Source: Ignavibacteriota bacterium (lineage in GTDB: Bacteria > Bacteroidota > Ignavibacteria > Ignavibacteriales > Melioribacteraceae). From it: a stretch of 60,152 nt of DNA. The position numbers were made by a program, and so were the translations under genes. The stretch is taken from positions 1-60,152 of the forward strand of contig JABFGH010000030.1 of the NCBI GenBank assembly GCA_013112585.1. Direction: 5' to 3'. The notes beneath the pieces are model-generated. The model was not told the DNA's origin, ran no database searches, and saw only the letters and a list, made by a program, of their open reading frames with translations. This document shows positions 1 to 60,152 of the stretch, in pieces (positions within the stretch are counted from its first letter, which is position 1; the number at the start of each line of letters is the position of its first letter).

Positions 1-1
1 C

Positions 2-94
2 ATAAAAGAAATCACAGGAAGATCAATGAAAGTTGTGAGAGAATATATTAAATTATACAAGGATTTAAATCCCGAGGAAGCAAAAAATGATTAA
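2..94 (+). CDS. C-terminal end of an unidentified protein (5' end outside window)
   Basis: The frame is open from the window edge to a TAA stop and encodes about 30 residues ending in PEEAKND. The tail contains TGRSMKVVREYIKLYKDL, which looks like the recognition helix of a helix-turn-helix protein and could be the end of a transposase-like or regulatory protein. That assignment is a guess from a short piece. The start and the rest of the gene lie outside the window. Confidence 0.4.
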   Translation: MKEITGRSMKVVREYIKLYKDLNPEEAKND

Positions 95-114
95 AAAGAC
101 CTCAGGGGACAAAT

Positions 115-135
115 GACACTATTGTAAATAGTATC
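115..135. terminator. Short hairpin after the partial gene
   Basis: Nine-base arms GACACTATT and AATAGTATC pair around a three-base loop, with one G-T pair. The hairpin begins 20 bases after the stop codon of the partial gene. No T-run follows it on the plus strand, so a role in termination is weakly supported. The rest of 136-259 shows nothing recognisable. Confidence 0.25.
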
Positions 136-259
136 AATTATGATAAGGATAAAATATACTGAATAGTTTAATTCAAGCATGATTACTTAAATAATTTAGT
201 GATGAAATGATTACTAAACATTCAGACTAGTCTAAACTTGAAACTACAACAATTGTTGA

Positions 260-418
260 GAATTTATTCGCTCAATTCGCCTGAAAACTGCTTATCAATT
301 GCTGTCCAAAAAATCTGTGACAGTTACAGAAGCAGCATATCATGTTGGTTTTAATAATCTATCCTATTTTACAAAATGTTTTAGAAATGAATTTAATGTC
401 AATCCATCTAAATTTTAA
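260..418 (+). pseudogene. Remnant of an AraC-family regulator (last 52 codons)
   Basis: The frame reads [11 protein letters not shown], then [20 protein letters not shown] and NVNPSKF, followed by TAA. This is the second helix-turn-helix of an AraC/XylS regulator: the A-x-x-VGF-x-x-x-SYF-x-K-x-F signature is intact. A TGA stop sits directly before the first codon shown, and no start codon, first helix-turn-helix or sensor domain is visible upstream. The gene is therefore truncated and almost certainly dead. It is followed by about 200 bases without genes leading to the next gene. Confidence 0.75.
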
Positions 419-614
419 GAACCTTCTTATTTTTTGTTCCAAATATTCTGTCTGAATTTTCCAACCAACTTACAAAACCTTCATTTTAAATATTTCAATC
501 AAATTTGATACAAGGGTGTTAAAATTGGTGACAATAGTGTTAGCCATTTTGTCGTGAATAATATTTATTACCCTTCAACAAGACAAATTATCTTTAATTA
601 AGAGGGAGGTTGTA

Positions 615-3600
615 ATGAAAAAGAAAAACTATTTAATACTTTTTATTTTATTACTGTTTACGATTTCTTTAGTAAATACTAAAAGTAAAAATTCCGTAGA
701 TCAGGTTAAATTTAATAAAATAAGTGGTCTTCCCAGCCAAACTAAATTTAATATCAATCGTATCTCAACATTTATTTATAATGATGGTAGAACAGATATC
801 GATCCAAATGGAAATGCTGGTTTTGTTTTCCCAAACGGTACCAATAAAACTGCAATTTATTCATCCAGTTTAGTTTGGGGAGGGAAAATTAATAATCAAA
901 TAAGAGTTGGAGGGTCTACCTACCAGACAGGCTTGCAACCAGGTAGAATCATATCAGAAAATGTAGCTGAAGACCCAAATTTAGACCATGTAAGAATTTA
1001 CCGGGTAAGGCGAGATTATGAAACTGCAAATTTGTGGGATGATGCTTTTGATATGAACATGAGCATTGAAGAAGTTTTTAACCAATATGAAAAAGATTGG
1101 AATGAATGGCCTGCAATTTATGGAGCACCTTTTGAAGATATAGATAATAATGGTTCGTATGACCCGATGGTTGACATACCGGGTGTGACGAATGCTGATC
1201 AAACTATTTGGTTTGTTGCAAATGACTTAAATCCCAATTTAACACAATTGTTATATGGTTCTCCCCCGATTGGAATTGAACTCCAGGTTACTATATGGGG
1301 ATATTTTGGAGTAAACTCATTCGATGAAATGATGTTCAGAAAATATAAGCTAATAAATAAAAGCAGTAATAATATTGACGACATGTATATTTCAATGTGG
1401 TCAGACCCTGATGTTGGGTGGTATAGCGATGATTTTGTTGGATGCGATTCATTATTAAATTTAGCATATGCCTATAATGCAAATCTCTTTGATAGTTATT
1501 ACAATAATTATCCTCCTGCCGTCGGCTATTCATTGCTGCAAGGTCCAATCGTTGACGGAGAAGAGTCAGATATAGGTTTTTTCAATGGAACATTTTTTCC
1601 CGGTAAGAAAAACTTATCAATGACCGCATTTTATTTTAATACTTCTGGCGACCCTGAAATTGTAGATCCTTTTTCCAATGACTACACTGGTTCATTACAG
1701 TTTTACAATCAATTTCAAGGAAGAAAGAGTTTTACCGGAAACGCATTTATTGATCCAACTACAACAACTCCCACAAAATTTCCACTAAATGGTGAACCAC
1801 TGACGAATGAGGGTTGGATTGATGGTATGATTCATCCCCCGGCAGACAGGCGAATGGGTATGTCTAGCGGACCATTTAATATGGCTCCAGCAGATACACA
1901 AGAAGTAGTTTTTGCTGAGATGGGGGAATTAAAAATATACCCGAAAGCACATATTAAAAATATTTATGGAGTTAAAAGAAAAGCTGGCAATATTAAAAAC
2001 TTGTTTATAAATAAATTGGCTGTTGATATTAATGCAACCCCGATTGCTCCTTTAAATGTTGAACTTGAACTGACATCAGCTATACTTCTTCTAACATCCA
2101 ATAGTTCTGTTCAAAGTTATGAATGGGGCATAGAAAATAAACCAAATGGCAGTAATGCGTCTATAATTTCAATTGATGTTTCAAGCGCTAAGTTCACTCC
2201 GGACATAGCTGGTGATTATATAATAAATCTCTCTATAATTTCAGATTTGGGCGATACTGCTGTTGGAAGAATAAATATTTTAGGTAGCTCAAATCACGCA
2301 CCTGTCGCAGATTTTACATTAAGCAAAACTGAAATAATTATGGGTGATACTGCATTTGCAGACGGGTCTATTTCCAGTGACTTTGAAAACCAACCGCTTG
2401 AATTTCAATGGGGAGGAAGTATTTTGGCACTTGAACCGCAAATGAATAAAACAATTCTCTATCCATTGTTTTATATAGGTGAATCTGAAGTTGCTTTGGA
2501 AGTTTCAGATGGATTGTTTACTTCATCAAAAAGTAAAACTGTAAATGTAGTACCAAAATATACCGAAATAGATGTCAATTGGAGTTATTTAGATACAATT
2601 TATAATTACAGGGAAGGAGCGTTTTATGGCAAAGGTGATACAACGTTCGCAGTACCATTAATTTACCCTTACAACATTGACTCTACAAAATTGGTGATTT
2701 ACAACAAATCAAACGCTGGTATTGAATTTGTAAAAGAAATTTCACTGCCCGATCTTGAAACAATTGCAACTATTAAGAATGACTTAATTTTTGTGCATGA
2801 TATTTCAAATGCAAGCATTGGTTTTTACGGTGTTGGTAAATTGTCAATCTACAGACTTAGCGAGAATTGGCAGCTAACTAAATTATTATCCAATTATTAT
2901 CCAACTGTTGAGCGTGATGACGATATATTCTCAGTTCATTTTTATTCTGATACTGCATTAACCCGAACGTACCATAAAATATTTAAAATTGATTTTCTTA
3001 CTAACCCTGCAAATCCTACTGTTATTGATACATTTGATTTCAGGACGGAGTATTCTAACAACGGTAAAAATGTAAAAGAAATTACATTTAACAAGAACGA
3101 TATTCATTTTTATGGGAAATATACCGATAGTCTAAAGTACTTTATGGATGTTAGAAGTATTATGGATTATAGTTTAATTAGAGAATTTAGTTTTTCGGTT
3201 GTAGAAGAGTCGTTTATTGCGTGGAGTAGTAAGAATAACAAATTTTTACTTGCGCGTCGAGATACCGTTACTTTTTATGAATTGACAAATAATTATGAAT
3301 TGGAAGAAGGCTCCACTATCAATTATACTTTAGACCTACCATTATCACCCTATTCGTCAAGTGAAATAATTAGTTTGAATGGTTCGAAGTTTTTGGATGA
3401 TGATAATCTAGTATTACGAGGTACATATGGATTTGAAGTTTATAATGTAAATGATATTAATAACCCTACATTTGTTGCAAGTTGTTTGGATGGCTACGAT
3501 AATGGATATCTTACCAACTCGGGTAGTAACTTTTTTATTGAACGACATTTATTTGGTAGTGAAGGTTTTCTTGGTTATCAATGGAAAGGTGTAGAACTTG

Positions 3601-3908
3601 ATCTTATCTCTGATGTAGAAAATAATAACTTAGTAAGTGTGCCTACTATCTATAAACTTAATCAGAACTACCCAAACCCATTCAACCCATCAACAAAAAT
3701 CAGATTTCACTTACCCGAAAGAAACCTAGTGCGGCTTGATATATTCAACATACTTGGTCAAAAAGTAAGGACGCTTGCAAACACTGAATTTGAAACTGGA
3801 ATACATGAAATAACATTTGATGGGAAAAACTTAGCAAGCGGAGTTTATTTGTACAGAATTGTCAGTGGTAGTTTTAATGAGACAAAAAAGATGTTGCTTT
3901 TAAAATGA
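615..3908 (+). CDS. Large secreted protein with PKD-like domain and T9SS sorting domain
   Basis: The 1097-residue product starts with a signal peptide (MKKKNYLILFILLLFTISLV) and is preceded by a strong ribosome site (GGGAGG, positions 603-608). Residues about 560-640 resemble a PKD/cadherin-type beta-sandwich (NHAPVADFTLS...), followed by a long region without recognised motifs that could be a beta-propeller. The last 86 residues, from about 1012, form a type IX sorting domain (QNYPNPFNPST, then FNILGQKV and SGVYLYR). The protein should be exported through Sec, passed to the T9SS and released or anchored on the cell surface. The N-terminal 500 residues are conserved-looking but not recognised; no catalytic motif is visible. 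The gene is followed at 70 bases by another T9SS cargo gene, probably co-transcribed. Confidence 0.85.
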   Translation: MKKKNYLILFILLLFTISLVNTKSKNSVDQVKFNKISGLPSQTKFNINRISTFIYNDGRTDIDPNGNAGFVFPNGTNKTAIYSSSLVWGGKINNQIRVGGSTYQTGLQPGRIISENVAEDPNLDHVRIYRVRRDYETANLWDDAFDMNMSIEEVFNQYEKDWNEWPAIYGAPFEDIDNNGSYDPMVDIPGVTNADQTIWFVANDLNPNLTQLLYGSPPIGIELQVTIWGYFGVNSFDEMMFRKYKLINKSSNNIDDMYISMWSDPDVGWYSDDFVGCDSLLNLAYAYNANLFDSYYNNYPPAVGYSLLQGPIVDGEESDIGFFNGTFFPGKKNLSMTAFYFNTSGDPEIVDPFSNDYTGSLQFYNQFQGRKSFTGNAFIDPTTTTPTKFPLNGEPLTNEGWIDGMIHPPADRRMGMSSGPFNMAPADTQEVVFAEMGELKIYPKAHIKNIYGVKRKAGNIKNLFINKLAVDINATPIAPLNVELELTSAILLLTSNSSVQSYEWGIENKPNGSNASIISIDVSSAKFTPDIAGDYIINLSIISDLGDTAVGRINILGSSNHAPVADFTLSKTEIIMGDTAFADGSISSDFENQPLEFQWGGSILALEPQMNKTILYPLFYIGESEVALEVSDGLFTSSKSKTVNVVPKYTEIDVNWSYLDTIYNYREGAFYGKGDTTFAVPLIYPYNIDSTKLVIYNKSNAGIEFVKEISLPDLETIATIKNDLIFVHDISNASIGFYGVGKLSIYRLSENWQLTKLLSNYYPTVERDDDIFSVHFYSDTALTRTYHKIFKIDFLTNPANPTVIDTFDFRTEYSNNGKNVKEITFNKNDIHFYGKYTDSLKYFMDVRSIMDYSLIREFSFSVVEESFIAWSSKNNKFLLARRDTVTFYELTNNYELEEGSTINYTLDLPLSPYSSSEIISLNGSKFLDDDNLVLRGTYGFEVYNVNDINNPTFVASCLDGYDNGYLTNSGSNFFIERHLFGSEGFLGYQWKGVELDLISDVENNNLVSVPTIYKLNQNYPNPFNPSTKIRFHLPERNLVRLDIFNILGQKVRTLANTEFETGIHEITFDGKNLASGVYLYRIVSGSFNETKKMLLLK

Positions 3909-3978
3909 CCTTAAGGAATAGCACAAATTTCAATAGTAATTAAATACATTGAGCATGAAAGATTAGAAGAGGTGAAAA

Positions 3979-5592
3979 ATGAGAAAGACCTTTATCAGCG
4001 CTACTGTTCTAATTCTCCTAAATTTTAGTGTAGCAATTCCACAAGAAAACACAGTTAACAAAAATACAACATTCTGTTATAATTGCATTGAACATCCATC
4101 TTCAATGCAAATTGATGAATTGCAAAATAGTAACGACGCACCGGATTTATACTTATATCCATATAATCTCCACCTCAAGAAAGACTCCACCAGTTCTGAA
4201 CCATTGGTAATTAAAGATAAGTATGGAAACATTGTTCCCGGAACTATTTACTTCGGAGGGTATTCAAATGATTTAATTTCTATTTCCGCGGATGGGTATG
4301 TAACGGGCTTAAGGGAAGAACAATCAAATGAAATCGGAACATGGGTATTTGCATCTATTGACGGGCAATCAGTATCAAATAGGTGCGTTGTTAGAGTATT
4401 GTCTTCAAACTACAATCTCCAATATATAGCAGACACTAGTGCAAATACAATTTTATATTATCCTGAATCAATAAATGGAGAAAATATTGAGCCTTATGTA
4501 CTACAATATGAAATGAGTACAGTTCACGAGTATATTTATCAAATACAAGCAGCACTTATGGATCTTGTACCATTTGGCGGGAATAAACAAATACTTGAAG
4601 TTGACTTTGGTGAAACTGAACAGCAGCGGGTTTGTGGGATTTCGGGAAATCCAGTAAGGCTAGGATGGAATATACAAGGAAACCCTTGGCAAAATTGTTT
4701 TCTTGTTCCTTTTACTCCTCCAAGATCACCACAGTGGTTTATCATTACTCATGAGATCGGACATAATTTTACTTTAGCATCAAATATTTTCTATACTGGT
4801 TTGAGTTCATTTTATTATAGTGAAGGAATAGCTTCATCTATAGGTTTGGAATGTTATGAAAAAATATTGGCAAGACCTGAAGAATTTACGCTGCAAAGTG
4901 CAACGAGGAATACAATTCTGGGTCAAATGAATCTATATAAAAATAATTTTCAACAAGCATTTAATACATGGCAAAATAATGGATCGAACTTCAGTTCGCT
5001 CTCACCCGATATAGTTGACGGCATTTATTTTCATTACAAAGCAGATTATTCAGGTAATTTCACCGAAAGATTTTATACGCCTCTGCAAATGCGATTTTTC
5101 GATGAACTTATTTCAATTCTGAACCTTATAACTTCCAATGGAGAAAATGGGAAGCACACTTTTTTTGCTGCATTAATTAGTGCAGCTGTTAAAGAGGATT
5201 TATCTCAAGAATTTATCACATCTTATAATTATCCAATAATTCAATCTCTTTTTGATGATGCCTATACAATATTAAGTAATATTATGGATGTAAATGTTGC
5301 TGTTGGAGAAAGTGAAGATAATCTGCCGAATGATTTTGTTATTAATCAAAACTACCCAAATCCATTCAACCCAACGACTACAATTTCATATTCAATTCCA
5401 ATAGCGAGCCAAGTTCAAATATCAATTTATAATACACTTGGTCAAATAATTTCTACACTAATCGATAAGTATCAATCTGCCGGTTATTATGAAACAACTT
5501 TTGATGCATCAAATTTATCCAGCGGAGTTTACTTCTATAGCCTAAAAGCAGAGGAACATTTTTCTGTAAATAAAATGATACTTTTAAAATAG
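3979..5592 (+). CDS. Secreted zinc metallopeptidase-like protein with T9SS sorting domain
   Basis: The 537-residue product has a signal peptide (MRKTFISATVLILLNFSVA), a Big-2-like Ig segment at about residues 55-135, a central peptidase-like region and a C-terminal type IX sorting domain from about residue 453 (NQNYPNPFNP). The motif HEIGHN at residues 258-263 fits the HExxH zinc site. A glutamate at residue 282 (YYSEG) follows at the distance expected of gluzincins, and the local pattern resembles M60/enhancin-like peptidases. The M60 assignment is tentative. A ribosome site (GAGGTG) precedes the start. Substrate is unknown; an extracellular protein or glycoprotein is likely. A bidirectional hairpin follows the stop. 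Confidence 0.8.
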   Translation: MRKTFISATVLILLNFSVAIPQENTVNKNTTFCYNCIEHPSSMQIDELQNSNDAPDLYLYPYNLHLKKDSTSSEPLVIKDKYGNIVPGTIYFGGYSNDLISISADGYVTGLREEQSNEIGTWVFASIDGQSVSNRCVVRVLSSNYNLQYIADTSANTILYYPESINGENIEPYVLQYEMSTVHEYIYQIQAALMDLVPFGGNKQILEVDFGETEQQRVCGISGNPVRLGWNIQGNPWQNCFLVPFTPPRSPQWFIITHEIGHNFTLASNIFYTGLSSFYYSEGIASSIGLECYEKILARPEEFTLQSATRNTILGQMNLYKNNFQQAFNTWQNNGSNFSSLSPDIVDGIYFHYKADYSGNFTERFYTPLQMRFFDELISILNLITSNGENGKHTFFAALISAAVKEDLSQEFITSYNYPIIQSLFDDAYTILSNIMDVNVAVGESEDNLPNDFVINQNYPNPFNPTTTISYSIPIASQVQISIYNTLGQIISTLIDKYQSAGYYETTFDASNLSSGVYFYSLKAEEHFSVNKMILLK

Positions 5593-5651
5593 TTACCTAT
5601 AGAATTTGATTGCATACCATATTACAGAGAAGATTATTATCGGATTTTAAT

Positions 5652-5682
5652 TTAACTCCCCGCAATAAAAGCAGGGAGTTAA
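5652..5682. terminator. Bidirectional rho-independent terminator
   Basis: Arms TTAACTCCC (5652-5660) and GGGAGTTAA (5674-5682) pair perfectly around a 13-base loop. TTTT follows on the plus strand and an A/T-rich tract on the minus strand. The hairpin lies between the convergent stops of the T9SS peptidase gene and the DUF5916 gene, so it probably ends both transcripts. Confidence 0.75.
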
Positions 5683-5691
5683 TTTTATAAA

Positions 5692-8358
5692 TTACACCCC
5701 AAACCAATAAGTTAGTTTAATCATAAAAATATTATCGGGCTTAACACTAAATAAATTCCTCATCGATTTCCCAAAATAAAAATCACCATGAGAATCAACA
5801 TCTTCCCTGCTTTGTGTCCATACTAAGTATAGTGCAGAGCCGGGCATATATTCCCACCTTAAAACAGCATTACCTCTTAGAGATATATAATTAAAATCTG
5901 GATCGCTGATACTTTCTTCAACAGCAGCACCGTCACCATCAGCATCAAGCAAATAATTTATTTCTCCATCATCGGCTACTTCCTTTGTTAGTGTGGAACC
6001 ATCTGTACCATAAGTAAGAAAGTCATAAGTCCTTGGTTTCCTTAAACTTTTAAATGAGTTGTACCTTCCGGATGCAATTAAAGGCTGAAGATAAACTTGG
6101 AAGCTAAGTTTTGGACTTATTATCCAATCGGCGCGTATATCTGCTGAAAATGTTCTTTGATCCAAATGAGCAAATAAATATCTGCTGCCGAAAGTCTGTA
6201 CAGCGCTTTCATCTGAATAAACTCCTATATATTGAGCATTGGAAAGATCACGAGAAAAATGAGGACCCACTGACATAGTTAAAGTCGGAGTAACCTTAAA
6301 CTCAATATTGGTATATAATGAATAAGAATTAATGTCATCACTTTTTGTTAAATCTCCACCAGCCCGCAGCACCCACCATTCTCTATTATCAGTATAAGTA
6401 TTTATTCTAAAGGATCGGCTAACAGGATTTAATGTCAATGGTCCGCCCCGTGTTCTTCTAGAATTATATGTTTCAGGGTTGTAGGTTAGATTAATATTCA
6501 CACCGGAGAAATCTTGAAAATTTATAAAACTTCCGAACCAAAATCCTTGTGCAGTTTTATTGCCGCCAAAATCGTAACTCATATAAGTGGCGGCATTAAC
6601 ACCCGCATTTCTATAAAAATCAGTGGGATCAGGCCATCTGTAACTAGTAAAAAAATGCCAATTTATTTTATCACTGTATGAACCAAATCCAAGGTCATTA
6701 ATTTCAAATTTAGGACTAGTCATACCAACTGCAGAATTAAAAGTCCACCTTCCTCTATTTTTATTGATCATTAATCTTCCGCCAAAGCCGCTTAATGATG
6801 TAGCGGAACTATCAACACTAATATGGGTCGCATCCGGTCTTTGAAAATAGTGACGCGAACTTGTTTGTAAATCGGTCATTCGTTCTGCGGTTCCGCTTAC
6901 GCGTGATACTCCTGCCCAGCCCGTTATAACATAAGTTCTGTCGGAATCCAAAAATGTCCATCCATCTACTGCTCCAACAACTGCATCTTTGTTAATTGAT
7001 CCTCGCAAATTATCATCATCAAAAAATCTATTTGTAAATGTTGAAAGAATTCCAATTCCTTGAGCCGCAGAATTAAAATCTCTTTGTGCCCTAAACACGC
7101 CATAGTATGTAAGTGGTTCAAGTTCAACTTTTGAGCGGGTGCCTTCATTAAAAATTTCAGCATGTTCTTTTTTTGTCACCGCATGTATCATACCTATTTT
7201 CCAATCATTTAATACCCTGCCCGTAATTTTTCCCGCACCTAAAATATGAGTTCCACTTGGAACATCCGCATATTCATATGTTGGAAGGCTTCCCTGCGGA
7301 TTTCTACCAATTCTTCTGCTGTAAAAAATATTTGCTCTAGACCAATCAAACCGCGGATTATTATTTGCTCCGCCTCTACCGAATCTAAATATGCTAACAC
7401 CTTCAGTAAAAAACGGACGCTTCTCTTCAAATGTATATTCTACATCACTCAAATTTACAATTGCCGGATCAACTTCCACTTGTCCAAAATCGGGATTTAC
7501 TGTGGCATCGACAATTAAACTATTACCTATTCCGGCTTTTATATCAACACCTGCTCCCGGCAAATATTCTTTTCCGGAATTGAACGGATCATTCGGATCT
7601 GCTCCAATATATTCAGCCTTTCCGGTTACATACGGCATAATTTCTAATTTAGAAGAAGGCGAAATGCCTTTAATGCCAACAAGGGCAGGAAACCTCGATG
7701 CAAATCCGCTCTCATTTCGTGGAGTATATGCAATCATATCAGTTTCATTTCTTCTGCTGAAAAATCGTTCTACATTAATACCCCAAACTTGTTCTTCCCC
7801 CTCTCTAAATCGAAGCTGAGAATAAGGGATTCTCATTTCTACCGACCATCCATCCGAATCAATTTTCGGAACCCCTTCCCAAACGGCATCCCAGGATAGA
7901 TCGGTGAATTTGCTGTCATTCTCAAGTACTCCGTCTGCTATAGTTCCGGCTGCTGAAACATAAAAGAAATAACCGCTTCGTTTATCCCTGTATGAATCAA
8001 GATAGAGAACGCATCCATCGGATGGGTCACCCCAAACAAAATCTCTTCTAACTAATCTTGCCATTATTGAATCGGGATTTGAATCGTAGAACTTTCCTGC
8101 AAAATAAATTGCCTCATCATCGTAGGCAAACCATATTTTACTGTGCTGGGTTGGTTTTTCACCCTGATCAGGATCTTGCTGAAGAAGTTCTGAAAATCCT
8201 GCTCTCTTCCAAATATTCTCGGATAGAATTCCATCAATTTTGATATTTTCAAATGCTCTTACGGCAACAATTTCTTTTTCAGAAGTGGCTCCTTGTGAGG
8301 AAGATATTTGGATGGACGTAAATACTAAAATTAAAGCTGCTTCAATTACTTTTTTCAA
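5692..8358 (-). CDS. DUF5916 outer-membrane protein with N-terminal CBM9-like domain
   Basis: The product is about 888 residues. I chose the TTG start at 8358 because it is preceded by GGGGGGATT and gives a clean signal peptide (KKVIEAALILVFTSIQISS). An upstream TTG at 8382 would add eight residues without a ribosome site. Residues about 35-200 resemble a carbohydrate-binding family 9 fold (IDGILSENIWKRA, VLYLDSYRDKRSGYFF). The rest matches DUF5916, with alternating short strands and a final WFGV ending typical of an outer-membrane barrel (RPFFTEG, FYSRRIGRNPQG). Members of this family are common in Bacteroidota; their biochemical role is not established. The gene stands alone and ends at a shared hairpin. 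Confidence 0.85.
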   Translation of the reverse strand: MKKVIEAALILVFTSIQISSSQGATSEKEIVAVRAFENIKIDGILSENIWKRAGFSELLQQDPDQGEKPTQHSKIWFAYDDEAIYFAGKFYDSNPDSIMARLVRRDFVWGDPSDGCVLYLDSYRDKRSGYFFYVSAAGTIADGVLENDSKFTDLSWDAVWEGVPKIDSDGWSVEMRIPYSQLRFREGEEQVWGINVERFFSRRNETDMIAYTPRNESGFASRFPALVGIKGISPSSKLEIMPYVTGKAEYIGADPNDPFNSGKEYLPGAGVDIKAGIGNSLIVDATVNPDFGQVEVDPAIVNLSDVEYTFEEKRPFFTEGVSIFRFGRGGANNNPRFDWSRANIFYSRRIGRNPQGSLPTYEYADVPSGTHILGAGKITGRVLNDWKIGMIHAVTKKEHAEIFNEGTRSKVELEPLTYYGVFRAQRDFNSAAQGIGILSTFTNRFFDDDNLRGSINKDAVVGAVDGWTFLDSDRTYVITGWAGVSRVSGTAERMTDLQTSSRHYFQRPDATHISVDSSATSLSGFGGRLMINKNRGRWTFNSAVGMTSPKFEINDLGFGSYSDKINWHFFTSYRWPDPTDFYRNAGVNAATYMSYDFGGNKTAQGFWFGSFINFQDFSGVNINLTYNPETYNSRRTRGGPLTLNPVSRSFRINTYTDNREWWVLRAGGDLTKSDDINSYSLYTNIEFKVTPTLTMSVGPHFSRDLSNAQYIGVYSDESAVQTFGSRYLFAHLDQRTFSADIRADWIISPKLSFQVYLQPLIASGRYNSFKSLRKPRTYDFLTYGTDGSTLTKEVADDGEINYLLDADGDGAAVEESISDPDFNYISLRGNAVLRWEYMPGSALYLVWTQSREDVDSHGDFYFGKSMRNLFSVKPDNIFMIKLTYWFGV

Positions 8359-8655
8359 ACTTAATCCCCCCGGATTTTCCAATTAAGACGCAAGTATCAT
8401 TTATAAGTTTCAGTATTATTTTTCAATATTGCTCCAGTCCTTTTTTTTAGATTATTTCATTTAAGATATCAATTGGATTCTACATAAAATATCTTCACAC
8501 CTAGATACATGCCTGCATGAAAAATCACTAACTTGTTTTTAATATATAACTTATTTAATTTTATATTAAGATATATGTCTCTTAATAATTAGATTTAGAC
8601 TCCTATTAAAATTGATAATTTTTAAATATTTTTGCATTAGACGGTTGAGGGTAAA

Positions 8656-10749
8656 ATGAGAACAATTCAATTCTTTTCAAAACTTCTTTTCTTTTTCATA
8701 TTCATCGCAATTTTTAATTCTTGTAAAGACGATATTGTTGACCCACCAATTATAAATAGTAAACCTACAGTAAAAATTCTCTCTCCGTCTCCCGATGAAA
8801 TAATTCTTGAAAGCACCTTAATCGTTATCAGTGCCAAGGATGATAATGAAGTTACATCTGTTGAATTATTCATTGATGGAAAAACGGATAGTTCAAAAAT
8901 ATTTTTTGAAGAACCTTATCAATATTTGTGGAATACTGAAAATTATTCCGACAGCAGTAAACATTCAATATTTGCAGTAGCGTATGATAATGATGGCGAT
9001 TCCACTAAGTCGGAAATAATTAATGTAATGAACTATACTTTTTCACCAAGTAATTTAAATACCGAATTGATTTCCGATACATTAATTACCCTTACCTGGC
9101 ATGATAATTCTAAAGTTGAGACCGGGTATGAAGTTGAACTCTCCGAAGGTAACAATTTTAATCATATTTTAACTGCGCCTGCAAATTCAAATAGTGCAAA
9201 TATCATCAGACCTTTTTATTCTAACAATCCATATATATTCAGAGTAAGAGCCGTTGCTGATTCTGTTAAGAGTAAATTTACCAATACAGACACTGTATAC
9301 TTTGGTTTTGAAGCTCCCGCAGATTTAAACATTTTAAGTTTTACTGATGAACTTCTACAATTGAAATGGGAAGACAAAACAGATTTTGAAAACGGATTTG
9401 AAATTGAGATATCTGAAGATGGTAGTGAGTTTAAGCCTTACCGCACTGCTTCAAATAATATTGTCTCGTTCGCAATCACAGATACATTCAATATCAATGT
9501 TAACTATCAATTTAGAGTAAGAGCCGTAAGTGAATATAACTTTAGTGAATACTCTAATGTAGTTTCAAAATTATTAGCCTTACCTCCTCCGGGCGGATTA
9601 ACAGCAACATCTATTTCTGATAATGAAATTAAATTAGACTGGACGGATAATTCTGATTTTGAAAAAGGCTTTATAGTTGAAAGAAAACTTAACGATGATA
9701 ACTTTTCTCTTATTGATTCTTTGCCGCCAAACACTATATCATGGAATGATACAGCACTGGCTTTATCAAATGACTATACCTATCGGATAAATACTTTTTC
9801 AAAATATAATTATGTAATTAATAACGATTCATTAAAATTAAGTTACGACACCGATACTTCACCCATAAAAATTGTTTCAGATTATACAAATTATTTTCGC
9901 GGGGCTAAGTTTAGTCCGGATGGAAAAATCATTGCCTCGTACAGCAGGTATTTAATTTTGTGGGAATTCTCCTCGATGAGGAAAATTAAAGTTACTGATC
10001 CTCATAATGAATATTTAAATGCTGTTGCATTCAGCCCCGACGGAAATTACTTGGCAACCGCTGCACAAAACGGCGAAATAAAAGTTTGGACTTTCCCTGA
10101 TTTGTTTTTAGTAAATACCTTTACTGAATCAAAACCAATTATTGAAGATATTTGTTTTTCACCTGACGGAAAATATCTTGCGAGCTGTACAATGAATCTG
10201 CCTATCCATTTATGGAATATTGAAAATGGAACAATTGAAAAAACTTACGGAGTTTATAATAATTTTCCCACATCAGTAATTTTCAGTCCTGATGGCAATT
10301 ACATTTTTTCAGGCAACGGGCAGTCTTCCGCAAGAGTTTATAATGCCGAAACCACAGAACTAATTTGGCATTTAACAGGTCATTTCGATTCTGTAACCGG
10401 AATTGATTATGATGAAAAATCAAATTTAATTGCTACCTCAAGTCTCGATGGCTGTGTAATTTTATGGAATATGAATACGGGCAGTTCAGTTAAAATTTTA
10501 GCCGAAAGCAGCGGATACCTAACAGGCGTTGATATAAGTCCCGACGGAAAAACTGTAATTGCCGGCAGCTACGATAGAAATCTTTATCAATGGGAAATAA
10601 GCAGCGGATCACTTTACCGTAGAATGGATTCACATACAAATAATGTTCAAGGCTGTTCATTTAGTAATTCCGGTAAATATATATTAACAGTATGTTCCGA
10701 TCCCAAGTTAAGAGTATTTAACGCAGCCGGTAAATGGATGAAAAATTAA
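8656..10749 (+). CDS. Lipoprotein with Ig/FN3-like domains and WD40-like repeats
   Basis: The 697-residue product begins with a lipoprotein signal (FIFIAIFNSCKDD, lipidated Cys about residue 23). Residues about 35-115 form an Ig-like segment (KPTVKILSPSPDEI). Three FN3-like repeats follow to about 410, each with a WxDNS/WxDKT then FExGFEIE pattern. From about 415 to the end there are seven WD40-like repeats (FSPDGKYLAS, LWNMNTG). It is probably anchored to a membrane and works as a protein-protein docking platform; no enzyme motif is visible. GAGGG (8648-8652) precedes the ATG closely. About 250 AT-rich bases without a visible gene precede it. Confidence 0.85.
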   Translation: MRTIQFFSKLLFFFIFIAIFNSCKDDIVDPPIINSKPTVKILSPSPDEIILESTLIVISAKDDNEVTSVELFIDGKTDSSKIFFEEPYQYLWNTENYSDSSKHSIFAVAYDNDGDSTKSEIINVMNYTFSPSNLNTELISDTLITLTWHDNSKVETGYEVELSEGNNFNHILTAPANSNSANIIRPFYSNNPYIFRVRAVADSVKSKFTNTDTVYFGFEAPADLNILSFTDELLQLKWEDKTDFENGFEIEISEDGSEFKPYRTASNNIVSFAITDTFNINVNYQFRVRAVSEYNFSEYSNVVSKLLALPPPGGLTATSISDNEIKLDWTDNSDFEKGFIVERKLNDDNFSLIDSLPPNTISWNDTALALSNDYTYRINTFSKYNYVINNDSLKLSYDTDTSPIKIVSDYTNYFRGAKFSPDGKIIASYSRYLILWEFSSMRKIKVTDPHNEYLNAVAFSPDGNYLATAAQNGEIKVWTFPDLFLVNTFTESKPIIEDICFSPDGKYLASCTMNLPIHLWNIENGTIEKTYGVYNNFPTSVIFSPDGNYIFSGNGQSSARVYNAETTELIWHLTGHFDSVTGIDYDEKSNLIATSSLDGCVILWNMNTGSSVKILAESSGYLTGVDISPDGKTVIAGSYDRNLYQWEISSGSLYRRMDSHTNNVQGCSFSNSGKYILTVCSDPKLRVFNAAGKWMKN

Positions 10750-10750
10750 T

Positions 10751-10780
10751 AAAAAAAAAGCTGCCCAAATCTGAGCAGCT
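10751..10780 (-). terminator. Rho-independent terminator of the DHOD-like gene
   Basis: Arms AGCTGC (10759-10764) and GCAGCT (10775-10780) pair around a 10-base loop. On the minus strand the stem is followed by an uninterrupted run of Ts (the A-run 10751-10759). It sits 28 bases beyond the minus-strand stop at 10808, so it serves that gene. The convergent plus-strand gene stops at 10749. Confidence 0.85.
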
Positions 10781-10807
10781 ATTCAACTAACTAATTTATT
10801 TACAGGG

Positions 10808-11806
10808 TTAAATGCGAACTTTATATGAGCCTAAAGTTTTCATATAATTAGCTCTTTCAAATGCCGCTGGTTCCCCTACTGATTTCTGACTCATGCTGCC
10901 TTTCATTTGATTAACTGATTCATATTCGTTCTCTTCCATCCAGTTAGTCATACCGGTTAACATTTCAGTAATCCTTCCAACACCATTTGTCAATAGACCT
11001 GAGCAAACCTGCGCAATATCGCCGCCTGCCATCATTATTTTTATTACATCTTCAAAATTATAAACACCGCTGGTTGCTGCCATGCTTGCATTAATATGGC
11101 TGTATAAAATTGCAATCCATCTTAGCGGAAGTCTCATTTCCCAATTAGTACTCAATTCCAAATTAGGCACTACTTCTAATTTTTCTAAATCAAAATCGGG
11201 CTGATAAAACCTGTTGAACATTACCAATGCGTCAGCGCCGTCATGGTCTAATCTGCGGGCAAGATTTGAGAATGATGTAAAGAAAGGACTTAGTTTAACT
11301 GCAACAGGAATCTTTACATTTTCTTTAACCGCTTTTAATGTATCGGAATACATTGTTTCAACTTCGGAACCGGTTAAATTTGGATTAGTAGGAATGTAAT
11401 AAACATTCAATTCAAGTCCGTCAGCACCGGCTTGCTCAATGTTCTGAGCAAATTTTACCCAGCCGCCATTGCTTACACCGTTTAAGCTTCCGATTATTGG
11501 TATGTCGCATGATTTTTTAAGATTGGCAATATGATCTAAATATTCAACCGGACCCATTTTAAAATCTTCAGGTTCGGGAAAATATGATGTAGCTTCAGCA
11601 TAACTTTCTGTTCCGTATGAGAGGTAATGATCCAACTCACCGGATTCATGTGTGATCTGTTCTTCAAATAATGAATAAACCACAACCGCCGAGGCACCTG
11701 CATCTTCCAGCGCCTTAACTGAATCAACACTTTCTGAAAGCGGAGAAGCTGATGGTACTATAGGATTCTTGAGAGACAATCCCATATATTTTGTTGTTAA
11801 ATCCAT
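10808..11806 (-). CDS. Dihydroorotate dehydrogenase-like flavoprotein
   Basis: The 332-residue product has the DHOD-type TIM-barrel pattern from the start: [19 protein letters not shown], then a Lys in VAVKLSPFF (about residue 170) and phosphate-binding glycines late in the barrel. It belongs to the family usually named dihydroorotate dehydrogenase-like protein, which lies near pyruvate:ferredoxin oxidoreductase genes in many anaerobes. It should bind FMN and carry out a redox reaction, but orotate synthesis is not demonstrated for this branch. GGAG lies nine bases before the ATG. It is about 140 bases downstream of nifJ on the same strand, with a hairpin between them, so co-transcription may be partial. 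Confidence 0.85.
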
Positions 11807-11876
11807 TTGAACTCCAAATTTTATTTCATTTTCAATTTTTAATTTTATTGTAAGAAATTTTTACTGAAAAATATTA

Positions 11877-11908
11877 TTCCGAGTCCCGTATTTAACGAGA
11901 CCCCGGAA
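11877..11908 (-). terminator. Probable terminator after nifJ
   Basis: An imperfect hairpin spans 11877-11908: outer arms TTCCG and CGGAA pair exactly, and the inner arms pair through GT wobbles and one bulge. A T-rich tail (AATAATATTTTT) follows on the minus strand. It lies about 37 bases beyond the nifJ stop and before the DHOD-like gene, and may attenuate transcription between the two. Confidence 0.6.
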
Positions 11909-11944
11909 TAAGAAATATCAGAATTGAATTTCTAAATTGTTCAT

Positions 11945-14900
11945 TTATTCTTCTTCATCGTTAGTCGGCTTGCTGTAACTCATGCCAGCCATCTGCTCGT
12001 AAAAACTCCATTTTTTAAGCACTTCTTCTTGAGCAAAATCGAGTAATTCTTTTGCTCTTTCAGGATGTGATTTGGTAAGCATTTTATAACGTGTTTCAGT
12101 ATAAATATAATCTTCAAGTTTAATCTTCGGAGCCTTGGAATCTAACTTCAGCGGATTTTTACCTTCTTTAAGATTATCAGGATTATATCTAAATAATGGC
12201 CAGTGACCGCTATCAACAGCTAATTGCTGACTTTCTAATCCCTTGGCCATGTTAATACCATGAGCGATACAGTGACTATAAGCAATTATTAATGAAGGAC
12301 CATCGTAAGCTTCCGCCTCCATAATTGCTCTAACTGTTTGAAGATCATTTGCGCCCATTGCAATTTTAGCAACGTAAACATTGCCGTAGTTCATCGCCAT
12401 CATCGCCAAATCTTTTTTAGCGGTTGGTTTACCTGCGGCTGCAAATTTTGCCACTGCACCAATGCCGGTTGCTTTTGACATCTGACCGCCGGTGTTAGAA
12501 TAGACTTCAGTATCGAGCACAAGCACGTTTACGTTTTTACCTGAAGCGAGAACATGATCTAAACCGCCGTAGCCTATGTCATACGCCCAGCCGTCGCCGC
12601 CCATAATCCAAACTGATTTTTTAACCAGGTAGTCGGCTACTGCTAATAAGTTTTTAGCATCATCAGTATTTATTGCTTCAAGTTTTTCTTTTAATTCAGT
12701 AACTCTTTCTCTCTGCTCAATTATCTGTGCTTCATCTTCTTGTTCAGCATTAATTATTGAGTTTGCTAAATCAGTACCAACTTGATCAGATAGTTCGGTA
12801 AGTAATTCTAAAGCAAAGCTGTTATGTTTTTCAATTGCCAGCTTCATTCCATAACCAAATTCTGCGTTATCCTCGAATAATGAATTTGACCATGCCGGAC
12901 CGCGACCATCTTTGTTTTTAGCCCATGGGGTTGTTGGCAGGTTTGCACCATAAATCGATGAACAGCCTGTTGCGTTTGCAACAACAGTTCTATCACCAAA
13001 CAACTGAGAAACTAATTTTACATAAGGTGTTTCACCGCAGCCTGAACAAGCACCGGAGTATTCAAATAACGGCTGTAGGAACTGACTTCCTTTTACCGAG
13101 CTAAGATTTAATGCAGTCCTGTCATACTCAGGTAAGTTGAGGAAGAAGTCATAATTTTCTCTTTCTTTTTCTCTTAATGGAATTTGATCTGCCATGTTAA
13201 GAGCTTTGAAACGAGTTTCTGTTTTACTTTTTGCCGGACAAACTTCAACGCAAAGTTCACAGCCGGTACAGTCTTCAACTGCTACCTGAATTGTATATGC
13301 TGTGCCGTCAAATTCTTTACCTTTAGTCTTCATCCATTTGAATGTTTCAGGAGCATCTTTAACTAATTCTTCATCGTAAGCTTTAATTCTAATTGTTGCA
13401 TGCGGACAAACAAGTGCACACTTTCCGCATTGGATACATATATCAGGTTCCCAAACAGGAACTTGGAGAGCAATATTTCTTTTTTCCCACTGTGTTGTTG
13501 AAGTTGGGAATGTACCATCGACAGGCATTTCGCTGACTTTTACATCATCACCTTTGCCCTGCATCATTTTACCTAATACATTTTTCACATAATCAGGTGC
13601 CTTATCCGATACAATCGGAGGCATTTCAAATGTGCTGGTAACTTTTTCCGGCACTTCAATTTGATGTAGGTTTGCTAATGAATGATCAACAGCTTCGTAA
13701 TTTTTCTGAACGATTATTTCACCTTTGCTGCCGTATGTTTTCTTGATAGCATTTTTAATCTGTGCAATGGCTTCATCTTTTGGAAGTACGCCGGAAATTG
13801 CAAAGAAGCATGTCTGCATAATTGTATTTATTCTTGCACCCATGCCTGCAGCCTTGGCTACATTGTAAGCATCAATTACATAAAAATTTAACTTCTTATT
13901 GATGATTTCTTCCTGCATCTTTTTAGGAATATGCTGCCAAGTTTCTTCTTTTGAATAAGGGCTATTCAACAGAAAAGTACCGCCGTCAACAAGTTTTTCC
14001 AGAACATCAAATTTTTCTATAAGGTTAAATTGATGACAACCAACAAAAGAAGTACTCTGGATAAGGTAAGTTGAATGAATCGGTTTCTTCCCGAATCTTA
14101 AATGAGATACGGTTGTTGAACCCGATTTCTTTGAGTCATAAACAAAATAACCTTGAGCAAAGTTATCAGTTTCTTCACCAATAATTTTAATTGAGTTTTT
14201 ATTAGCGCCAACAGTACCATCGGCACCTAATCCGTAAAACATTGCTCTTACTACATCATCACCTTCAATAATAAAATCAGGATCAAATTCTAAACTTGTA
14301 AAAGTAACATCATCGTTAATACCAACGGTGAAATGATTTTTAGGATTATCTTTTTTCATTTCATCATAAACAGCTTTAACCATTGCCGGTGTAAATTCTT
14401 TAGATGATAAACCATAACGACCGCCCGTAATTTTAGGCATTTGTTCAAATGGTTTTTCGTCTGATGCCATTGCTTCTGCAATTGCTGTAACAACATCTAA
14501 GTACAAAGGTTCGCCAATTGCACCCGGTTCTTTTGTTCTATCGAGAACTGAAATTTTTTGAACTGTTTTTGGTATTACATTTAATAAATGTTTAGCCGAA
14601 AATGGTCTGTATAATCTTACGTTAATCAAACCAACTTTTTCTTCCATTCTTTCCGTCATATAATTAACAGTTTCAAGAGCAGCTTCTGCACCGGAACCCA
14701 TCATTACAATAACTCTTGTTGCATCGGGGGCGCCGTAATAATCAAACAACTTGTATTGTCGTCCGGTCAATTCGGCAAATTCATCCATTGCTTTCTGAAC
14801 TGTTTCAGGAGCTTCATTATAAAATTTATTAACAGTTTCTCTACCCTGGAAGTAAACATCAGGATTTTGAGCTGTACCGCGCAATACAGGGTTATCGGGT

Positions 14901-15526
14901 GTAAGCGCTCTTTTTCTGTGTTCGTAAACAGCTTCGGTTGGAATAAAGTTTTTTAAGTCTTCAACAGTTAACTGTTCAATTTTGTTAACTTCGTGCGATG
15001 ACCTAAAACCATCGAAGAAATGAAGGAAGGGTACTCTTGTTTCTAAAGTTGCTCTGTGCGCAATTGCAGATAAATCCATAATTTCTTGAATTGAACTAGA
15101 TGCTAACATAGCAAAACCGGTTTGGCGTGTTGCCATTACGTCACTATGATCGCCAAAGATTGATAATGCTTGAGCTGCAATAGAACGAGCTGATACATGA
15201 AAAACAGCCGGAGTTAATTCGCCTGCAATTTTGTACATGTTAGGAATCATAAGCAGCAAACCTTGCGATGCAGTAAAAGTAGTTGTTAATGCACCGGATT
15301 GTAATGCTCCATGAACCGCGCCTGCAGCACCGCCCTCACTTTGAAGTGCGGAAACACTTGGTACAGTTCCCCAAATATTTTTCATTCCCCTTGCCGCCCA
15401 TTCATCCGACATTTCTCCCATTCCGGAGGATGGAGTTATCGGGTAAATCGCAATAACTTCACTCGCATGGTAGCCTACATATGCGGCGGCTTCGTTTCCA
15501 TCGATTGTTATTTGTTTTCTTTCCAT
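11945..15526 (-). CDS. nifJ: Pyruvate:ferredoxin (flavodoxin) oxidoreductase, single-chain
   Basis: The 1193-residue product matches the full-length homodimeric PFOR in size and order. The N-terminal pyruvate-binding domain begins with GNEAAAYVGYHASEVIAIYPITPSS. Two [4Fe-4S] ferredoxin motifs lie at about residues 695 and 755 (CIQCGKCALVCP and CTGCELCVEVCP). CSGCGETPY at about 823, GCSSIYG at about 857 and a late Cys in YSHCIAHG at about 1082 can ligate the third cluster. A thiamine-diphosphate motif (GDGWAYDIGYGG) lies at about 972. The enzyme converts pyruvate and CoA to acetyl-CoA, CO2 and reduced ferredoxin in the cytoplasm, implying an anaerobic or facultative lifestyle. GGGG lies before the ATG. 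Confidence 0.97.
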   Translation of the reverse strand: MERKQITIDGNEAAAYVGYHASEVIAIYPITPSSGMGEMSDEWAARGMKNIWGTVPSVSALQSEGGAAGAVHGALQSGALTTTFTASQGLLLMIPNMYKIAGELTPAVFHVSARSIAAQALSIFGDHSDVMATRQTGFAMLASSSIQEIMDLSAIAHRATLETRVPFLHFFDGFRSSHEVNKIEQLTVEDLKNFIPTEAVYEHRKRALTPDNPVLRGTAQNPDVYFQGRETVNKFYNEAPETVQKAMDEFAELTGRQYKLFDYYGAPDATRVIVMMGSGAEAALETVNYMTERMEEKVGLINVRLYRPFSAKHLLNVIPKTVQKISVLDRTKEPGAIGEPLYLDVVTAIAEAMASDEKPFEQMPKITGGRYGLSSKEFTPAMVKAVYDEMKKDNPKNHFTVGINDDVTFTSLEFDPDFIIEGDDVVRAMFYGLGADGTVGANKNSIKIIGEETDNFAQGYFVYDSKKSGSTTVSHLRFGKKPIHSTYLIQSTSFVGCHQFNLIEKFDVLEKLVDGGTFLLNSPYSKEETWQHIPKKMQEEIINKKLNFYVIDAYNVAKAAGMGARINTIMQTCFFAISGVLPKDEAIAQIKNAIKKTYGSKGEIIVQKNYEAVDHSLANLHQIEVPEKVTSTFEMPPIVSDKAPDYVKNVLGKMMQGKGDDVKVSEMPVDGTFPTSTTQWEKRNIALQVPVWEPDICIQCGKCALVCPHATIRIKAYDEELVKDAPETFKWMKTKGKEFDGTAYTIQVAVEDCTGCELCVEVCPAKSKTETRFKALNMADQIPLREKERENYDFFLNLPEYDRTALNLSSVKGSQFLQPLFEYSGACSGCGETPYVKLVSQLFGDRTVVANATGCSSIYGANLPTTPWAKNKDGRGPAWSNSLFEDNAEFGYGMKLAIEKHNSFALELLTELSDQVGTDLANSIINAEQEDEAQIIEQRERVTELKEKLEAINTDDAKNLLAVADYLVKKSVWIMGGDGWAYDIGYGGLDHVLASGKNVNVLVLDTEVYSNTGGQMSKATGIGAVAKFAAAGKPTAKKDLAMMAMNYGNVYVAKIAMGANDLQTVRAIMEAEAYDGPSLIIAYSHCIAHGINMAKGLESQQLAVDSGHWPLFRYNPDNLKEGKNPLKLDSKAPKIKLEDYIYTETRYKMLTKSHPERAKELLDFAQEEVLKKWSFYEQMAGMSYSKPTNDEEE

Positions 15527-15775
15527 TAATGTTACCCCAAATTATTTATTAATTAAAAATGCTTTTTTTTGATTCTCGATTGCAAATTCCTTGCCATTTT
15601 ATCGGATTAAAATATCTCTTTTACTTTATTGTATTTTGACTTAAAAATGCAGTCGGTTAAATAAGACACCTAATCTATTTTAGAAAACTCGTTCTTAAAA
15701 TCTTATTATTAAGAATTCCATTGCTAATTTCTAAGAAACCAAAATAGGAATTTATCGAATAAAAATAAAGATGTT

Positions 15776-15890
15776 AGCATCGGAAAGTAATGCTTTACTT
15801 TGAGATTTCTCTTATTTCAATTCAATAGAGCAGTATCACTAAAATAAATTCATTCATTCTTCTTTTTAATCTTCCGATGCTTGCTTTTTT
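15776..15890. other. Intergenic element with long-range inverted repeat and inner hairpin
   Basis: This lies in the 15527-15964 gap between nifJ and the polymerase fragment. Perfect 10-base arms AGCATCGGAA (15776-15785) and TTCCGATGCT (15872-15881) enclose 86 bases. Just inside the left arm AAAGTAA and TTACTTT form a second hairpin. The right arm is followed on the plus strand by TGCTTTTTT. A small plus-strand RNA ending in a U-run is one reading; a leader structure for nifJ on the minus strand is another. No known RNA family was recognised. The rest of the gap is AT-rich with no visible gene. Confidence 0.3.
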
Positions 15891-15908
15891 AAAGTGTATA
15901 TATTATAT

Positions 15909-15932
15909 AGTGTTCAAGTGTTCAAGTGTTCA
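15909..15932. repeat. Three tandem copies of AGTGTTCA
   Basis: Three perfect head-to-tail 8-base units run from 15909 to 15932, 33 bases before the ATG of the C-terminal polymerase fragment. They could be regulator-binding iterons or slippage products. No -10 or -35 element is clear around them. Confidence 0.6.
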
Positions 15933-15964
15933 CTAATTTTTAACAATTGTTTTTGTCAAAAAAA

Positions 15965-17620
15965 ATGTATCAGTCGGAATTTATTGACTTAAAAAATTAT
16001 AATCTGCCGGGGAACAGCACTTTAAGAACTGCTGTTATCCGTCCCCCATTGCCTAAACCGGGATTTGATATTTATGATTATCAAATGCTCTTTAATAATG
16101 AAGAGACAAAAAAGCTTATAAGGGAAGGAAGAACAATCGGCTGCTTTTACATCGAGTCGCCGGGCATGCGCTCTTTATTGCAAAGGTTAAACTGCGATAC
16201 TTTTGAAATGCTTACCGCCGCAAGTTCTGTAATTCGCCCGGGAGTTGCAGAAAGCGGAATGATGCAGGAATTTATTGCACGGCATAAAAACCCGAACCGC
16301 CGTAAATACCTTGTTCCCGAAATGGAAAAATACCTTGGTGAAACTTACGGCGTAATGATCTATCAGGAAGATGTGATAAAAGTAGCTCATCATATTGTGG
16401 GGCTTAGTTTGGAAGAGGCTGATTACCTGCGCCGTGCTATGAGCGGTAAAATGCGTTCGCAGGAAGCAATGAAAAAGTTGCTGGATAGATTTTTTGATTC
16501 ATGCAAAAGTAAAAGCCTTCCTCCTAAAATTGCTAAAAAACTATGGGAACAGATTTCATCTTTTGCCGGTTATGCATTCTGCAAAGCACATAGCGCATCA
16601 TTTGCTCTCCTCTCCTTTCAGGTAGCATACTTAAAAGCACACTACCCTGCCGAGTTTATGGCTAATGTGCTAAACAACGGCGGCGGGTTTTATTCATCTG
16701 CCGTTTATATAAATGAATGCAAAAGAATTGGAATTAAAATTTTATTGCCTTCAGTAAATGAAAGTAACTGCAGATACAAAGGTAAAGGGCAAATAATAAG
16801 AATGGGACTTAATGCCATAAGAGAAATTGAGAAAAAAACTTTAATGAAAATTGCAGAGGAAAGAGATAAGAACGGAAGGTATAAATCATTGGCGGATTTT
16901 ATTACACGTACAAAAACTACGCACGAAAAAACTAAAATTTTAATAAAGTGCGGAGCAATGGATTGTTTGAAAAAAACACGACCCACACTAATGCGGCTGA
17001 CAGATATTTATTATCATTGTAAAAACATGCTCGATTATAATTCCCTAAATCTTTTTAATCAGGATACCTCGTTATTAGAAAAAAGTGTGGAAACTATTAG
17101 TCAATATACCGCTAGCGAAGTTGGGATCTACGAGCAGGAGCATTTGGGCTTTACTGTTACACATCACCCGCTTGAGTTTATTAAAGAAATTTTTGATTAC
17201 CCCGGTATAATAAAAGCGGAAGATTTAGCGAAGAATAGAAACAGAAGAATAAAAATGGTCGGCTGGTTTATGACTTCAAAAAGAATTAAAACGAGGAAAG
17301 GCGATATAATGAAATTTCTTTCGCTGGAAGATTTGAGCGGAACTTTTGAGGCTGTGCTGTTTCCGAAAACTTATAGCAAGTATGCCGAATTAACTATGTC
17401 TTTAGGACCTTATCTAATTGAAGGCAAAGCCGATATTGAAAACGGTAATAATATAATAGTAGAAAAATTAGAAGTGCTTTCCTACAAACACGCACTGCAG
17501 TTTGCACAAAAGGATAGTTCGCAGAATAAATATTTTGGAGATGTAGAAAAAGTAACTGAAGAAGAATTTGCTATTGCACAATCATTAGATAAGGAGAAGC
17601 TAAGGAAGGCTTACGTATAG
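15965..17620 (+). CDS. C-terminal half of a DnaE-type polymerase (fingers to OB fold), split gene
   Basis: The product is about 551 residues from the ATG at 15965; an in-frame TTG at 15947 is possible, and neither has a clear ribosome site. DnaE similarity begins near residue 35 (YDYQMLFNNEETKKLI). It includes the fingers segment GCFYIESPGMRSLLQRL, then VMIYQEDVIKVAHHIVGLS and FAGYAFCKAHSASFALLSFQ, which are hallmark alpha-subunit blocks. An OB fold follows at about residues 420-505. The PHP and palm domains with the catalytic aspartates are absent here; they are on the opposite strand in the adjacent gene. The tail is short and lacks the tau-binding region of replicative DnaE. The first 30 or so residues are not recognised as DnaE. 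No internal stop is present. Confidence 0.85.
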   Translation: MYQSEFIDLKNYNLPGNSTLRTAVIRPPLPKPGFDIYDYQMLFNNEETKKLIREGRTIGCFYIESPGMRSLLQRLNCDTFEMLTAASSVIRPGVAESGMMQEFIARHKNPNRRKYLVPEMEKYLGETYGVMIYQEDVIKVAHHIVGLSLEEADYLRRAMSGKMRSQEAMKKLLDRFFDSCKSKSLPPKIAKKLWEQISSFAGYAFCKAHSASFALLSFQVAYLKAHYPAEFMANVLNNGGGFYSSAVYINECKRIGIKILLPSVNESNCRYKGKGQIIRMGLNAIREIEKKTLMKIAEERDKNGRYKSLADFITRTKTTHEKTKILIKCGAMDCLKKTRPTLMRLTDIYYHCKNMLDYNSLNLFNQDTSLLEKSVETISQYTASEVGIYEQEHLGFTVTHHPLEFIKEIFDYPGIIKAEDLAKNRNRRIKMVGWFMTSKRIKTRKGDIMKFLSLEDLSGTFEAVLFPKTYSKYAELTMSLGPYLIEGKADIENGNNIIVEKLEVLSYKHALQFAQKDSSQNKYFGDVEKVTEEEFAIAQSLDKEKLRKAYV

Positions 17621-17630
17621 AATCTGATAA

Positions 17631-19304
17631 TTAATTTTTATCAAGTGAATTTATTGGAATTATATTTCCGACATCTCCTTTATCGATGTGCTTATAATTT
17701 TCTCCCAGACCATTCATTGTATCTTTCAGAACTTCTAAAGAGCGCTGACTTAAAAGATCTATTTTTATTAATCCAAGGTCTTCTATTCCATACATATCGG
17801 GCTGTGTAATTATCAAACCGAGTCCTTTATTTTTTGCATACTCAAGGGCAACATAATTTGTAATTGGCTTTTCCGTAACCACAATGCCGCTGGCATGAAT
17901 ACTTAAATGCCGGGGGAATGACGCTAATCGGCTGGCGATATTTACAATTGATTTCCATGGTTCGGAATTAAAATTTAAGGATTTAGATTCAGGAAATTTT
18001 TCTGCCAATGCAGGCAGGTTTTTTGCACTTGTCCATGGAATCAGTTTGCTGAATTTAGATATCTCCCTTTCGGAAACACCAAATACTTTTGCGGTTTCGC
18101 GAAAAGCGGAACGTGCCCTAAATGTAACGGTAGTTGATATCATTGCTACTTTGTCATAGCCGTATTTGTCATAAACATATTTTACAATTTCATCTCTTTC
18201 CCGCCACGAAAAATCAAGATCAATATCGGGGGGGCTTGTACGTGCCCTGTTCAAAAATCGTTCAAAGTATAAGTTGTGCTCAAGCGGGTCAACTTGAGTA
18301 AAATCAAGACAGTATGAAACCAAACTATTTGCTGCCGATCCTCTTCCGATTGATATCATCTGCCTATTTCGTGCTTCTCTAATTATATCCCATACAACAA
18401 GAAAATAATCGCTGAACCCCAGTTCATCTATTACTTCTAATTCATACTGCAGCCGCTTTACCGCCCGCTCGGTTATGGGTTTATATTTTTTACCCAAGCC
18501 TTCAAAACAAATTTTCCATAAATATGAAAATGATGTTTCGTTTTTAGGCAGCGGAAAAACAGGGAATTTATACTTCCCGAATTCCAGATCAACATTACAG
18601 TTCTGCGCTATATGCTCTATATTCCAAAGAGCTTCAGGCAATGCTTTCCAGGTCTGTTCAAATTCTTTAGGCGATTTCAAATAGTATTCTTCGTCAACTA
18701 GTTTGGCTGTATCAATATTTTCGAATGTTGAGCGTTGTTTAATTGCTGTTACAACTTTGTGCAGAATAAAGTCTTCCGGTTTTTCAAAATAAGCCGGGTG
18801 CGAAGCTGCGACTTGAACTTTATTCTCTTTTGCAAATTCGTATAAGGCTCTGGTATGCTTCTTCTGTTTTTCGGTTACAATTAATTCTGCAAAAATATTT
18901 TTTCGTATTGCCCCGGTAAGTTTAATTTTTTTCAGCAGTTCAATTGATGAAGTTAGGATAAAAAAGTTTTCTAAATTTCCTTTAAAAATATTAATGAGTG
19001 AAAAACCATCTTTTAGTTTTCTCGCTGAAATTAACTTACAAAGTTCTGAATAACCCTCATTATTTTTAGCAATGAAAACAGCATTTAGAGTAGAGTCATC
19101 CGGATCGTCAATCACGGCACCGAGAATTGGTTTTATATTTTCTTCCTCAGCCTTTTGTGCAAAATTAATTAGCCCGTACATACCGTTAGTGTCGGTGAGT
19201 GAAATGTAACTGCTCTTGTGCCGTTTGGCAAAGTTAACCAACCTATCAATTGGTATTGTACCCTGCAGCAGGGAATAGTTTGAATGGTTATGAAGATTCA
19301 GCAC
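17631..19304 (-). CDS. N-terminal half of a DnaE-type polymerase (PHP and palm), split gene
   Basis: The 557-residue product starts with GTG and begins like the alpha-subunit PHP domain (NLHNHSNYSLLQG, SLTDTNGMYGL). The palm contains PDIDLDF at about residues 359-365 and IKIDLLSQRSLEVL at about 511-524. Together these supply the three catalytic aspartates of the family. Similarity stops shortly after that helix, about 16 residues before the stop, exactly where the fingers domain should begin. The fingers and OB fold are encoded convergently at 15965-17620, ten bases away. The gene lies 21 bases downstream of dinB, as in SOS mutagenesis operons. Whether the halves assemble into an active enzyme is unknown. 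Confidence 0.88.
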   Translation of the reverse strand: MLNLHNHSNYSLLQGTIPIDRLVNFAKRHKSSYISLTDTNGMYGLINFAQKAEEENIKPILGAVIDDPDDSTLNAVFIAKNNEGYSELCKLISARKLKDGFSLINIFKGNLENFFILTSSIELLKKIKLTGAIRKNIFAELIVTEKQKKHTRALYEFAKENKVQVAASHPAYFEKPEDFILHKVVTAIKQRSTFENIDTAKLVDEEYYLKSPKEFEQTWKALPEALWNIEHIAQNCNVDLEFGKYKFPVFPLPKNETSFSYLWKICFEGLGKKYKPITERAVKRLQYELEVIDELGFSDYFLVVWDIIREARNRQMISIGRGSAANSLVSYCLDFTQVDPLEHNLYFERFLNRARTSPPDIDLDFSWRERDEIVKYVYDKYGYDKVAMISTTVTFRARSAFRETAKVFGVSEREISKFSKLIPWTSAKNLPALAEKFPESKSLNFNSEPWKSIVNIASRLASFPRHLSIHASGIVVTEKPITNYVALEYAKNKGLGLIITQPDMYGIEDLGLIKIDLLSQRSLEVLKDTMNGLGENYKHIDKGDVGNIIPINSLDKN

Positions 19305-19325
19305 ACTAACTAATTATCCCTTTCT

Positions 19326-20519
19326 TTAATTTCCTTCCGGATGAAATGGATTTACAAATCTATCAGAAACCTTTTCGGTGCGTCCAAACTGCACTACAGA
19401 ATAACCATACTTATCCCGTATTTTTGTTACAGCCCGCAGCATTTTTTTTCTTATTGTATCTTTATCTTCAAACAAAATTTCCTGCTCACTGAATTCATTA
19501 AACTTTGTAAGATGAATCCCGACCAAGCGCACACTTACCCTGCGTGTATCCCCTTTTCGTAAAAGGGCAAGAGCTGTATTGTAAATTATTTTATCATCAT
19601 CAGTGGGCTTAATTGTTTTTGCGCGTGTAAGTGTTATAAAATCAGAGTAACGGAGTTTGATACTTACAGTGGCAGCCTGCCAATTTTTATCACGAATTAG
19701 TTGGCAAACTTGTCCGGTAAGTTTGAATAGTGTAGCTTCAATTTCTGCACGGTCGTTTATATCTTTTCCATAAGTTCGTTCTTTGGAAATACTTTTTCTT
19801 TCCTGTGGCGGATTCAAATATTCGCTTCCTCCGCCATTAGCTTTTTTCCATAAGCCGCCGCCATGCTTTCCAAACGCAAAAAGAAAATACTCTTCGGATA
19901 GTTTTGTAATATCACCAATTCTATAAATACCCTTGCTGTGGAGTTCCTGCAAAGTTACTTTACCCACGCCCGGTATAGTTTCTACCGGCATTGGCGCAAG
20001 AAACTCTTTTTCCATTCCGGGCATTATGTAAGTAATCCCCTTCGGCTTCATGCAATCGGAACCGATTTTTGCAATGGTTTTATTGCTGCCGATACCAATT
20101 GAACATGGCAAAGATAGTTTATCCCAAATTTCTTTTTGAATTTTGGAAGCAAACATAAACAGTGAACCGTAAACATTTCTGCAGCCGGTAAAATCCATAT
20201 AAAATTCATCAATGCCGGCTTGCTCAATCATAGGTGCATACTTTTCCAAAATATGCTTAACCGCTTTCGAGTAGCGGCTGTACTCGCCATGACTGCCATG
20301 CACATAAATTCCATGCGGACAAAGTTTGTATGCTTGTCTGATGGGCATTGCAGAGTGCAGCCCGTATTCCCTTGCTTCGTAGGAGCAAGTGCTTACTACT
20401 CCCCTTCCGTATTCGGGGTTAGCTCCAACAATAACGGGCTTTCCTTTTAAGGATGGATCGAGTATCCGCTCTACTTCAACGAAGAAGGCATCGAGATCGA
20501 GATGGAATATTGTACGCAT
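19326..20519 (-). CDS. dinB: DNA polymerase IV (Y family)
   Basis: The 397-residue product has the Y-family catalytic blocks: FHLDLDAFFVEVE at the start (first metal-binding Asp) and GIDEFYMD at about residue 103 (second Asp-Glu pair). STCSYEAREYGL and a helix-hairpin-helix segment (IPGVGKVTLQEL) also fit. It carries out error-prone translesion synthesis. The common SIDEAYLD is replaced by GIDEFYMD, a minor variation. The gene is followed at 21 bases by the N-terminal half of a DnaE-type polymerase, reminiscent of imuB-dnaE2 style cassettes. No strong ribosome site is visible before the ATG. Confidence 0.93.
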   Translation of the reverse strand: MRTIFHLDLDAFFVEVERILDPSLKGKPVIVGANPEYGRGVVSTCSYEAREYGLHSAMPIRQAYKLCPHGIYVHGSHGEYSRYSKAVKHILEKYAPMIEQAGIDEFYMDFTGCRNVYGSLFMFASKIQKEIWDKLSLPCSIGIGSNKTIAKIGSDCMKPKGITYIMPGMEKEFLAPMPVETIPGVGKVTLQELHSKGIYRIGDITKLSEEYFLFAFGKHGGGLWKKANGGGSEYLNPPQERKSISKERTYGKDINDRAEIEATLFKLTGQVCQLIRDKNWQAATVSIKLRYSDFITLTRAKTIKPTDDDKIIYNTALALLRKGDTRRVSVRLVGIHLTKFNEFSEQEILFEDKDTIRKKMLRAVTKIRDKYGYSVVQFGRTEKVSDRFVNPFHPEGN

Positions 20520-20545
20520 TTTTTAATAGAACGCTGATGACACAG

Positions 20546-20566
20546 ACCTGCCTGCGGCATGCAGGT
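20546..20566. repeat. GC-rich intergenic inverted repeat
   Basis: ACCTGC (20546-20551) and GCAGGT (20561-20566) pair around a nine-base loop between dinB and the GxxExxY gene. A similar CCTACC/GGTAGG hairpin occurs near 51080. Such GC-rich hairpins stand out against the AT-rich background and may be dispersed repeats. Confidence 0.45.
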
Positions 20567-20577
20567 TCAACTGATTT

Positions 20578-20962
20578 TCACAGATTTTTATTAGTATATA
20601 TTTTTCTTTTTATCTCAGGCTTCTTACCAAAATTTAGTAACAGCCCGATTTCTATATCAGTAGCTTTTAAATAATTTATTAATTGTAATTCATGTTCCTC
20701 ACAAAGTGATTCAGCAGCTTTTAATTCAATAATGATTTTATCATCAATAATTAAATCAGCAAAATACTCACCAACATTTTTTTCTTCATAAAATACTTTT
20801 ATTGGTTTCTGCTTTTCTACTTTTAGTCCTATCTTCTTAAGTTCATAAGCTAATGCGTTCTCATAAACTTTTTCTAAAAATCCAAATCCTAATTCATTGT
20901 AAACTTTATAAAAAAAACGAAATTATTGTGGACGACAATTCTTTATATAAATACTCTTTCAT
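20578..20962 (-). pseudogene. GxxExxY family protein, frameshifted near its start
   Basis: From the ATG at 20962 the frame reads MKEYLYKELSSTIISFFL then stops. Removing one T from the eight-T run restores FYKVYNELGFGFLEKVYENAL, the family's GxxExxY signature. The frame then continues to a TGA at 20578-20580 through ADLIIDDKIIIELKAAE. The rest (EHELQLINYLKATDIEIGLLLNFG) is intact, giving a normal length of about 128 residues. The break is either a homopolymer sequencing error or a real frameshift. Family function is unproven; a nuclease-like PD-(D/E)XK fold has been proposed. The gene sits between DUF72 and dinB on the same strand. Confidence 0.85.
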
Positions 20963-21007
20963 TTTAATCTCGCTCTTATCTGCTTAATCTGTGTTATCTG
21001 TGTGCTA

Positions 21008-21883
21008 TTATAAACTTAATGCAAACTCCTTCAACCTGGGATATGCTTTCAAAATTGTTTCCGGCATTTTTATTTTTGATTTTTCTTTCAGCAGATGTAG
21101 CAGCTCAAATGCATTAGCCACTGCATCTCCGTGAGGATGGTTATTCATTATCACAAATACTTTTTTAACCTTGTCAAAAATTTCCTTCAGCTTTTGATCA
21201 ATCTCCACAAGTTCCCCCGGTGAGTATAAATATTCATAACGCGCGCTTTGCTGTTCGTATGTCTGCTTCTTACCAAAGTTAGTAAGTGACTGCTTCCATG
21301 CTTCTTCGTTGCGTCCGTGAAACCTAATGTATGCAGCCTTGTTCCCCACTATCGGATCAAACTCAATTGACTCACCAATTTGCGGCTGATCAATTGTGCA
21401 GAATGTAACTGACTTTGCATGTTTGTTCATCCACGATCTATGCCGTACTTCAATAAATTTTTCGTAGCCTTCAAATCTTTCAATCAACTTACGCAGGTAT
21501 TCAACATTAGCATCATTAAAATCAAATGAGTAAGGAAATTGTATCAGCAATCCGCCAAGCCGCTCTGCAGTTTTAAGCATGTCCAAATTATGCTGCACTG
21601 CTTTTATCTGCTCATTGGCATACCGGCGCTTATGTGTAAAATCATTATGCAGCTTAACCGTAAATAAAAAATCATCCACGTCTTCAGTTTTTCTAAGCCA
21701 GGCTTCCACCACCCGCGGTGATAAATAAGTGTAGTATGATGCATTAACTTCAACGGCATTAAAGTATTGCGAGTAAAATTCCAGCCAGTCAAAATTTTTG
21801 GATTGCTGCTTCGGGTAGAAGTTCGGCACCCAATCTTTATAGGACCAGCCGGCTGTACCGATGTATAGCTGCGGAGTTCTCAT
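21008..21883 (-). CDS. DUF72 (YecE-like) TIM-barrel protein
   Basis: The 291-residue product begins LYIGTAGWSYKDWVPNFYP and contains NAVEVNASYY, GGLLIQFPYSF, FIEVRHRSW and a late YIRFHGR and VIMNNHPHGDAVANA. These are the standard blocks of DUF72. The family has a TIM-barrel fold and its reaction is unknown. Here it is the first gene of a probable minus-strand group with GxxExxY, dinB and the polymerase half. It starts 85 bases from a divergent XRE regulator and may share that control region. Length and ends look normal. Confidence 0.9.
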   Translation of the reverse strand: MRTPQLYIGTAGWSYKDWVPNFYPKQQSKNFDWLEFYSQYFNAVEVNASYYTYLSPRVVEAWLRKTEDVDDFLFTVKLHNDFTHKRRYANEQIKAVQHNLDMLKTAERLGGLLIQFPYSFDFNDANVEYLRKLIERFEGYEKFIEVRHRSWMNKHAKSVTFCTIDQPQIGESIEFDPIVGNKAAYIRFHGRNEEAWKQSLTNFGKKQTYEQQSARYEYLYSPGELVEIDQKLKEIFDKVKKVFVIMNNHPHGDAVANAFELLHLLKEKSKIKMPETILKAYPRLKEFALSL

Positions 21884-21897
21884 ATTAAAATTTTAGC

Positions 21898-21926
21898 TTG
21901 ATTATGTATAGCATATATGCTATGAT
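21898..21926 (+). promoter_or_regulatory. Sigma70-type promoter of the XRE regulator gene
   Basis: TTGATT (21898-21903) and TATGAT (21921-21926) are separated by exactly 17 bases, a near-consensus -35/-10 pair. Transcription would begin near 21933, giving a leader of about 35 bases before the ATG at 21968. Confidence 0.6.
21909..21922. promoter_or_regulatory. Palindromic operator in the XRE/DUF72 divergent region
   Basis: TAGCATATATGCTA is a perfect 14-base palindrome. It fills the spacer and touches the -10 element of the promoter for the XRE gene, the position expected of a repressor site. The likeliest binder is the XRE protein encoded just downstream. It could also affect the divergent DUF72-dinB transcript. 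Confidence 0.6.
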
Positions 21927-21967
21927 AAGTTATGGGATTCCATTTTATAGAAAAAAGGAAATTGAAA

Positions 21968-22246
21968 ATGAATGATATAAGCACACTAGAAAAAAAATTA
22001 AGAAAAAACATTAAAGATTTTGATAAAAAATATTCTGCCGCCAAAACACGGTTGGAACTAGCAATTCAAATAGCCCAAGAACGTGAAAAAGCGGGCATTT
22101 CCCAAAAGGAACTTGCATTAAAATTACAGACTACACAGTCAGTAATTTCGCGTATTGAAAATGGTCGGCAGAATATTTCCTTGGATATGCTGCAAAGAAT
22201 TGCAGAGGCACTGGGTAAAAAACATATCCAAATTGCTTTTAGATAA
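21968..22246 (+). CDS. XRE/Cro-type helix-turn-helix regulator, HigA-like
   Basis: The product is 92 residues from the ATG at 21968, preceded by AGGAAA seven bases upstream; an upstream in-frame ATG at 21932 lies at the predicted transcript start and is unlikely. The helix-turn-helix is clear: GISQKELALKLQTTQSVISRIENG at about residues 46-69. The N-terminal 40 residues form a charged helix (KKLRKNIKDFDKKYSAAKTRLEL), like antitoxins paired with RelE/HigB toxins. No toxin gene is adjacent: the divergent neighbour is DUF72 and the convergent one a DinB-superfamily protein. It is probably an autorepressor acting at the palindrome upstream. Confidence 0.85.
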   Translation: MNDISTLEKKLRKNIKDFDKKYSAAKTRLELAIQIAQEREKAGISQKELALKLQTTQSVISRIENGRQNISLDMLQRIAEALGKKHIQIAFR

Positions 22247-22270
22247 AACAACTCAAACAGTTAATCACAA

Positions 22271-22738
22271 CTACATTCCCTCATAAGGCATTTTAGGTTT
22301 TTTACCGACTAACCTGGCGTAAACAGATAGTGCTCCCCGATGGTGCGCTGTATGATCTGCAGCTGCATAAACTGTCATCATTTTAGGTGCGCCTTTCATA
22401 ATTTCCCCGGTAATCGGTGCCATTAATTCCGCCTCTGAATATGACTCAATTTTTTTGATAGTATTTGCAATCGCAGTTTTAAATTGCTCAACACATTCAT
22501 TGTACGAAGAATACTTTTTCATTCTCTCTTCGTAGTTATCAAAATTCATGTCAAAGCCTTTACCGAATGCTCCTTCAATAAACCAATCGTATGTTTCTGC
22601 GGTATGACCAATATGCTGGGCAACATCGTACATTCCATCTTTTGGTTTGAAGTTTGAGTCTTCTTCGCTAAAGCAATCAATTGTGTTTAGAAAAAACATT
22701 TCCTGAGTTTTTAATTCATTAATTAAACTTTCTTTCAT
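22271..22738 (-). CDS. DinB-superfamily (DUF664-like) four-helix protein
   Basis: The product is 155 residues from the ATG at 22738, which has AAGGAG nine bases upstream; an upstream in-frame start at 22825 lacks this. Metal-ligand histidines are visible in AQHIGHTAETYD and DHTAHHRGAL, the standard pattern of the DinB/YfiT metal-binding superfamily. These cytoplasmic proteins include thiol-dependent transferases, but no substrate can be given. It is unrelated to DNA polymerase IV despite the name. The gene stands alone, converging with the XRE regulator. Confidence 0.85.
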   Translation of the reverse strand: MKESLINELKTQEMFFLNTIDCFSEEDSNFKPKDGMYDVAQHIGHTAETYDWFIEGAFGKGFDMNFDNYEERMKKYSSYNECVEQFKTAIANTIKKIESYSEAELMAPITGEIMKGAPKMMTVYAAADHTAHHRGALSVYARLVGKKPKMPYEGM

Positions 22739-22826
22739 GACTATGCTCCTTTTAATTTGATGTTTAAAATTGAATTGAATAATTGAGAATGTCTTTATGA
22801 GGATAAAAAAATTGTAGAATAGCATG

Positions 22827-22852
22827 TACCCTTCATATATATATAAAGGGTA
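22827..22852. repeat. Inverted repeat upstream of the DinB-superfamily gene
   Basis: TACCCTT (22827-22833) and AAGGGTA (22846-22852) pair around a 12-base TA-repeat. It lies about 90-115 bases before the DinB-superfamily start and about 65 bases beyond the stop of the last ECF-operon gene. It could be an operator or a weak terminator, as no T-run follows directly. Confidence 0.4.
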
Positions 22853-22916
22853 TTCAATAATTATGATTTAAAAAGTAATTTTATAAATAGGCACTATGCT
22901 GAATACTTTATTTGAG

Positions 22917-23390
22917 TTAAAAATCTTTTCTTCTTGGTAAGAAGTTATCTCCATCGATCACCTTCTGTAATTTCCATACTTCACGAACACTACTACTTTC
23001 AAAGTTTGTCGGTCTTACTTCTAATTTATTTGGAAGAGCGATTTTAATTGTGCTTTCGTTAATAAATTCTACAATGCACATTACTTTTCTATCTAACTTT
23101 CCATTTTTAGAATTGTAATATTCAAAATCCAACGCCAATGAAGCATCCAAAGTATTGAGTTTATATTTTGGCCAAAAGACGGCAGGAGTAGTTTTGCCAT
23201 TCACTATTCCAGATTGTCCTTTATATAAATCTGTATTCCCATCTTCAAAAAACTCAATTTTTATTACCTCTCCTGTAGTTGATTTTCCCTCCCACTTTCC
23301 AAGTAACTCGTTTGTACTCTCAAAATAATACATTCCAGTAAATAGGAATATGATAAATATAAATACTACGACATTTGATTTTCTAAACAT
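22917..23390 (-). CDS. Exported or membrane-anchored protein, unknown function
   Basis: The 157-residue product begins with a hydrophobic segment (VVVFIFIIFLFTGMYYF), then LLGKWEGKSTTGEVIKIEFFEDGNTDLY. The pattern of a short loop followed by alternating strands resembles small lipocalin-like domains (LxGxWEG), but this is a weak likeness. GAGGG precedes the ATG. It is the last gene of the ECF sigma operon, 18 bases after the preceding stop. No catalytic motif is visible. Confidence 0.7.
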   Translation of the reverse strand: MFRKSNVVVFIFIIFLFTGMYYFESTNELLGKWEGKSTTGEVIKIEFFEDGNTDLYKGQSGIVNGKTTPAVFWPKYKLNTLDASLALDFEYYNSKNGKLDRKVMCIVEFINESTIKIALPNKLEVRPTNFESSSVREVWKLQKVIDGDNFLPRRKDF

Positions 23391-23408
23391 AATTCCCTCA
23401 GAATATAT

Positions 23409-23957
23409 TTAAATAATTATTTCAAATTTTCCATCTTTAATTTGTACAACGGGCTTTAACGGTTCTTCACTTTCCTTTGACCATGATTCAATATTAAATT
23501 TTCCTTTGATTCGTAATTTATTCTCTAAAAAGGAAATCTCAGTAATATCCATATCTAAATGAAATGAAGCCATTTCCCATTGGATTCCTCTTTCTGAATA
23601 CTGAACATCCGACTTGTCATTATTCATATCCAGACTCAACAATAAAACATTACCCAAACTTTGCTTACTCCTACGAGTTCTAAATTCAAAAAGAAATAAA
23701 TTTGAATTATCAATGACCCTATCGTTAGTTGATAAATCTTTTAACGACAATTTTATATTAATTAGTTGTTGAATATTTTCGCTATTTAACTCAGCCCTTG
23801 CAGTCAATAAAATGGTCTTTTCTTTTTGCAGTGTAACAGTATTAATTGGAAGATCAATTTTCTCTCCACCAAATGTAAGGCTTACCCTACCTTTATTGTT
23901 TTCCTGTGCAGAAATACTAATCGCCAGTATTAAAATAACTAATATTAGTTGCTTCAT
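23409..23957 (-). CDS. Secreted protein, paralogue of its upstream neighbour
   Basis: The 182-residue product has a signal peptide (MKQLILVILILAISISAQ) and is rich in predicted beta-strands. It shares layout and its final motif (IKDGKFEIII) with the preceding gene's product (IKDGQFEIIF), and both begin the mature part with KGRVSL or KGKISL. The two look like a tandem duplication that has diverged widely. The family is not recognised. It lies 10 bases after its paralogue in the ECF sigma operon and probably acts in the periplasm or at the outer membrane. Confidence 0.7.
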   Translation of the reverse strand: MKQLILVILILAISISAQENNKGRVSLTFGGEKIDLPINTVTLQKEKTILLTARAELNSENIQQLINIKLSLKDLSTNDRVIDNSNLFLFEFRTRRSKQSLGNVLLLSLDMNNDKSDVQYSERGIQWEMASFHLDMDITEISFLENKLRIKGKFNIESWSKESEEPLKPVVQIKDGKFEIII

Positions 23958-23967
23958 TTTACGTTAC

Positions 23968-24492
23968 CTAAAATATTATTTCAAATTGTCCATCTTTAAT
24001 TTCGGCAGTACCCGAAGTAATTCTCGAACCAGTTTTCACTGAATAAACACCGCTAAAATTTCCGATAATCCTAACAGAATTATTATTATAACTAACTTCT
24101 TTTATACTAAAGTTTGTATTAAAATCACTAAAGTCCAATCGTTTAGATTTGGAAGAATATTGTGCAAAATTACCTCTTAAAGAAAATATTGTTCTGTGAT
24201 ACTGGCTAAGACCATAATCAATTTTAATAGTTAAATCAGTTGTATGTACTTTCTTGGAGTTAAAATCATCAACTGAAAAATAAAGCATAACCGTTTCCCC
24301 TTTCTCCCCATTTTCGGTCACCCCAAATACTTCTATTTGAATATTATCATTCTTGCGGATCAATACCTTTATAATTGGAACTTCTATTTTCTTTTGATCA
24401 AGCAATAAACTTATTTTCCCCTTATAACTATCTTGCCCGAGCAAAGAGCAAACAAGTCCAAATAACATAAACATTAAAAATATCTTCTTCAC
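23968..24492 (-). CDS. Secreted protein, paralogue of its downstream neighbour
   Basis: The 174-residue product starts with GTG, whose first base is the last base of the preceding stop (TAGTG), so translation is coupled; GAGG lies upstream. It has a signal peptide (FLMFMLFGLVCSLLGQ) and then beta-rich sequence (KGKISLLLDQKKIEVPI). It ends in IKDGQFEIIF, shared with the next gene. No known domain was recognised. It lies in the ECF sigma operon. Confidence 0.7.
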   Translation of the reverse strand: MKKIFLMFMLFGLVCSLLGQDSYKGKISLLLDQKKIEVPIIKVLIRKNDNIQIEVFGVTENGEKGETVMLYFSVDDFNSKKVHTTDLTIKIDYGLSQYHRTIFSLRGNFAQYSSKSKRLDFSDFNTNFSIKEVSYNNNSVRIIGNFSGVYSVKTGSRITSGTAEIKDGQFEIIF

Positions 24493-25727
24493 TATTTGCC
24501 TCTATTATTTAGCACTTCATATTTTATGTAAAGTTGTTCTTTTACAAAGCGCTCAAAATCAGAATAACCGTAAATATCATAGTCTTCATTATTTCGCGTA
24601 AAGTTAGCACTCCAATTTTCCTTTGGTAAAGTAATTGATGTCATTCCTTTATCATTATCTATGGTTAGCCTTTTCTTTATTGGAGTCCAGCGAGGAATGC
24701 CGTCATTCAAACTTAACTTTGAATAATCTATAAAAAGATCGAACGTGAGGGAATCATCAACCAACTTAATTGGAACTATAATAACCTCATAAGTAGATTG
24801 TAATATTTTTTCTTTTGTATTAAAATTTTTATAGAGTATAGACTTTTGAGGGTTATAAATAATGAAGGGAAAATTTAATTTACCGTAATAAATATTAGAT
24901 GGAATTTCTACTTTTTCATTTGTTGTACTATTAGCAATAGTTTTTACTGAGGGTAGATTCTGTTCCTGATATTTTGCAATTGCACTAAATTGGTTAATTG
25001 CTGCTTCATCAAATCGCGTAAGCCCTATTTCAAAATTAAATTCTTGACTAATTAACTTAGATTCTTTAGCAGATTTTTGAATTTCATCAAATATTACTGT
25101 TTCCTTTTCAAACAATAATAATTTCTTTTTTTCATTTTGTTTAGTAAAGCTGAATAAAATTTTATGATCTTTGAAATGCCTGTTTATAAAATCGAAAGAG
25201 ATGTTTTTTTCATAAGGAATATGCACCAGCTTATAAAATAATTTTACATTGTAATCATATTCCAAATTGAAATCTTTCTGCTGTATAAAATCATAAACAG
25301 CATATTTAACAAGTAAACTAAGTGTATCCGATTTTTCATCTATCACTAATGGTTTAATTTGGAATGACAATGCTTTTTGTATATCCATTCCATTCGACAT
25401 TGTTTCAATATCTTCCATTGGGAACTTATTTTTTACCCATTTTTCACCAACATAATCTGCAATTCCACCAAACACATTGGGGCTTAAAAAACTGAACCCA
25501 CCCGGTTGAAGTGCAGCAGTCCGTACAAGAAACATCATTTTGTAGCGGGGAACAAAATAGTATCCCTCAATTATTTCATCCATTTCACCGCTGTGGTTTA
25601 GGGTTACCATTTGAGTATCTGGAGAAGTAATGACCATCTTCATATTTAATTTGTAGCCGCTGTTCCGGGCATTACCTAAAATGTAAGTAAGTAAAAGCAT
25701 TGCAAACACATGAATAATTTTATTCAT
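24492..25727 (-). CDS. Secreted protein of the ECF sigma operon, unknown function
   Basis: The product is 411 residues from the ATG at 25727, preceded by GGAAA; the in-frame TTG at 25739 overlaps the upstream gene and is less likely. A signal peptide is visible (MNKIIHVFAMLLLTYILGNA). The rest is beta-rich with no known motif. It starts one base after the anti-sigma stop and overlaps the next gene by one base, so it is tightly coupled to both. It may be an envelope-sensing partner of the anti-sigma factor, which is inference from position only. Confidence 0.75.
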   Translation of the reverse strand: MNKIIHVFAMLLLTYILGNARNSGYKLNMKMVITSPDTQMVTLNHSGEMDEIIEGYYFVPRYKMMFLVRTAALQPGGFSFLSPNVFGGIADYVGEKWVKNKFPMEDIETMSNGMDIQKALSFQIKPLVIDEKSDTLSLLVKYAVYDFIQQKDFNLEYDYNVKLFYKLVHIPYEKNISFDFINRHFKDHKILFSFTKQNEKKKLLLFEKETVIFDEIQKSAKESKLISQEFNFEIGLTRFDEAAINQFSAIAKYQEQNLPSVKTIANSTTNEKVEIPSNIYYGKLNFPFIIYNPQKSILYKNFNTKEKILQSTYEVIIVPIKLVDDSLTFDLFIDYSKLSLNDGIPRWTPIKKRLTIDNDKGMTSITLPKENWSANFTRNNEDYDIYGYSDFERFVKEQLYIKYEVLNNRGK

Positions 25728-25728
25728 T

Positions 25729-26355
25729 CTAATTTCCAATTATTTGCTGACCGAGAAAATCATCTTTTGTAACTACAAATGTTGGAACATTTGCCAGGTA
25801 ATCGTTAATGCTATCAAAATTATTTTTTTTCTGCTGATTGCTTTTCTTTGGTAATAGTACATTCGAAATTTTATTATCGGACTTGTTTTTTTTCACTTCA
25901 GCTCTCTTTAGCTTATCAGTTTCTTCATATAGCTGATTATTTATTTTAGATAATTCAGTTTGTTTGTTTAACTCAGCATTATAATTTTCTTTTAGCTCTA
26001 TCATTTCAGATTGGAGGTTTTGATATTTTTTCAATATCGGATCCGGACTGAACTCGTTGAATAGAAATAAGAAGGCAAAAATGATTGAAGCCGCTGCAGA
26101 AATGTAAAACATGAACTTATATTTCTTATTATTTTTTTCTGGTTTACCCGCATATAAATTAGTAAAGTTCGGATCATCCAATTGAACTTCTAGACTAGTA
26201 TATAAAGCTTTTGCCCCTTGCTTCATTTCTATATACTCAGCAAGTGTATTGCGAGCTTCTTCATTTTGCGATAAAAAATAGAAAAACTCTTGCTGCTCAT
26301 CTATTGGTAATTCATTATCAATAAACTGACTTAGTTTTAATTCATAATCCTGCAT
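25729..26355 (-). CDS. Anti-sigma factor-like membrane protein
   Basis: The 208-residue product has an acidic N-terminal helix bundle (LSQFIDNELPIDEQQEFFYFLSQNEEARNTL) like anti-sigma domains, but without the zinc-binding His-Cys motif. One membrane segment lies at about residues 83-101 (FMFYISAAASIIFAFLFLF). A coiled coil (about 108-152) follows on the far side of the membrane. Its position right after an ECF sigma gene supports the role. It should hold the sigma factor at the inner membrane until a signal releases it. Confidence 0.75.
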   Translation of the reverse strand: MQDYELKLSQFIDNELPIDEQQEFFYFLSQNEEARNTLAEYIEMKQGAKALYTSLEVQLDDPNFTNLYAGKPEKNNKKYKFMFYISAAASIIFAFLFLFNEFSPDPILKKYQNLQSEMIELKENYNAELNKQTELSKINNQLYEETDKLKRAEVKKNKSDNKISNVLLPKKSNQQKKNNFDSINDYLANVPTFVVTKDDFLGQQIIGN

Positions 26356-26412
26356 TGGTTTAACCTGTTTCCTTGTAAATTTTAATTTTCCAAACTATGT
26401 GAGGAACAAAAA

Positions 26413-26907
26413 TCATTTTAAAATTTCTCTTAATCTTTTTCTTACTCTAAACAATTTAATTTTTACATTCTCCAACGACTGGTTAGTTAATTCAGCAATT
26501 TCTTTATATGAATAACCTTCATATTCTTTTAAATAAATCAGTTCGTTTTGCTCCGGTGTTAACATTTTGAGCGCCTCTTTTAATGATATATTCGAATCAT
26601 AATCAATTTCATAATTTTCATTTTGTCTTACTTCCTCAATACCATAGTTTTTGAAACTGCTATGTTGAAGTCTGTTGTAACAATAATTTCTTGTTATTAC
26701 TAACAACCAAGTTTTTTGAGAGCAATCTTGACGGAATGAACTTTTGCTATTGGCATACTTTACAAACACTTCTTGAACTGCATCCTTTGCCTCCTCTTCA
26801 TTATTCAAAATACTCAACGAATATTTGAAGATCTCAATAGAATACTTTTCGTAAAGTTCAGGAAGCGGTAAAAATTCTTTAATATTTTTCAGAGTTTTTA
26901 TGTCCAT
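26413..26907 (-). CDS. ECF-type RNA polymerase sigma factor
   Basis: The 164-residue product has region 2 (EKYSIEIFKYSLSILNNEEEAKDAVQEVFVKYA) and region 4 (MLTPEQNELIYLKEYEGYSYKEIAELTNQSLENVKIKLFRVRKRL) with a typical helix-turn-helix. Length is standard for ECF factors. It should direct RNA polymerase to its own operon promoter and other targets. It is the first gene of a six-gene unit with an anti-sigma factor and four exported proteins. No strong ribosome site precedes the ATG. The promoter would lie in the 26908-26961 gap. Confidence 0.92.
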   Translation of the reverse strand: MDIKTLKNIKEFLPLPELYEKYSIEIFKYSLSILNNEEEAKDAVQEVFVKYANSKSSFRQDCSQKTWLLVITRNYCYNRLQHSSFKNYGIEEVRQNENYEIDYDSNISLKEALKMLTPEQNELIYLKEYEGYSYKEIAELTNQSLENVKIKLFRVRKRLREILK

Positions 26908-26961
26908 CCGTTTAATAAAATAGACCGGTGAGTTAAGGAAAAGTTACAATCGGTTAATAGT

Positions 26962-27240
26962 ATGAATATGGATTTCGTACAGGGTATGCGCAATAAAACC
27001 GAATTAAATGAGTTGCGAAAATTTATGCGAATTAAAAATGTAAAAGTCTTATACATCAAGAAAGAAATATCTACAAAAGCAATGTTCTATGTTGAACAAA
27101 ATTATTTAAGTCATTCACTTCAATTAGCCGATGCTTTAATAGCCGCAACTGCCTCATCAAATGGATTACCAATATTTACGGCTAATGACAAACATTATAA
27201 AATTATAAAAGAATTGGATGTGAAGAGGTTTCGACCGTAG
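26962..27240 (+). pseudogene. Truncated PIN-domain (VapC-like) toxin
   Basis: The 92-codon frame reads DFVQGMRNKTELNELRKF, then SHSLQLADALIAATASSNGLPIFTANDKHY. This is the middle and end of a VapC PIN ribonuclease: the E/D-x-x-QG block, LADALIAATA and FTANDKH are in order. The first 40 or so residues, including the first catalytic Asp, are missing, and no antitoxin gene is upstream, where the ECF sigma gene starts divergently. It is a remnant and should be inactive. Confidence 0.8.
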
Positions 27241-27271
27241 TTTGATTGTATGATTATCCCAAAGTTAGTAT

Positions 27272-28018
27272 TTAACTTGCAATTTTCAATTTGAGGTTTG
27301 GATACTCATTCCACTCTTTGCCGGATAGGAGTCTGCCGTTACTTTTCTTATTTCTTTTAACTCCATCCTCACCCCATGCTCCCCACTGCTTAAAGAAAAA
27401 TGCGGCATTTTGTTCTTTGCACTGCTTCCTAACATTTTCTGCCCACTCAGGTTTCATTGGTCTTGCCTTAGGACCGCTTTCTCCGCCTACGATTACCCAA
27501 TCAATTCCTGATAAATTAATTTTACCTATGTCTTCTAATAGCGGTTCTACAGATAAAAATTTAATTGATGCATTTAGTCTTCTCAATTTATCGATTCGCG
27601 GCAAGCCATCCTTTCTATTTTCAACTGTTACACCGAGCCAGATATTTTGAGGAATATTTTTGTTTGCTAAATACTCAAACATTCTATCTTCACGCTTTGT
27701 TAATATTTGATAAATATGCTGCGGTGTCTGCTCAATAACTTCAAAAATTTCATCTAAAAACTTATTAGGCATTTGCTCATGAAATAGATCACTCATTGAA
27801 TTAACGAAATACTTAGTCGGCTTTTTCTTTTTTAAAGGCTGCTTTAGTCTTTCGGACATCATTGAAAATTCGAACCCATTATCGTAGCCCGGCGCACCCA
27901 TCGCTTTTAATCTTATAGCCATAGTTTCCGCATAACAATTTTTACAGCCAGCCGATACTTTGTTACAACCTGTTGACGGATTCCAGGTTTCTTCTGTCCA
28001 TTCTATTTTTGATTTCAT
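27272..28018 (-). CDS. DUF5131 (phage Gp37/Gp68-like) protein
   Basis: The 248-residue product begins KIEWTEETWNPSTGCNKVSAGCKNCYAE, the cysteine signature of the DUF5131/Gp37Gp68 family. KYFVNSMSDLFHE, IYQILTKREDRM, NIWLGVTVENRKD and WVIVGGESGPKARPM follow, all family blocks. The CxxC-type cysteines suggest an iron-sulfur cluster and kinship to radical-SAM barrels; the reaction is not known. It is the last gene of a six-gene minus-strand group, 64 bases after the preceding stop. Homologues occur in phages and mobile islands, so transfer is likely. Confidence 0.9.
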   Translation of the reverse strand: MKSKIEWTEETWNPSTGCNKVSAGCKNCYAETMAIRLKAMGAPGYDNGFEFSMMSERLKQPLKKKKPTKYFVNSMSDLFHEQMPNKFLDEIFEVIEQTPQHIYQILTKREDRMFEYLANKNIPQNIWLGVTVENRKDGLPRIDKLRRLNASIKFLSVEPLLEDIGKINLSGIDWVIVGGESGPKARPMKPEWAENVRKQCKEQNAAFFFKQWGAWGEDGVKRNKKSNGRLLSGKEWNEYPNLKLKIAS

Positions 28019-28082
28019 TTAAATTAGTTTTATAGTTGAAGATAGAGAGGGTTTTGCTCGCAGGAAATGGAAAAATTATAAA

Positions 28083-29171
28083 TTATTCATAATCAAATAA
28101 AATGATTCCCCCAAAATTTTTCCTTTTTACTTTTTTTATAATTTCTATTTCTTCAACTTTAATATCTTCGAAAATTGATTTGGGATTATTTCGAACATAG
28201 GTCCAGAAATATTCATCTAAATTACTTTTTGCTTTTTTAGAACTATCAATAATAGACTTAGGGTTAATAAAAGCCTCTGATAGAGGAGCAATAAAGTTCA
28301 TAGAGGGATTATCTATAAACGAAAGAGGTATAGTTTTTTCATATGGGCTACCATAAAATAACCTGGTTAAAAAGAGAGTAAATAAAAGAATATCTAGTTC
28401 GCTTTTTCTTTCAGTTGTATTGGATAAAAAATGCAACACAACATCTTTGGGATCCTTTGTAGAATTCTCTAACACATTCCCTAAAATTTTGATTATTTTC
28501 ACCCAATATTTTAAACGTTGTTCTTTAAAATCTTCTTTATCAATTATTTTTGATATCTCATGATTAATTTGAGGTAGGTTTAAAAAAGGATCATCCTCTT
28601 TAACCATAAGAATAAAGTTTTTAAGCTCAGCGACAGTATTTTGTTCCTCGGGAAAATATTTAATAAACTCTAACATTGCTTTTGCCGATTTTTTCCCATT
28701 ACGAACTTCTCTAATAAATTCCACAGCTTTTTGTATATATAGAAATTCATACATTGGGTTTTTAGTAACACCATACTTTTGTGGGTTTTCACTAATTAGA
28801 TAGAGAAAAAATGCAATGCCCCAGTTCTTGTAACTTTCAACATCACCTTCAAAATAATTATTTACTTTTTTATAATAGCTATTATAAAATTCTTCAATTT
28901 TATTATTATGAATTCTTAATTCGCTTGCAGTAATTAAGGCGAGATATATAAATGGTAATATCTTTTTATCGCTGCTTTTTGATTTGATAATAAAGGAATA
29001 AAAACCGATTGAATTTGCTAAGAAACGACTTTTTGAAAAAGCTTCTGAAACAATATCTTCTATTTCATTTTTTTTAACATTTGAAGGTTTAGTATCATCT
29101 AAAATAGATTCATTTGTTGCATATAAAGGCAGAGTTGGCTCACCAACAGTATCTTTTTTCTTCCCAGGCAT
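28083..29171 (-). CDS. Unknown 362-residue helical protein of the helicase operon
   Basis: I do not recognise this protein. It begins MPGKKKDTVGEPTLPLY with a disordered, basic leader, then is largely helical and charged with no signal peptide, membrane segment or catalytic motif. Its start abuts the preceding stop with no gap, so it is translated with the 102-residue protein. Composition is more AT-rich and lysine-rich than housekeeping genes here. It is most simply a cytoplasmic partner of the operon's helicase or methyltransferase-like protein, which is inference from position. Confidence 0.65.
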   Translation of the reverse strand: MPGKKKDTVGEPTLPLYATNESILDDTKPSNVKKNEIEDIVSEAFSKSRFLANSIGFYSFIIKSKSSDKKILPFIYLALITASELRIHNNKIEEFYNSYYKKVNNYFEGDVESYKNWGIAFFLYLISENPQKYGVTKNPMYEFLYIQKAVEFIREVRNGKKSAKAMLEFIKYFPEEQNTVAELKNFILMVKEDDPFLNLPQINHEISKIIDKEDFKEQRLKYWVKIIKILGNVLENSTKDPKDVVLHFLSNTTERKSELDILLFTLFLTRLFYGSPYEKTIPLSFIDNPSMNFIAPLSEAFINPKSIIDSSKKAKSNLDEYFWTYVRNNPKSIFEDIKVEEIEIIKKVKRKNFGGIILFDYE

Positions 29172-29480
29172 TTAAATATCCCCCCTTTTTAACAATTCCT
29201 TTGTTTCATAAAACATGTTTTGGAATTGATCAAGACTTTCCTTTGCTTCTTTTGTTAATGGTAATGTCATACTAATATGATTAAAAAAAACATATCCCAT
29301 AAAATTTTTCCCGAGCTTATTATACCTGATATCTAACTTCATCCAGATACTTGGATTCCCATTTCTTTTTGTTACTTGAAATTTATTTGGGAAATCGGAA
29401 ATCGCATTAGCATTACTAAGAAGCATCTTTTGCTTATTTGAAAATTCCCAGAATTTATCTATTGAAAGTCCAATCCACAT
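29172..29480 (-). CDS. Unknown small protein of the helicase operon
   Basis: The 102-residue product (MWIGLSIDKFWEFSNKQKML) is not recognised. It has no signal peptide or membrane segment. It lies eight bases after the helicase gene and directly abuts the 362-residue gene, so the three are translated from one message. Length and strand agree with a genuine gene. The spacing suggests a stoichiometric partner of the neighbouring protein. Confidence 0.65.
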   Translation of the reverse strand: MWIGLSIDKFWEFSNKQKMLLSNANAISDFPNKFQVTKRNGNPSIWMKLDIRYNKLGKNFMGYVFFNHISMTLPLTKEAKESLDQFQNMFYETKELLKRGDI

Positions 29481-29488
29481 ACTTACTC

Positions 29489-30667
29489 CTAAATTTTATA
29501 TCTTTCACATTTTATGTTTTTGATTTTATCTAAAAAATCTTTTTGATTTTCTGAAATAAATACTGCTACCGAACGACGCGCCCTAGTTATAGCTGTAAAT
29601 ATTATTTGTTCATAATTGCTTGGCTTGTTATTTTTTAATTCATCATAATTTAAAAATGGAATAACGACATAATCAAACTCCAGTCCTTTAGCAGAAAACA
29701 TTGTCATGATTATCGGATCTGGCTCACCAAAAACATTTCTATCATTCTGCATTGTTCCATTACCAGCATATTCGAGCTGAAATTGATTTTCACTAAATAT
29801 ACTTCTCACTTTATTCATAACAACATTATCTTGAACCAGTATACCAACCTTGGGAGTTTTATCAGGCATTGAGTCGATATATGCTTGAACTTGTTTAATG
29901 ATATATTTTCCAATATTACCTTCACTTTCAGCAATAAAAATTCTAACTTTTTCAGGTTCTCCATCCAAAATAGCTGAAGATAATGGTTCTTGATCTCTAT
30001 TTTTATAGAAAGGGTTAGCTAATTCTGCAACCGGAGGCTGATTACGATAGTTACCCGTTATATCTTTTCTTTCAATTTTACGCTTATGGTCTATTCTCAT
30101 TTTGCCAATTATTTCAGTTGTTGAATGTCCATGGTCATATAATGTTTGTGCATCATCCGCAAATAAAGTTAACCTTTCCGCGTAATGTGCAATAAAATCT
30201 AAATGCCCTGAGTGAAAATCTTGGGTTTCATCCGCAATAATAAAGTTAAGTGTGTCCAGATGCTCACTAGACCATTGAGCTGAATGGTTGGCTGAATTCA
30301 CAAATTCTTCGTCATGTGCATTCCATGGAACTGTTATACCAGAAACTTGTTTTACATATTCAAAAATGCCTCTAGCTGTAATAGTAGATATGGAAGTGTC
30401 AGAACTGCTAGTTAGATGTCTCGTCAAATAATTTTTTAAGATATTCGCATAAGTTAGTAACTCACCTTTTTTATTACCTTGAGCCTTAAATCTATAAACA
30501 GCAAGTATAGTTTTACCTGAACCTGCGGGACCAGAAACAAGCAAGTCTTCTGATATCGGATATTGTAAAATTGCAGGTTGCTCATTTTTTAATTCTGTAA
30601 CATCAGGTAAAAAATTTCTTTCATATAAAGGTTTCGTAGCCATTTTAATTAAATATGCCTTTGCCAT
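29489..30667 (-). CDS. Compact UvrD-like SF1 helicase/ATPase
   Basis: The product is about 392 residues from the ATG at 30667, eight bases after the preceding stop; an in-frame TTG at 30703 overlaps that gene. Walker A is GPAGSGKT (about residue 47), and motif II is FIIADETQDF. Motif III-like FADDAQTLYDHG, motif IV-like NYRNQPPVAELA, motif V TMFSAKGLEFDYVVIP and motif VI FTAITRARRSVAVF follow in order. All SF1A blocks are present in little more than half the length of UvrD, so the accessory 1B/2B domains are reduced. It should translocate on or unwind DNA or RNA. The context is a defence-like or modification operon. Confidence 0.88.
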   Translation of the reverse strand: MAKAYLIKMATKPLYERNFLPDVTELKNEQPAILQYPISEDLLVSGPAGSGKTILAVYRFKAQGNKKGELLTYANILKNYLTRHLTSSSDTSISTITARGIFEYVKQVSGITVPWNAHDEEFVNSANHSAQWSSEHLDTLNFIIADETQDFHSGHLDFIAHYAERLTLFADDAQTLYDHGHSTTEIIGKMRIDHKRKIERKDITGNYRNQPPVAELANPFYKNRDQEPLSSAILDGEPEKVRIFIAESEGNIGKYIIKQVQAYIDSMPDKTPKVGILVQDNVVMNKVRSIFSENQFQLEYAGNGTMQNDRNVFGEPDPIIMTMFSAKGLEFDYVVIPFLNYDELKNNKPSNYEQIIFTAITRARRSVAVFISENQKDFLDKIKNIKCERYKI

Positions 30668-30675
30668 ATAATTAT

Positions 30676-31599
30676 TTATCCCTTTTTCAAAATAATACTC
30701 CAATAACTTCTAGCCCCACCACGAGGATAAAGACCGTCTTCCTCTCTTGACGGATCAAATAACTTATCTTGAATAAAATAGCATCTTGGCAAAGCATTAG
30801 TTACTGAATCTTTTCTAAGTTCTTGGAGTATTTCTTTGTTAATGATTGACTGAGATAGATCGTTTATAAAACTAGAGATTTCAGCATAGTTTAAATCTAT
30901 TATAATAAAAATTGCCCCTTGAGCAAGTTCATTCCAAATTTTAATCAAATTCATTTTTAATATTTCTTTACCCTCATCTGTTGCCTCATTAATTGTATTC
31001 TGTAAAACTAAAACATCTAATCTTTTTATTGTACTGCTAACACTAATTTTTTTATCCCATAAATTCACAATTGTAGATTCTATCTTAAAATTCCCCGGAT
31101 AATAATTTTTTATTAGTGGTTCAGTGACAGAGCTTCTTTCAGTATTCCAGTGGGTCGTAGAGTCAAATACTGTAACATTAATATTTATAATATTCTTTTT
31201 TTGAATAGATACATATTTGGTTAATCCTACTAATTCGGGTAACGCACCACCGCCCAAAAACCCAACATTTAATTCTTCTATTTTATCGAGGATACTATTC
31301 CTATTTACATTTAAAACATGATAAATAGGATGAATATAATAAGGAAAATAACTTAACATATAAGCTGCCCTTACATATCGGTCTGCATAATCTACTTTAA
31401 TTGGATAATTTTTATAGGCTTGCCAAAGCTCTATCACCTTATCCTTTAATCCGGCAAGCAAATAATCTATGTTTGGAGTCTCACATTTGCAAACCTCACA
31501 AATACCAACAGTTTGTGCATCACCTCCCTGTTGTAAAGATATTCTACTTTCTAATAAATCTGTAATCTTTTCAAGTAATATTTTATATTCACATTCCAT
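30676..31599 (-). CDS. Methyltransferase-like protein with N-terminal cysteine cluster
   Basis: The 307-residue product has a CEVCKCE cysteine cluster at about residues 34-40 that could bind zinc. It then has a Rossmann-type glycine motif VGFLGGGALPELVGL (about 112-126) and an acidic strand end ITVFDST-like (VTVFDSTTHW). DVLVLQNTINEATD resembles the post-motif region of class I methyltransferases. I infer an S-adenosylmethionine-dependent methyltransferase fold; the catalytic motif and substrate are not identifiable. It lies 10 bases after DUF1848 and eight before the helicase. No strong ribosome site precedes the ATG, so coupling is probable. Confidence 0.6.
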   Translation of the reverse strand: MECEYKILLEKITDLLESRISLQQGGDAQTVGICEVCKCETPNIDYLLAGLKDKVIELWQAYKNYPIKVDYADRYVRAAYMLSYFPYYIHPIYHVLNVNRNSILDKIEELNVGFLGGGALPELVGLTKYVSIQKKNIININVTVFDSTTHWNTERSSVTEPLIKNYYPGNFKIESTIVNLWDKKISVSSTIKRLDVLVLQNTINEATDEGKEILKMNLIKIWNELAQGAIFIIIDLNYAEISSFINDLSQSIINKEILQELRKDSVTNALPRCYFIQDKLFDPSREEDGLYPRGGARSYWSIILKKG

Positions 31600-31609
31600 A
31601 ACAAATTAT

Positions 31610-32572
31610 TTATCTATTTGAAAAAAGATCAAGTTCAGTTTCTCGATTACGTTGAAGCTCTTTTATCTTTTCTAAAATGGCTTCAGGTAATTCATGCTTG
31701 ACAATGGATGAAAAACACGAATCATGTTTTTGCTTGTTATTTAAAGCTGCTTTATGGCTTGTAGTTGCATAACAATATTCACATCCCATTAAACAAGTAT
31801 CATTCATACCAATATCTCGGCTAATCATACAGCCGCAAGCAAGTCTTTGTGTTTTATCTTTTTTATATAATAAGTCAATTTTCAATTCATTTTTTAAAAT
31901 ATCATCATCAATACATTTACCCGGTTTAATTCCTAAGTAGCTATAATTTTTTGATTCAGCGCAACTTTGAACTTCCATATTATTTTGGGTAGCGATATCT
32001 ACAATATTTTTGAGTAATCGTTCAATATCGCTATGCTCTTCTTGATTAGGAGTATAATTTGTATCTAACTTCTGCAATCTTCTTAATGTTTTTCTATAAT
32101 CATCAATAATGCTAATCACAACTCTTTTGCTGTATCCTTTTAAATGATTGGAAATATTTTGGAAGTTATTGTTATGATACTCTTCTGTTAAATCATCCGT
32201 AAGTAGAATTGGGTCATAACGCCAGATGGTTTTTCCACTTCCTATCCGTTTCGACAATTCTATAAAAGTTTTTAAAGCATTTTCTAATGAAGGGTTGTTA
32301 GGTTCATAATGTTTAGGGAAATTATTAATAGTGAATTGGAAATAATATTTATAACCAAGATTATCAATTTCATTTAAATAATTAAACAATGGACGAGGAT
32401 TACGAGTCCAAAAAATAATCGCGTCAACTGCTTCTGGTTTCAAATCAATTACAGATATTTGTTTGCTATTAAAAGGATTCGGAACTGTGCAGTAACCTTC
32501 TTTTATTCTATTATAAAACCATTTCGAATAATAGGCAGGAATATCTGTTCTTCTACTTGCTGAAATAATCAT
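31610..32572 (-). CDS. DUF1848 family iron-sulfur protein
   Basis: The 320-residue product begins MIISASRRTDIPAYYSKWF and contains AIIFWTRNPRPL, KTIWRYDPILLT and a late cysteine cluster CGCMISRDIGMNDTCLMGCEYCYA. These are the hallmarks of DUF1848. The cysteines should hold an iron-sulfur cluster; the family is often grouped with radical-SAM or SplB-like barrels, with no proven reaction. It is the first gene of a six-gene operon that ends with DUF5131, which has a similar GCxxCYA motif. A promoter-like pair lies just upstream. Confidence 0.9.
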   Translation of the reverse strand: MIISASRRTDIPAYYSKWFYNRIKEGYCTVPNPFNSKQISVIDLKPEAVDAIIFWTRNPRPLFNYLNEIDNLGYKYYFQFTINNFPKHYEPNNPSLENALKTFIELSKRIGSGKTIWRYDPILLTDDLTEEYHNNNFQNISNHLKGYSKRVVISIIDDYRKTLRRLQKLDTNYTPNQEEHSDIERLLKNIVDIATQNNMEVQSCAESKNYSYLGIKPGKCIDDDILKNELKIDLLYKKDKTQRLACGCMISRDIGMNDTCLMGCEYCYATTSHKAALNNKQKHDSCFSSIVKHELPEAILEKIKELQRNRETELDLFSNR

Positions 32573-32595
32573 TTTAACATTTAAATTTTATTTTG

Positions 32596-32624
32596 AAAAT
32601 AACTTAATAGCTCTTTTAAGTCAA
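32596..32624 (-). promoter_or_regulatory. Probable promoter of the DUF1848-helicase-DUF5131 operon
   Basis: On the minus strand TTGACT (32619-32624) and TATTTT (32596-32601) are separated by exactly 17 bases, 24 bases before the DUF1848 start. The -35 is near consensus and the -10 is acceptable. No strong ribosome site lies between it and the ATG, suggesting a short leader. Confidence 0.45.
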
Positions 32625-32671
32625 AGATTAATATACAATTTTGCGTGAATTCGATTACTTCTTGTTCTTTC

Positions 32672-33091
32672 TCACTCCCCATTAACAGTAACAACAATTT
32701 TTCTTGCGCCGCCGTAATCGCGGTGCTCGCAGAGATAAATGCCTTGCCAGGTGCCCATATTTAGTCTGCCGTTTTTAATTGGTATTGTTAATGACGGACC
32801 AAGCAGTGATGATTTAATATGTGCCGGCATGTCGTCAGGTCCTTCCATTGTGTGCTGATAATAAGGGGCATTTTCGGGAACCATTTTATTAAAATGTTTT
32901 TCCATATCGGAACGGACATCAGGCGAAACATTTTCGTTTAAGGTTAATGATGCCGATGTGTGCTTGATGAAAATATTTGCAATGCCGATTTTCACATTTT
33001 CAATTTCGGGTACTTGCTGTTCAATATCGTGAGTGATAATATGAAACCCGCGGGGTTTGGGTTTTAGTGTAATTTCTTTTTGTGTCCACAT
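32672..33091 (-). CDS. YjbQ/UPF0047 family protein
   Basis: The 139-residue product contains NIFIKHTSASLTLNENVSPDVRSD, then NMGTWQGIYLCEHRDYGGARKIVVTV, which define the YjbQ (UPF0047) family. Conserved His residues (KHTSAS, CEHRD) fit the proposed metal or phosphate site. Family members are reported to have secondary thiamine-phosphate synthase activity; the physiological role is unclear. The first 20 codons are duplicated about 2.1 kb away as part of a direct repeat. It is cytoplasmic and not obviously in an operon. Confidence 0.9.
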   Translation of the reverse strand: MWTQKEITLKPKPRGFHIITHDIEQQVPEIENVKIGIANIFIKHTSASLTLNENVSPDVRSDMEKHFNKMVPENAPYYQHTMEGPDDMPAHIKSSLLGPSLTIPIKNGRLNMGTWQGIYLCEHRDYGGARKIVVTVNGE

Positions 33092-33250
33092 AATTTCATT
33101 GTCATTTTGTTGTTATTAAACCATAAACTGCAATTTTAATCGTAACAGTATTTATCTATTGTTATTTTATAGTCATTGGTCATTTGTGGTCATTGGGTCA
33201 TTTGTTGTTAGAACCAATTGTTTTAATATAATTGTTTAATTTTATTCCTA
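33032..33250. repeat. 219-bp direct repeat, copy 1
   Basis: This copy is identical to 35151-35369 except for one base (C at 33121, T at 35240). It contains the first 20 codons of yjbQ, the intergenic region with GTCATT repeats, and the last 17 or so codons of a four-helix-bundle gene, whose intact copy is at 35317. It ends exactly where the ABC ATPase gene stops. The two copies bracket about 1.9 kb. Confidence 0.97.
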
Positions 33251-34012
33251 TTACTTAAAACTATTACCGTTATCCTTATCTTCAATAATTTCATTTATTA
33301 AAGTACTTATTTCAGATCCAATAGAATCCATATAAAGTTTTTCAAGTTCATTTTTACTCTTACCATAAATATTTTTATGCATGGAAATTTGTGTATCATG
33401 TAATATGATTACCGAATTACATAGGTTTTCAATAAGATCAATTATATGTGTTGTTAATATAATGGTGGACCCCGATTCCGCTAATAAAATCAAAAAACGC
33501 TTCAATGCTATGATGCTGGTTGTATCAAGACCAGAAGCCGGTTCATCAAGTAATAGAACTTTGGGCGATTGAACTAAAGCTATAATAATTGAGATCTTAT
33601 GTTTCATTCCATGTGAGTAATCTTTGATTAAATAATCTTTTTGTTTTTCTAAATTAAATAGTTTAAGTAAAAGTAAAATTTTCTTTTCTACGGTATTAAA
33701 CGGAATTTTTTGAATATCCATGATAAACTTAATGAATTCAAAACCGGTTAAAAATTCATATACAAAAGGATTATCAGGAAGCAATAATAAATTACTCCTT
33801 CCCTCTTTTAGAAATTCATGATTCAGCATTCCATTAATTTTAATTTCCCCTTCGTACTCTATGTTACCTGCTATTGTGTTAAGTAAAGTAGTTTTTCCAG
33901 CACCATTTGAACCTAGGATACCAAGAATCGAGCCGGGTTCGGCTTCAAACGAAATGTTGTTAAGTACTTCTAATTTATCATATGATTTGTTGAGGTTTTT
34001 GATTTTTAACAT
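33251..34012 (-). CDS. ABC transporter ATP-binding protein
   Basis: The product is 253 residues from the ATG at 34012, which overlaps the permease stop (ATGTTAA) and has AAGG upstream. Walker A is LGSNGAGKTTLLN, the signature is KDYSHGMKHK (a variant of LSGGQ with YSHGM), and Walker B is PKVLLLDEPASGLD. A switch histidine follows (TTHI). It should power the permease encoded just upstream, in a bacitracin/antibiotic-type or ABC-2 exporter. The stop codon abuts the 219-bp repeat, so the segment's end defines the end of this gene. Confidence 0.9.
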   Translation of the reverse strand: MLKIKNLNKSYDKLEVLNNISFEAEPGSILGILGSNGAGKTTLLNTIAGNIEYEGEIKINGMLNHEFLKEGRSNLLLLPDNPFVYEFLTGFEFIKFIMDIQKIPFNTVEKKILLLLKLFNLEKQKDYLIKDYSHGMKHKISIIIALVQSPKVLLLDEPASGLDTTSIIALKRFLILLAESGSTIILTTHIIDLIENLCNSVIILHDTQISMHKNIYGKSKNELEKLYMDSIGSEISTLINEIIEDKDNGNSFK

Positions 34013-35067
34013 TTTAGCCTTCGAATACAATTTATGGATACAATCGGAATTGTAATTGGGATAAGAATCATAAAGTAAATTAGATATCGTGCTGAATGAT
34101 TATTAAGATAAGCCTGTTTTACAATCAGGACATATAGCAACAAAATAAGATACCCGATAAAAGAAATTGAAAACATTAAAATATTCAGTTCAACTAAAAT
34201 TATTGAGAATAGTGTAATTGTTAATATTAAATAAAGGGTTGATAAAATCAAAAAAAACATAAACTGCCCAATAATAACTGAATAGTTCGTACAAAGATAA
34301 TATTTACAAAGTTGTATATCATTTACAACCGGGTACTGCATAATAAATGAGAGGATCAAAAGGTACTGTAATAATACAACTATAAAAAAAAGATCATCAT
34401 AATTATTATTTATGATAAACAAAGTTAAAAACGCATTGAAAAATAAAGAGGAAATAACTCCTTTAAGAAGATATATTTTATTAATACGCCAATTGTAAAG
34501 GAGTTCGCGGTTAAAAATAGCTCTTACCTGAAGTACTTTTTTAGAGTGTATTTTGTTATGCCATAATCGATTACTTTTTTCTCCTGTGGATGAGAAAGCT
34601 GTTTCTTTTAAGAGAAAGGGAGAGATAAGGTTATAAGAAAATAATAAAAATACAATTATCAATATAAGCCAGTGGCTTTCGATACTATTTAAGTGAGGGA
34701 TAACACCAAATAATATCAAAAATAAAAATATTACAATGCTACAAAACTGAACTAGCATCTGGTGAATAATGAATATTTCTTTTCTACTAAAATAATTTTT
34801 TAAAAATGATTTTTCTTTTAATAAAAACTTCGAGTAATACTTTGATACTAAAAGCGGAACGAATAAAGTTATAAAAATACTGGCAAACTGAGAATTTAGC
34901 CTGGACTGATCACCAAAATAAGCACTGAAATAAATTAATACAGGAGCTATAAAAATAAATAAAAGTAGAATAAAGATTTTATTATCTCCGTATGCCTGCC
35001 AATTTAGAGCCATTCGAAAATGATTTTGAATAATTTTCAGACTCGTTAATAATAAACTAACATTCAT
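34006..35067 (-). CDS. ABC transporter permease, multi-spanning
   Basis: The 353-residue product has about eight to ten membrane segments (for example IFILLLFIFIAPVLIYFSA and LYLILTITLFSIILVEL). No soluble domain is recognised. It overlaps the ATPase gene by seven bases, and the pair forms a complete exporter candidate with unknown substrate. Its ATG overlaps the stop of a DUF885 remnant (CAATGAATG). The extra copy of flanking genes implies the pair arrived or was moved as a block. Neighbours do not indicate what it carries. Confidence 0.8.
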   Translation of the reverse strand: MNVSLLLTSLKIIQNHFRMALNWQAYGDNKIFILLLFIFIAPVLIYFSAYFGDQSRLNSQFASIFITLFVPLLVSKYYSKFLLKEKSFLKNYFSRKEIFIIHQMLVQFCSIVIFLFLILFGVIPHLNSIESHWLILIIVFLLFSYNLISPFLLKETAFSSTGEKSNRLWHNKIHSKKVLQVRAIFNRELLYNWRINKIYLLKGVISSLFFNAFLTLFIINNNYDDLFFIVVLLQYLLILSFIMQYPVVNDIQLCKYYLCTNYSVIIGQFMFFLILSTLYLILTITLFSIILVELNILMFSISFIGYLILLLYVLIVKQAYLNNHSARYLIYFMILIPITIPIVSINCIRRLKC

Positions 35068-35150
35068 TGAATATCCAATGGCATATATGATTTAGAAATA
35101 AAGTCAGTAAACATCTCCCCAAAAGCTATTGCTTGGCTAGCTCTTTGGAA
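35064..35150 (-). pseudogene. Remnant of a DUF885 paralogue (C-terminal end)
   Basis: The frame reads FQRASQAIAFGEMFTDFISK, then SYMPLDIQ and a stop. The intact DUF885 protein 0.8 kb away has ARADQAIAF and, about 35 residues later, WEVFADLISKPYTPSDLK at its end. The remnant thus joins two pieces of that C-terminus with an internal deletion. It lies between the ABC permease start and copy 2 of the direct repeat. Divergence shows it is an old paralogue, not a recent duplicate. Confidence 0.75.
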
Positions 35151-35369
35151 AGTGATAATATGAAACCCGCGGGGTTTGGGTTTTAGTGTAATTTCTTTTT
35201 GTGTCCACATAATTTCATTGTCATTTTGTTGTTATTAAATCATAAACTGCAATTTTAATCGTAACAGTATTTATCTATTGTTATTTTATAGTCATTGGTC
35301 ATTTGTGGTCATTGGGTCATTTGTTGTTAGAACCAATTGTTTTAATATAATTGTTTAATTTTATTCCTA
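35151..35369. repeat. 219-bp direct repeat, copy 2
   Basis: Its right end continues uninterrupted into the intact four-helix-bundle gene, while its left end (35151-35210) carries only the first 20 codons of yjbQ before breaking into the DUF885 remnant. Copy 1 is at 33032-33250. Confidence 0.97.
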
Positions 35370-35676
35370 ATGAGTCTAATTTTTTAATTAATAAGTTAAA
35401 AACATTTTCATCAATAAGTTTTCTACTATATGCTTTACTCAGCCATGTTTTGGTTTCGTATAATGAGCCTCTAGCATAATAATTAAAATTTTTATTTTCT
35501 TTAAAATAAAACCTTCCAAAGCCTTCGCTAATATTTGCAGATATTGAATCAGCGGATCGGACCAATTGTTTACCTATAGTATCTTTCTCAAAATATTTCC
35601 AGTCTTTAACTAAGTCCCAAATTTCATCTGATATTTCCATTGAAATTTGATAAATATTTAATTCCTCTAATTTCAT
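35317..35676 (-). CDS. Four-helix-bundle (23S rRNA IVP-like) protein
   Basis: The 119-residue product contains LNIYQISMEISDEIW, IGKQLVRSADSISANISEGFGR and RGSLYETKTWLSKA, the family signature. Members are encoded in or near rRNA intervening sequences in some bacteria, but here the gene lies among protein genes with no rRNA visible. GAGGGTGAT precedes the ATG. Its final codons are duplicated at 33200-33248. AATGAC-rich repeats flank it. Function is unknown, possibly RNA-related. Confidence 0.92.
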   Translation of the reverse strand: MKLEELNIYQISMEISDEIWDLVKDWKYFEKDTIGKQLVRSADSISANISEGFGRFYFKENKNFNYYARGSLYETKTWLSKAYSRKLIDENVFNLLIKKLDSLGIKLNNYIKTIGSNNK

Positions 35677-35701
35677 ATCACCCTCTATTAAATTTATTAT
35701 G

Positions 35702-35841
35702 AATGACCTTTAATGACAACGAAGTTAAATGACAATAAATGACCTCCAACTTGTTGGGAAAATGACAGCTCAGCGCAATGACCACAAATGACTCCAGGTT
35801 TATCGGAGAAATGACAGCGCAGCCTAATGACCATTAATGAC
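35702..35841. repeat. Array of about ten AATGAC motifs
   Basis: AATGAC occurs about ten times in 140 bases, at irregular spacing of 8-30 bases (for example 35702, 35712, 35728, 35738, 35761). It lies between the four-helix-bundle start and the DUF885 stop. The related block GACAACGAAGT-AAATGACAA also occurs at about 37290. It could form hairpins with GTCATT copies elsewhere or bind a protein. Confidence 0.7.
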
Positions 35842-35844
35842 ACG

Positions 35845-37146
35845 TTACTTCAAATCCGATGGCGTATAAGGTTTGGAAATTAAATCTGCAAATACTTCCC
35901 ACCTCTTTGCAGTGCTTCCTTCTGTACCCACTTTGCTTTCTACAAAATCACGAGATAGTTTTTTACCGTAATTATAATTTATTAAATAGCTGCGGTATTT
36001 TTCAGCAAATGCAATTGCTTGATCGGCTCTTGCGGGAGTGTATAAATTGTATTTCATTAACCATTTTTTTAATTCTTCTCTGCTTATTTCTCCATCTAAA
36101 TATTTTCTTGAACCGTCGTTTCTTGCAAAAGCAAGTTCACTTTCTAATTCTAATATTTCATAATATTTATCAGCCTTAGAAGCATCCATCCCCGCAAGTG
36201 GAAATAATATTTCTTTCTCATATTCAATCCTTTCATTGCCGGGGAATGCAACTTCAATTCCATAATTAGCTGAGCCTTCAGCAATTAACGACATTGGACT
36301 AAACAATGGATAAATTGAATACTCTATCCAATTTTTCTCCTTCAGCAAATTCTTTTCCAGCAAGGCATTAAATACATGATGACCGGGATAACCTTCGTGC
36401 GAGGCAAGATCAACAGCGCGATCAATGTATATAGGCATATCGGTATTAACTTGAATTACGCTAAAGCTGTTTCCTTTGTACCAATTGTAAGCGCCCCATG
36501 GTTTGTCTTTTACATACTCAACTACAAAGTTTTCCTCTTCCGGCAGTTGAATATATTTTAATGTACGTTTACGGCATTCGGTAATTGCAGTTGTAAATAT
36601 TGTATCAAGTTTTTCGGTTGGAATTACAAATTGACTACGAAATTTTTCGAACCTCTTACCAATATTTCCTTTGCCGGGCAGCAGATTATCCAGCTTAGAT
36701 AAAATCTTTTCAAAATGCTCTTTGTTATAATGAGGAGCAACTCCATCAGATAAATATTTTGATTCTTCATCGAACTTAAATTTTTCTCCGCTGATCATTT
36801 TTATTTTCATATCAATTGCGGTTATATGTTTGAGTAGAAAATTTCTTCTCATTTTTTCAAGTTCAGTTAAACTTGCTGCATCAATTGCATTTAGTTTTTT
36901 GATTAAGCTTTGTGCTTCATTATTTAATTGATCTTTAGGGAAATTTACTTTTTCATTTTCACTTAACTCAGCAGGCTTCCATTCATCAGGACCATGATAA
37001 GCATCTACAACATCTCCATCGTATTGCCCTACTTTTAAAACTAGCTTTACATACTTTTCCGCAATTTCCTGCATTTCACTTCCGCCATTTTTTATTGAAC
37101 ATGAAACCACAAACACCAATAGAAAAAGACTGATTACTGATCGCAT
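35845..37146 (-). CDS. DUF885 family lipoprotein, zinc peptidase-like
   Basis: The 433-residue product begins with a lipoprotein signal (LFLLVFVVSCS, lipid Cys about residue 16). SHEGYPGHHVFNALLEK at about residues 250-266 is the DUF885 metal-binding block. WVIYSIYP-like and EGSANYGIEVAFPG (about 297) provide a later Glu. The family is thought to be metallopeptidases related to carboxypeptidase Taq, with unknown targets; location is the periplasm or outer membrane. A shorter, shuffled piece of a paralogue remains at 35064-35150. Confidence 0.85.
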   Translation of the reverse strand: MRSVISLFLLVFVVSCSIKNGGSEMQEIAEKYVKLVLKVGQYDGDVVDAYHGPDEWKPAELSENEKVNFPKDQLNNEAQSLIKKLNAIDAASLTELEKMRRNFLLKHITAIDMKIKMISGEKFKFDEESKYLSDGVAPHYNKEHFEKILSKLDNLLPGKGNIGKRFEKFRSQFVIPTEKLDTIFTTAITECRKRTLKYIQLPEEENFVVEYVKDKPWGAYNWYKGNSFSVIQVNTDMPIYIDRAVDLASHEGYPGHHVFNALLEKNLLKEKNWIEYSIYPLFSPMSLIAEGSANYGIEVAFPGNERIEYEKEILFPLAGMDASKADKYYEILELESELAFARNDGSRKYLDGEISREELKKWLMKYNLYTPARADQAIAFAEKYRSYLINYNYGKKLSRDFVESKVGTEGSTAKRWEVFADLISKPYTPSDLK

Positions 37147-37224
37147 AATATTTTACCATAATATTTTAATGAGAATTTAAAATTAGTGGTGAAAAGAGAA
37201 AATTGAAAGTGGAAAATCCAATAA

Positions 37225-37318
37225 TGTCATTTATAGTCATTAGATCATTAATAGTCATTTGTTGTTTTACAATTAATGACGACTAATGACAACGAAGTGA
37301 AATGACAACCAAATGACT
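37225..37318. repeat. GTCATT/AATGAC mixed repeat block
   Basis: Three GTCATT-type copies are followed by four AATGAC copies, so the block is roughly self-complementary. It lies between the ogt stop and the DUF885 start. It shares GACAACGAAGTGAAATGACA with the array near 35715, which has two base changes. Confidence 0.65.
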
Positions 37319-37325
37319 ATTATTC

Positions 37326-37820
37326 TTAAAATATTTCAAGTTGCTTATCCGCCCCTGAGTATTCATTTTCATGTTTAAGCAGCCAGTCCTTGCGCCATAC
37401 ACCGTAGGCATAACCGGTTAAACTGCCGTTGCTGCCAATTACTCTGTGACAAGGAATTATTATTGCGATGTTGTTTTGTCCGTTTGCCGTACCCACTGCA
37501 CGAACTGATTTTTCGTCACCCAATGCTTTTGCTATATTCATATAGCTTGTAGTTTTGCCGAATGGAATTGTAAGTAAGTAGGTCCAAACTCTTTGCTGAA
37601 ATTTTGTTCCTTCCCTATCTAATTTTACAGTAAAATTTTTCCGCTTGCCTTCAAAATATTCCCCTAATTCTTTTAGGCATTCTTTTAAATACGGATTAAC
37701 AATTTTCTTGTTAGGAGTACCCGATTCTTCAAATTCTAATTTTCTAATTCCATTTTCCGAAGCAGTAATTTTTATCCAGCCAATTTCGGAATTGAAATAT
37801 GCACTTTGTAATTCAGTCAT
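37326..37820 (-). CDS. ogt: Methylated-DNA--protein-cysteine methyltransferase
   Basis: The 164-residue product carries the active-site block IIIPCHRVIGSNGSLTGYAYG with the acceptor Cys at about residue 130. The helix-turn-helix-like TKFQQRVWTYLLTIPFGKTTSYMNIA is typical of the family. It removes alkyl groups from O6-alkylguanine by irreversible transfer to the Cys. It overlaps alkA by eight bases, forming an alkylation repair operon. Length is standard for Ogt without an Ada regulatory domain. Confidence 0.93.
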   Translation of the reverse strand: MTELQSAYFNSEIGWIKITASENGIRKLEFEESGTPNKKIVNPYLKECLKELGEYFEGKRKNFTVKLDREGTKFQQRVWTYLLTIPFGKTTSYMNIAKALGDEKSVRAVGTANGQNNIAIIIPCHRVIGSNGSLTGYAYGVWRKDWLLKHENEYSGADKQLEIF

Positions 37821-38700
37821 ATAAAGACCTCCACAAATAAAATACTGAATAAGCTTTCCAGTTACCCCATTCAGCAGTTATTTGATTTAATTTATTTTTA
37901 TCAGGTTTGCTTTCTAACTTCAAATTATTTTTGATTGCATTATGCAGACCAACATCAGCTATCGGCAATGCTTCGGGGAATCTCAAACATTTCATCAAAA
38001 CATAATCGGCAGTCCATTCACCAACGCCTCTTATTTTTAATAAAGATTCTTTTGCCCCGGTGTAACTCATATTTTTTAATTCTTCTTTATCAGGAAGCTC
38101 GTCATTGTTCATTTTGTAAGCCAGCTCAATTATGTATTCTGATTTTTTACCGGTGAATTGCAGCTTCATTAAATCATCTACTGAAACATTTAGTATTTCT
38201 TCCGGGCTTGGGAACAGCCAATAATCATTACCCTCATAAATTACTTTTTCACCGAATGTTTCAACGAATTTTTTCTTTAAGGTATATGCAAATGGCAGAT
38301 TAATATGCTGCCCGATTATTGCCCAACATAATGCTTCGAATAATTCCGGTATGCCTATTAGTCTTAAACCAAAATATTTTTCTGTCAGTGGTTTCATCAA
38401 ACTATTTTTGGAAGCAAAACTGTAGAACGGTTTTAGGTTAGTTTGTAAATCCAGCCATTCTATTACATACTCCTTTGCTGTTTTGCATACCTGGTTATTA
38501 GAACAAAAATTTAAGTATTCAATTTCGAGTTTATTATTGACGGCACTTATTTCAAGAAGAAGTAAATCATTATTAACTCTTAATAGCTTGCGCAGTTTAC
38601 TATTCTCTACAATGTGCAAACATTCATTGGCAGACCTGCCTAAAAATGTTAGGCATTCATTCCAGTTAAATTCTCTTGGAAGGGTGATAGCAGTTTTCAT
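37813..38700 (-). CDS. alkA: DNA-3-methyladenine glycosylase (AlkA-type, HhH-GPD)
   Basis: The 295-residue product has an N-terminal AlkA-like domain. Its helix-hairpin-helix is LLKIRGVGEWTADYVLMKCL, and the catalytic Asp is in LPIADVGL at about residue 246. It excises alkylated bases and leaves abasic sites. Its end overlaps ogt by eight bases, and lexA lies about 0.8 kb upstream on the same strand. Motifs are intact and length is normal. Confidence 0.92.
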   Translation of the reverse strand: MKTAITLPREFNWNECLTFLGRSANECLHIVENSKLRKLLRVNNDLLLLEISAVNNKLEIEYLNFCSNNQVCKTAKEYVIEWLDLQTNLKPFYSFASKNSLMKPLTEKYFGLRLIGIPELFEALCWAIIGQHINLPFAYTLKKKFVETFGEKVIYEGNDYWLFPSPEEILNVSVDDLMKLQFTGKKSEYIIELAYKMNNDELPDKEELKNMSYTGAKESLLKIRGVGEWTADYVLMKCLRFPEALPIADVGLHNAIKNNLKLESKPDKNKLNQITAEWGNWKAYSVFYLWRSLYD

Positions 38701-38718
38701 TTAATTACGTTTTTCTTT

Positions 38719-38820
38719 AACCACAAACTACACAAAGGTTTTACACAAAGGGCACAAAGTTTATAGTATTACTCTTTTAATACCGTGTTTTAATATTTCA
38801 CATTAAAGTTAATCAATAGG
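38719..38820 (-). repeat. Degraded duplicate of the GxxExxY 3' end and its flank
   Basis: This segment closely resembles 38961-39064, the last 60 or so bases of the intact GxxExxY gene plus the following CACAAAGG-rich tract (both contain TAACCACAAA and ATTAAAGTTAATCAATA). Several base changes separate the two copies. The protein frame has been lost here. It is a fragment of an old tandem duplication. Confidence 0.8.
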
Positions 38821-38895
38821 CTGAGAGGATATTCATTTTGCCTCTCCTTTGTGTTCTTTGTGAATCTTTTCTTCGGGTTCTTTGTGGTTAAGGCT

Positions 38896-38961
38896 TTTGA
38901 ATTTTTGTTAGTTTTGACATGCATTTATTCCTGTTTAATTTTTGCTGGAAAAAGCTTTAAC
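38896..38961 (-). pseudogene. Fragment of a duplicated lexA start
   Basis: On the minus strand a leader with CAGGAATAAAT is followed by ATGTCAAAACTAACAAAA, encoding MSKLTKIQKA. The intact lexA gene has the same leader and encodes MSKQLTKIQKA. The fragment continues about eight codons only, then runs into unrelated sequence. It proves an old duplication that included both lexA and GxxExxY ends. Confidence 0.8.
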
Positions 38962-39004
38962 CACAAAGGGCTCAAAGATTTTTCACAAAGGACACAAAGA
39001 GGAA

Positions 39005-39376
39005 TTATAATATTACTCTTTTGATACCGTCTTTTAGGTATTTTACATTAAAGTTAATCAATAAACCGAGTTTGCATTCAGCTAATTTAAGGTATGTTAA
39101 AATTTGAGCTAAGTGAATATCGTTTAACGCTTCAACTGATTTGATTTCTAATATCAATTTACCTCCTACCATCAAATCAATTCTATAGCCGCAATCTAAT
39201 TTTACCTCCTCATAAATCAACGGCATTGCTTTTTGTTTCTCCACAAATAGTCCATTCTTACTCAATTCATAAAACAAACACTCTTCATAAGCAGATTCTA
39301 ACAATCCAGGTCCTAAATTTTTATGGACATTAATTGCCAATCCAATTACAATATTTGATAATTGATCTTCATTCAT
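39005..39376 (-). CDS. GxxExxY family protein, intact
   Basis: The 123-residue product contains GPGLLESAYEECLFYELSK (the GxxExxY signature), then GYRIDLMVGGKLILEIKSVE and LAQILTYLKLAECKLGLLINF. These are all family blocks. The D-x(9)-E-I-K arrangement fits a PD-(D/E)XK-like core, but activity is unproven. It follows lexA on the same strand by about 90 bases. A second, frameshifted family member lies upstream of dinB. Small, cytoplasmic, no signal peptide. Confidence 0.92.
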   Translation of the reverse strand: MNEDQLSNIVIGLAINVHKNLGPGLLESAYEECLFYELSKNGLFVEKQKAMPLIYEEVKLDCGYRIDLMVGGKLILEIKSVEALNDIHLAQILTYLKLAECKLGLLINFNVKYLKDGIKRVIL

Positions 39377-39468
39377 TTTGCTTTTCCTTTGTGCTTTGTG
39401 ATCCGTCAGCTGACGGACTTTGAGCTCTTTTCCCTAGGGGATACCTTTGGTAGCGGTTAAGGCTTTTT

Positions 39469-40092
39469 CTACCCAACTTTTTTATCCATAGTTCTGTAAA
39501 CACCAACCACAACACCTACAAGCTGAAAGCGGGGATATTCTTTTTCAATGATCATCGGTTCATATTCGGGGTTTTCGGAATGAAGCTCAATGCAATCCGG
39601 CTTTTTGAAGAACCGCTTAACTACTGCTGCATCATCAAGCACAGCAGCAACAAACCGCCCGTTAACCGGTTCCATATTCGGATTAACTATCACGATGTCC
39701 CCGCTAAAAATATATGCATCTTTCAAGCTATCCCCTTTTACCTTAAGCAGAAAGGAATCTCTCGGCATATGCGCAATTGTGGGCAGATCAATTGTATCAA
39801 TTGCATCGGGGTAAATTGTTAGCGGGTTACCGGCAGCAACCTCGCCTAAAATTGGACGCGGAATAAAAAACTTATCTTCCAATGTAAGTTCAATTCCGCG
39901 CGAGAGTTTAGGACTCCTTTTAATGAAACCCTTTTTTTCAATTGCCTGCAAATGCTGCTGGGCTGTTGAGCGGTTTTTGTACCCAAATTTCTTGGCAATT
40001 TCGGCTAGAGTCGGAGTTAATCCACTTCCCGATTTCATTTCAATAATAAAATCAAGAATTGCTTTTTGAATTTTTGTTAGTTGTTTTGACAT
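39469..40092 (-). CDS. lexA: LexA-type SOS repressor
   Basis: The product is 207 residues from the ATG at 40092 (AGGAA upstream); the in-frame TTG at 40122 would add ten residues without a ribosome site. The N-terminal winged helix has TLAEIAKKFGYKNRSTAQQHLQ. EVAAGNP holds the Ala-Gly self-cleavage site. The catalytic Ser is in VKGDSLKDAYIFSGD and the Lys in AAVVKRFFKK. RecA-stimulated self-cleavage should derepress target genes. A palindromic operator and strong promoter lie about 170-215 bases upstream. AlkA and Ogt lie downstream. Confidence 0.95.
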   Translation of the reverse strand: MSKQLTKIQKAILDFIIEMKSGSGLTPTLAEIAKKFGYKNRSTAQQHLQAIEKKGFIKRSPKLSRGIELTLEDKFFIPRPILGEVAAGNPLTIYPDAIDTIDLPTIAHMPRDSFLLKVKGDSLKDAYIFSGDIVIVNPNMEPVNGRFVAAVLDDAAVVKRFFKKPDCIELHSENPEYEPMIIEKEYPRFQLVGVVVGVYRTMDKKVG

Positions 40093-40259
40093 GAATTTAT
40101 TCCTGTTTAATTTTTGCTGCAAAGGGCTTTAACTATAAAGGACTTTCTAGATAAAAGTTTGTCTTCAATTTTGCATACCTTCGGCACGTAAGTCCCATTA
40201 TTTTATTTAATTTTGACTCATATTCTAATCTTTCACAAAGAATAAGGTAATTTTATAAA

Positions 40260-40279
40260 TACCATACATTTGTATGGTA
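40260..40279. promoter_or_regulatory. Probable LexA operator (20-bp palindrome)
   Basis: TACCATACATTTGTATGGTA has perfect nine-base arms around a two-base centre. It begins at the last base of a -10 element and covers the expected transcription start of lexA, a classic repressor position. I saw no second exact copy in the window. Binder identity is inferred from position. Confidence 0.65.
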
Positions 40280-40307
40280 AATTACAAATACGCATAGAGT
40301 TTGTCAA
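40279..40307 (-). promoter_or_regulatory. Promoter of lexA
   Basis: On the minus strand TTGACA (40302-40307) and TAATTT (40279-40284) are separated by exactly 17 bases. The -35 is perfect consensus. The predicted start falls inside the palindrome, giving a leader of about 170 bases before the lexA ATG at 40092. Confidence 0.65.
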
Positions 40308-40395
40308 GGAATGAAATTGTGCAGAGTTAAAAAATTTAAATATGGAAATGACTTTTAGTGAGGACTAAAAACAAGAGTTGGATGAAATGATAAAA

Positions 40396-42468
40396 TTAGT
40401 TTAAAATACTGCTGAGAGTAGCTGTAAGTTTATCACGCATAAGTGGTTTGGCAATAAATCCGTTGAAGCCGGCATTCAGAAATTTATCCTTATCGCCGGA
40501 AAGTGCATAAGCGGTTACAGCTATTATTGGTACATCCTGGTAAGCAGGCATTTGCTGAATTACTCTGAGTGCATCCAGTCCATTATATTCACCTTTTAAG
40601 TTGATATCCAAAATTACAAAATCAAACTTTTGGCGTTTGAGTAACGGCAGGGCTTTTTCGAGACTATCGGCAAATTCAATAGACTTAAGGTCTTTCATCT
40701 GCACACGGAAAAGTATTTGCGAATCAACCTGGTCTTCTACATAAAGGCAGGAAAGACATGAAAGATCAGGTTCGGGTTTTGCAGTTTCTATTACTGCTGT
40801 ATTTTCCGATGCAGAATCTGCTTCGGTAATAGAACTGACTTTAGCATTCACTTCACTTTCAATAGCTGCCTGTGTTGAGACCACAGTTTGAGGTTCAGTG
40901 TTTGTTTCTGCTTCAATTGTATATTCTTCATCAATAGTAATTTCTTCTTCTGCAACTTCAGCCGGCTGTTCCTGTGATTCAGCTAAATCGGATATATGAC
41001 TTTCACTATCGGCAAGACTCGCAGTTTCATCAATTTTATCAGCGTCAAATTTTCGCGGTATTTTTAATCCGAATTCAACAACAACACCTTCACGAACTAT
41101 TTCCTGAAACGAGGCTGAAAGTATTTTTGTAAGTTCTTTTAAAACTTTAACTTCAAATTTTGATAGATCAAACTTTTGCTGCAGCAATGCTTCTTCCGAG
41201 GTAAAAATACTTCTAATATTTTCTAAAAATTGCTGAGTAATCTGCTGACGATTATCTTTCAATCCAATTACAAAATTATCAGCATCCCAAATATATGCCG
41301 AGATGTAAATGCTGCTTTTTTCGCGTGCAATTTTTAGTGCAAATCTTAAAAAGATTGAAAGCAGTGTAATTAATTTTTGAGGATCAACTTCAATAATTAA
41401 TGAAGAAGAAATTTTACCGTATGTTAATTCAACATTTTGAATTTTGGATGTCTGTTCAGTGTTTTTTTCAATTTCATTAAGCAAATCAACAAATGCAATG
41501 TTTTGCGGTTTAAGCTGAATATTGCCTTGAAGCAATGAAACATATTCTGCCGATGTGTTCATTACTTCAAGCAAAGAATTTTGATTTTGTTTAATCAATT
41601 CAATTGATTCCGCCTGTTCTTCCGATGGATTTTCGATTGAGTCAATTAGTTCGTGATTAAAACCAATTATTACATTAAGAGGAGTTAAAATTTCATGAAA
41701 TAAACTGGATAAAAATGCAGGACCAAATTCAGAGCTGTCATCTTTTTCAATTTTCTCAACCTTGGATTTAACTTCTGCTGGAATTGGCTTGATAACTAAA
41801 TTATAACCGAAAACTTCGCCGTCATAATTTTGAATCGGTGCAGATATTATTTTCGATTTTATAAGTTTGCTGTCAATATCTTTTAGTGAGCTTTCAATTT
41901 CAACAGTCTGCTTTTTACCGGGTTTAAAAATCTCTTCCGAAATTTTCTGTCTTTCATCATCTGCAATAAAATTTAAGAACGAGAGATTTCTTTCGAGTTC
42001 TGCAAACCCAAGTACTTTACTAAAATGCTTATTGGCATTTTTAATAAATCCTTCCCTATCGGTATAGATCATTATGTCGCTGGCGTATTCCCAAGATGCC
42101 TTATATATCTGCATCTTTCTATGTATTTGGTATTCGCCTGAAACTTCTTTAATAACATTAAGAATTGCTTTGGTATTACGAAAACTAATTACCGTCCGGT
42201 TAACTTCAACCAGAATAGTTTCGCCGCTTTGTTTCATTTGGCGCCATGGTCCGGTAAAGACTCCCTTTTTAAGTTCATCATTCGGCAAAACTAAAAGTGT
42301 CTGAATATCTTCAGGCGAGTATAATTCGGTAATATCCATCTGAAGAAAATCTTCCCTGCTGTATCCGTAAAGTTTAGCAGCGGTATCATTAACTTCTAAT
42401 AATTTTAAATTATCAGCATCATAAATGTAAATCGGAAATGGAATGTTTTGGAAGATTTCATCAAGCAT
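40396..42468 (-). CDS. PAS-PAS hybrid histidine kinase-like protein with receiver domain
   Basis: The 690-residue product has two PAS domains (about residues 1-115 and 120-235). A dimerisation segment FLSSLFHEILTPLNVIIGF (about 255) retains the phosphoacceptor His. The ATP-binding domain that follows lacks clear N, G1 and G2 boxes. A low-complexity acidic linker (about 480-565) precedes a receiver domain (about 570-690) with the phosphoacceptor Asp in FVILDINLKG, and a Lys in IAKPL. It may be phosphorylated by another kinase or act as a sensor scaffold. It is soluble, with no membrane segment. It lies about 260 bases beyond the KaiC-like operon. Confidence 0.85.
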   Translation of the reverse strand: MLDEIFQNIPFPIYIYDADNLKLLEVNDTAAKLYGYSREDFLQMDITELYSPEDIQTLLVLPNDELKKGVFTGPWRQMKQSGETILVEVNRTVISFRNTKAILNVIKEVSGEYQIHRKMQIYKASWEYASDIMIYTDREGFIKNANKHFSKVLGFAELERNLSFLNFIADDERQKISEEIFKPGKKQTVEIESSLKDIDSKLIKSKIISAPIQNYDGEVFGYNLVIKPIPAEVKSKVEKIEKDDSSEFGPAFLSSLFHEILTPLNVIIGFNHELIDSIENPSEEQAESIELIKQNQNSLLEVMNTSAEYVSLLQGNIQLKPQNIAFVDLLNEIEKNTEQTSKIQNVELTYGKISSSLIIEVDPQKLITLLSIFLRFALKIAREKSSIYISAYIWDADNFVIGLKDNRQQITQQFLENIRSIFTSEEALLQQKFDLSKFEVKVLKELTKILSASFQEIVREGVVVEFGLKIPRKFDADKIDETASLADSESHISDLAESQEQPAEVAEEEITIDEEYTIEAETNTEPQTVVSTQAAIESEVNAKVSSITEADSASENTAVIETAKPEPDLSCLSCLYVEDQVDSQILFRVQMKDLKSIEFADSLEKALPLLKRQKFDFVILDINLKGEYNGLDALRVIQQMPAYQDVPIIAVTAYALSGDKDKFLNAGFNGFIAKPLMRDKLTATLSSILN

Positions 42469-42732
42469 AATTGTTCACAAGTGTTTAATTTTTTATAAGT
42501 TACCTTTTTAATTGAAAAAGTTACAGATGTTATTCAAATGAAAATTATTTTTCCATCAATAAGCTTAAAAAAGGCGTTTTTAACAACTTTATTCTGATAA
42601 CCTCTTAAAAGTTGCATTTTTCGTACCAAATCAGTTTTTACTTAAAATTTAATTATTAAGTAACAATAATATAATTATTTCTCATTTTGAGAAAAATATA
42701 TTGGTTCTATATGAGAAACATCAGAGAAGGGA

Positions 42733-43167
42733 TTATTTATCTTTTGGGTCCTTGAGAAACCTGCTTTCAATTTTATATCTTTCAGAAATTTTGTCCTTCT
42801 CTTCTTCAATTGTATTATCGGAAGAGACCTCCGAATTTGTTAGCCCGCTATTATCATTCTTCGATTTTAATTCATCACTTATTATTTCATCAGCTTTTTC
42901 ATCGGGCTGTTCATTTTTTTCTACTTCGGTTTTTACCTCTTTAATTTCAACTACTTTTGTAACATGCTCAATCTTTTTAAGTACAACCGGAGTTAAAAAC
43001 TCAAATTCATTTTTGGAGGATTGCTTTTCTAATAGCTCTTCTTTTACATTCTTCTTTTTTCTTAAAAAAACAACAGCAGTAAATGAAAATATTATTGCAG
43101 AAATTGCAGCAATACTAATCATCACTCCAATCAGATAAAAAATATTTTCATTAAAAATTTTTTCCAT
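42733..43167 (-). CDS. Small membrane protein with charged C-terminal tail
   Basis: The 144-residue product has one membrane segment near its start (FYLIGVMISIAAISAIIFSFTA). The tail is mostly acidic and lysine-rich (KVVEIKEVKTEVEKNEQPDEK), disordered or coiled. It directly abuts the glycosyltransferase-like gene (stop at 43168). An antisense frame of similar length lies opposite, but the minus-strand protein fits the operon. It may be a scaffold for the membrane complex; no homologue is recognised. Confidence 0.6.
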   Translation of the reverse strand: MEKIFNENIFYLIGVMISIAAISAIIFSFTAVVFLRKKKNVKEELLEKQSSKNEFEFLTPVVLKKIEHVTKVVEIKEVKTEVEKNEQPDEKADEIISDELKSKNDNSGLTNSEVSSDNTIEEEKDKISERYKIESRFLKDPKDK

Positions 43168-44517
43168 TTATTTTCTCATCGGTACATAAATCAAACTGCT
43201 GTTAAATATTTTTTTATTTGTGGTAAAAATTTTCAGTGTTAATCTTAAATAATCAGTAAACCACTTAAATAAAGTTGAATGTAAGATATACTTTGTCATG
43301 GAAAAATCAATAGCAATAGTAAAAATCGATATAAAAAAGTTTGTGATAATCAAAACTGAAGTGATGAAAAATACATATTCTAAATTATTTGAGACTATAG
43401 CAGTTAGGATAAAAATAATTGAATAGAGAATATTCAGTAATGGGATAAATGAAACTTTAAAGATTCTCCAATTGAGGCTTAACTTTTCAGAGAATTTGCC
43501 CCCCTTTAGAAAAGTATAGTTCCACTGCTTTAGTAAAACATCAAATTTTAATAAATTTATTTCAACTAATTTATTCATCCGGTTAAATAAATTATTTTTA
43601 ACAATCATTTTTATTTTAACGTTTGGGTCGTAAATAAATTTTTTGCCGCCTTTCGATTGACTTACTACAGAAGTGATAATTTTATTTATTCCCAAACTTA
43701 CAAAATTTATTTCTGCTCGCTCTTCTTTTCTAAATAAAACCATTCCATTTAAATTTATTAGAAGATCATCTGTTAAATTAAATTTTAATCCATTGAAAAT
43801 TTCGGTAAATGCGCCAAAACTAATTTTAGAATTTTTAATCTCTCTACCGATCACGCCCAGTATATTTTCATCCATTAAATGGTTTATTGCTTTTGATAGT
43901 GCTTTTTTCTCTATAACAGTATATGATTTTATTATAGCAATTATTTTTGTTGAGGCGGTTTTAATTCCAATATTCAGCAGTTCCATTTCACTCGTATTTG
44001 AACTGTAAACAAGTGAAACTTTTATTTTTGAATTTGCGTTTTTATTAATTTTTAAAATGCTTTTATCAAAGTCTGAATATTTAGTTTTGATATTTGAGAG
44101 TAAAATAAGTTCAATATTTTTGTAATCCTGCTGCAAAACTGAATTTATTGACTGCATATTTATTCGCTTATCGAAGCCTAATTTAATAATCATAGTTACC
44201 GGTGATCTATTTCTTTCAGCAGGCGATGTATGTACTTTGAGATACCCGAGGAATGAGAAGATTAGATTTTTTACCGCAATTACTGAAATACCAAATGCCC
44301 CGGTAAACAGTAGAATATTCATTAAAGTTTTATATTCCGCAAAGTTTATTTTTTGCTGATTTAAAAATAGCAGCGATAAATAAATTACTGTTACTAAAAT
44401 TAAAATTAATTTGGCAGGTAAAATCCATTTAGGATAAAACTTTATATCATCACGCTCACACTCAGCTTTAGCCGAGGCAATTTTAAGTTTTAATAAAATT
44501 GGTTTTGGAAGTTTCAT
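43168..44517 (-). CDS. Glycosyltransferase family 2-like membrane protein
   Basis: The 449-residue product begins with two membrane segments (about residues 30-90). A GT2-like region follows at about 105-250 (MIIKLGFDKRINMQSINSVLQQDYKNIELILLSN). Two or more membrane segments lie near 345-410. The nucleotide-sugar DxD motif is not obvious, and the expected acidic residue after the fourth strand seems replaced, so activity may be lost. The layout resembles polysaccharide synthases. It lies 21 bases after an outer-membrane barrel gene, consistent with exopolysaccharide synthesis or its regulation. Confidence 0.65.
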   Translation of the reverse strand: MKLPKPILLKLKIASAKAECERDDIKFYPKWILPAKLILILVTVIYLSLLFLNQQKINFAEYKTLMNILLFTGAFGISVIAVKNLIFSFLGYLKVHTSPAERNRSPVTMIIKLGFDKRINMQSINSVLQQDYKNIELILLSNIKTKYSDFDKSILKINKNANSKIKVSLVYSSNTSEMELLNIGIKTASTKIIAIIKSYTVIEKKALSKAINHLMDENILGVIGREIKNSKISFGAFTEIFNGLKFNLTDDLLINLNGMVLFRKEERAEINFVSLGINKIITSVVSQSKGGKKFIYDPNVKIKMIVKNNLFNRMNKLVEINLLKFDVLLKQWNYTFLKGGKFSEKLSLNWRIFKVSFIPLLNILYSIIFILTAIVSNNLEYVFFITSVLIITNFFISIFTIAIDFSMTKYILHSTLFKWFTDYLRLTLKIFTTNKKIFNSSLIYVPMRK

Positions 44518-44538
44518 CTAATAAGCTAAAAATAAAAT

Positions 44539-46050
44539 CTATTTAATTAAACTCCAATAAGCTGAAATGCTTAATGCACTTGAATCATAATTACCGGAGT
44601 AGCGTTTTGTTAGATTATAGTATGCGTTTAACTCAATAATCAATTTACTATAAACTGTAAAACTCATTTTTGAATTTAATTCTTTTAATGCAGAATCTTC
44701 ATTTGAAATATAACCAAATTTGCCTCCAAAATTAATCTTAACTCTACTCCTTTTAAAAATATAAATGCTGCAGTATAAACTTTGATGGCTATAGTTTTGA
44801 GGTGAGTAATAAATTGGCAATGTGTTTTCAAAATCTGAATAAAAATACTCAACACCTGCGGTAAAATACTTACCGAATCCTTTAGATATTCCAATTAAAA
44901 AATTATTGCCGTAATTTGACGGAAACTTTCTTTTAACCGATTCGAAAGCCATAACCGTATTATTTGTTTTTAGCAGTTCATAATACCCGATTAATTTAAC
45001 ACTTTTATTAAAGCTGTATTCCCCTCTTAGTCTGGCTAAGTTTACCAAAATTCTTTTACTAATTAAATGATAGGAGTTAAAAACTAAAGCAGCATCGTTT
45101 CGGGTATATGATATATTAAACTTAAATTTTGGAAAAACTTCATATTTTAACTCAACATCTGCAGTCGGACTTTTTTCATCACCTATTAAATCCTCACCAA
45201 TATTTGCCGATAGTAATAAGTTTTTAACCGGCTTAATAAATAGCGAAACCTCCGCACGTTTTATCCGCATTAATTTTTCGGGAATACGAATATGACCGCG
45301 CTGAAAATTTACCCCGAATCCTAAAATGTTATTTAATCCTACTTCTGCATTTATTCCGCCTACTAAATACTGGAACTCAACATCATCATGATAAATGTAC
45401 GTTGTAGGCACAACCTTCAATCCCTTGTGGAAATCAAATGGATTTACATTTTTAGAAGTGAAATTGCTTTTTGGTAATTTAACTGGCTTATTGTTTTCAG
45501 CTGATTTTTTCTTTTCTTTTTCATTAAATTTGCCCGCAAACAATTTGTCAACCATAATTGATAAATTTAATAAATCAGGGTCATCGGGTTTGTACTTATT
45601 TAATTTGGATAATAATCTTCCGCTATTATCAGCATCTTGTTTAATATTTATTGAATTCAGTAAATTTTGTTTTTCCAGCTCAAGTTTTGAATCCCGATAA
45701 ATTATACCCGAAATAGGCTTATAATTTTTTAAGATTTTTTGCTTAAGCGCCTCCGAACTGCTGTCAGCATTCTCACCCGGTTTAAGATAATTAATCTGTT
45801 CGTAGGCAATTGAGTAGAGACCATAATTTATTAATTGATCAATCAGCTTTATCCTTACATCATCCAAATTCGGGTTCTGCCTAAGCTGGTGCAAGTATAT
45901 TTTAACTGAATCGGATGGAGTTGAATTATCTAATAAGAATGTTGTTTTTGCTAAACCGGAATTTGGAAATGCTAAAGCATAAAATAGAATTGCGTAAATA
46001 CATGAATTGAGGGAGGAACAGAAGGATTGTTTTCCAACTTTAAACTTCAT
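44539..46050 (-). CDS. TPR-like/outer-membrane beta-barrel protein
   Basis: The product is 503 residues from the ATG at 46050, whose A is the last base of the preceding stop (TAATG). A signal peptide follows (LNSCIYAILFYALAFPNSGLAK). Residues about 45-160 look helical and TPR-like. From about 210 on there are many amphipathic strands of 10-12 residues, ending in ISAYWSLIK, typical of an outer-membrane barrel of YaiO type. This architecture often serves polysaccharide export. An in-frame TTG at 46062 is possible but has no ribosome site. Confidence 0.7.
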   Translation of the reverse strand: MKFKVGKQSFCSSLNSCIYAILFYALAFPNSGLAKTTFLLDNSTPSDSVKIYLHQLRQNPNLDDVRIKLIDQLINYGLYSIAYEQINYLKPGENADSSSEALKQKILKNYKPISGIIYRDSKLELEKQNLLNSINIKQDADNSGRLLSKLNKYKPDDPDLLNLSIMVDKLFAGKFNEKEKKKSAENNKPVKLPKSNFTSKNVNPFDFHKGLKVVPTTYIYHDDVEFQYLVGGINAEVGLNNILGFGVNFQRGHIRIPEKLMRIKRAEVSLFIKPVKNLLLSANIGEDLIGDEKSPTADVELKYEVFPKFKFNISYTRNDAALVFNSYHLISKRILVNLARLRGEYSFNKSVKLIGYYELLKTNNTVMAFESVKRKFPSNYGNNFLIGISKGFGKYFTAGVEYFYSDFENTLPIYYSPQNYSHQSLYCSIYIFKRSRVKINFGGKFGYISNEDSALKELNSKMSFTVYSKLIIELNAYYNLTKRYSGNYDSSALSISAYWSLIK

Positions 46051-47363
46051 TAACTGAGGCAATCAATTAGTGGAGTAAAACTATTATTTAAATTTGTTTC
46101 TTCGTTTAATAATGATTCAATCATATCTGTTGAATTTTCAAATGAATTATCAGGTTCAATTACTTGCATACTAATCTGATCGAGCGAACTGCTTGGAAAA
46201 TCTTTTTTAGAATCAGTAAGCAATATATGAATTCTTTCTGTTAAATCTTTAATCATTTCTTTGCTGCTTCTAACAATTAAAACTAAAACCTTATTATCAA
46301 CAATGCAAATTTTATCTTTTTTATCCGTAGCTGAAATAATTGTATTTCTGAACTGCTCCTGTGAAATTTGAGCTTCGCCATCTTCCTTGCTCAGGTTAAA
46401 GCAAATTAAATGATATTTTTGTTTCGTGGCTTTATACAAGGCTATATGAGTATTAAGTATTAGTAAAAAATCATTGTACTCATAAATATTTGAAAACGAA
46501 AACTCTTCAGTTTCAATTTCTTTTTGTCTCTCTGATTTTAATTCTAATGAATTTATTGCGGCATCAATCACTTTATTTTTCGTCTCGGGTTGAGGTTCAT
46601 AAATTTTAATTCTTTGCGAGGCGGGTGAACTTTTACCCTCCATAATTTCATCAATGGCGGATTTTACAGTCAAACCTTTCTGATAATCAAACGTGTATTC
46701 AGCCGTAAACCCGCCTTGAATATGACCGACATTTGGTTTGATTGTTACTATTCCGGATGTTAGGTCATTTTTAAACCTATCTGCACTATCATCAAAATTT
46801 ATTACACCGGTAAAGCAGCGGCTAATTTTTTGTAATGATTCCTTAGCTTCGTTATTACCATTATTTTCTGCAATAAATAAACTTGTAATATCATATTCTT
46901 CAAGTGCTTCCAGCATCTCGGTAAATTTTTGCCGCAGCAGCTCTACATTTTGATATCTTAAAAATTCTGTTATTTCATCAAAAATTAAAAACTTTGGTTT
47001 GAATTTTTTTATTAAATCTCTAATGTCATATAAATATTCTACAAGATATTCATCAATTGATTCGGCAGTAATATTTTGAGGAACGGATAAAACCCTTACT
47101 AAAGTTGTATTTCCCTCTCCTAATTTTCTTTGCAAATCGAAATTAATTGTTGAAGCCTGAATAAATAAATCTTTTGATCTTAAATTAGAAAAGTATAAAC
47201 ACTTACCCTTTTGATTGGATTCTTTGAGGAAATTAAGTGCGAATAAGCTTTTTGCAGAGTTTTTTGAGCCAATAACTAAATAGCTTCCGCCTTGATATAC
47301 CCCACCCCAATTTTTATCGATAAAGTTAAAACCGGATGGAATTAATTTGACTGAATTTACCAT
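46050..47363 (-). CDS. KaiC/RecA-like ATPase domain protein
   Basis: The 437-residue product begins with a KaiC-type domain: IPSGFNFIDKNWGGVYQGGSYLVIGSKNSAKSLFALNFL. The Walker A (GSKNSAKS) lacks the glycine before the lysine. Walker B is PKFLIFDEITEFL at about residues 121-133. Residues 250-420 are acidic and less conserved. It may bind nucleotide and regulate the membrane genes after it. It is the first of four genes with overlapping or close spacing. No membrane segment is present. Confidence 0.75.
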   Translation of the reverse strand: MVNSVKLIPSGFNFIDKNWGGVYQGGSYLVIGSKNSAKSLFALNFLKESNQKGKCLYFSNLRSKDLFIQASTINFDLQRKLGEGNTTLVRVLSVPQNITAESIDEYLVEYLYDIRDLIKKFKPKFLIFDEITEFLRYQNVELLRQKFTEMLEALEEYDITSLFIAENNGNNEAKESLQKISRCFTGVINFDDSADRFKNDLTSGIVTIKPNVGHIQGGFTAEYTFDYQKGLTVKSAIDEIMEGKSSPASQRIKIYEPQPETKNKVIDAAINSLELKSERQKEIETEEFSFSNIYEYNDFLLILNTHIALYKATKQKYHLICFNLSKEDGEAQISQEQFRNTIISATDKKDKICIVDNKVLVLIVRSSKEMIKDLTERIHILLTDSKKDFPSSSLDQISMQVIEPDNSFENSTDMIESLLNEETNLNNSFTPLIDCLS

Positions 47364-47850
47364 TAATTGCGTATTCCGAACATTAGATTTTCATTAGAAA
47401 CAGATGATTTCAATAATCATGCCCTACCACTTTTTATTAAAAAAAATAATATTTAACTGGAATAGGAAATAAAACGATTGATAAATTAAAAAATCAATTT
47501 GTAAACAATTTATTTATTTTTTAAATCAAATTAAAGAGTTAGAAAATTTTATTGAGAGAATTTATGAAAATGGTAGATTGGATTATTTCTTTTTATCTCA
47601 TTTTTGCAACATTTATATAAATAAAGTTTTGAACATGTTTCTGTAAACTTTAATTTCAATGACATTGCTTTCAAATAACTAATCGGTTTAGGTTAAGTAT
47701 TAAAAATTAAAAAAACATTTTTTTTGATTTATATAAAATTTTAATGAATATGAAATACTTTGACATCAAAATAAAATGCTTCTAAAAGAAACATAATTTC
47801 AAAATGAGCCAGGAATAAAGATTTAGAAGTGTTTTAAATGGACATCATAT
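47364..47850. other. Gene-free intergenic region upstream of the KaiC-like operon
   Basis: About 490 bases of very AT-rich sequence lie between the fatty-acid hydroxylase stop and the KaiC-like start. I see no open frame of useful length, RNA gene or clear hairpin. It presumably holds the promoter of the KaiC-like operon. Confidence 0.6.
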
Positions 47851-48474
47851 CTATTTCTTTTTTGGGTAAGTGGTTCCAAAAATATGATCCCAAAACGGCA
47901 TGCTTACGCCAAACCCCAAATTATCATGTTTGTAATGGTGCAGCATATGATGATTTTTTATTGCAAGCCAGAATTTGTTTTTCATATTAAAGTGATGAAT
48001 TGCATAATGTGTGATATCGTAAAATAAATACCCGATTAAAAATCCTGCAAAAAACGGATTAACGGAAACACCGCCAAGAATAAACAAAAACAAAAAGTAG
48101 AATAATGTCGCTAATGGTAAACTTACCGAAGGAGGCATCACCAATCTTTTTGTGTCATTAGGATAATCATGATGCACACCATGAAAAATAAAATGAATTC
48201 TTTTACCGAATTCTGTTTTTGCGGGAAAATGAAAAACAAATCTATGAAGCAGGTATTCGGTAATCGTCCAGATAAATAATCCTAAAATAAAATACCCTGC
48301 TATTGATGTTAAGGACATTCCGAATGTGAAAAATGCCCGATAGAAAAAGAAAGAAATGATAGGAATGAATACCCATAGCGGAACGGTCCAATGAACTTTT
48401 GAGAATGCCTCTAATAAATCACTCTTAAACATTCTTGCAGTTTCATCTTTATTTGAAACATAATGCTTTGCCAT
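47851..48474 (-). CDS. Fatty acid hydroxylase/sterol desaturase family protein
   Basis: The 207-residue product has the eight-plus histidines of the di-iron membrane hydroxylases: HRFVFH (about residues 66-71), HGVHH (about 88-92), HYAIHH and NHHMLHH in the last third. It has four membrane segments. It probably hydroxylates a membrane lipid's acyl chain at C2, as FA2H-like proteins do. It stands alone, 67 bases after the epimerase gene. No strong ribosome site was noted. Confidence 0.9.
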   Translation of the reverse strand: MAKHYVSNKDETARMFKSDLLEAFSKVHWTVPLWVFIPIISFFFYRAFFTFGMSLTSIAGYFILGLFIWTITEYLLHRFVFHFPAKTEFGKRIHFIFHGVHHDYPNDTKRLVMPPSVSLPLATLFYFLFLFILGGVSVNPFFAGFLIGYLFYDITHYAIHHFNMKNKFWLAIKNHHMLHHYKHDNLGFGVSMPFWDHIFGTTYPKKK

Positions 48475-48541
48475 TTTTTCCTCTGATTCTTAAATCTTGT
48501 TTATAAGAAAATAATCCTTTTTTAGTAATAACAAAATAGTA

Positions 48542-49681
48542 TTATTTAATTTTCTTTAAGCCAATTCCGGGTCTGTCATTTAATGTAACTTTCCCGTCAA
48601 TAACTTTCATTCCGTCAAATATGTCGTTGCCGATTAACAATGCTCCATCAAGGTCGGCAAAATCAACCATAGGCGATAAATGGGAAGCTGCAGAAATAGC
48701 GCATGAGGTTTCTGTCATACAGCCGATCATCAGTTTCATACCTAATGAATCCGCAAGGTTAAGCATCTTATGTGCTTCACGCATTCCGGTACATTTCATC
48801 AATTTTACATTAACGCCCGAGTAAACTCCGTAAGCTTTCACCACATCTGGAATTCGCTGAATAGATTCATCTGCAATTGTAGGCAGCGGACTTTTTTCGG
48901 TAAGCCATGCTATATCATCAATTTGAGTTTTGGGCATCGGCTGCTCAACAAATTTTATATTTCTTTCATTCAGCCAGTGAATCATATCAAGGGCAAACTC
49001 TTTATCGGTCCATCCTTGATTAACATCAACACATAAAGCTGTATCGGTAACGCTTCTTATCGCTTCAATCATTTGTTTATCAGTATCACGTCCAAGTTTA
49101 ACTTTTAGAATTTTAAATTCCGCAGCTTCCTTAGTTTTCTCCTTTACAACTTCTGTCGTATCAATTCCAATTGTAAATGATGTAACCGGTGTTTTCTCTT
49201 TGTCTAATCCCCATATTTTATACCATGGTTTTCCAATTAACTTGCCTACTAAATCATGCAGAGCAATGTCCACAGAGGCTTTGGCAGCAGTGTTATTCGC
49301 ATCAACTGCATCAACGTAATCTAATATTTTTTCCATTTCAAACGGATCGTTAAACTGGCTTAAATTAACCTTGCTTAAAAATTTAGCGGCACTCTCCTGC
49401 GATTCGCCCAAATAAGGCGGCATCGAGGCTTCGCCATAGCCGATAATGCCATCGTATTCAATTTCCGTTAGCATTACCGGTGTTGTAGTTCTTGAACTTG
49501 TTGCAATTGTAAAAACGTGTTTTAGTTCTAATGTATAGGGTTTAAAAGTTAATTTCATTTTACCTGAACCTGTTTTACTTAAATAATTTTTTCCAAACAT
49601 ACTCGAAGATGAAGAAAAAGCTATTGCTGAAGTTGTTAACACTCCCGCAGATTTAATAAAATCTCTTCGCTTCTGTTTCAT
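48542..49681 (-). CDS. Dipeptide epimerase (L-Ala-D/L-Glu type), enolase superfamily
   Basis: The 379-residue product has a Tat-like leader (KRRDFIKSAGVLTTSAIAFSSS) and then the muconate-lactonizing subgroup fold. KILKVKLGRD holds the catalytic Lys pair; metal ligands are in CVDVNQGW, EQPM and ADES; the second Lys is in NVKLMKC. The family interconverts L-Ala-D-Glu and L-Ala-L-Glu from murein peptides. It overlaps the NlpC/P60 gene by four bases (ATGA), matching the ykfB-ykfC pairing of muropeptide recycling. The leader implies periplasmic export, which is unusual for this enzyme. Confidence 0.9.
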   Translation of the reverse strand: MKQKRRDFIKSAGVLTTSAIAFSSSSSMFGKNYLSKTGSGKMKLTFKPYTLELKHVFTIATSSRTTTPVMLTEIEYDGIIGYGEASMPPYLGESQESAAKFLSKVNLSQFNDPFEMEKILDYVDAVDANNTAAKASVDIALHDLVGKLIGKPWYKIWGLDKEKTPVTSFTIGIDTTEVVKEKTKEAAEFKILKVKLGRDTDKQMIEAIRSVTDTALCVDVNQGWTDKEFALDMIHWLNERNIKFVEQPMPKTQIDDIAWLTEKSPLPTIADESIQRIPDVVKAYGVYSGVNVKLMKCTGMREAHKMLNLADSLGMKLMIGCMTETSCAISAASHLSPMVDFADLDGALLIGNDIFDGMKVIDGKVTLNDRPGIGLKKIK

Positions 49682-50874
49682 AAATTATCTCCATTATAAA
49701 AGTTGTTTGTCTTTAATGTAGTAATACCGTTTTTATTTATTGATGTTAAAATTCTTTTTGCACGTATAAAATTATCAAATCTGTATTGACTAAAATTTGG
49801 TTTGGATTTATCTAAACTGTTCACTTTAACCATCCCTGAAGCATGAATAAAATCTCCATCACCTATATAAATTCCAACGTGAGTAATTCTTTCTTTTTTC
49901 TCTTTAGTTTTTTTAGTTCCAAAAAATAATAAATCTCCCGGTTGAAGATTATCAAAACCATTTTTGGTATCAACCAACTCACCGGTATGCACTTGCTGCG
50001 ATGCATCACGCGGCAGAACAACTCCGCTCATATAATAAACAGTTTTAGTGAAGCCGCTGCAATCCATACCTTTTGTTGAAGTTCCGCCCCATAGATAGGG
50101 AATCCCCATAAATGAATGTGCTCTTTCAAGTATTTTCTTTTTACCCGGTTTTGTTATTTTCAACCATTCACTATAATCCATTACAAATTCTTTTTCAACA
50201 AATGCTATTCTGCCGTCGGGGTAGCTTACTTCTACAAAATCTTCATGGGTCTGCTTAAGTTTAAGTAGATTTCCTAATGCTAAATCGGAAACTCTTTGTG
50301 AATTTTTATCGGGTTTGTTATAGGAGAAACCGTAATCTTTAATGTAAATCACCTTCTCTGCATTTAACCATTCATCAACTTGAGATTTGTTCACTCTAAA
50401 AAGTCCGTCATCATCCATCCATGCTAAATACATATCGGGCGTTTGAACATAATAAAAACCAGCCCGCTTTTTGTAAATTTTAAGCACAGTGCCTAAAAGC
50501 GTTTGTGTTGCTAACTCAGCCGGGTGACCCGGTTTGGAGCGCATATTAGCAACTGATAGATTAACGATTCCGTAATTTTCTTCACCAAGTGATTTTGCAG
50601 GGAGTAGTTCTACTTTATTCATAACTTTTTTATTTTTTTTAATTTTACTTGTCAATTTATCAAAGGCACGGGGCAGATTTGTTTCGCCGACTAAAACATA
50701 ATCATCCCCTTCTTTTTTAACCTCAACATCCCACAGCGCTACTCGCTTATCGGGAGCATACTCACTTTTTAATTTTGAAATTAATGTATTTAGGTTTTCA
50801 AGAATAACATTTTCTTGTGCATTTATTTGAAGTGAAAACATTAGTATTAGTGTTATAGCTGCTATTTTTTTCAT
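49678..50874 (-). CDS. NlpC/P60 peptidase with SH3-like domains
   Basis: The 398-residue product has a signal peptide (KKIAAITLILMFSLQINAQ) and bacterial SH3-like segments at about residues 105-240 (VANMRSKPGHPAE). A C-terminal NlpC/P60 domain starts at about 255: GIPYLWGGTSTKGMDCSGF has the catalytic Cys, and ITHVGIYIGDGDFIHASG has the His. This layout matches gamma-D-glutamyl-L-diamino-acid endopeptidases of the YkfC type. It trims murein peptides that the epimerase gene, overlapping by four bases, then processes. It should act in the periplasm. Confidence 0.92.
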   Translation of the reverse strand: MKKIAAITLILMFSLQINAQENVILENLNTLISKLKSEYAPDKRVALWDVEVKKEGDDYVLVGETNLPRAFDKLTSKIKKNKKVMNKVELLPAKSLGEENYGIVNLSVANMRSKPGHPAELATQTLLGTVLKIYKKRAGFYYVQTPDMYLAWMDDDGLFRVNKSQVDEWLNAEKVIYIKDYGFSYNKPDKNSQRVSDLALGNLLKLKQTHEDFVEVSYPDGRIAFVEKEFVMDYSEWLKITKPGKKKILERAHSFMGIPYLWGGTSTKGMDCSGFTKTVYYMSGVVLPRDASQQVHTGELVDTKNGFDNLQPGDLLFFGTKKTKEKKERITHVGIYIGDGDFIHASGMVKVNSLDKSKPNFSQYRFDNFIRAKRILTSINKNGITTLKTNNFYNGDNL

Positions 50875-51006
50875 ATCAGATTACTTGTTTTTTAATTATG
50901 CAATTTAATAAAAGTATAACAATTAATTTAAAACAGTCCGGTTAAATTGTTTAATCATAATAACAGATTGGGTAAAGGTGAAAAGTGAAAGGGCAAAAGT
51001 GAAAAG

Positions 51007-51033
51007 TTAGGAGTTAGGAGTTAGGAGTTAGGG
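51007..51033. repeat. Tandem TTAGGAG repeat
   Basis: Three perfect TTAGGAG units and a partial fourth lie head to tail in the 50875-51169 gap between the NlpC/P60 start and the fmt stop. Length may vary between strains by slippage. Confidence 0.7.
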
Positions 51034-51068
51034 CAAAAATATTAAAATATTCTTCACAATATTCTCCA

Positions 51069-51168
51069 TCTTTCAATCCTACCTCCGGTAGGCAGGCTTT
51101 CAATATTGTAATCTTTCAATCTTGTAATCTTATAATCTTTCAATCTTTCAATCTTGTAATCTTGTAAT
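51069..51168. repeat. Imperfect TTNNAATC tandem repeat ending at the fmt stop
   Basis: About ten imperfect 8-base units (CTTTCAAT, CTTGTAAT and variants) run from 51069 to the base just before the fmt stop codon. A GC-rich hairpin (CCTACC/GGTAGG) interrupts near 51080. The function is not apparent. Confidence 0.65.
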
Positions 51169-51169
51169 T

Positions 51170-52069
51170 CTAAACTGAATACCCTATAACAAATTGTTCT
51201 GCGCTCATCCTCTTTCTCCCTTCCGGCTGAATTTCTAAAATACAGATTGCATTTTTACCGCAGCCAACAATTAATTCTTTTTTAGTCTGTTCAAAATTAC
51301 CTGGTGTTAAATCTTGTCGATCAACAATTTTGGTTTTATAAACTTTGTATTGTTTTCCATCCTTAATAAAATATGCGCCCGGAAAAGGAGAAAGTCCCCG
51401 AACCAAATTGTGTATTGATTCAGCAGAATCATTCCAATTAATTTTACAAGTTTCCTTTGTAATTTTTGGTGCACCGGTAGCTTGGGTACTATCTTGTTCT
51501 GTTAGCGATACATTACCTGTTTCAATTATATAAACAGTATCAATTACCAAATCGGCACCTGCAATGCTCATTTTATCATGCAACGTTCCGAAGTTATCAT
51601 TTTCTTCAATTGATATTTTTTTCTGAAGAATAATATTTCCGGTATCAACCTTTTGTTTAAGAAAAAAAGTTGTTAAACCGGTTTCAGTATCTCCATTAAT
51701 TATTGCCCATTGTATTGGTGCGGCGCCCCTGTATTTAGGCAGCATTGAGCCATGCAAATTGAAAGAGCCGTTAGCAGGAAGGGTAAAAACTTTTTCGGGC
51801 AATATGCGAAATGCAACAATGATGAATAAATCTGCATTCAATTCTTTTAACCTGCTTAAAAAAATATCATCACTTAATTTTGGCGGCTGCAGAACTTCAA
51901 TATTATTATCAACCCCAAATTGCTTTACCGCACTGAACGATACTTTCCTCCCTCTTCCTCTTTCCTTATCGGGTGCGGTTACAATTGCTGCTACTTCGTG
52001 ATCACTGTTGTGCAGTTTCTGCAATGATGGAACTGCAAATTCAGGAGTTCCGAAAAAAATAATTTTCAT
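51170..52069 (-). CDS. fmt: Methionyl-tRNA formyltransferase
   Basis: The 299-residue product has the formyl-transfer core: FFGTPEFAVPSL at the start, FNLHGSMLPKYRGAAPIQWAI at about residue 103 with the key Asn-His, and a C-terminal OB-like domain with LSPFPGAYF. The product formylates Met-tRNAi for translation start. It follows def by 32 bases, the common def-fmt pairing. Length is slightly shorter than in model species but complete. Confidence 0.96.
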   Translation of the reverse strand: MKIIFFGTPEFAVPSLQKLHNSDHEVAAIVTAPDKERGRGRKVSFSAVKQFGVDNNIEVLQPPKLSDDIFLSRLKELNADLFIIVAFRILPEKVFTLPANGSFNLHGSMLPKYRGAAPIQWAIINGDTETGLTTFFLKQKVDTGNIILQKKISIEENDNFGTLHDKMSIAGADLVIDTVYIIETGNVSLTEQDSTQATGAPKITKETCKINWNDSAESIHNLVRGLSPFPGAYFIKDGKQYKVYKTKIVDRQDLTPGNFEQTKKELIVGCGKNAICILEIQPEGRKRMSAEQFVIGYSV

Positions 52070-52101
52070 AGCTGATTGTTTAATTTTTTTTATGAAGGAA
52101 A

Positions 52102-52647
52102 TTATTTTTGAGTTATTTCGTAATCAACTTCAACTTGGCGATTTTTAATTTGCTTTAATTCATCACTAAGTTTCTTTCTAATAAATTCATCAACTCTATC
52201 GGGTATCATTTTACCGATTAAATGATCGAACTCATGCAGAATTACCCGGGCGTAAAAATCATCGGCTTCCAAAATCTCTTCTTCTTCACCTGTGTTTAAA
52301 AATTTAATTTTAATAGCTTCCGGTCGTTCTACTTCTGCTCTTAAATTCGGCAGACTCAAACATCCTTCCTCAAAAAAAACAGTATCGTCAGAGTATTCAA
52401 TAATTTCCGGATTTATAAAAACCTTAGGAGGCAAGTCTTCGTAACCTTCAACGGGAGTTAGATCAATTACGAAAACTGATTTATCTAAATTTACCTGATT
52501 GCCTGCTAACCCAATACCGTTTGCATTGCGCATTGTCTCGAACATATTTTTAATAATCATTATCATTTCATCATCAATTGCTTTAACAGGCTTAACTGTT
52601 TGACGAAGTATTTTATCACCATAAATTGTTATAGGCATAATTGCCAT
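52102..52647 (-). CDS. def: Peptide deformylase
   Basis: The product is 181 residues from the ATG at 52647, preceded by GGAG six bases upstream; the in-frame TTG at 52659 overlaps that ribosome site. The three zinc-site motifs are GIGLAGNQV, EEGCLSLPN (Cys ligand) and HEFDHLIG (HExxH). It removes the formyl group from nascent proteins. It starts one base after the preceding membrane-protein gene stop and lies just before fmt. Confidence 0.96.
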   Translation of the reverse strand: MAIMPITIYGDKILRQTVKPVKAIDDEMIMIIKNMFETMRNANGIGLAGNQVNLDKSVFVIDLTPVEGYEDLPPKVFINPEIIEYSDDTVFFEEGCLSLPNLRAEVERPEAIKIKFLNTGEEEEILEADDFYARVILHEFDHLIGKMIPDRVDEFIRKKLSDELKQIKNRQVEVDYEITQK

Positions 52648-52648
52648 T

Positions 52649-53560
52649 TTAAACTCCAACTTTTTGTTCTGTTACTTTTACATTCAAAACTTCTGCACTC
52701 AAATCCTTAAAAAGTATTACTTCGGTCGAGCAGAAAAGCATTCGAACGAACAACCTAAAAATAATTAACATTTGCTGAATAATAAAGAGTAGAAATAGGT
52801 AATAGTAGGGTGTTCGAGGAATATATCTTCCGATTAGATTATATATGATTGAACCAAGTGCACCGATTACAGCGACTATTAAAAATACGGTAAATACTTT
52901 TGTAAAATTTTTGCGGAGAAAAATGATCGTATTAAATATTTCGCGTAAGGATTTATAGCTATCCTTTACAGCAAGTGAAATTTTTGAATAATCAGAAATG
53001 ATGGTAACTATGCCGATTAAAAATACAAGCAGAACATACCGTAATGCTCTAAAAATAAATTCCATTAAAGCATTGTCGGAATTTTGATAAGCCCATTGAA
53101 TTAGGTCGCCGGTATAATCGTTAAACTTAAAAGCCAGATAAAAAAAGATGATTGAAATAAAAAGTACCCTTGTAAATCGCAGCCAATATTTTACTCCCCC
53201 GTAAAAAAAATCTACCATGTGATTTTTTTTTGGAGAACTAAAAATTGCAATTAAACCGCCGAGAAAAAATGTTTGTATCAAAACATAAAAACCAACCATG
53301 CTGTAAAAGACAAATGGAATTTCTCCGATATTTGTACTGTATGATTTTAAAAACTGCTGAAACCAGATATGCTGAAAGGTGTTGTAGAGATCGGCACTAA
53401 GCAGGGAATGACGAAGGCTGTCATCTAATATATAGTAAATCGGCATACTCAAAATCAAAGCTGCTACTACATTAAACGCCCAAAGCAGAATCACTACACG
53501 TCTATTTTTAATAACCGCTCTAATACCAAGTTTTAAGGCTGTCTTTATATTTATCGTCAT
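52649..53560 (-). CDS. Polytopic membrane protein, unknown function
   Basis: The 303-residue product has about five or six membrane segments (for example VVILLWAFNVVAALILSMPIYY and VFTVFLIVAVIGALGSIIYN). No transporter motif is visible. It overlaps the M1-like protein gene by four bases (ATGA) and lies immediately before def. The coupling with the M1-like protein suggests a joint envelope function. The family is not recognised. Confidence 0.75.
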   Translation of the reverse strand: MTINIKTALKLGIRAVIKNRRVVILLWAFNVVAALILSMPIYYILDDSLRHSLLSADLYNTFQHIWFQQFLKSYSTNIGEIPFVFYSMVGFYVLIQTFFLGGLIAIFSSPKKNHMVDFFYGGVKYWLRFTRVLFISIIFFYLAFKFNDYTGDLIQWAYQNSDNALMEFIFRALRYVLLVFLIGIVTIISDYSKISLAVKDSYKSLREIFNTIIFLRKNFTKVFTVFLIVAVIGALGSIIYNLIGRYIPRTPYYYLFLLFIIQQMLIIFRLFVRMLFCSTEVILFKDLSAEVLNVKVTEQKVGV

Positions 53561-55524
53561 CCGATACTTCCTAAAACCATAAGAGCATTTTGTACCCAGA
53601 ACAACCAGCGTACCGAAAGTGATAATGCACCCGAATAATTTGCCTTAATGGTAAATGAATTATTAGCATAGTTTATATCGAATACATTTTTTCTATCCGG
53701 GTCCAAATGAGCAGCAACAATTTCATCTTCACTTTCCAATTCAAATATTTTCCATTTCGCTTTTCCGTCCCACTTAAGTTTTATGGTATCTCGAGTTGTA
53801 TAAACTTCTAACTCAGTTTTGAATATTCCATCACCCACACGTTCTAAAAATATCTTGTAGTTTGATCTTCCGGTCTTCTCAATTTCTTTTACCCGATAAT
53901 CAAATCTTGCATCCAACTCATAAATATTTTTGATAAACCATTTCATATCTTCGGATGTATTTAATTGCAGTGTGTTCCAAAATTTATTACCATCAGCATA
54001 ATTATTTTTATATGAATGGTAATATTTACTAAGCAGAGTAATGGTTTCTTTATACCCAAGGTACCTCTCTAATGAAACAAGCATTAAGGATGGTTTAACA
54101 ACTGAATTAATATAAGCAGAATTTTTATCCGGGAAAGTATATGATTTGTCCGCCATGCTGCCCACATAATCGTGTTTAGTCAACTGGGAAATATTCCTAA
54201 ATGCTTCCGGTAATTCAAAGCTGCCGAGTGTATAAATTATTGGTATCTCATTGTATGAAGCAAAAATTAATCCCGGGATAGGCACATTTGATATTAGTTT
54301 AAAGTAAACCTCTTCAGCCGGATAATACCTTTGCAGTATTTTACTTGAAACATACTCTGCAATTCCGGTTCCAAGCCAGTTTTCTTCGGCAGTGTTCAAA
54401 GAAATATCATATTTGAAATATTGTTCTGCCGCCATATGGGTAATTACTTTTTCCGGTTCAAGTAATTCAATAGGTGAAATTAAACCACTCTTTATTGTGA
54501 TTAAATTTGGATAGGAAAGATCTTGTGAGCTGCTCGTCCTGGGAACATCCAGAAGAATTATTCTACTTGAATTATATCCGCCAAAATTTTCTTCTAAATA
54601 TTTTAGTGAATTATTAATTGCTTCATAATATCTACCATGCTTTTCACTGTCTCTCGGCTGTGAGTAAATTATTACTTCAACCCTCTTCTGCTCAACATTT
54701 ATGAATTCATATTCTGTTTTATGAAAATCCTTTGCTGCAAACCAGGCAAAATCAATTTCATTTTTCAATATAAAATTGTACTCAATTCTATCTCCCGCCT
54801 CTGCTTTCGTAAATGAATCCGCCGTTGCATCTGCAGTAAAATCAATCGGCACATCAATGTTTACATTATAATTTGCATAACCGGAATATACTCCCGCATA
54901 TGGATAGTAGGGATATATTTTCCACTCCCCTTTTGCAAACACACCAATTTTAGGGTACCATTCCGAAATAAAATAAAACCCGCCGCCCGATGCATAACCC
55001 ACATTTTTAATTGACTTTGGGATTTTAAATGAATAGTTAAAATCTATTTCAAGAGAATCTCCGGGCTCAATATTTTTCTGCAATTCTATTTTTGCCACTG
55101 TGCTATCTAATTTACCTACACCCGTCGGAGAATAGTAAATTAACTCACTTTCAGTTCCGTTAATTTTAATTGAGCTGATTTCAAAATGTGTTTTACTCTC
55201 ATCGGGAAGATTGATCTCTTCACCCAATATTGTGTTGGAGCTTTTAAAAGCATTCAATAATAAGTTCAGGTGTATTTCATTTGCCGGGAAAGCTGTTGTG
55301 TTTCGCCAAATAATTTTTGTGTCTGCTTCAACTATTTTTTTATCTGCCAGAAGTTTTGCGTTAATAAAATAATCTGCCGCCGCAATTTGTGTTTTATCAT
55401 TATAATTATTTATTCCCTTTGTAAACTCACTTTTCTCTGCTGTGCTGCTGCCCGTTTGGAGTGACTCTAATAAATATACTGAGCCCGCCAGCAGAAGTAA
55501 GAGTAATGTCATTAGCTTTTTCAT
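53557..55524 (-). CDS. M1-like peptidase homologue with degenerate active site
   Basis: The product is about 655 residues from the ATG at 55524. A signal or anchor segment (MKKLMTLLLLLLAGSVYLLES) begins the protein. The fold follows M1 aminopeptidases: an N-terminal beta domain, then the catalytic region at about residue 370. There the zinc motif HExxH is replaced by HMAAE (VITHMAAEQYF), and the later Glu block reads NWLGTGIAEY in place of WLDEGFAEY. It should not bind zinc normally. It may bind peptides or act as a chaperone-like partner. It overlaps the next membrane-protein gene by four bases. Confidence 0.75.
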   Translation of the reverse strand: MKKLMTLLLLLLAGSVYLLESLQTGSSTAEKSEFTKGINNYNDKTQIAAADYFINAKLLADKKIVEADTKIIWRNTTAFPANEIHLNLLLNAFKSSNTILGEEINLPDESKTHFEISSIKINGTESELIYYSPTGVGKLDSTVAKIELQKNIEPGDSLEIDFNYSFKIPKSIKNVGYASGGGFYFISEWYPKIGVFAKGEWKIYPYYPYAGVYSGYANYNVNIDVPIDFTADATADSFTKAEAGDRIEYNFILKNEIDFAWFAAKDFHKTEYEFINVEQKRVEVIIYSQPRDSEKHGRYYEAINNSLKYLEENFGGYNSSRIILLDVPRTSSSQDLSYPNLITIKSGLISPIELLEPEKVITHMAAEQYFKYDISLNTAEENWLGTGIAEYVSSKILQRYYPAEEVYFKLISNVPIPGLIFASYNEIPIIYTLGSFELPEAFRNISQLTKHDYVGSMADKSYTFPDKNSAYINSVVKPSLMLVSLERYLGYKETITLLSKYYHSYKNNYADGNKFWNTLQLNTSEDMKWFIKNIYELDARFDYRVKEIEKTGRSNYKIFLERVGDGIFKTELEVYTTRDTIKLKWDGKAKWKIFELESEDEIVAAHLDPDRKNVFDINYANNSFTIKANYSGALSLSVRWLFWVQNALMVLGSIG

Positions 55525-55533
55525 AGTGAACAA

Positions 55534-55941
55534 AATTAAACAAATTTGGTGAGATTAAAAATTATTGCTCTTCGATACGTTCGCTAAAATACGGCGAACT
55601 ACTCAGAGTGACATTGTGTTTTTTCCAAAGATTCAATACACTTGCTTAAAAGAGCAAATTATTTAATTCTAAAGTTTAACTTGCTTCCGGTTTGGTACGT
55701 AAATGAAAAGTTTGAAAGTATATATCAGTTGTTCCTGAAACGAAATTCTGTATTGAAAAACAACATTGATAGCTTTTCACGTAAAGAAAACAAGTAAAAT
55801 TAATAAATTTACTACTTATTATTTTTTAAGCTGTAATTATTAGAGGAAGAGGAAATTGCCGTATCGTTAACCGTCAAAGAATCATAATGATTTTTCGTTA
55901 ATTTTAATTTATCTTAAAGCATTAACAAAATAGTTTATATC
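55534..55941. other. Intergenic region with an inverted repeat
   Basis: About 400 bases lie between the divergent M1-like and MntA genes. GTTCGC (55579-55584) and GCGAAC (55594-55599) form a hairpin followed by CTCAGAGTGACA, like dispersed intergenic repeats. No gene of useful length is visible. The rest is AT-rich and should hold promoters for both sides. Confidence 0.55.
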
Positions 55942-56229
55942 ATGGACAATAATCTTATACAAAAAATAAGGCAATTCTTCGAAAGCAAGCCGGTATTGCG
56001 TGCATATTTATTCGGCTCAGAAGCTCGAAATGAATCGGCAGAATCAAGTGATATAGATATTTTGGTTGAACTCGATTATTCTGCACCTATTGGATTAGAG
56101 TTTCTTAAAATGAAAATAGACCTTGAAGATTTATTGCAAAAAAAAGTTGATTTGCTTTCAATACCAGGAGTTTCTAAATATATAAAACCTTTTATTGATC
56201 AAGACAAGATTCTGATCTATGAAAAATAG
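55942..56229 (+). CDS. mntA: MntA-like nucleotidyltransferase (antitoxin)
   Basis: The 95-residue product has the minimal nucleotidyltransferase motif FGSEARNESAESSDIDILVEL (GS-x(10)-DxD). The metal-binding Asp pair is intact. It overlaps the HepT gene by 11 bases, the usual MntA-HepT type VII arrangement, in which MntA adds AMP to HepT and silences it. Length is typical. No strong ribosome site precedes the ATG. Confidence 0.88.
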   Translation: MDNNLIQKIRQFFESKPVLRAYLFGSEARNESAESSDIDILVELDYSAPIGLEFLKMKIDLEDLLQKKVDLLSIPGVSKYIKPFIDQDKILIYEK

Positions 56230-56563
56230 ACTTGGCGATAAAGCAAGACTTGAACATATTTTAGATGCGATAAACGAAGTATCAGGTTATACGGAAGATA
56301 TTTCTTTTGAAAGTTTTCAAGAAAATTCAATGATGCAGTTTGCTACAGTAAAACAGTTAGAAATAATTGGTGAAGCAGCTAATCATCTAACTACATCCCT
56401 TAAAGATTTACATTCTGAAATAGATTGGCGAGAAATTGTCAGTTTGCGAAATTTATTAGTCCACGAATACTTCGGAATTGATTTAAAGATTGTTTGGGAC
56501 ATTGTAAATTTTGACCTACCCAAAATTAAAATTCAAATAGCAGGAATTGTAAATAATTTATAA
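56219..56563 (+). CDS. hepT: HepT-like ribonuclease toxin
   Basis: The 114-residue product ends with the HEPN motif RNLLVHEYF, which fits R-x4-H-x-Y. The Tyr is the AMP acceptor modified by MntA, and the Arg-His pair is catalytic. The rest is helical (LEHILDAINEVSGYTEDISF). It overlaps mntA by 11 bases and should be a cognate RNase toxin. Both genes are complete, so this appears to be a functional module. Confidence 0.9.
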   Translation: MKNRLGDKARLEHILDAINEVSGYTEDISFESFQENSMMQFATVKQLEIIGEAANHLTTSLKDLHSEIDWREIVSLRNLLVHEYFGIDLKIVWDIVNFDLPKIKIQIAGIVNNL

Positions 56564-56662
56564 TTGCTAATGCGCTCGCCGCCTTGATCATAAAAATAAA
56601 TTCTCATCGCTTCACTCGACTTGTTCGAAGTGTGCCTCTAGTTTACGTGAATTAATAAAAAA

Positions 56663-56690
56663 AACTCGCTTACATTTCGGCAAGCGAGTT
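56663..56690. terminator. Strong bidirectional terminator
   Basis: Arms AACTCGCTT (56663-56671) and AAGCGAGTT (56682-56690) pair perfectly around a 10-base loop. On the minus strand seven or more Ts follow, ending the aminopeptidase operon 43 bases beyond its stop. It may also stop the plus-strand hepT transcript. Confidence 0.85.
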
Positions 56691-56733
56691 AATTTATAAA
56701 ATCTTAAATAATTTGCTTAGTTTTTTAATTTAC

Positions 56734-57696
56734 TCAAACTAACAATTTACCTGCTTTCATAATAATCTTACCGTCGAAGTAAACTGTCGGTTTTTTAACA
56801 ACGCCATCAAGATGAATAGGCACATTAACTTTTCCGCCCATCGATTTATTATCACCGAGCGCGATGTGAATTGTACCGAGAACTTTTTCATCTTCTAATA
56901 ACAAGCCGCTTAATTTTGCTTTGTGATTTGTACCTACTCCGAACTCCGCAATATTGCGCGCTTTTTTACCATATTTATCAAGCATATTAATCAGCTTACG
57001 TGCTTTTGGTCCGCCCGTAATTTTTGTTGCATATCCTTTTTCAACTTCAATTCTAATAGGTGTTTTTTCTACCACACCAATTCCAGCCATCGAACCATCG
57101 ACAACAAATACACCATTTGTTTTACCTTCTAAAGGAGCGACAAAAGTTTCACCCGTGGGCAAGTTTCCGCTTTCACCTTTTTTATGGAATAAGCCTTTAC
57201 TTGGTATTGCAGTTCTACCTGTAATATCCATAGTAATATCGGTTCCATTTGGGGCAGTAACTCTTACAATTTTAGTTTTCTCAAAAATTCTTTTCAGTTT
57301 TAAAGTTAGCGCTGCAATTTTTTTATAATCAGCGTTCAATCCTCTTATCATTGAATCTTTTGTAATACCGGGAAGCGAAGCAATGCGTGTACCCTTTGCC
57401 GATGCTGCTCTTCTTGCATTTGTATGTGTTAATGATTTTGTTGTGGGACACAGCACTACATCAAATTTTTTGAAAAGATCTGCAACATAAGAAGGAGGTT
57501 CCTCACCATTTATTTCTCTTGCTTTCATCTCAACAAAAAGTGCTTCATGCCCAAGTTTTAATGCGTTCTCATAAATTGAAACACCAATTTCTCTTTTACC
57601 TTCATCGGTAACTACAAGCACCGATTCACTTTTCTTTGCACCCATACAATCTTTTATTGCAATAATTGAAGCCTTATCAAGTTTTGTAACTGCCAT
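56734..57696 (-). CDS. Aminopeptidase, COG2309/M29-related
   Basis: The 320-residue product has AEFGVGTNHKAKLSG, LGTIHIALGDNKSMGG and IHLDG near its end, the metal-site blocks of the aminopeptidase T-like family. DGSMAG and an Asn-rich N-terminus also fit. It should remove N-terminal residues from peptides in the cytoplasm. AAGGAG precedes the ATG. It is the last gene of a four-gene operon with an outer-membrane barrel, a PqqD-like protein and an MFS transporter, ending at a strong terminator. Confidence 0.85.
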   Translation of the reverse strand: MAVTKLDKASIIAIKDCMGAKKSESVLVVTDEGKREIGVSIYENALKLGHEALFVEMKAREINGEEPPSYVADLFKKFDVVLCPTTKSLTHTNARRAASAKGTRIASLPGITKDSMIRGLNADYKKIAALTLKLKRIFEKTKIVRVTAPNGTDITMDITGRTAIPSKGLFHKKGESGNLPTGETFVAPLEGKTNGVFVVDGSMAGIGVVEKTPIRIEVEKGYATKITGGPKARKLINMLDKYGKKARNIAEFGVGTNHKAKLSGLLLEDEKVLGTIHIALGDNKSMGGKVNVPIHLDGVVKKPTVYFDGKIIMKAGKLLV

Positions 57697-57708
57697 ATAA
57701 TTTTCTCC

Positions 57709-58449
57709 TTATAATGGAAAACCTAAATTTAGTTGTACCGCAGCGGCAAAGCCGCTTTTTTCAATTAAGTTTGTATTGTTATCTGTAATTCTAAGTTTGC
57801 TGCTTTTATCTTCAACATCGCCGCCGTTAAAAAAATTATAACTTGCCGTACCTTCAATACTTATATAATCTTTTAATATATGCACAATAACGCCCGATGC
57901 TACATAATAGCCCACTTCAGCTTCCTTCTGTTCAAATTCCGATTCACTAACTTTATTTTCTAAATAGAACGATTCAATATTTACTTCTGTTCTATAAATA
58001 TTCACTCCGCCTTCAATAATTTTCCAGTCAACAAATTTGAATAATGGAATACCGAAATCTACACCGATGCCGAAGTAATCTGATTGCAGTTTATAATTAT
58101 ACTTATCAATTTCAGAAATTTGTTCAACTTTAATATCGTAATGTTCATCAACAAACTGATAATATCCTTTTGCTGAAAAGAAGAAATCATCGAAGTGCGC
58201 TCTAAAAAAATTTGCTCCTACTCTAAATCCTCTACCCTTAGAAAAGGTAGGAATATCATTAACTGCATTACTGCTTAAATTTTCTGCTAAATATTTATTA
58301 AGCCCATCCGCCTCATAATTATGCATTGTATAGCCGACATAAAAACCGCTTAAGCCCAGGCATCCGAATCCGCATGATTGAGCAAATAAATTTGAGCTGC
58401 TTAGAAGAACAGAAAATAATAGTAAAATAATTCCCGTTTTAATTTTCAT
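57709..58449 (-). CDS. Outer-membrane beta-barrel protein
   Basis: The product is 246 residues from the ATG at 58449, giving a clean signal peptide (KIKTGIILLLFSVLLSSSNLFAQ). A GTG at 58461 overlaps the preceding stop and is a possible alternative. The mature part is a series of amphipathic strands with a barrel-type ending (AVQLNLGFPL). A cysteine pair lies at its start (CGFGC). It should form a small OmpA-type or porin-like barrel. It lies 12 bases before the aminopeptidase gene. Confidence 0.75.
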   Translation of the reverse strand: MKIKTGIILLLFSVLLSSSNLFAQSCGFGCLGLSGFYVGYTMHNYEADGLNKYLAENLSSNAVNDIPTFSKGRGFRVGANFFRAHFDDFFFSAKGYYQFVDEHYDIKVEQISEIDKYNYKLQSDYFGIGVDFGIPLFKFVDWKIIEGGVNIYRTEVNIESFYLENKVSESEFEQKEAEVGYYVASGVIVHILKDYISIEGTASYNFFNGGDVEDKSSKLRITDNNTNLIEKSGFAAAVQLNLGFPL

Positions 58450-58460
58450 AATGTCATTCA

Positions 58461-58820
58461 CTAGTTTTCAATTACGTTTTTTGTATCAACTTTCTTAAAA
58501 ATCTGAATTAATCTATTCTTATTCATTTCAGTTAAAAATAATTCTAATCTATCCTCAGCAGGTTCAATTTTTTCTCCGAAATGTTCTCTGCCTTTTTCAA
58601 CAATACTATTTACAGAATTTTTACCATCGCATAAATGCCAAACGAAAGAACCTATTTCATCCAAATCTATTTTATGCGGTTTACTTGCTCTACTTTTAAA
58701 AAATGTTTTTTCAACAAAAGTTAATTTTTCTTTTTTGAAAAGAACTGTAACAAGTTCGTCATTAACTTCAAACTCGCATACTCGTTTAGGGTAATATTCT
58801 AAAAAATTACTATCCCTCAC
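58461..58820 (-). CDS. PqqD-family protein
   Basis: The 119-residue product contains IDLDEIGSFVWHLCDGKNSVNSIVEKGREHFGE, the signature of PqqD-type RiPP recognition elements. LELFLTEMNKNRLIQI completes the helix-turn-helix-like fold. PqqD proteins bind precursor peptides and partner with radical-SAM enzymes. No precursor or radical-SAM gene is adjacent in this operon, so the role is unclear. It overlaps the MFS gene by 11 bases and the barrel gene by one base if its GTG start is used. Confidence 0.85.
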   Translation of the reverse strand: MRDSNFLEYYPKRVCEFEVNDELVTVLFKKEKLTFVEKTFFKSRASKPHKIDLDEIGSFVWHLCDGKNSVNSIVEKGREHFGEKIEPAEDRLELFLTEMNKNRLIQIFKKVDTKNVIEN

Positions 58821-60108
58821 GTGTCTTCATCCCTTCTTCAAGTCCGTGACTGTTCGGTCCGGTTTCAGCTCTCCTCAGCATCCATGCGAATATCAATCCG
58901 AAAATTCCAAGTACCGAGAAAATCCACATCCCCAAATTATATCCATCGGGATTTTCTGCACTCGCACCTGCATAATCATTCGCAACACCAATTCCCCAAA
59001 CAAATCCCATAACACCTACTTGCTGAATTAAAGTCATAACAGAATATGCAGTACCTAATCTTTTTTCTTCAACAATGTATGCAACCGAGGGCCACATTAC
59101 TGCAGGAATAAGTGAAAATGCAATACCCATCATGGCTACAGGAATATAGAGCGTTAAATCGGTATAACCCATAATTAGGAATACGGGTACCAGCATTGCG
59201 GAACCTATCATCATAAGCAAGGCTCGTTTACCAATTTTATCTGCAAGCAAACCAAACAGCGGAGCGATAACCATTGAAGCAAAAGGCAGAGCGCTGCTGA
59301 AACGACCGGCTAAGTCTCTTTCTAAGCCGTGTGAATGCTGAAAAAATTTAATTGCAAAACTTCTGAATGGGAAAATTGCCGAGTAAAATGTTACACACAA
59401 TAATACGATTATCCAGAAAGATTTATTGAATGTAAATAAATCTTTGAAGACAAATTTATCGACCTCGCCTGCTTCACCTAAATGATATTTTTTTTCTGCA
59501 TTGCTTTCCATGTAATAATAAACTGCTCCGCCAATTACGCAGGTCAAGCCAACCACTACTGCTAAAAATAACGGGTCTTGCCAGGTTGCGTATAATCCCT
59601 TATGCAATGTTGGCGACCAATCGGCATAAATTTGTGCAAGCCTTGCAATTGATAAATTGATTCCCATTGCAAAACCAAGCTCTTTTCCTTTAAACCATTT
59701 AGCTAATGATGTTGTTACAGCAACTATCAGAGGCTCAGCTCCTATGCCCAACAAAAACCTTCCGATTAACATAATTGTTAAATCTGAAGAGATGGAAGTT
59801 ACTAATGCAGCAATGGAGCAAATTGCGGCGAATACAAGTATCGAAAGCTTTGTTCCGTATCTATCAACAAAAATTCCGCCGAAAATTAAAATAATAATTG
59901 CGGCTAGACTGTAAACAGAATAAAGTGCACCAATATTTTCATCTGTAAAATTTAGTTGTGTTTTTAATATATCGGCAATTGGACCAATACTATCGTAAAT
60001 ATAGTAGTTGCCGAACATTGCTAAACTTACAAATAGCAGCACTACCCATCTGTACCAAGCTGCCGGCGGGGGTTTATTTGCAATGTTATCATTAGATGAT
60101 AAATTCAT
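58810..60108 (-). CDS. MFS transporter
   Basis: The 432-residue product has twelve membrane segments and a motif A in each half (GGIFVDRYGTKLS and GLLADKIGKRALL). AAGGAATT precedes the ATG. The overall sequence resembles MFSD1-type carriers, but substrate is not certain. It is the first gene of an operon with a PqqD-like protein, an outer-membrane barrel and an aminopeptidase, which would suit import of a peptide. This is inference. Confidence 0.88.
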   Translation of the reverse strand: MNLSSNDNIANKPPPAAWYRWVVLLFVSLAMFGNYYIYDSIGPIADILKTQLNFTDENIGALYSVYSLAAIIILIFGGIFVDRYGTKLSILVFAAICSIAALVTSISSDLTIMLIGRFLLGIGAEPLIVAVTTSLAKWFKGKELGFAMGINLSIARLAQIYADWSPTLHKGLYATWQDPLFLAVVVGLTCVIGGAVYYYMESNAEKKYHLGEAGEVDKFVFKDLFTFNKSFWIIVLLCVTFYSAIFPFRSFAIKFFQHSHGLERDLAGRFSSALPFASMVIAPLFGLLADKIGKRALLMMIGSAMLVPVFLIMGYTDLTLYIPVAMMGIAFSLIPAVMWPSVAYIVEEKRLGTAYSVMTLIQQVGVMGFVWGIGVANDYAGASAENPDGYNLGMWIFSVLGIFGLIFAWMLRRAETGPNSHGLEEGMKTREG

Positions 60109-60152
60109 ATAATTCCTTGTTATGTTTTATCGATGTTAATTAAGAATAATAA

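What the first reader, a model, noticed from the sequence alone, without database searches (positions are those of the whole stretch)
15965..19304. DnaE-type polymerase split at the palm/fingers boundary, with halves facing each other
The PHP-palm half (17631-19304, minus) and the fingers-OB half (15965-17620, plus) are both open over about 550 codons and end ten bases apart on opposite strands. The cut lies exactly between the palm, with all three catalytic Asp, and the fingers. The simplest origin is inversion of the 3' half of a gene that once followed dinB. Both halves lack stops, so the event is recent, reversible, or the halves still work as two subunits. It could switch translesion synthesis on and off.
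Basis: partly seen in the sequence, partly recalled or inferred. Interest (0 to 1): 0.8.

Follow-up and report, generated by a model that had tools for sequence, protein, structure and literature searches.

The report
Ancient two-gene split DNA polymerase
A damage-tolerance DNA polymerase that is one protein in other bacteria is here permanently encoded as two separate genes, one of which usually carries a DNA-damage (SOS) control site, so the enzyme probably works only when both pieces are made and dock together.

Summary
In detail: a PHP-palm half (17631-19304, minus) and a fingers-HhH-OB half (15965-17620, plus) of one DnaE-type polymerase lie tail to tail, 10 bp apart, beside dinB; a full dnaE1 sits elsewhere. 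The recent-inversion reading fails. The C half is in 102 of 164 genomes of the order, never in a frame above 628 aa; in 58 relatives both halves are separate frames, in convergent, divergent, tandem or distant layouts. Each half forms one well-supported clade, is under purifying selection and keeps the catalytic Asp residues. Intact orthologues (about 980-1,110 aa) occur in other families. So one old gene fission, without an intein, left a two-piece accessory polymerase, probably a DnaE2-like translesion enzyme. A LexA-type operator precedes the C half in 44 of 54 loci but the N half in 1 of 52, and also precedes lexA. The N half sits with dinB and a second lexA in some genomes. Most likely the halves dock non-covalently, gated by SOS-made C half. 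Heterodimer, activity and induction are inferred, not shown.

The parts
15965..17620 (+). C half of the split polymerase: fingers, HhH, OB-like domain, clamp-like motif LF, plus a ~34-aa N-extension and a ~45-aa C-extension (TTG start at 15947 also possible)
17631..19304 (-). N half of the split polymerase: PHP and palm with the catalytic Asp residues (D360, D362, D516; also D364)
15908..15935 (.). LexA1-type operator of the C half: 15916-15935 matches TAGTGNNCANNTGNNCACTA with one mismatch; an 8-bp unit is repeated, so TAGTG itself starts at 15908
19326..20519 (-). dinB (Y-family polymerase), 21 bp upstream of the N half, same strand; RecA-NT-like C-terminus read by eye
21008..21883 (-). DUF72 gene; in several relatives it lies between lexA2 and dinB
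39469..40122 (-). lexA2, a second LexA (LexA_DNA_bind + Peptidase_S24), clustered with dinB and the N half in some relatives; here about 19 kb from dinB
40261..40278 (.). Perfect copy of the lexA2-type operator ACCATACNNNTGTATGGT upstream of lexA2

Best explanation
The two ORFs are the two subunits of one accessory (probably DnaE2-like, translesion) C-family DNA polymerase. Its gene was cut once, long ago, at the palm/fingers boundary in a common ancestor of this order and family f54 of the same class, and the halves have stayed separate genes. They most likely dock non-covalently to rebuild the active site: catalytic Asp residues from N; fingers, DNA-binding and clamp-binding parts from C. 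The rebuilt enzyme probably acts with the neighbouring DinB in a RecA-linked mutasome. In most of the loci examined the C half carries a LexA-type operator and the N half does not, so damage-induced C half would gate assembly. Shown: conserved split, single origin, purifying selection, conserved residues, operator distribution. Inferred: docking, polymerase activity, mutasome membership, LexA binding, induction.
For: Never fused: C half in 102 of 164 order genomes, longest frame 628 aa; separate full-length frames for both halves in 58 relatives, N 530-594 aa, C 557-614 aa. One origin: all 42 two-half genomes used form one clade in the N tree (100/99) and in the C tree (100/98), with the same break point. 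Function: dN/dS 0.025-0.085 in the 7 unsaturated of 10 comparisons; D360, D362, D364, D516 in 47 of 47 N halves; 118 invariant positions over 50 C halves. Co-occurrence in 58 genomes: 39 both, 4 N only, 4 C only, 11 neither, Fisher p 6e-6. Structure: pLDDT 87.8 and 77.3; the best PDB matches of both are Pol III alpha chains. Control: operator at <=2 mismatches in 44 of 54 C-half loci, 1 of 52 N-half loci, reversed-pattern control 0 of 54; the same operator lies 9 bp before lexA1. Of 75 listed copies in relatives, 41 precede lexA and 24 the C half.
Against: No complex, activity or expression data. N/C distance correlation (r 0.54, 0 of 2000 permutations) drops to 0.26 when dinB distances are held fixed (22 genomes), so it says little beyond shared descent. 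Eight genomes have one half only: the 4 C-only ones have it on short contigs or near a contig end, but G054 and G055 have N without C. N fragment with a stop in G053, C half with an internal deletion in G036 and N half broken in two frames in G020 suggest loss or assembly faults. f54 loci (5) lack the operator. NCBIfam scores both halves higher with DnaE1 models than with the error-prone model. The two AlphaFold models were made apart; the C half's extensions are low-confidence.
Confidence: 0.75

Rival explanations
1. Recent inversion of the 3' half of a once intact gene, or an assembly error; the halves are decaying or can flip back.
For: The halves do lie tail to tail, 10 bp apart, next to dinB, where intact relatives have dinB-dnaE (L073, L257-L259).
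Against: Same two-gene state through the order, many layouts, strong purifying selection, own operator on the C half, no strong flanking inverted repeat.
Confidence: 0.02
2. Split intein: the two proteins are spliced into one chain, as in cyanobacterial DnaE.
For: Precedent: cyanobacterial DnaE split by an intein (PMC3919608, passage).
Against: No intein domain in either half at E <= 0.001. N tails run from none to about 30 aa and are not conserved. The cyanobacterial split proteins' models (PRK09532, PRK07373) place their cut near C-half residue ~210, about 170 residues further on.
Confidence: 0.02
3. The halves are both kept, but for separate jobs: e.g. the N half as a nuclease or scaffold with DinB, the C half as a DNA/clamp-binding regulator of another polymerase such as DnaE1.
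For: Eight genomes have one half only; the halves are often unlinked and differently controlled.
Against: Polymerase Asp residues stay invariant in 47 of 47 N halves and fingers residues in 50 C halves. The PHP metal site, which a nuclease would need, is degenerate (T in 35 of 47 at position 39). Presence of the two halves is strongly linked.
Confidence: 0.12

Closest known systems
DnaE2B-PolY-RecA systems of Bacteroidetes (PMC12926913, passages seen)
   Same: Accessory DnaE beside an active Y-family polymerase whose C-terminus resembles the RecA-NT motif; intact orthologues of 980-1,020 aa sit beside dinB in Bacteroidota genomes (L257-L259).
   Different: Here the DnaE is two genes. The passages seen do not mention a split form or Ignavibacteria; I did not read the whole paper.
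Split B-family polymerase of Methanobacteriales (PolB3; PMC4104785 passage; its biochemistry, Kelman 1999, not read)
   Same: A polymerase encoded as two separate genes.
   Different: Different family (B, archaeal, replicative-type); the review suggests origin by erratic intein excision; here C-family, bacterial, no trace of an intein, and an SOS-type operator on one half.
Cyanobacterial DnaE with split intein (PMC3919608 passage)
   Same: DnaE made from two genes.
   Different: Replicative DnaE, trans-spliced into one chain; cut about 170 residues further on.
lexA2-imuA-imuB-dnaE2 mutagenesis cassette (recalled; listing, passages)
   Same: A LexA, a Y-family protein and an accessory DnaE in one damage-linked cluster (L073; G051).
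   Different: The Y-family partner keeps catalytic motifs (by eye), the DnaE is split, and usually only its C half has the LexA1-type operator.

Membership tests
C-family (DnaE-type) DNA polymerase | PHP, palm with catalytic Asp triad, fingers, HhH, OB in DnaE order | tested here: met
   Met by the two halves taken together; Foldseek best matches are Pol III alpha chains.
C-family (DnaE-type) DNA polymerase | All these domains in one chain | tested here: not met
   Two genes in the window and in relatives.
DnaE2 (error-prone accessory DnaE) | Accessory to a separate replicative DnaE1 | tested here: met
   dnaE1 with an 1157-aa frame on contig C2.
DnaE2 (error-prone accessory DnaE) | Degenerate PHP metal site | tested here: met
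   Position 39 (His in the motif) is T in 35 of 47; the acidic residue near 64 is lost in most; motif from PMC12926913 passage.
DnaE2 (error-prone accessory DnaE) | Groups with named DnaE2 in a C-family tree or profile | tested here: inconclusive
   NCBIfam error-prone model scores lower than DnaE1 models for both halves (374 against 424; 261 against 369 bits), none over cut-off. My trees hold no named DnaE2 references.
DnaE2B-PolY-RecA module | Linked to a Y-family polymerase with RecA-NT motif | tested here: inconclusive
   dinB beside the N half here and in many relatives, not all; motif likeness judged by eye.
Split-intein DnaE | Intein N and C parts at the break | tested here: not met
   No intein domain; short variable N tail; different cut site.
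SOS (LexA) regulon | LexA operator before the gene | tested here: met
   By sequence: 44 of 54 C-half loci; same palindrome before lexA1. 44 of 54 includes 5 f54 loci and G377, none with the box.
SOS (LexA) regulon | LexA binding and damage induction | not testable with these tools
   Needs gel shifts and transcriptomes.

The most novel reading that the evidence does not exclude
A natural two-key (AND) control of mutagenesis: the N half, with dinB, belongs to a lexA2 cluster with its own operator, while the C half answers to LexA1. The error-prone polymerase would exist only when both repressors are relieved, a logic made possible by the gene fission. G044 (C half with the lexA2-type box) and G051 (lexA2-DUF72-dinB-N-C on one strand) would be one-key versions.
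Probability: 0.25. Interest if true: 0.85.

Novelty: new variant of a known kind. Interest (0 to 1): 0.72.

Why it matters
C-family polymerases are generally taken as single chains, and a large survey rejoined fragmented ones as likely errors when intact relatives existed (PMC3919608, methods passage). A clade-wide fission without an intein, between palm and fingers, is a natural split enzyme. It makes two questions testable: how a polymerase active site is rebuilt from two chains, and whether cells use assembly of halves to limit mutagenesis. It also gives candidate LexA operators for a little-studied branch of Bacteroidota.

Tried and rejected
Recent inversion, switch or assembly error: rejected. 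Split intein: rejected. Decayed pseudogene halves in general: rejected, although single genomes show damage (G053 N fragment with a stop, G036 C half with an internal deletion, G020 N half in two frames).

N-tail motif: 23 of 47 N halves carry a tail of at least 12 aa, several ending in a short hydrophobic motif such as KIFKL; f54 C halves begin with a similar one. A docking peptide or RecA-type motif was considered; nothing here tests it. Mirror-tree co-evolution gave little beyond shared descent. In the own genome the operator at <=2 mismatches is no commoner (5 places) than the reversed pattern (5), so only the copies before lexA1 and the C half are trusted there. In 58 relatives at <=1 mismatch it is found in 45 genomes, the reversed pattern in 9. 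UmuD-like genes in 4 of 11 genomes lacking both halves against 0 of 47 others (p 0.0008) used a score threshold chosen after seeing the list, so it is only suggestive. The count for intact genes 'before the C part' looks inside the gene and is not used. Paper searches listed no report that I recognised of a split DnaE2; the library holds open-licence papers only and I read passages, not whole papers.

Full report
Observation. Both ORFs exist as described: N half 17631-19304 minus (557 aa) and C half 15965-17620 plus (551 aa from ATG; TTG start at 15947 possible), 10 bp apart. Pfam puts PHP and a nearly complete palm domain in the first, fingers, HhH and a sub-threshold OB in the second. Alignments to solved Pol III alpha chains show that the halves follow each other, with about 20 E. 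coli residues unaligned between them. dinB ends 21 bp before the N half. The genome's only other palm match is a dnaE1 with an 1157-aa frame.

Not a recent inversion. In 58 relatives the closest full-length matches to the halves are separate frames (N 530-594 aa, 52-73% identity; C 557-614 aa, 56-68%). Frames holding both palm and fingers are dnaE1-like, at about 29-36%; one further 554-aa DnaE-like frame in G027 matches parts of both halves at 40% and 28% and was not studied. In the order as held, 102 of 164 genomes have the C half at E <= 1e-90, longest frame 628 aa; nine of these are fragments. Layouts of loci that hold both halves (and the window): convergent in G000, G002, G019; divergent in G011, G021, G023, G042, G047, G056, G057, G172, G473, G525 (dinB between them in all but G047); N then C in G009, G044, G051; C then N in G012, G018. 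In the other relatives with both halves they are on different contigs, 40 kb apart (G034), or far apart on one contig (G035, G046, G048, G049). In f54, G359, G352 and G365 have both on one strand, 2.8-6 kb apart.

Origin. In the phylum search every match outside the order lies in a frame of 977-1090 aa. In the class search families f51, f13, f56 and f57 mostly have frames of 1037-1111 aa; shorter ones (G364, G370, G384, G385, G400) were not resolved except that G400's frame runs off its contig. Six f54 genomes carry split-type halves. G377 (f56) has N and C parts in one frame broken by a single TAG near the same boundary: an error or a second fission. The closest intact relative by identity is L073, a MAG contig labelled Aminicenantes: 1068 aa, 49% and 53% to the halves, in a lexA-dinB-dnaE arrangement. 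Maximum-likelihood trees of the N and C parts, 60 rows each, put the 42 two-half genomes in one clade (100/99; 100/98). They do not settle which intact form is the sister, and the root is a midpoint. The break lies just after the helix behind the last catalytic Asp. The C half has a weakly conserved ~34-aa N-extension and a ~45-aa C-extension (10 of 46 columns at >=80%), the latter missing from L073 and the f51 copies shown. The N tail is not conserved.

Function. dN/dS is 0.025-0.085 in 7 of 10 comparisons; the other 3 are saturated. D360, D362, D364 and D516 are invariant in 47 of 47 N halves; 67 N and 118 C positions are invariant. The PHP metal site is degenerate, as PMC3919608 reports for most DnaE2 (passage). 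The C half keeps a clamp-like LF (L 48 of 50, F 50 of 50). Presence in 58 genomes is 39 both, 4 N only, 4 C only, 11 neither (p 6e-6); fragments, as in G006, G010, G020, G029, G036 and G043, were counted as present. AlphaFold gave pLDDT 87.8 (N) and 77.3 (C) as single chains; Foldseek's best matches are Pol III alpha structures, query TM up to 0.85 and 0.67. By eye, the neighbouring DinB keeps its catalytic motifs and has an EQExLF clamp-like motif and a C-terminus like the RecA-NT motif (concept from passages of PMC12926913).

Control. A palindrome TAGTG-N2-CA-N2-TG-N2-CACTA lies upstream of the C half. Within 300 bp at <=2 mismatches: 44 of 54 C-half loci (46 at <=3), 1 of 52 N-half loci, 7 of 31 dinB loci, 0 of 16 intact polymerase genes; reversed pattern before the C half 0 of 54, 1 at 3 mismatches. 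The 8 C-half loci without it are five of f54, G377, G044 and G051; in G051 the C half directly follows the N half, and in G044 it has a lexA2-type box. In the own genome a copy lies 9 bp before lexA1 on contig C3. In relatives 45 of 58 genomes have a copy at <=1 mismatch, 9 of 58 the reversed pattern. Of the 75 copies listed (the list was cut), 41 precede lexA in 31 genomes, 24 the C half in 24 genomes, 10 neither. Three of those 10 were looked at and each precedes a Y-family gene or umuDC: G024, G015, G047. I read it as the LexA1 operator. A second LexA (lexA2, window 39469-40122) has its own palindrome: core words before 26 of 36 lexA2 genes, and a perfect copy in the window at 40261-40278. 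lexA2, DUF72, dinB and the N half form one same-strand cluster in G027, G036, G038, G040, G051 and G054; G002 has lexA2-OGT-DUF72-N, and G013 the same genes over a longer stretch: 8 of 52 N-half loci. Hence the two-key idea, which is speculative: most N-half loci show no lexA2 in the stretch fetched.

Known or new. PMC3919608 lists one Ignavibacteria genome as having DnaE1 + DnaE2 (Table 1), and the passages seen mention no split there. PMC12926913 passages describe DnaE2B-PolY-RecA in Bacteroidetes, again without a split form. PMC8565304 passages give Bacteroidetes LexA-like motifs (GGA-N5-TCC, CTAA-N5-TTAG) unlike these, and its text has no match for Ignavibacter. PMC4104785 describes split archaeal PolB genes. 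A term search of PMC3534657 (Melioribacter genome) found no mention of DNA polymerase, LexA or dnaE.

Verdict. A real, ancient, conserved two-gene form of an accessory DnaE-type polymerase, most likely an obligate two-chain translesion enzyme gated by SOS expression of its C half. Docking, activity and induction are inferred. Membership in DnaE2 proper is likely but not settled here.

Noticed in passing
window 15908-15935: The window's LexA1-type operator carries a tandem repeat of an 8-bp unit (TTCAAGTG), giving 28 instead of 20 bp; the inner 20-mer still matches with one mismatch.
   Followed up: partly
window 37326-40278: DNA-repair cluster on one strand: lexA2 with its own operator, a PDDEXK_3 protein, an HhH-GPD glycosylase and an O6-methylguanine methyltransferase.
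   Followed up: partly
L252 (G377), 1146-4325: In a family with otherwise intact genes, one genome has N and C parts in one frame broken by a single TAG near the same boundary: error or independent fission.
   Followed up: no
L337 (G024) 1046-2301; L336 (G015) 3-1139: In genomes lacking the split polymerase the same operator precedes umuD-umuC or another Y-family polymerase, hinting that Pol V-type enzymes take its place.
   Followed up: partly
N-half loci such as L201, L204, L205: By eye, the frame just upstream of the N half looks like the end of purD rather than dinB, and no operator is found there, suggesting a different promoter for the N half.
   Followed up: no
N-half tails (e.g. G008, G034, G031) and C-half starts of f54: A short hydrophobic motif (KIFKL-like) recurs at N-half C-termini and at f54 C-half N-termini; possible docking peptide.
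   Followed up: no
G027:C18:112335-113552: A third, 554-aa DnaE-like frame matching parts of both halves at 40% and 28%.
   Followed up: no
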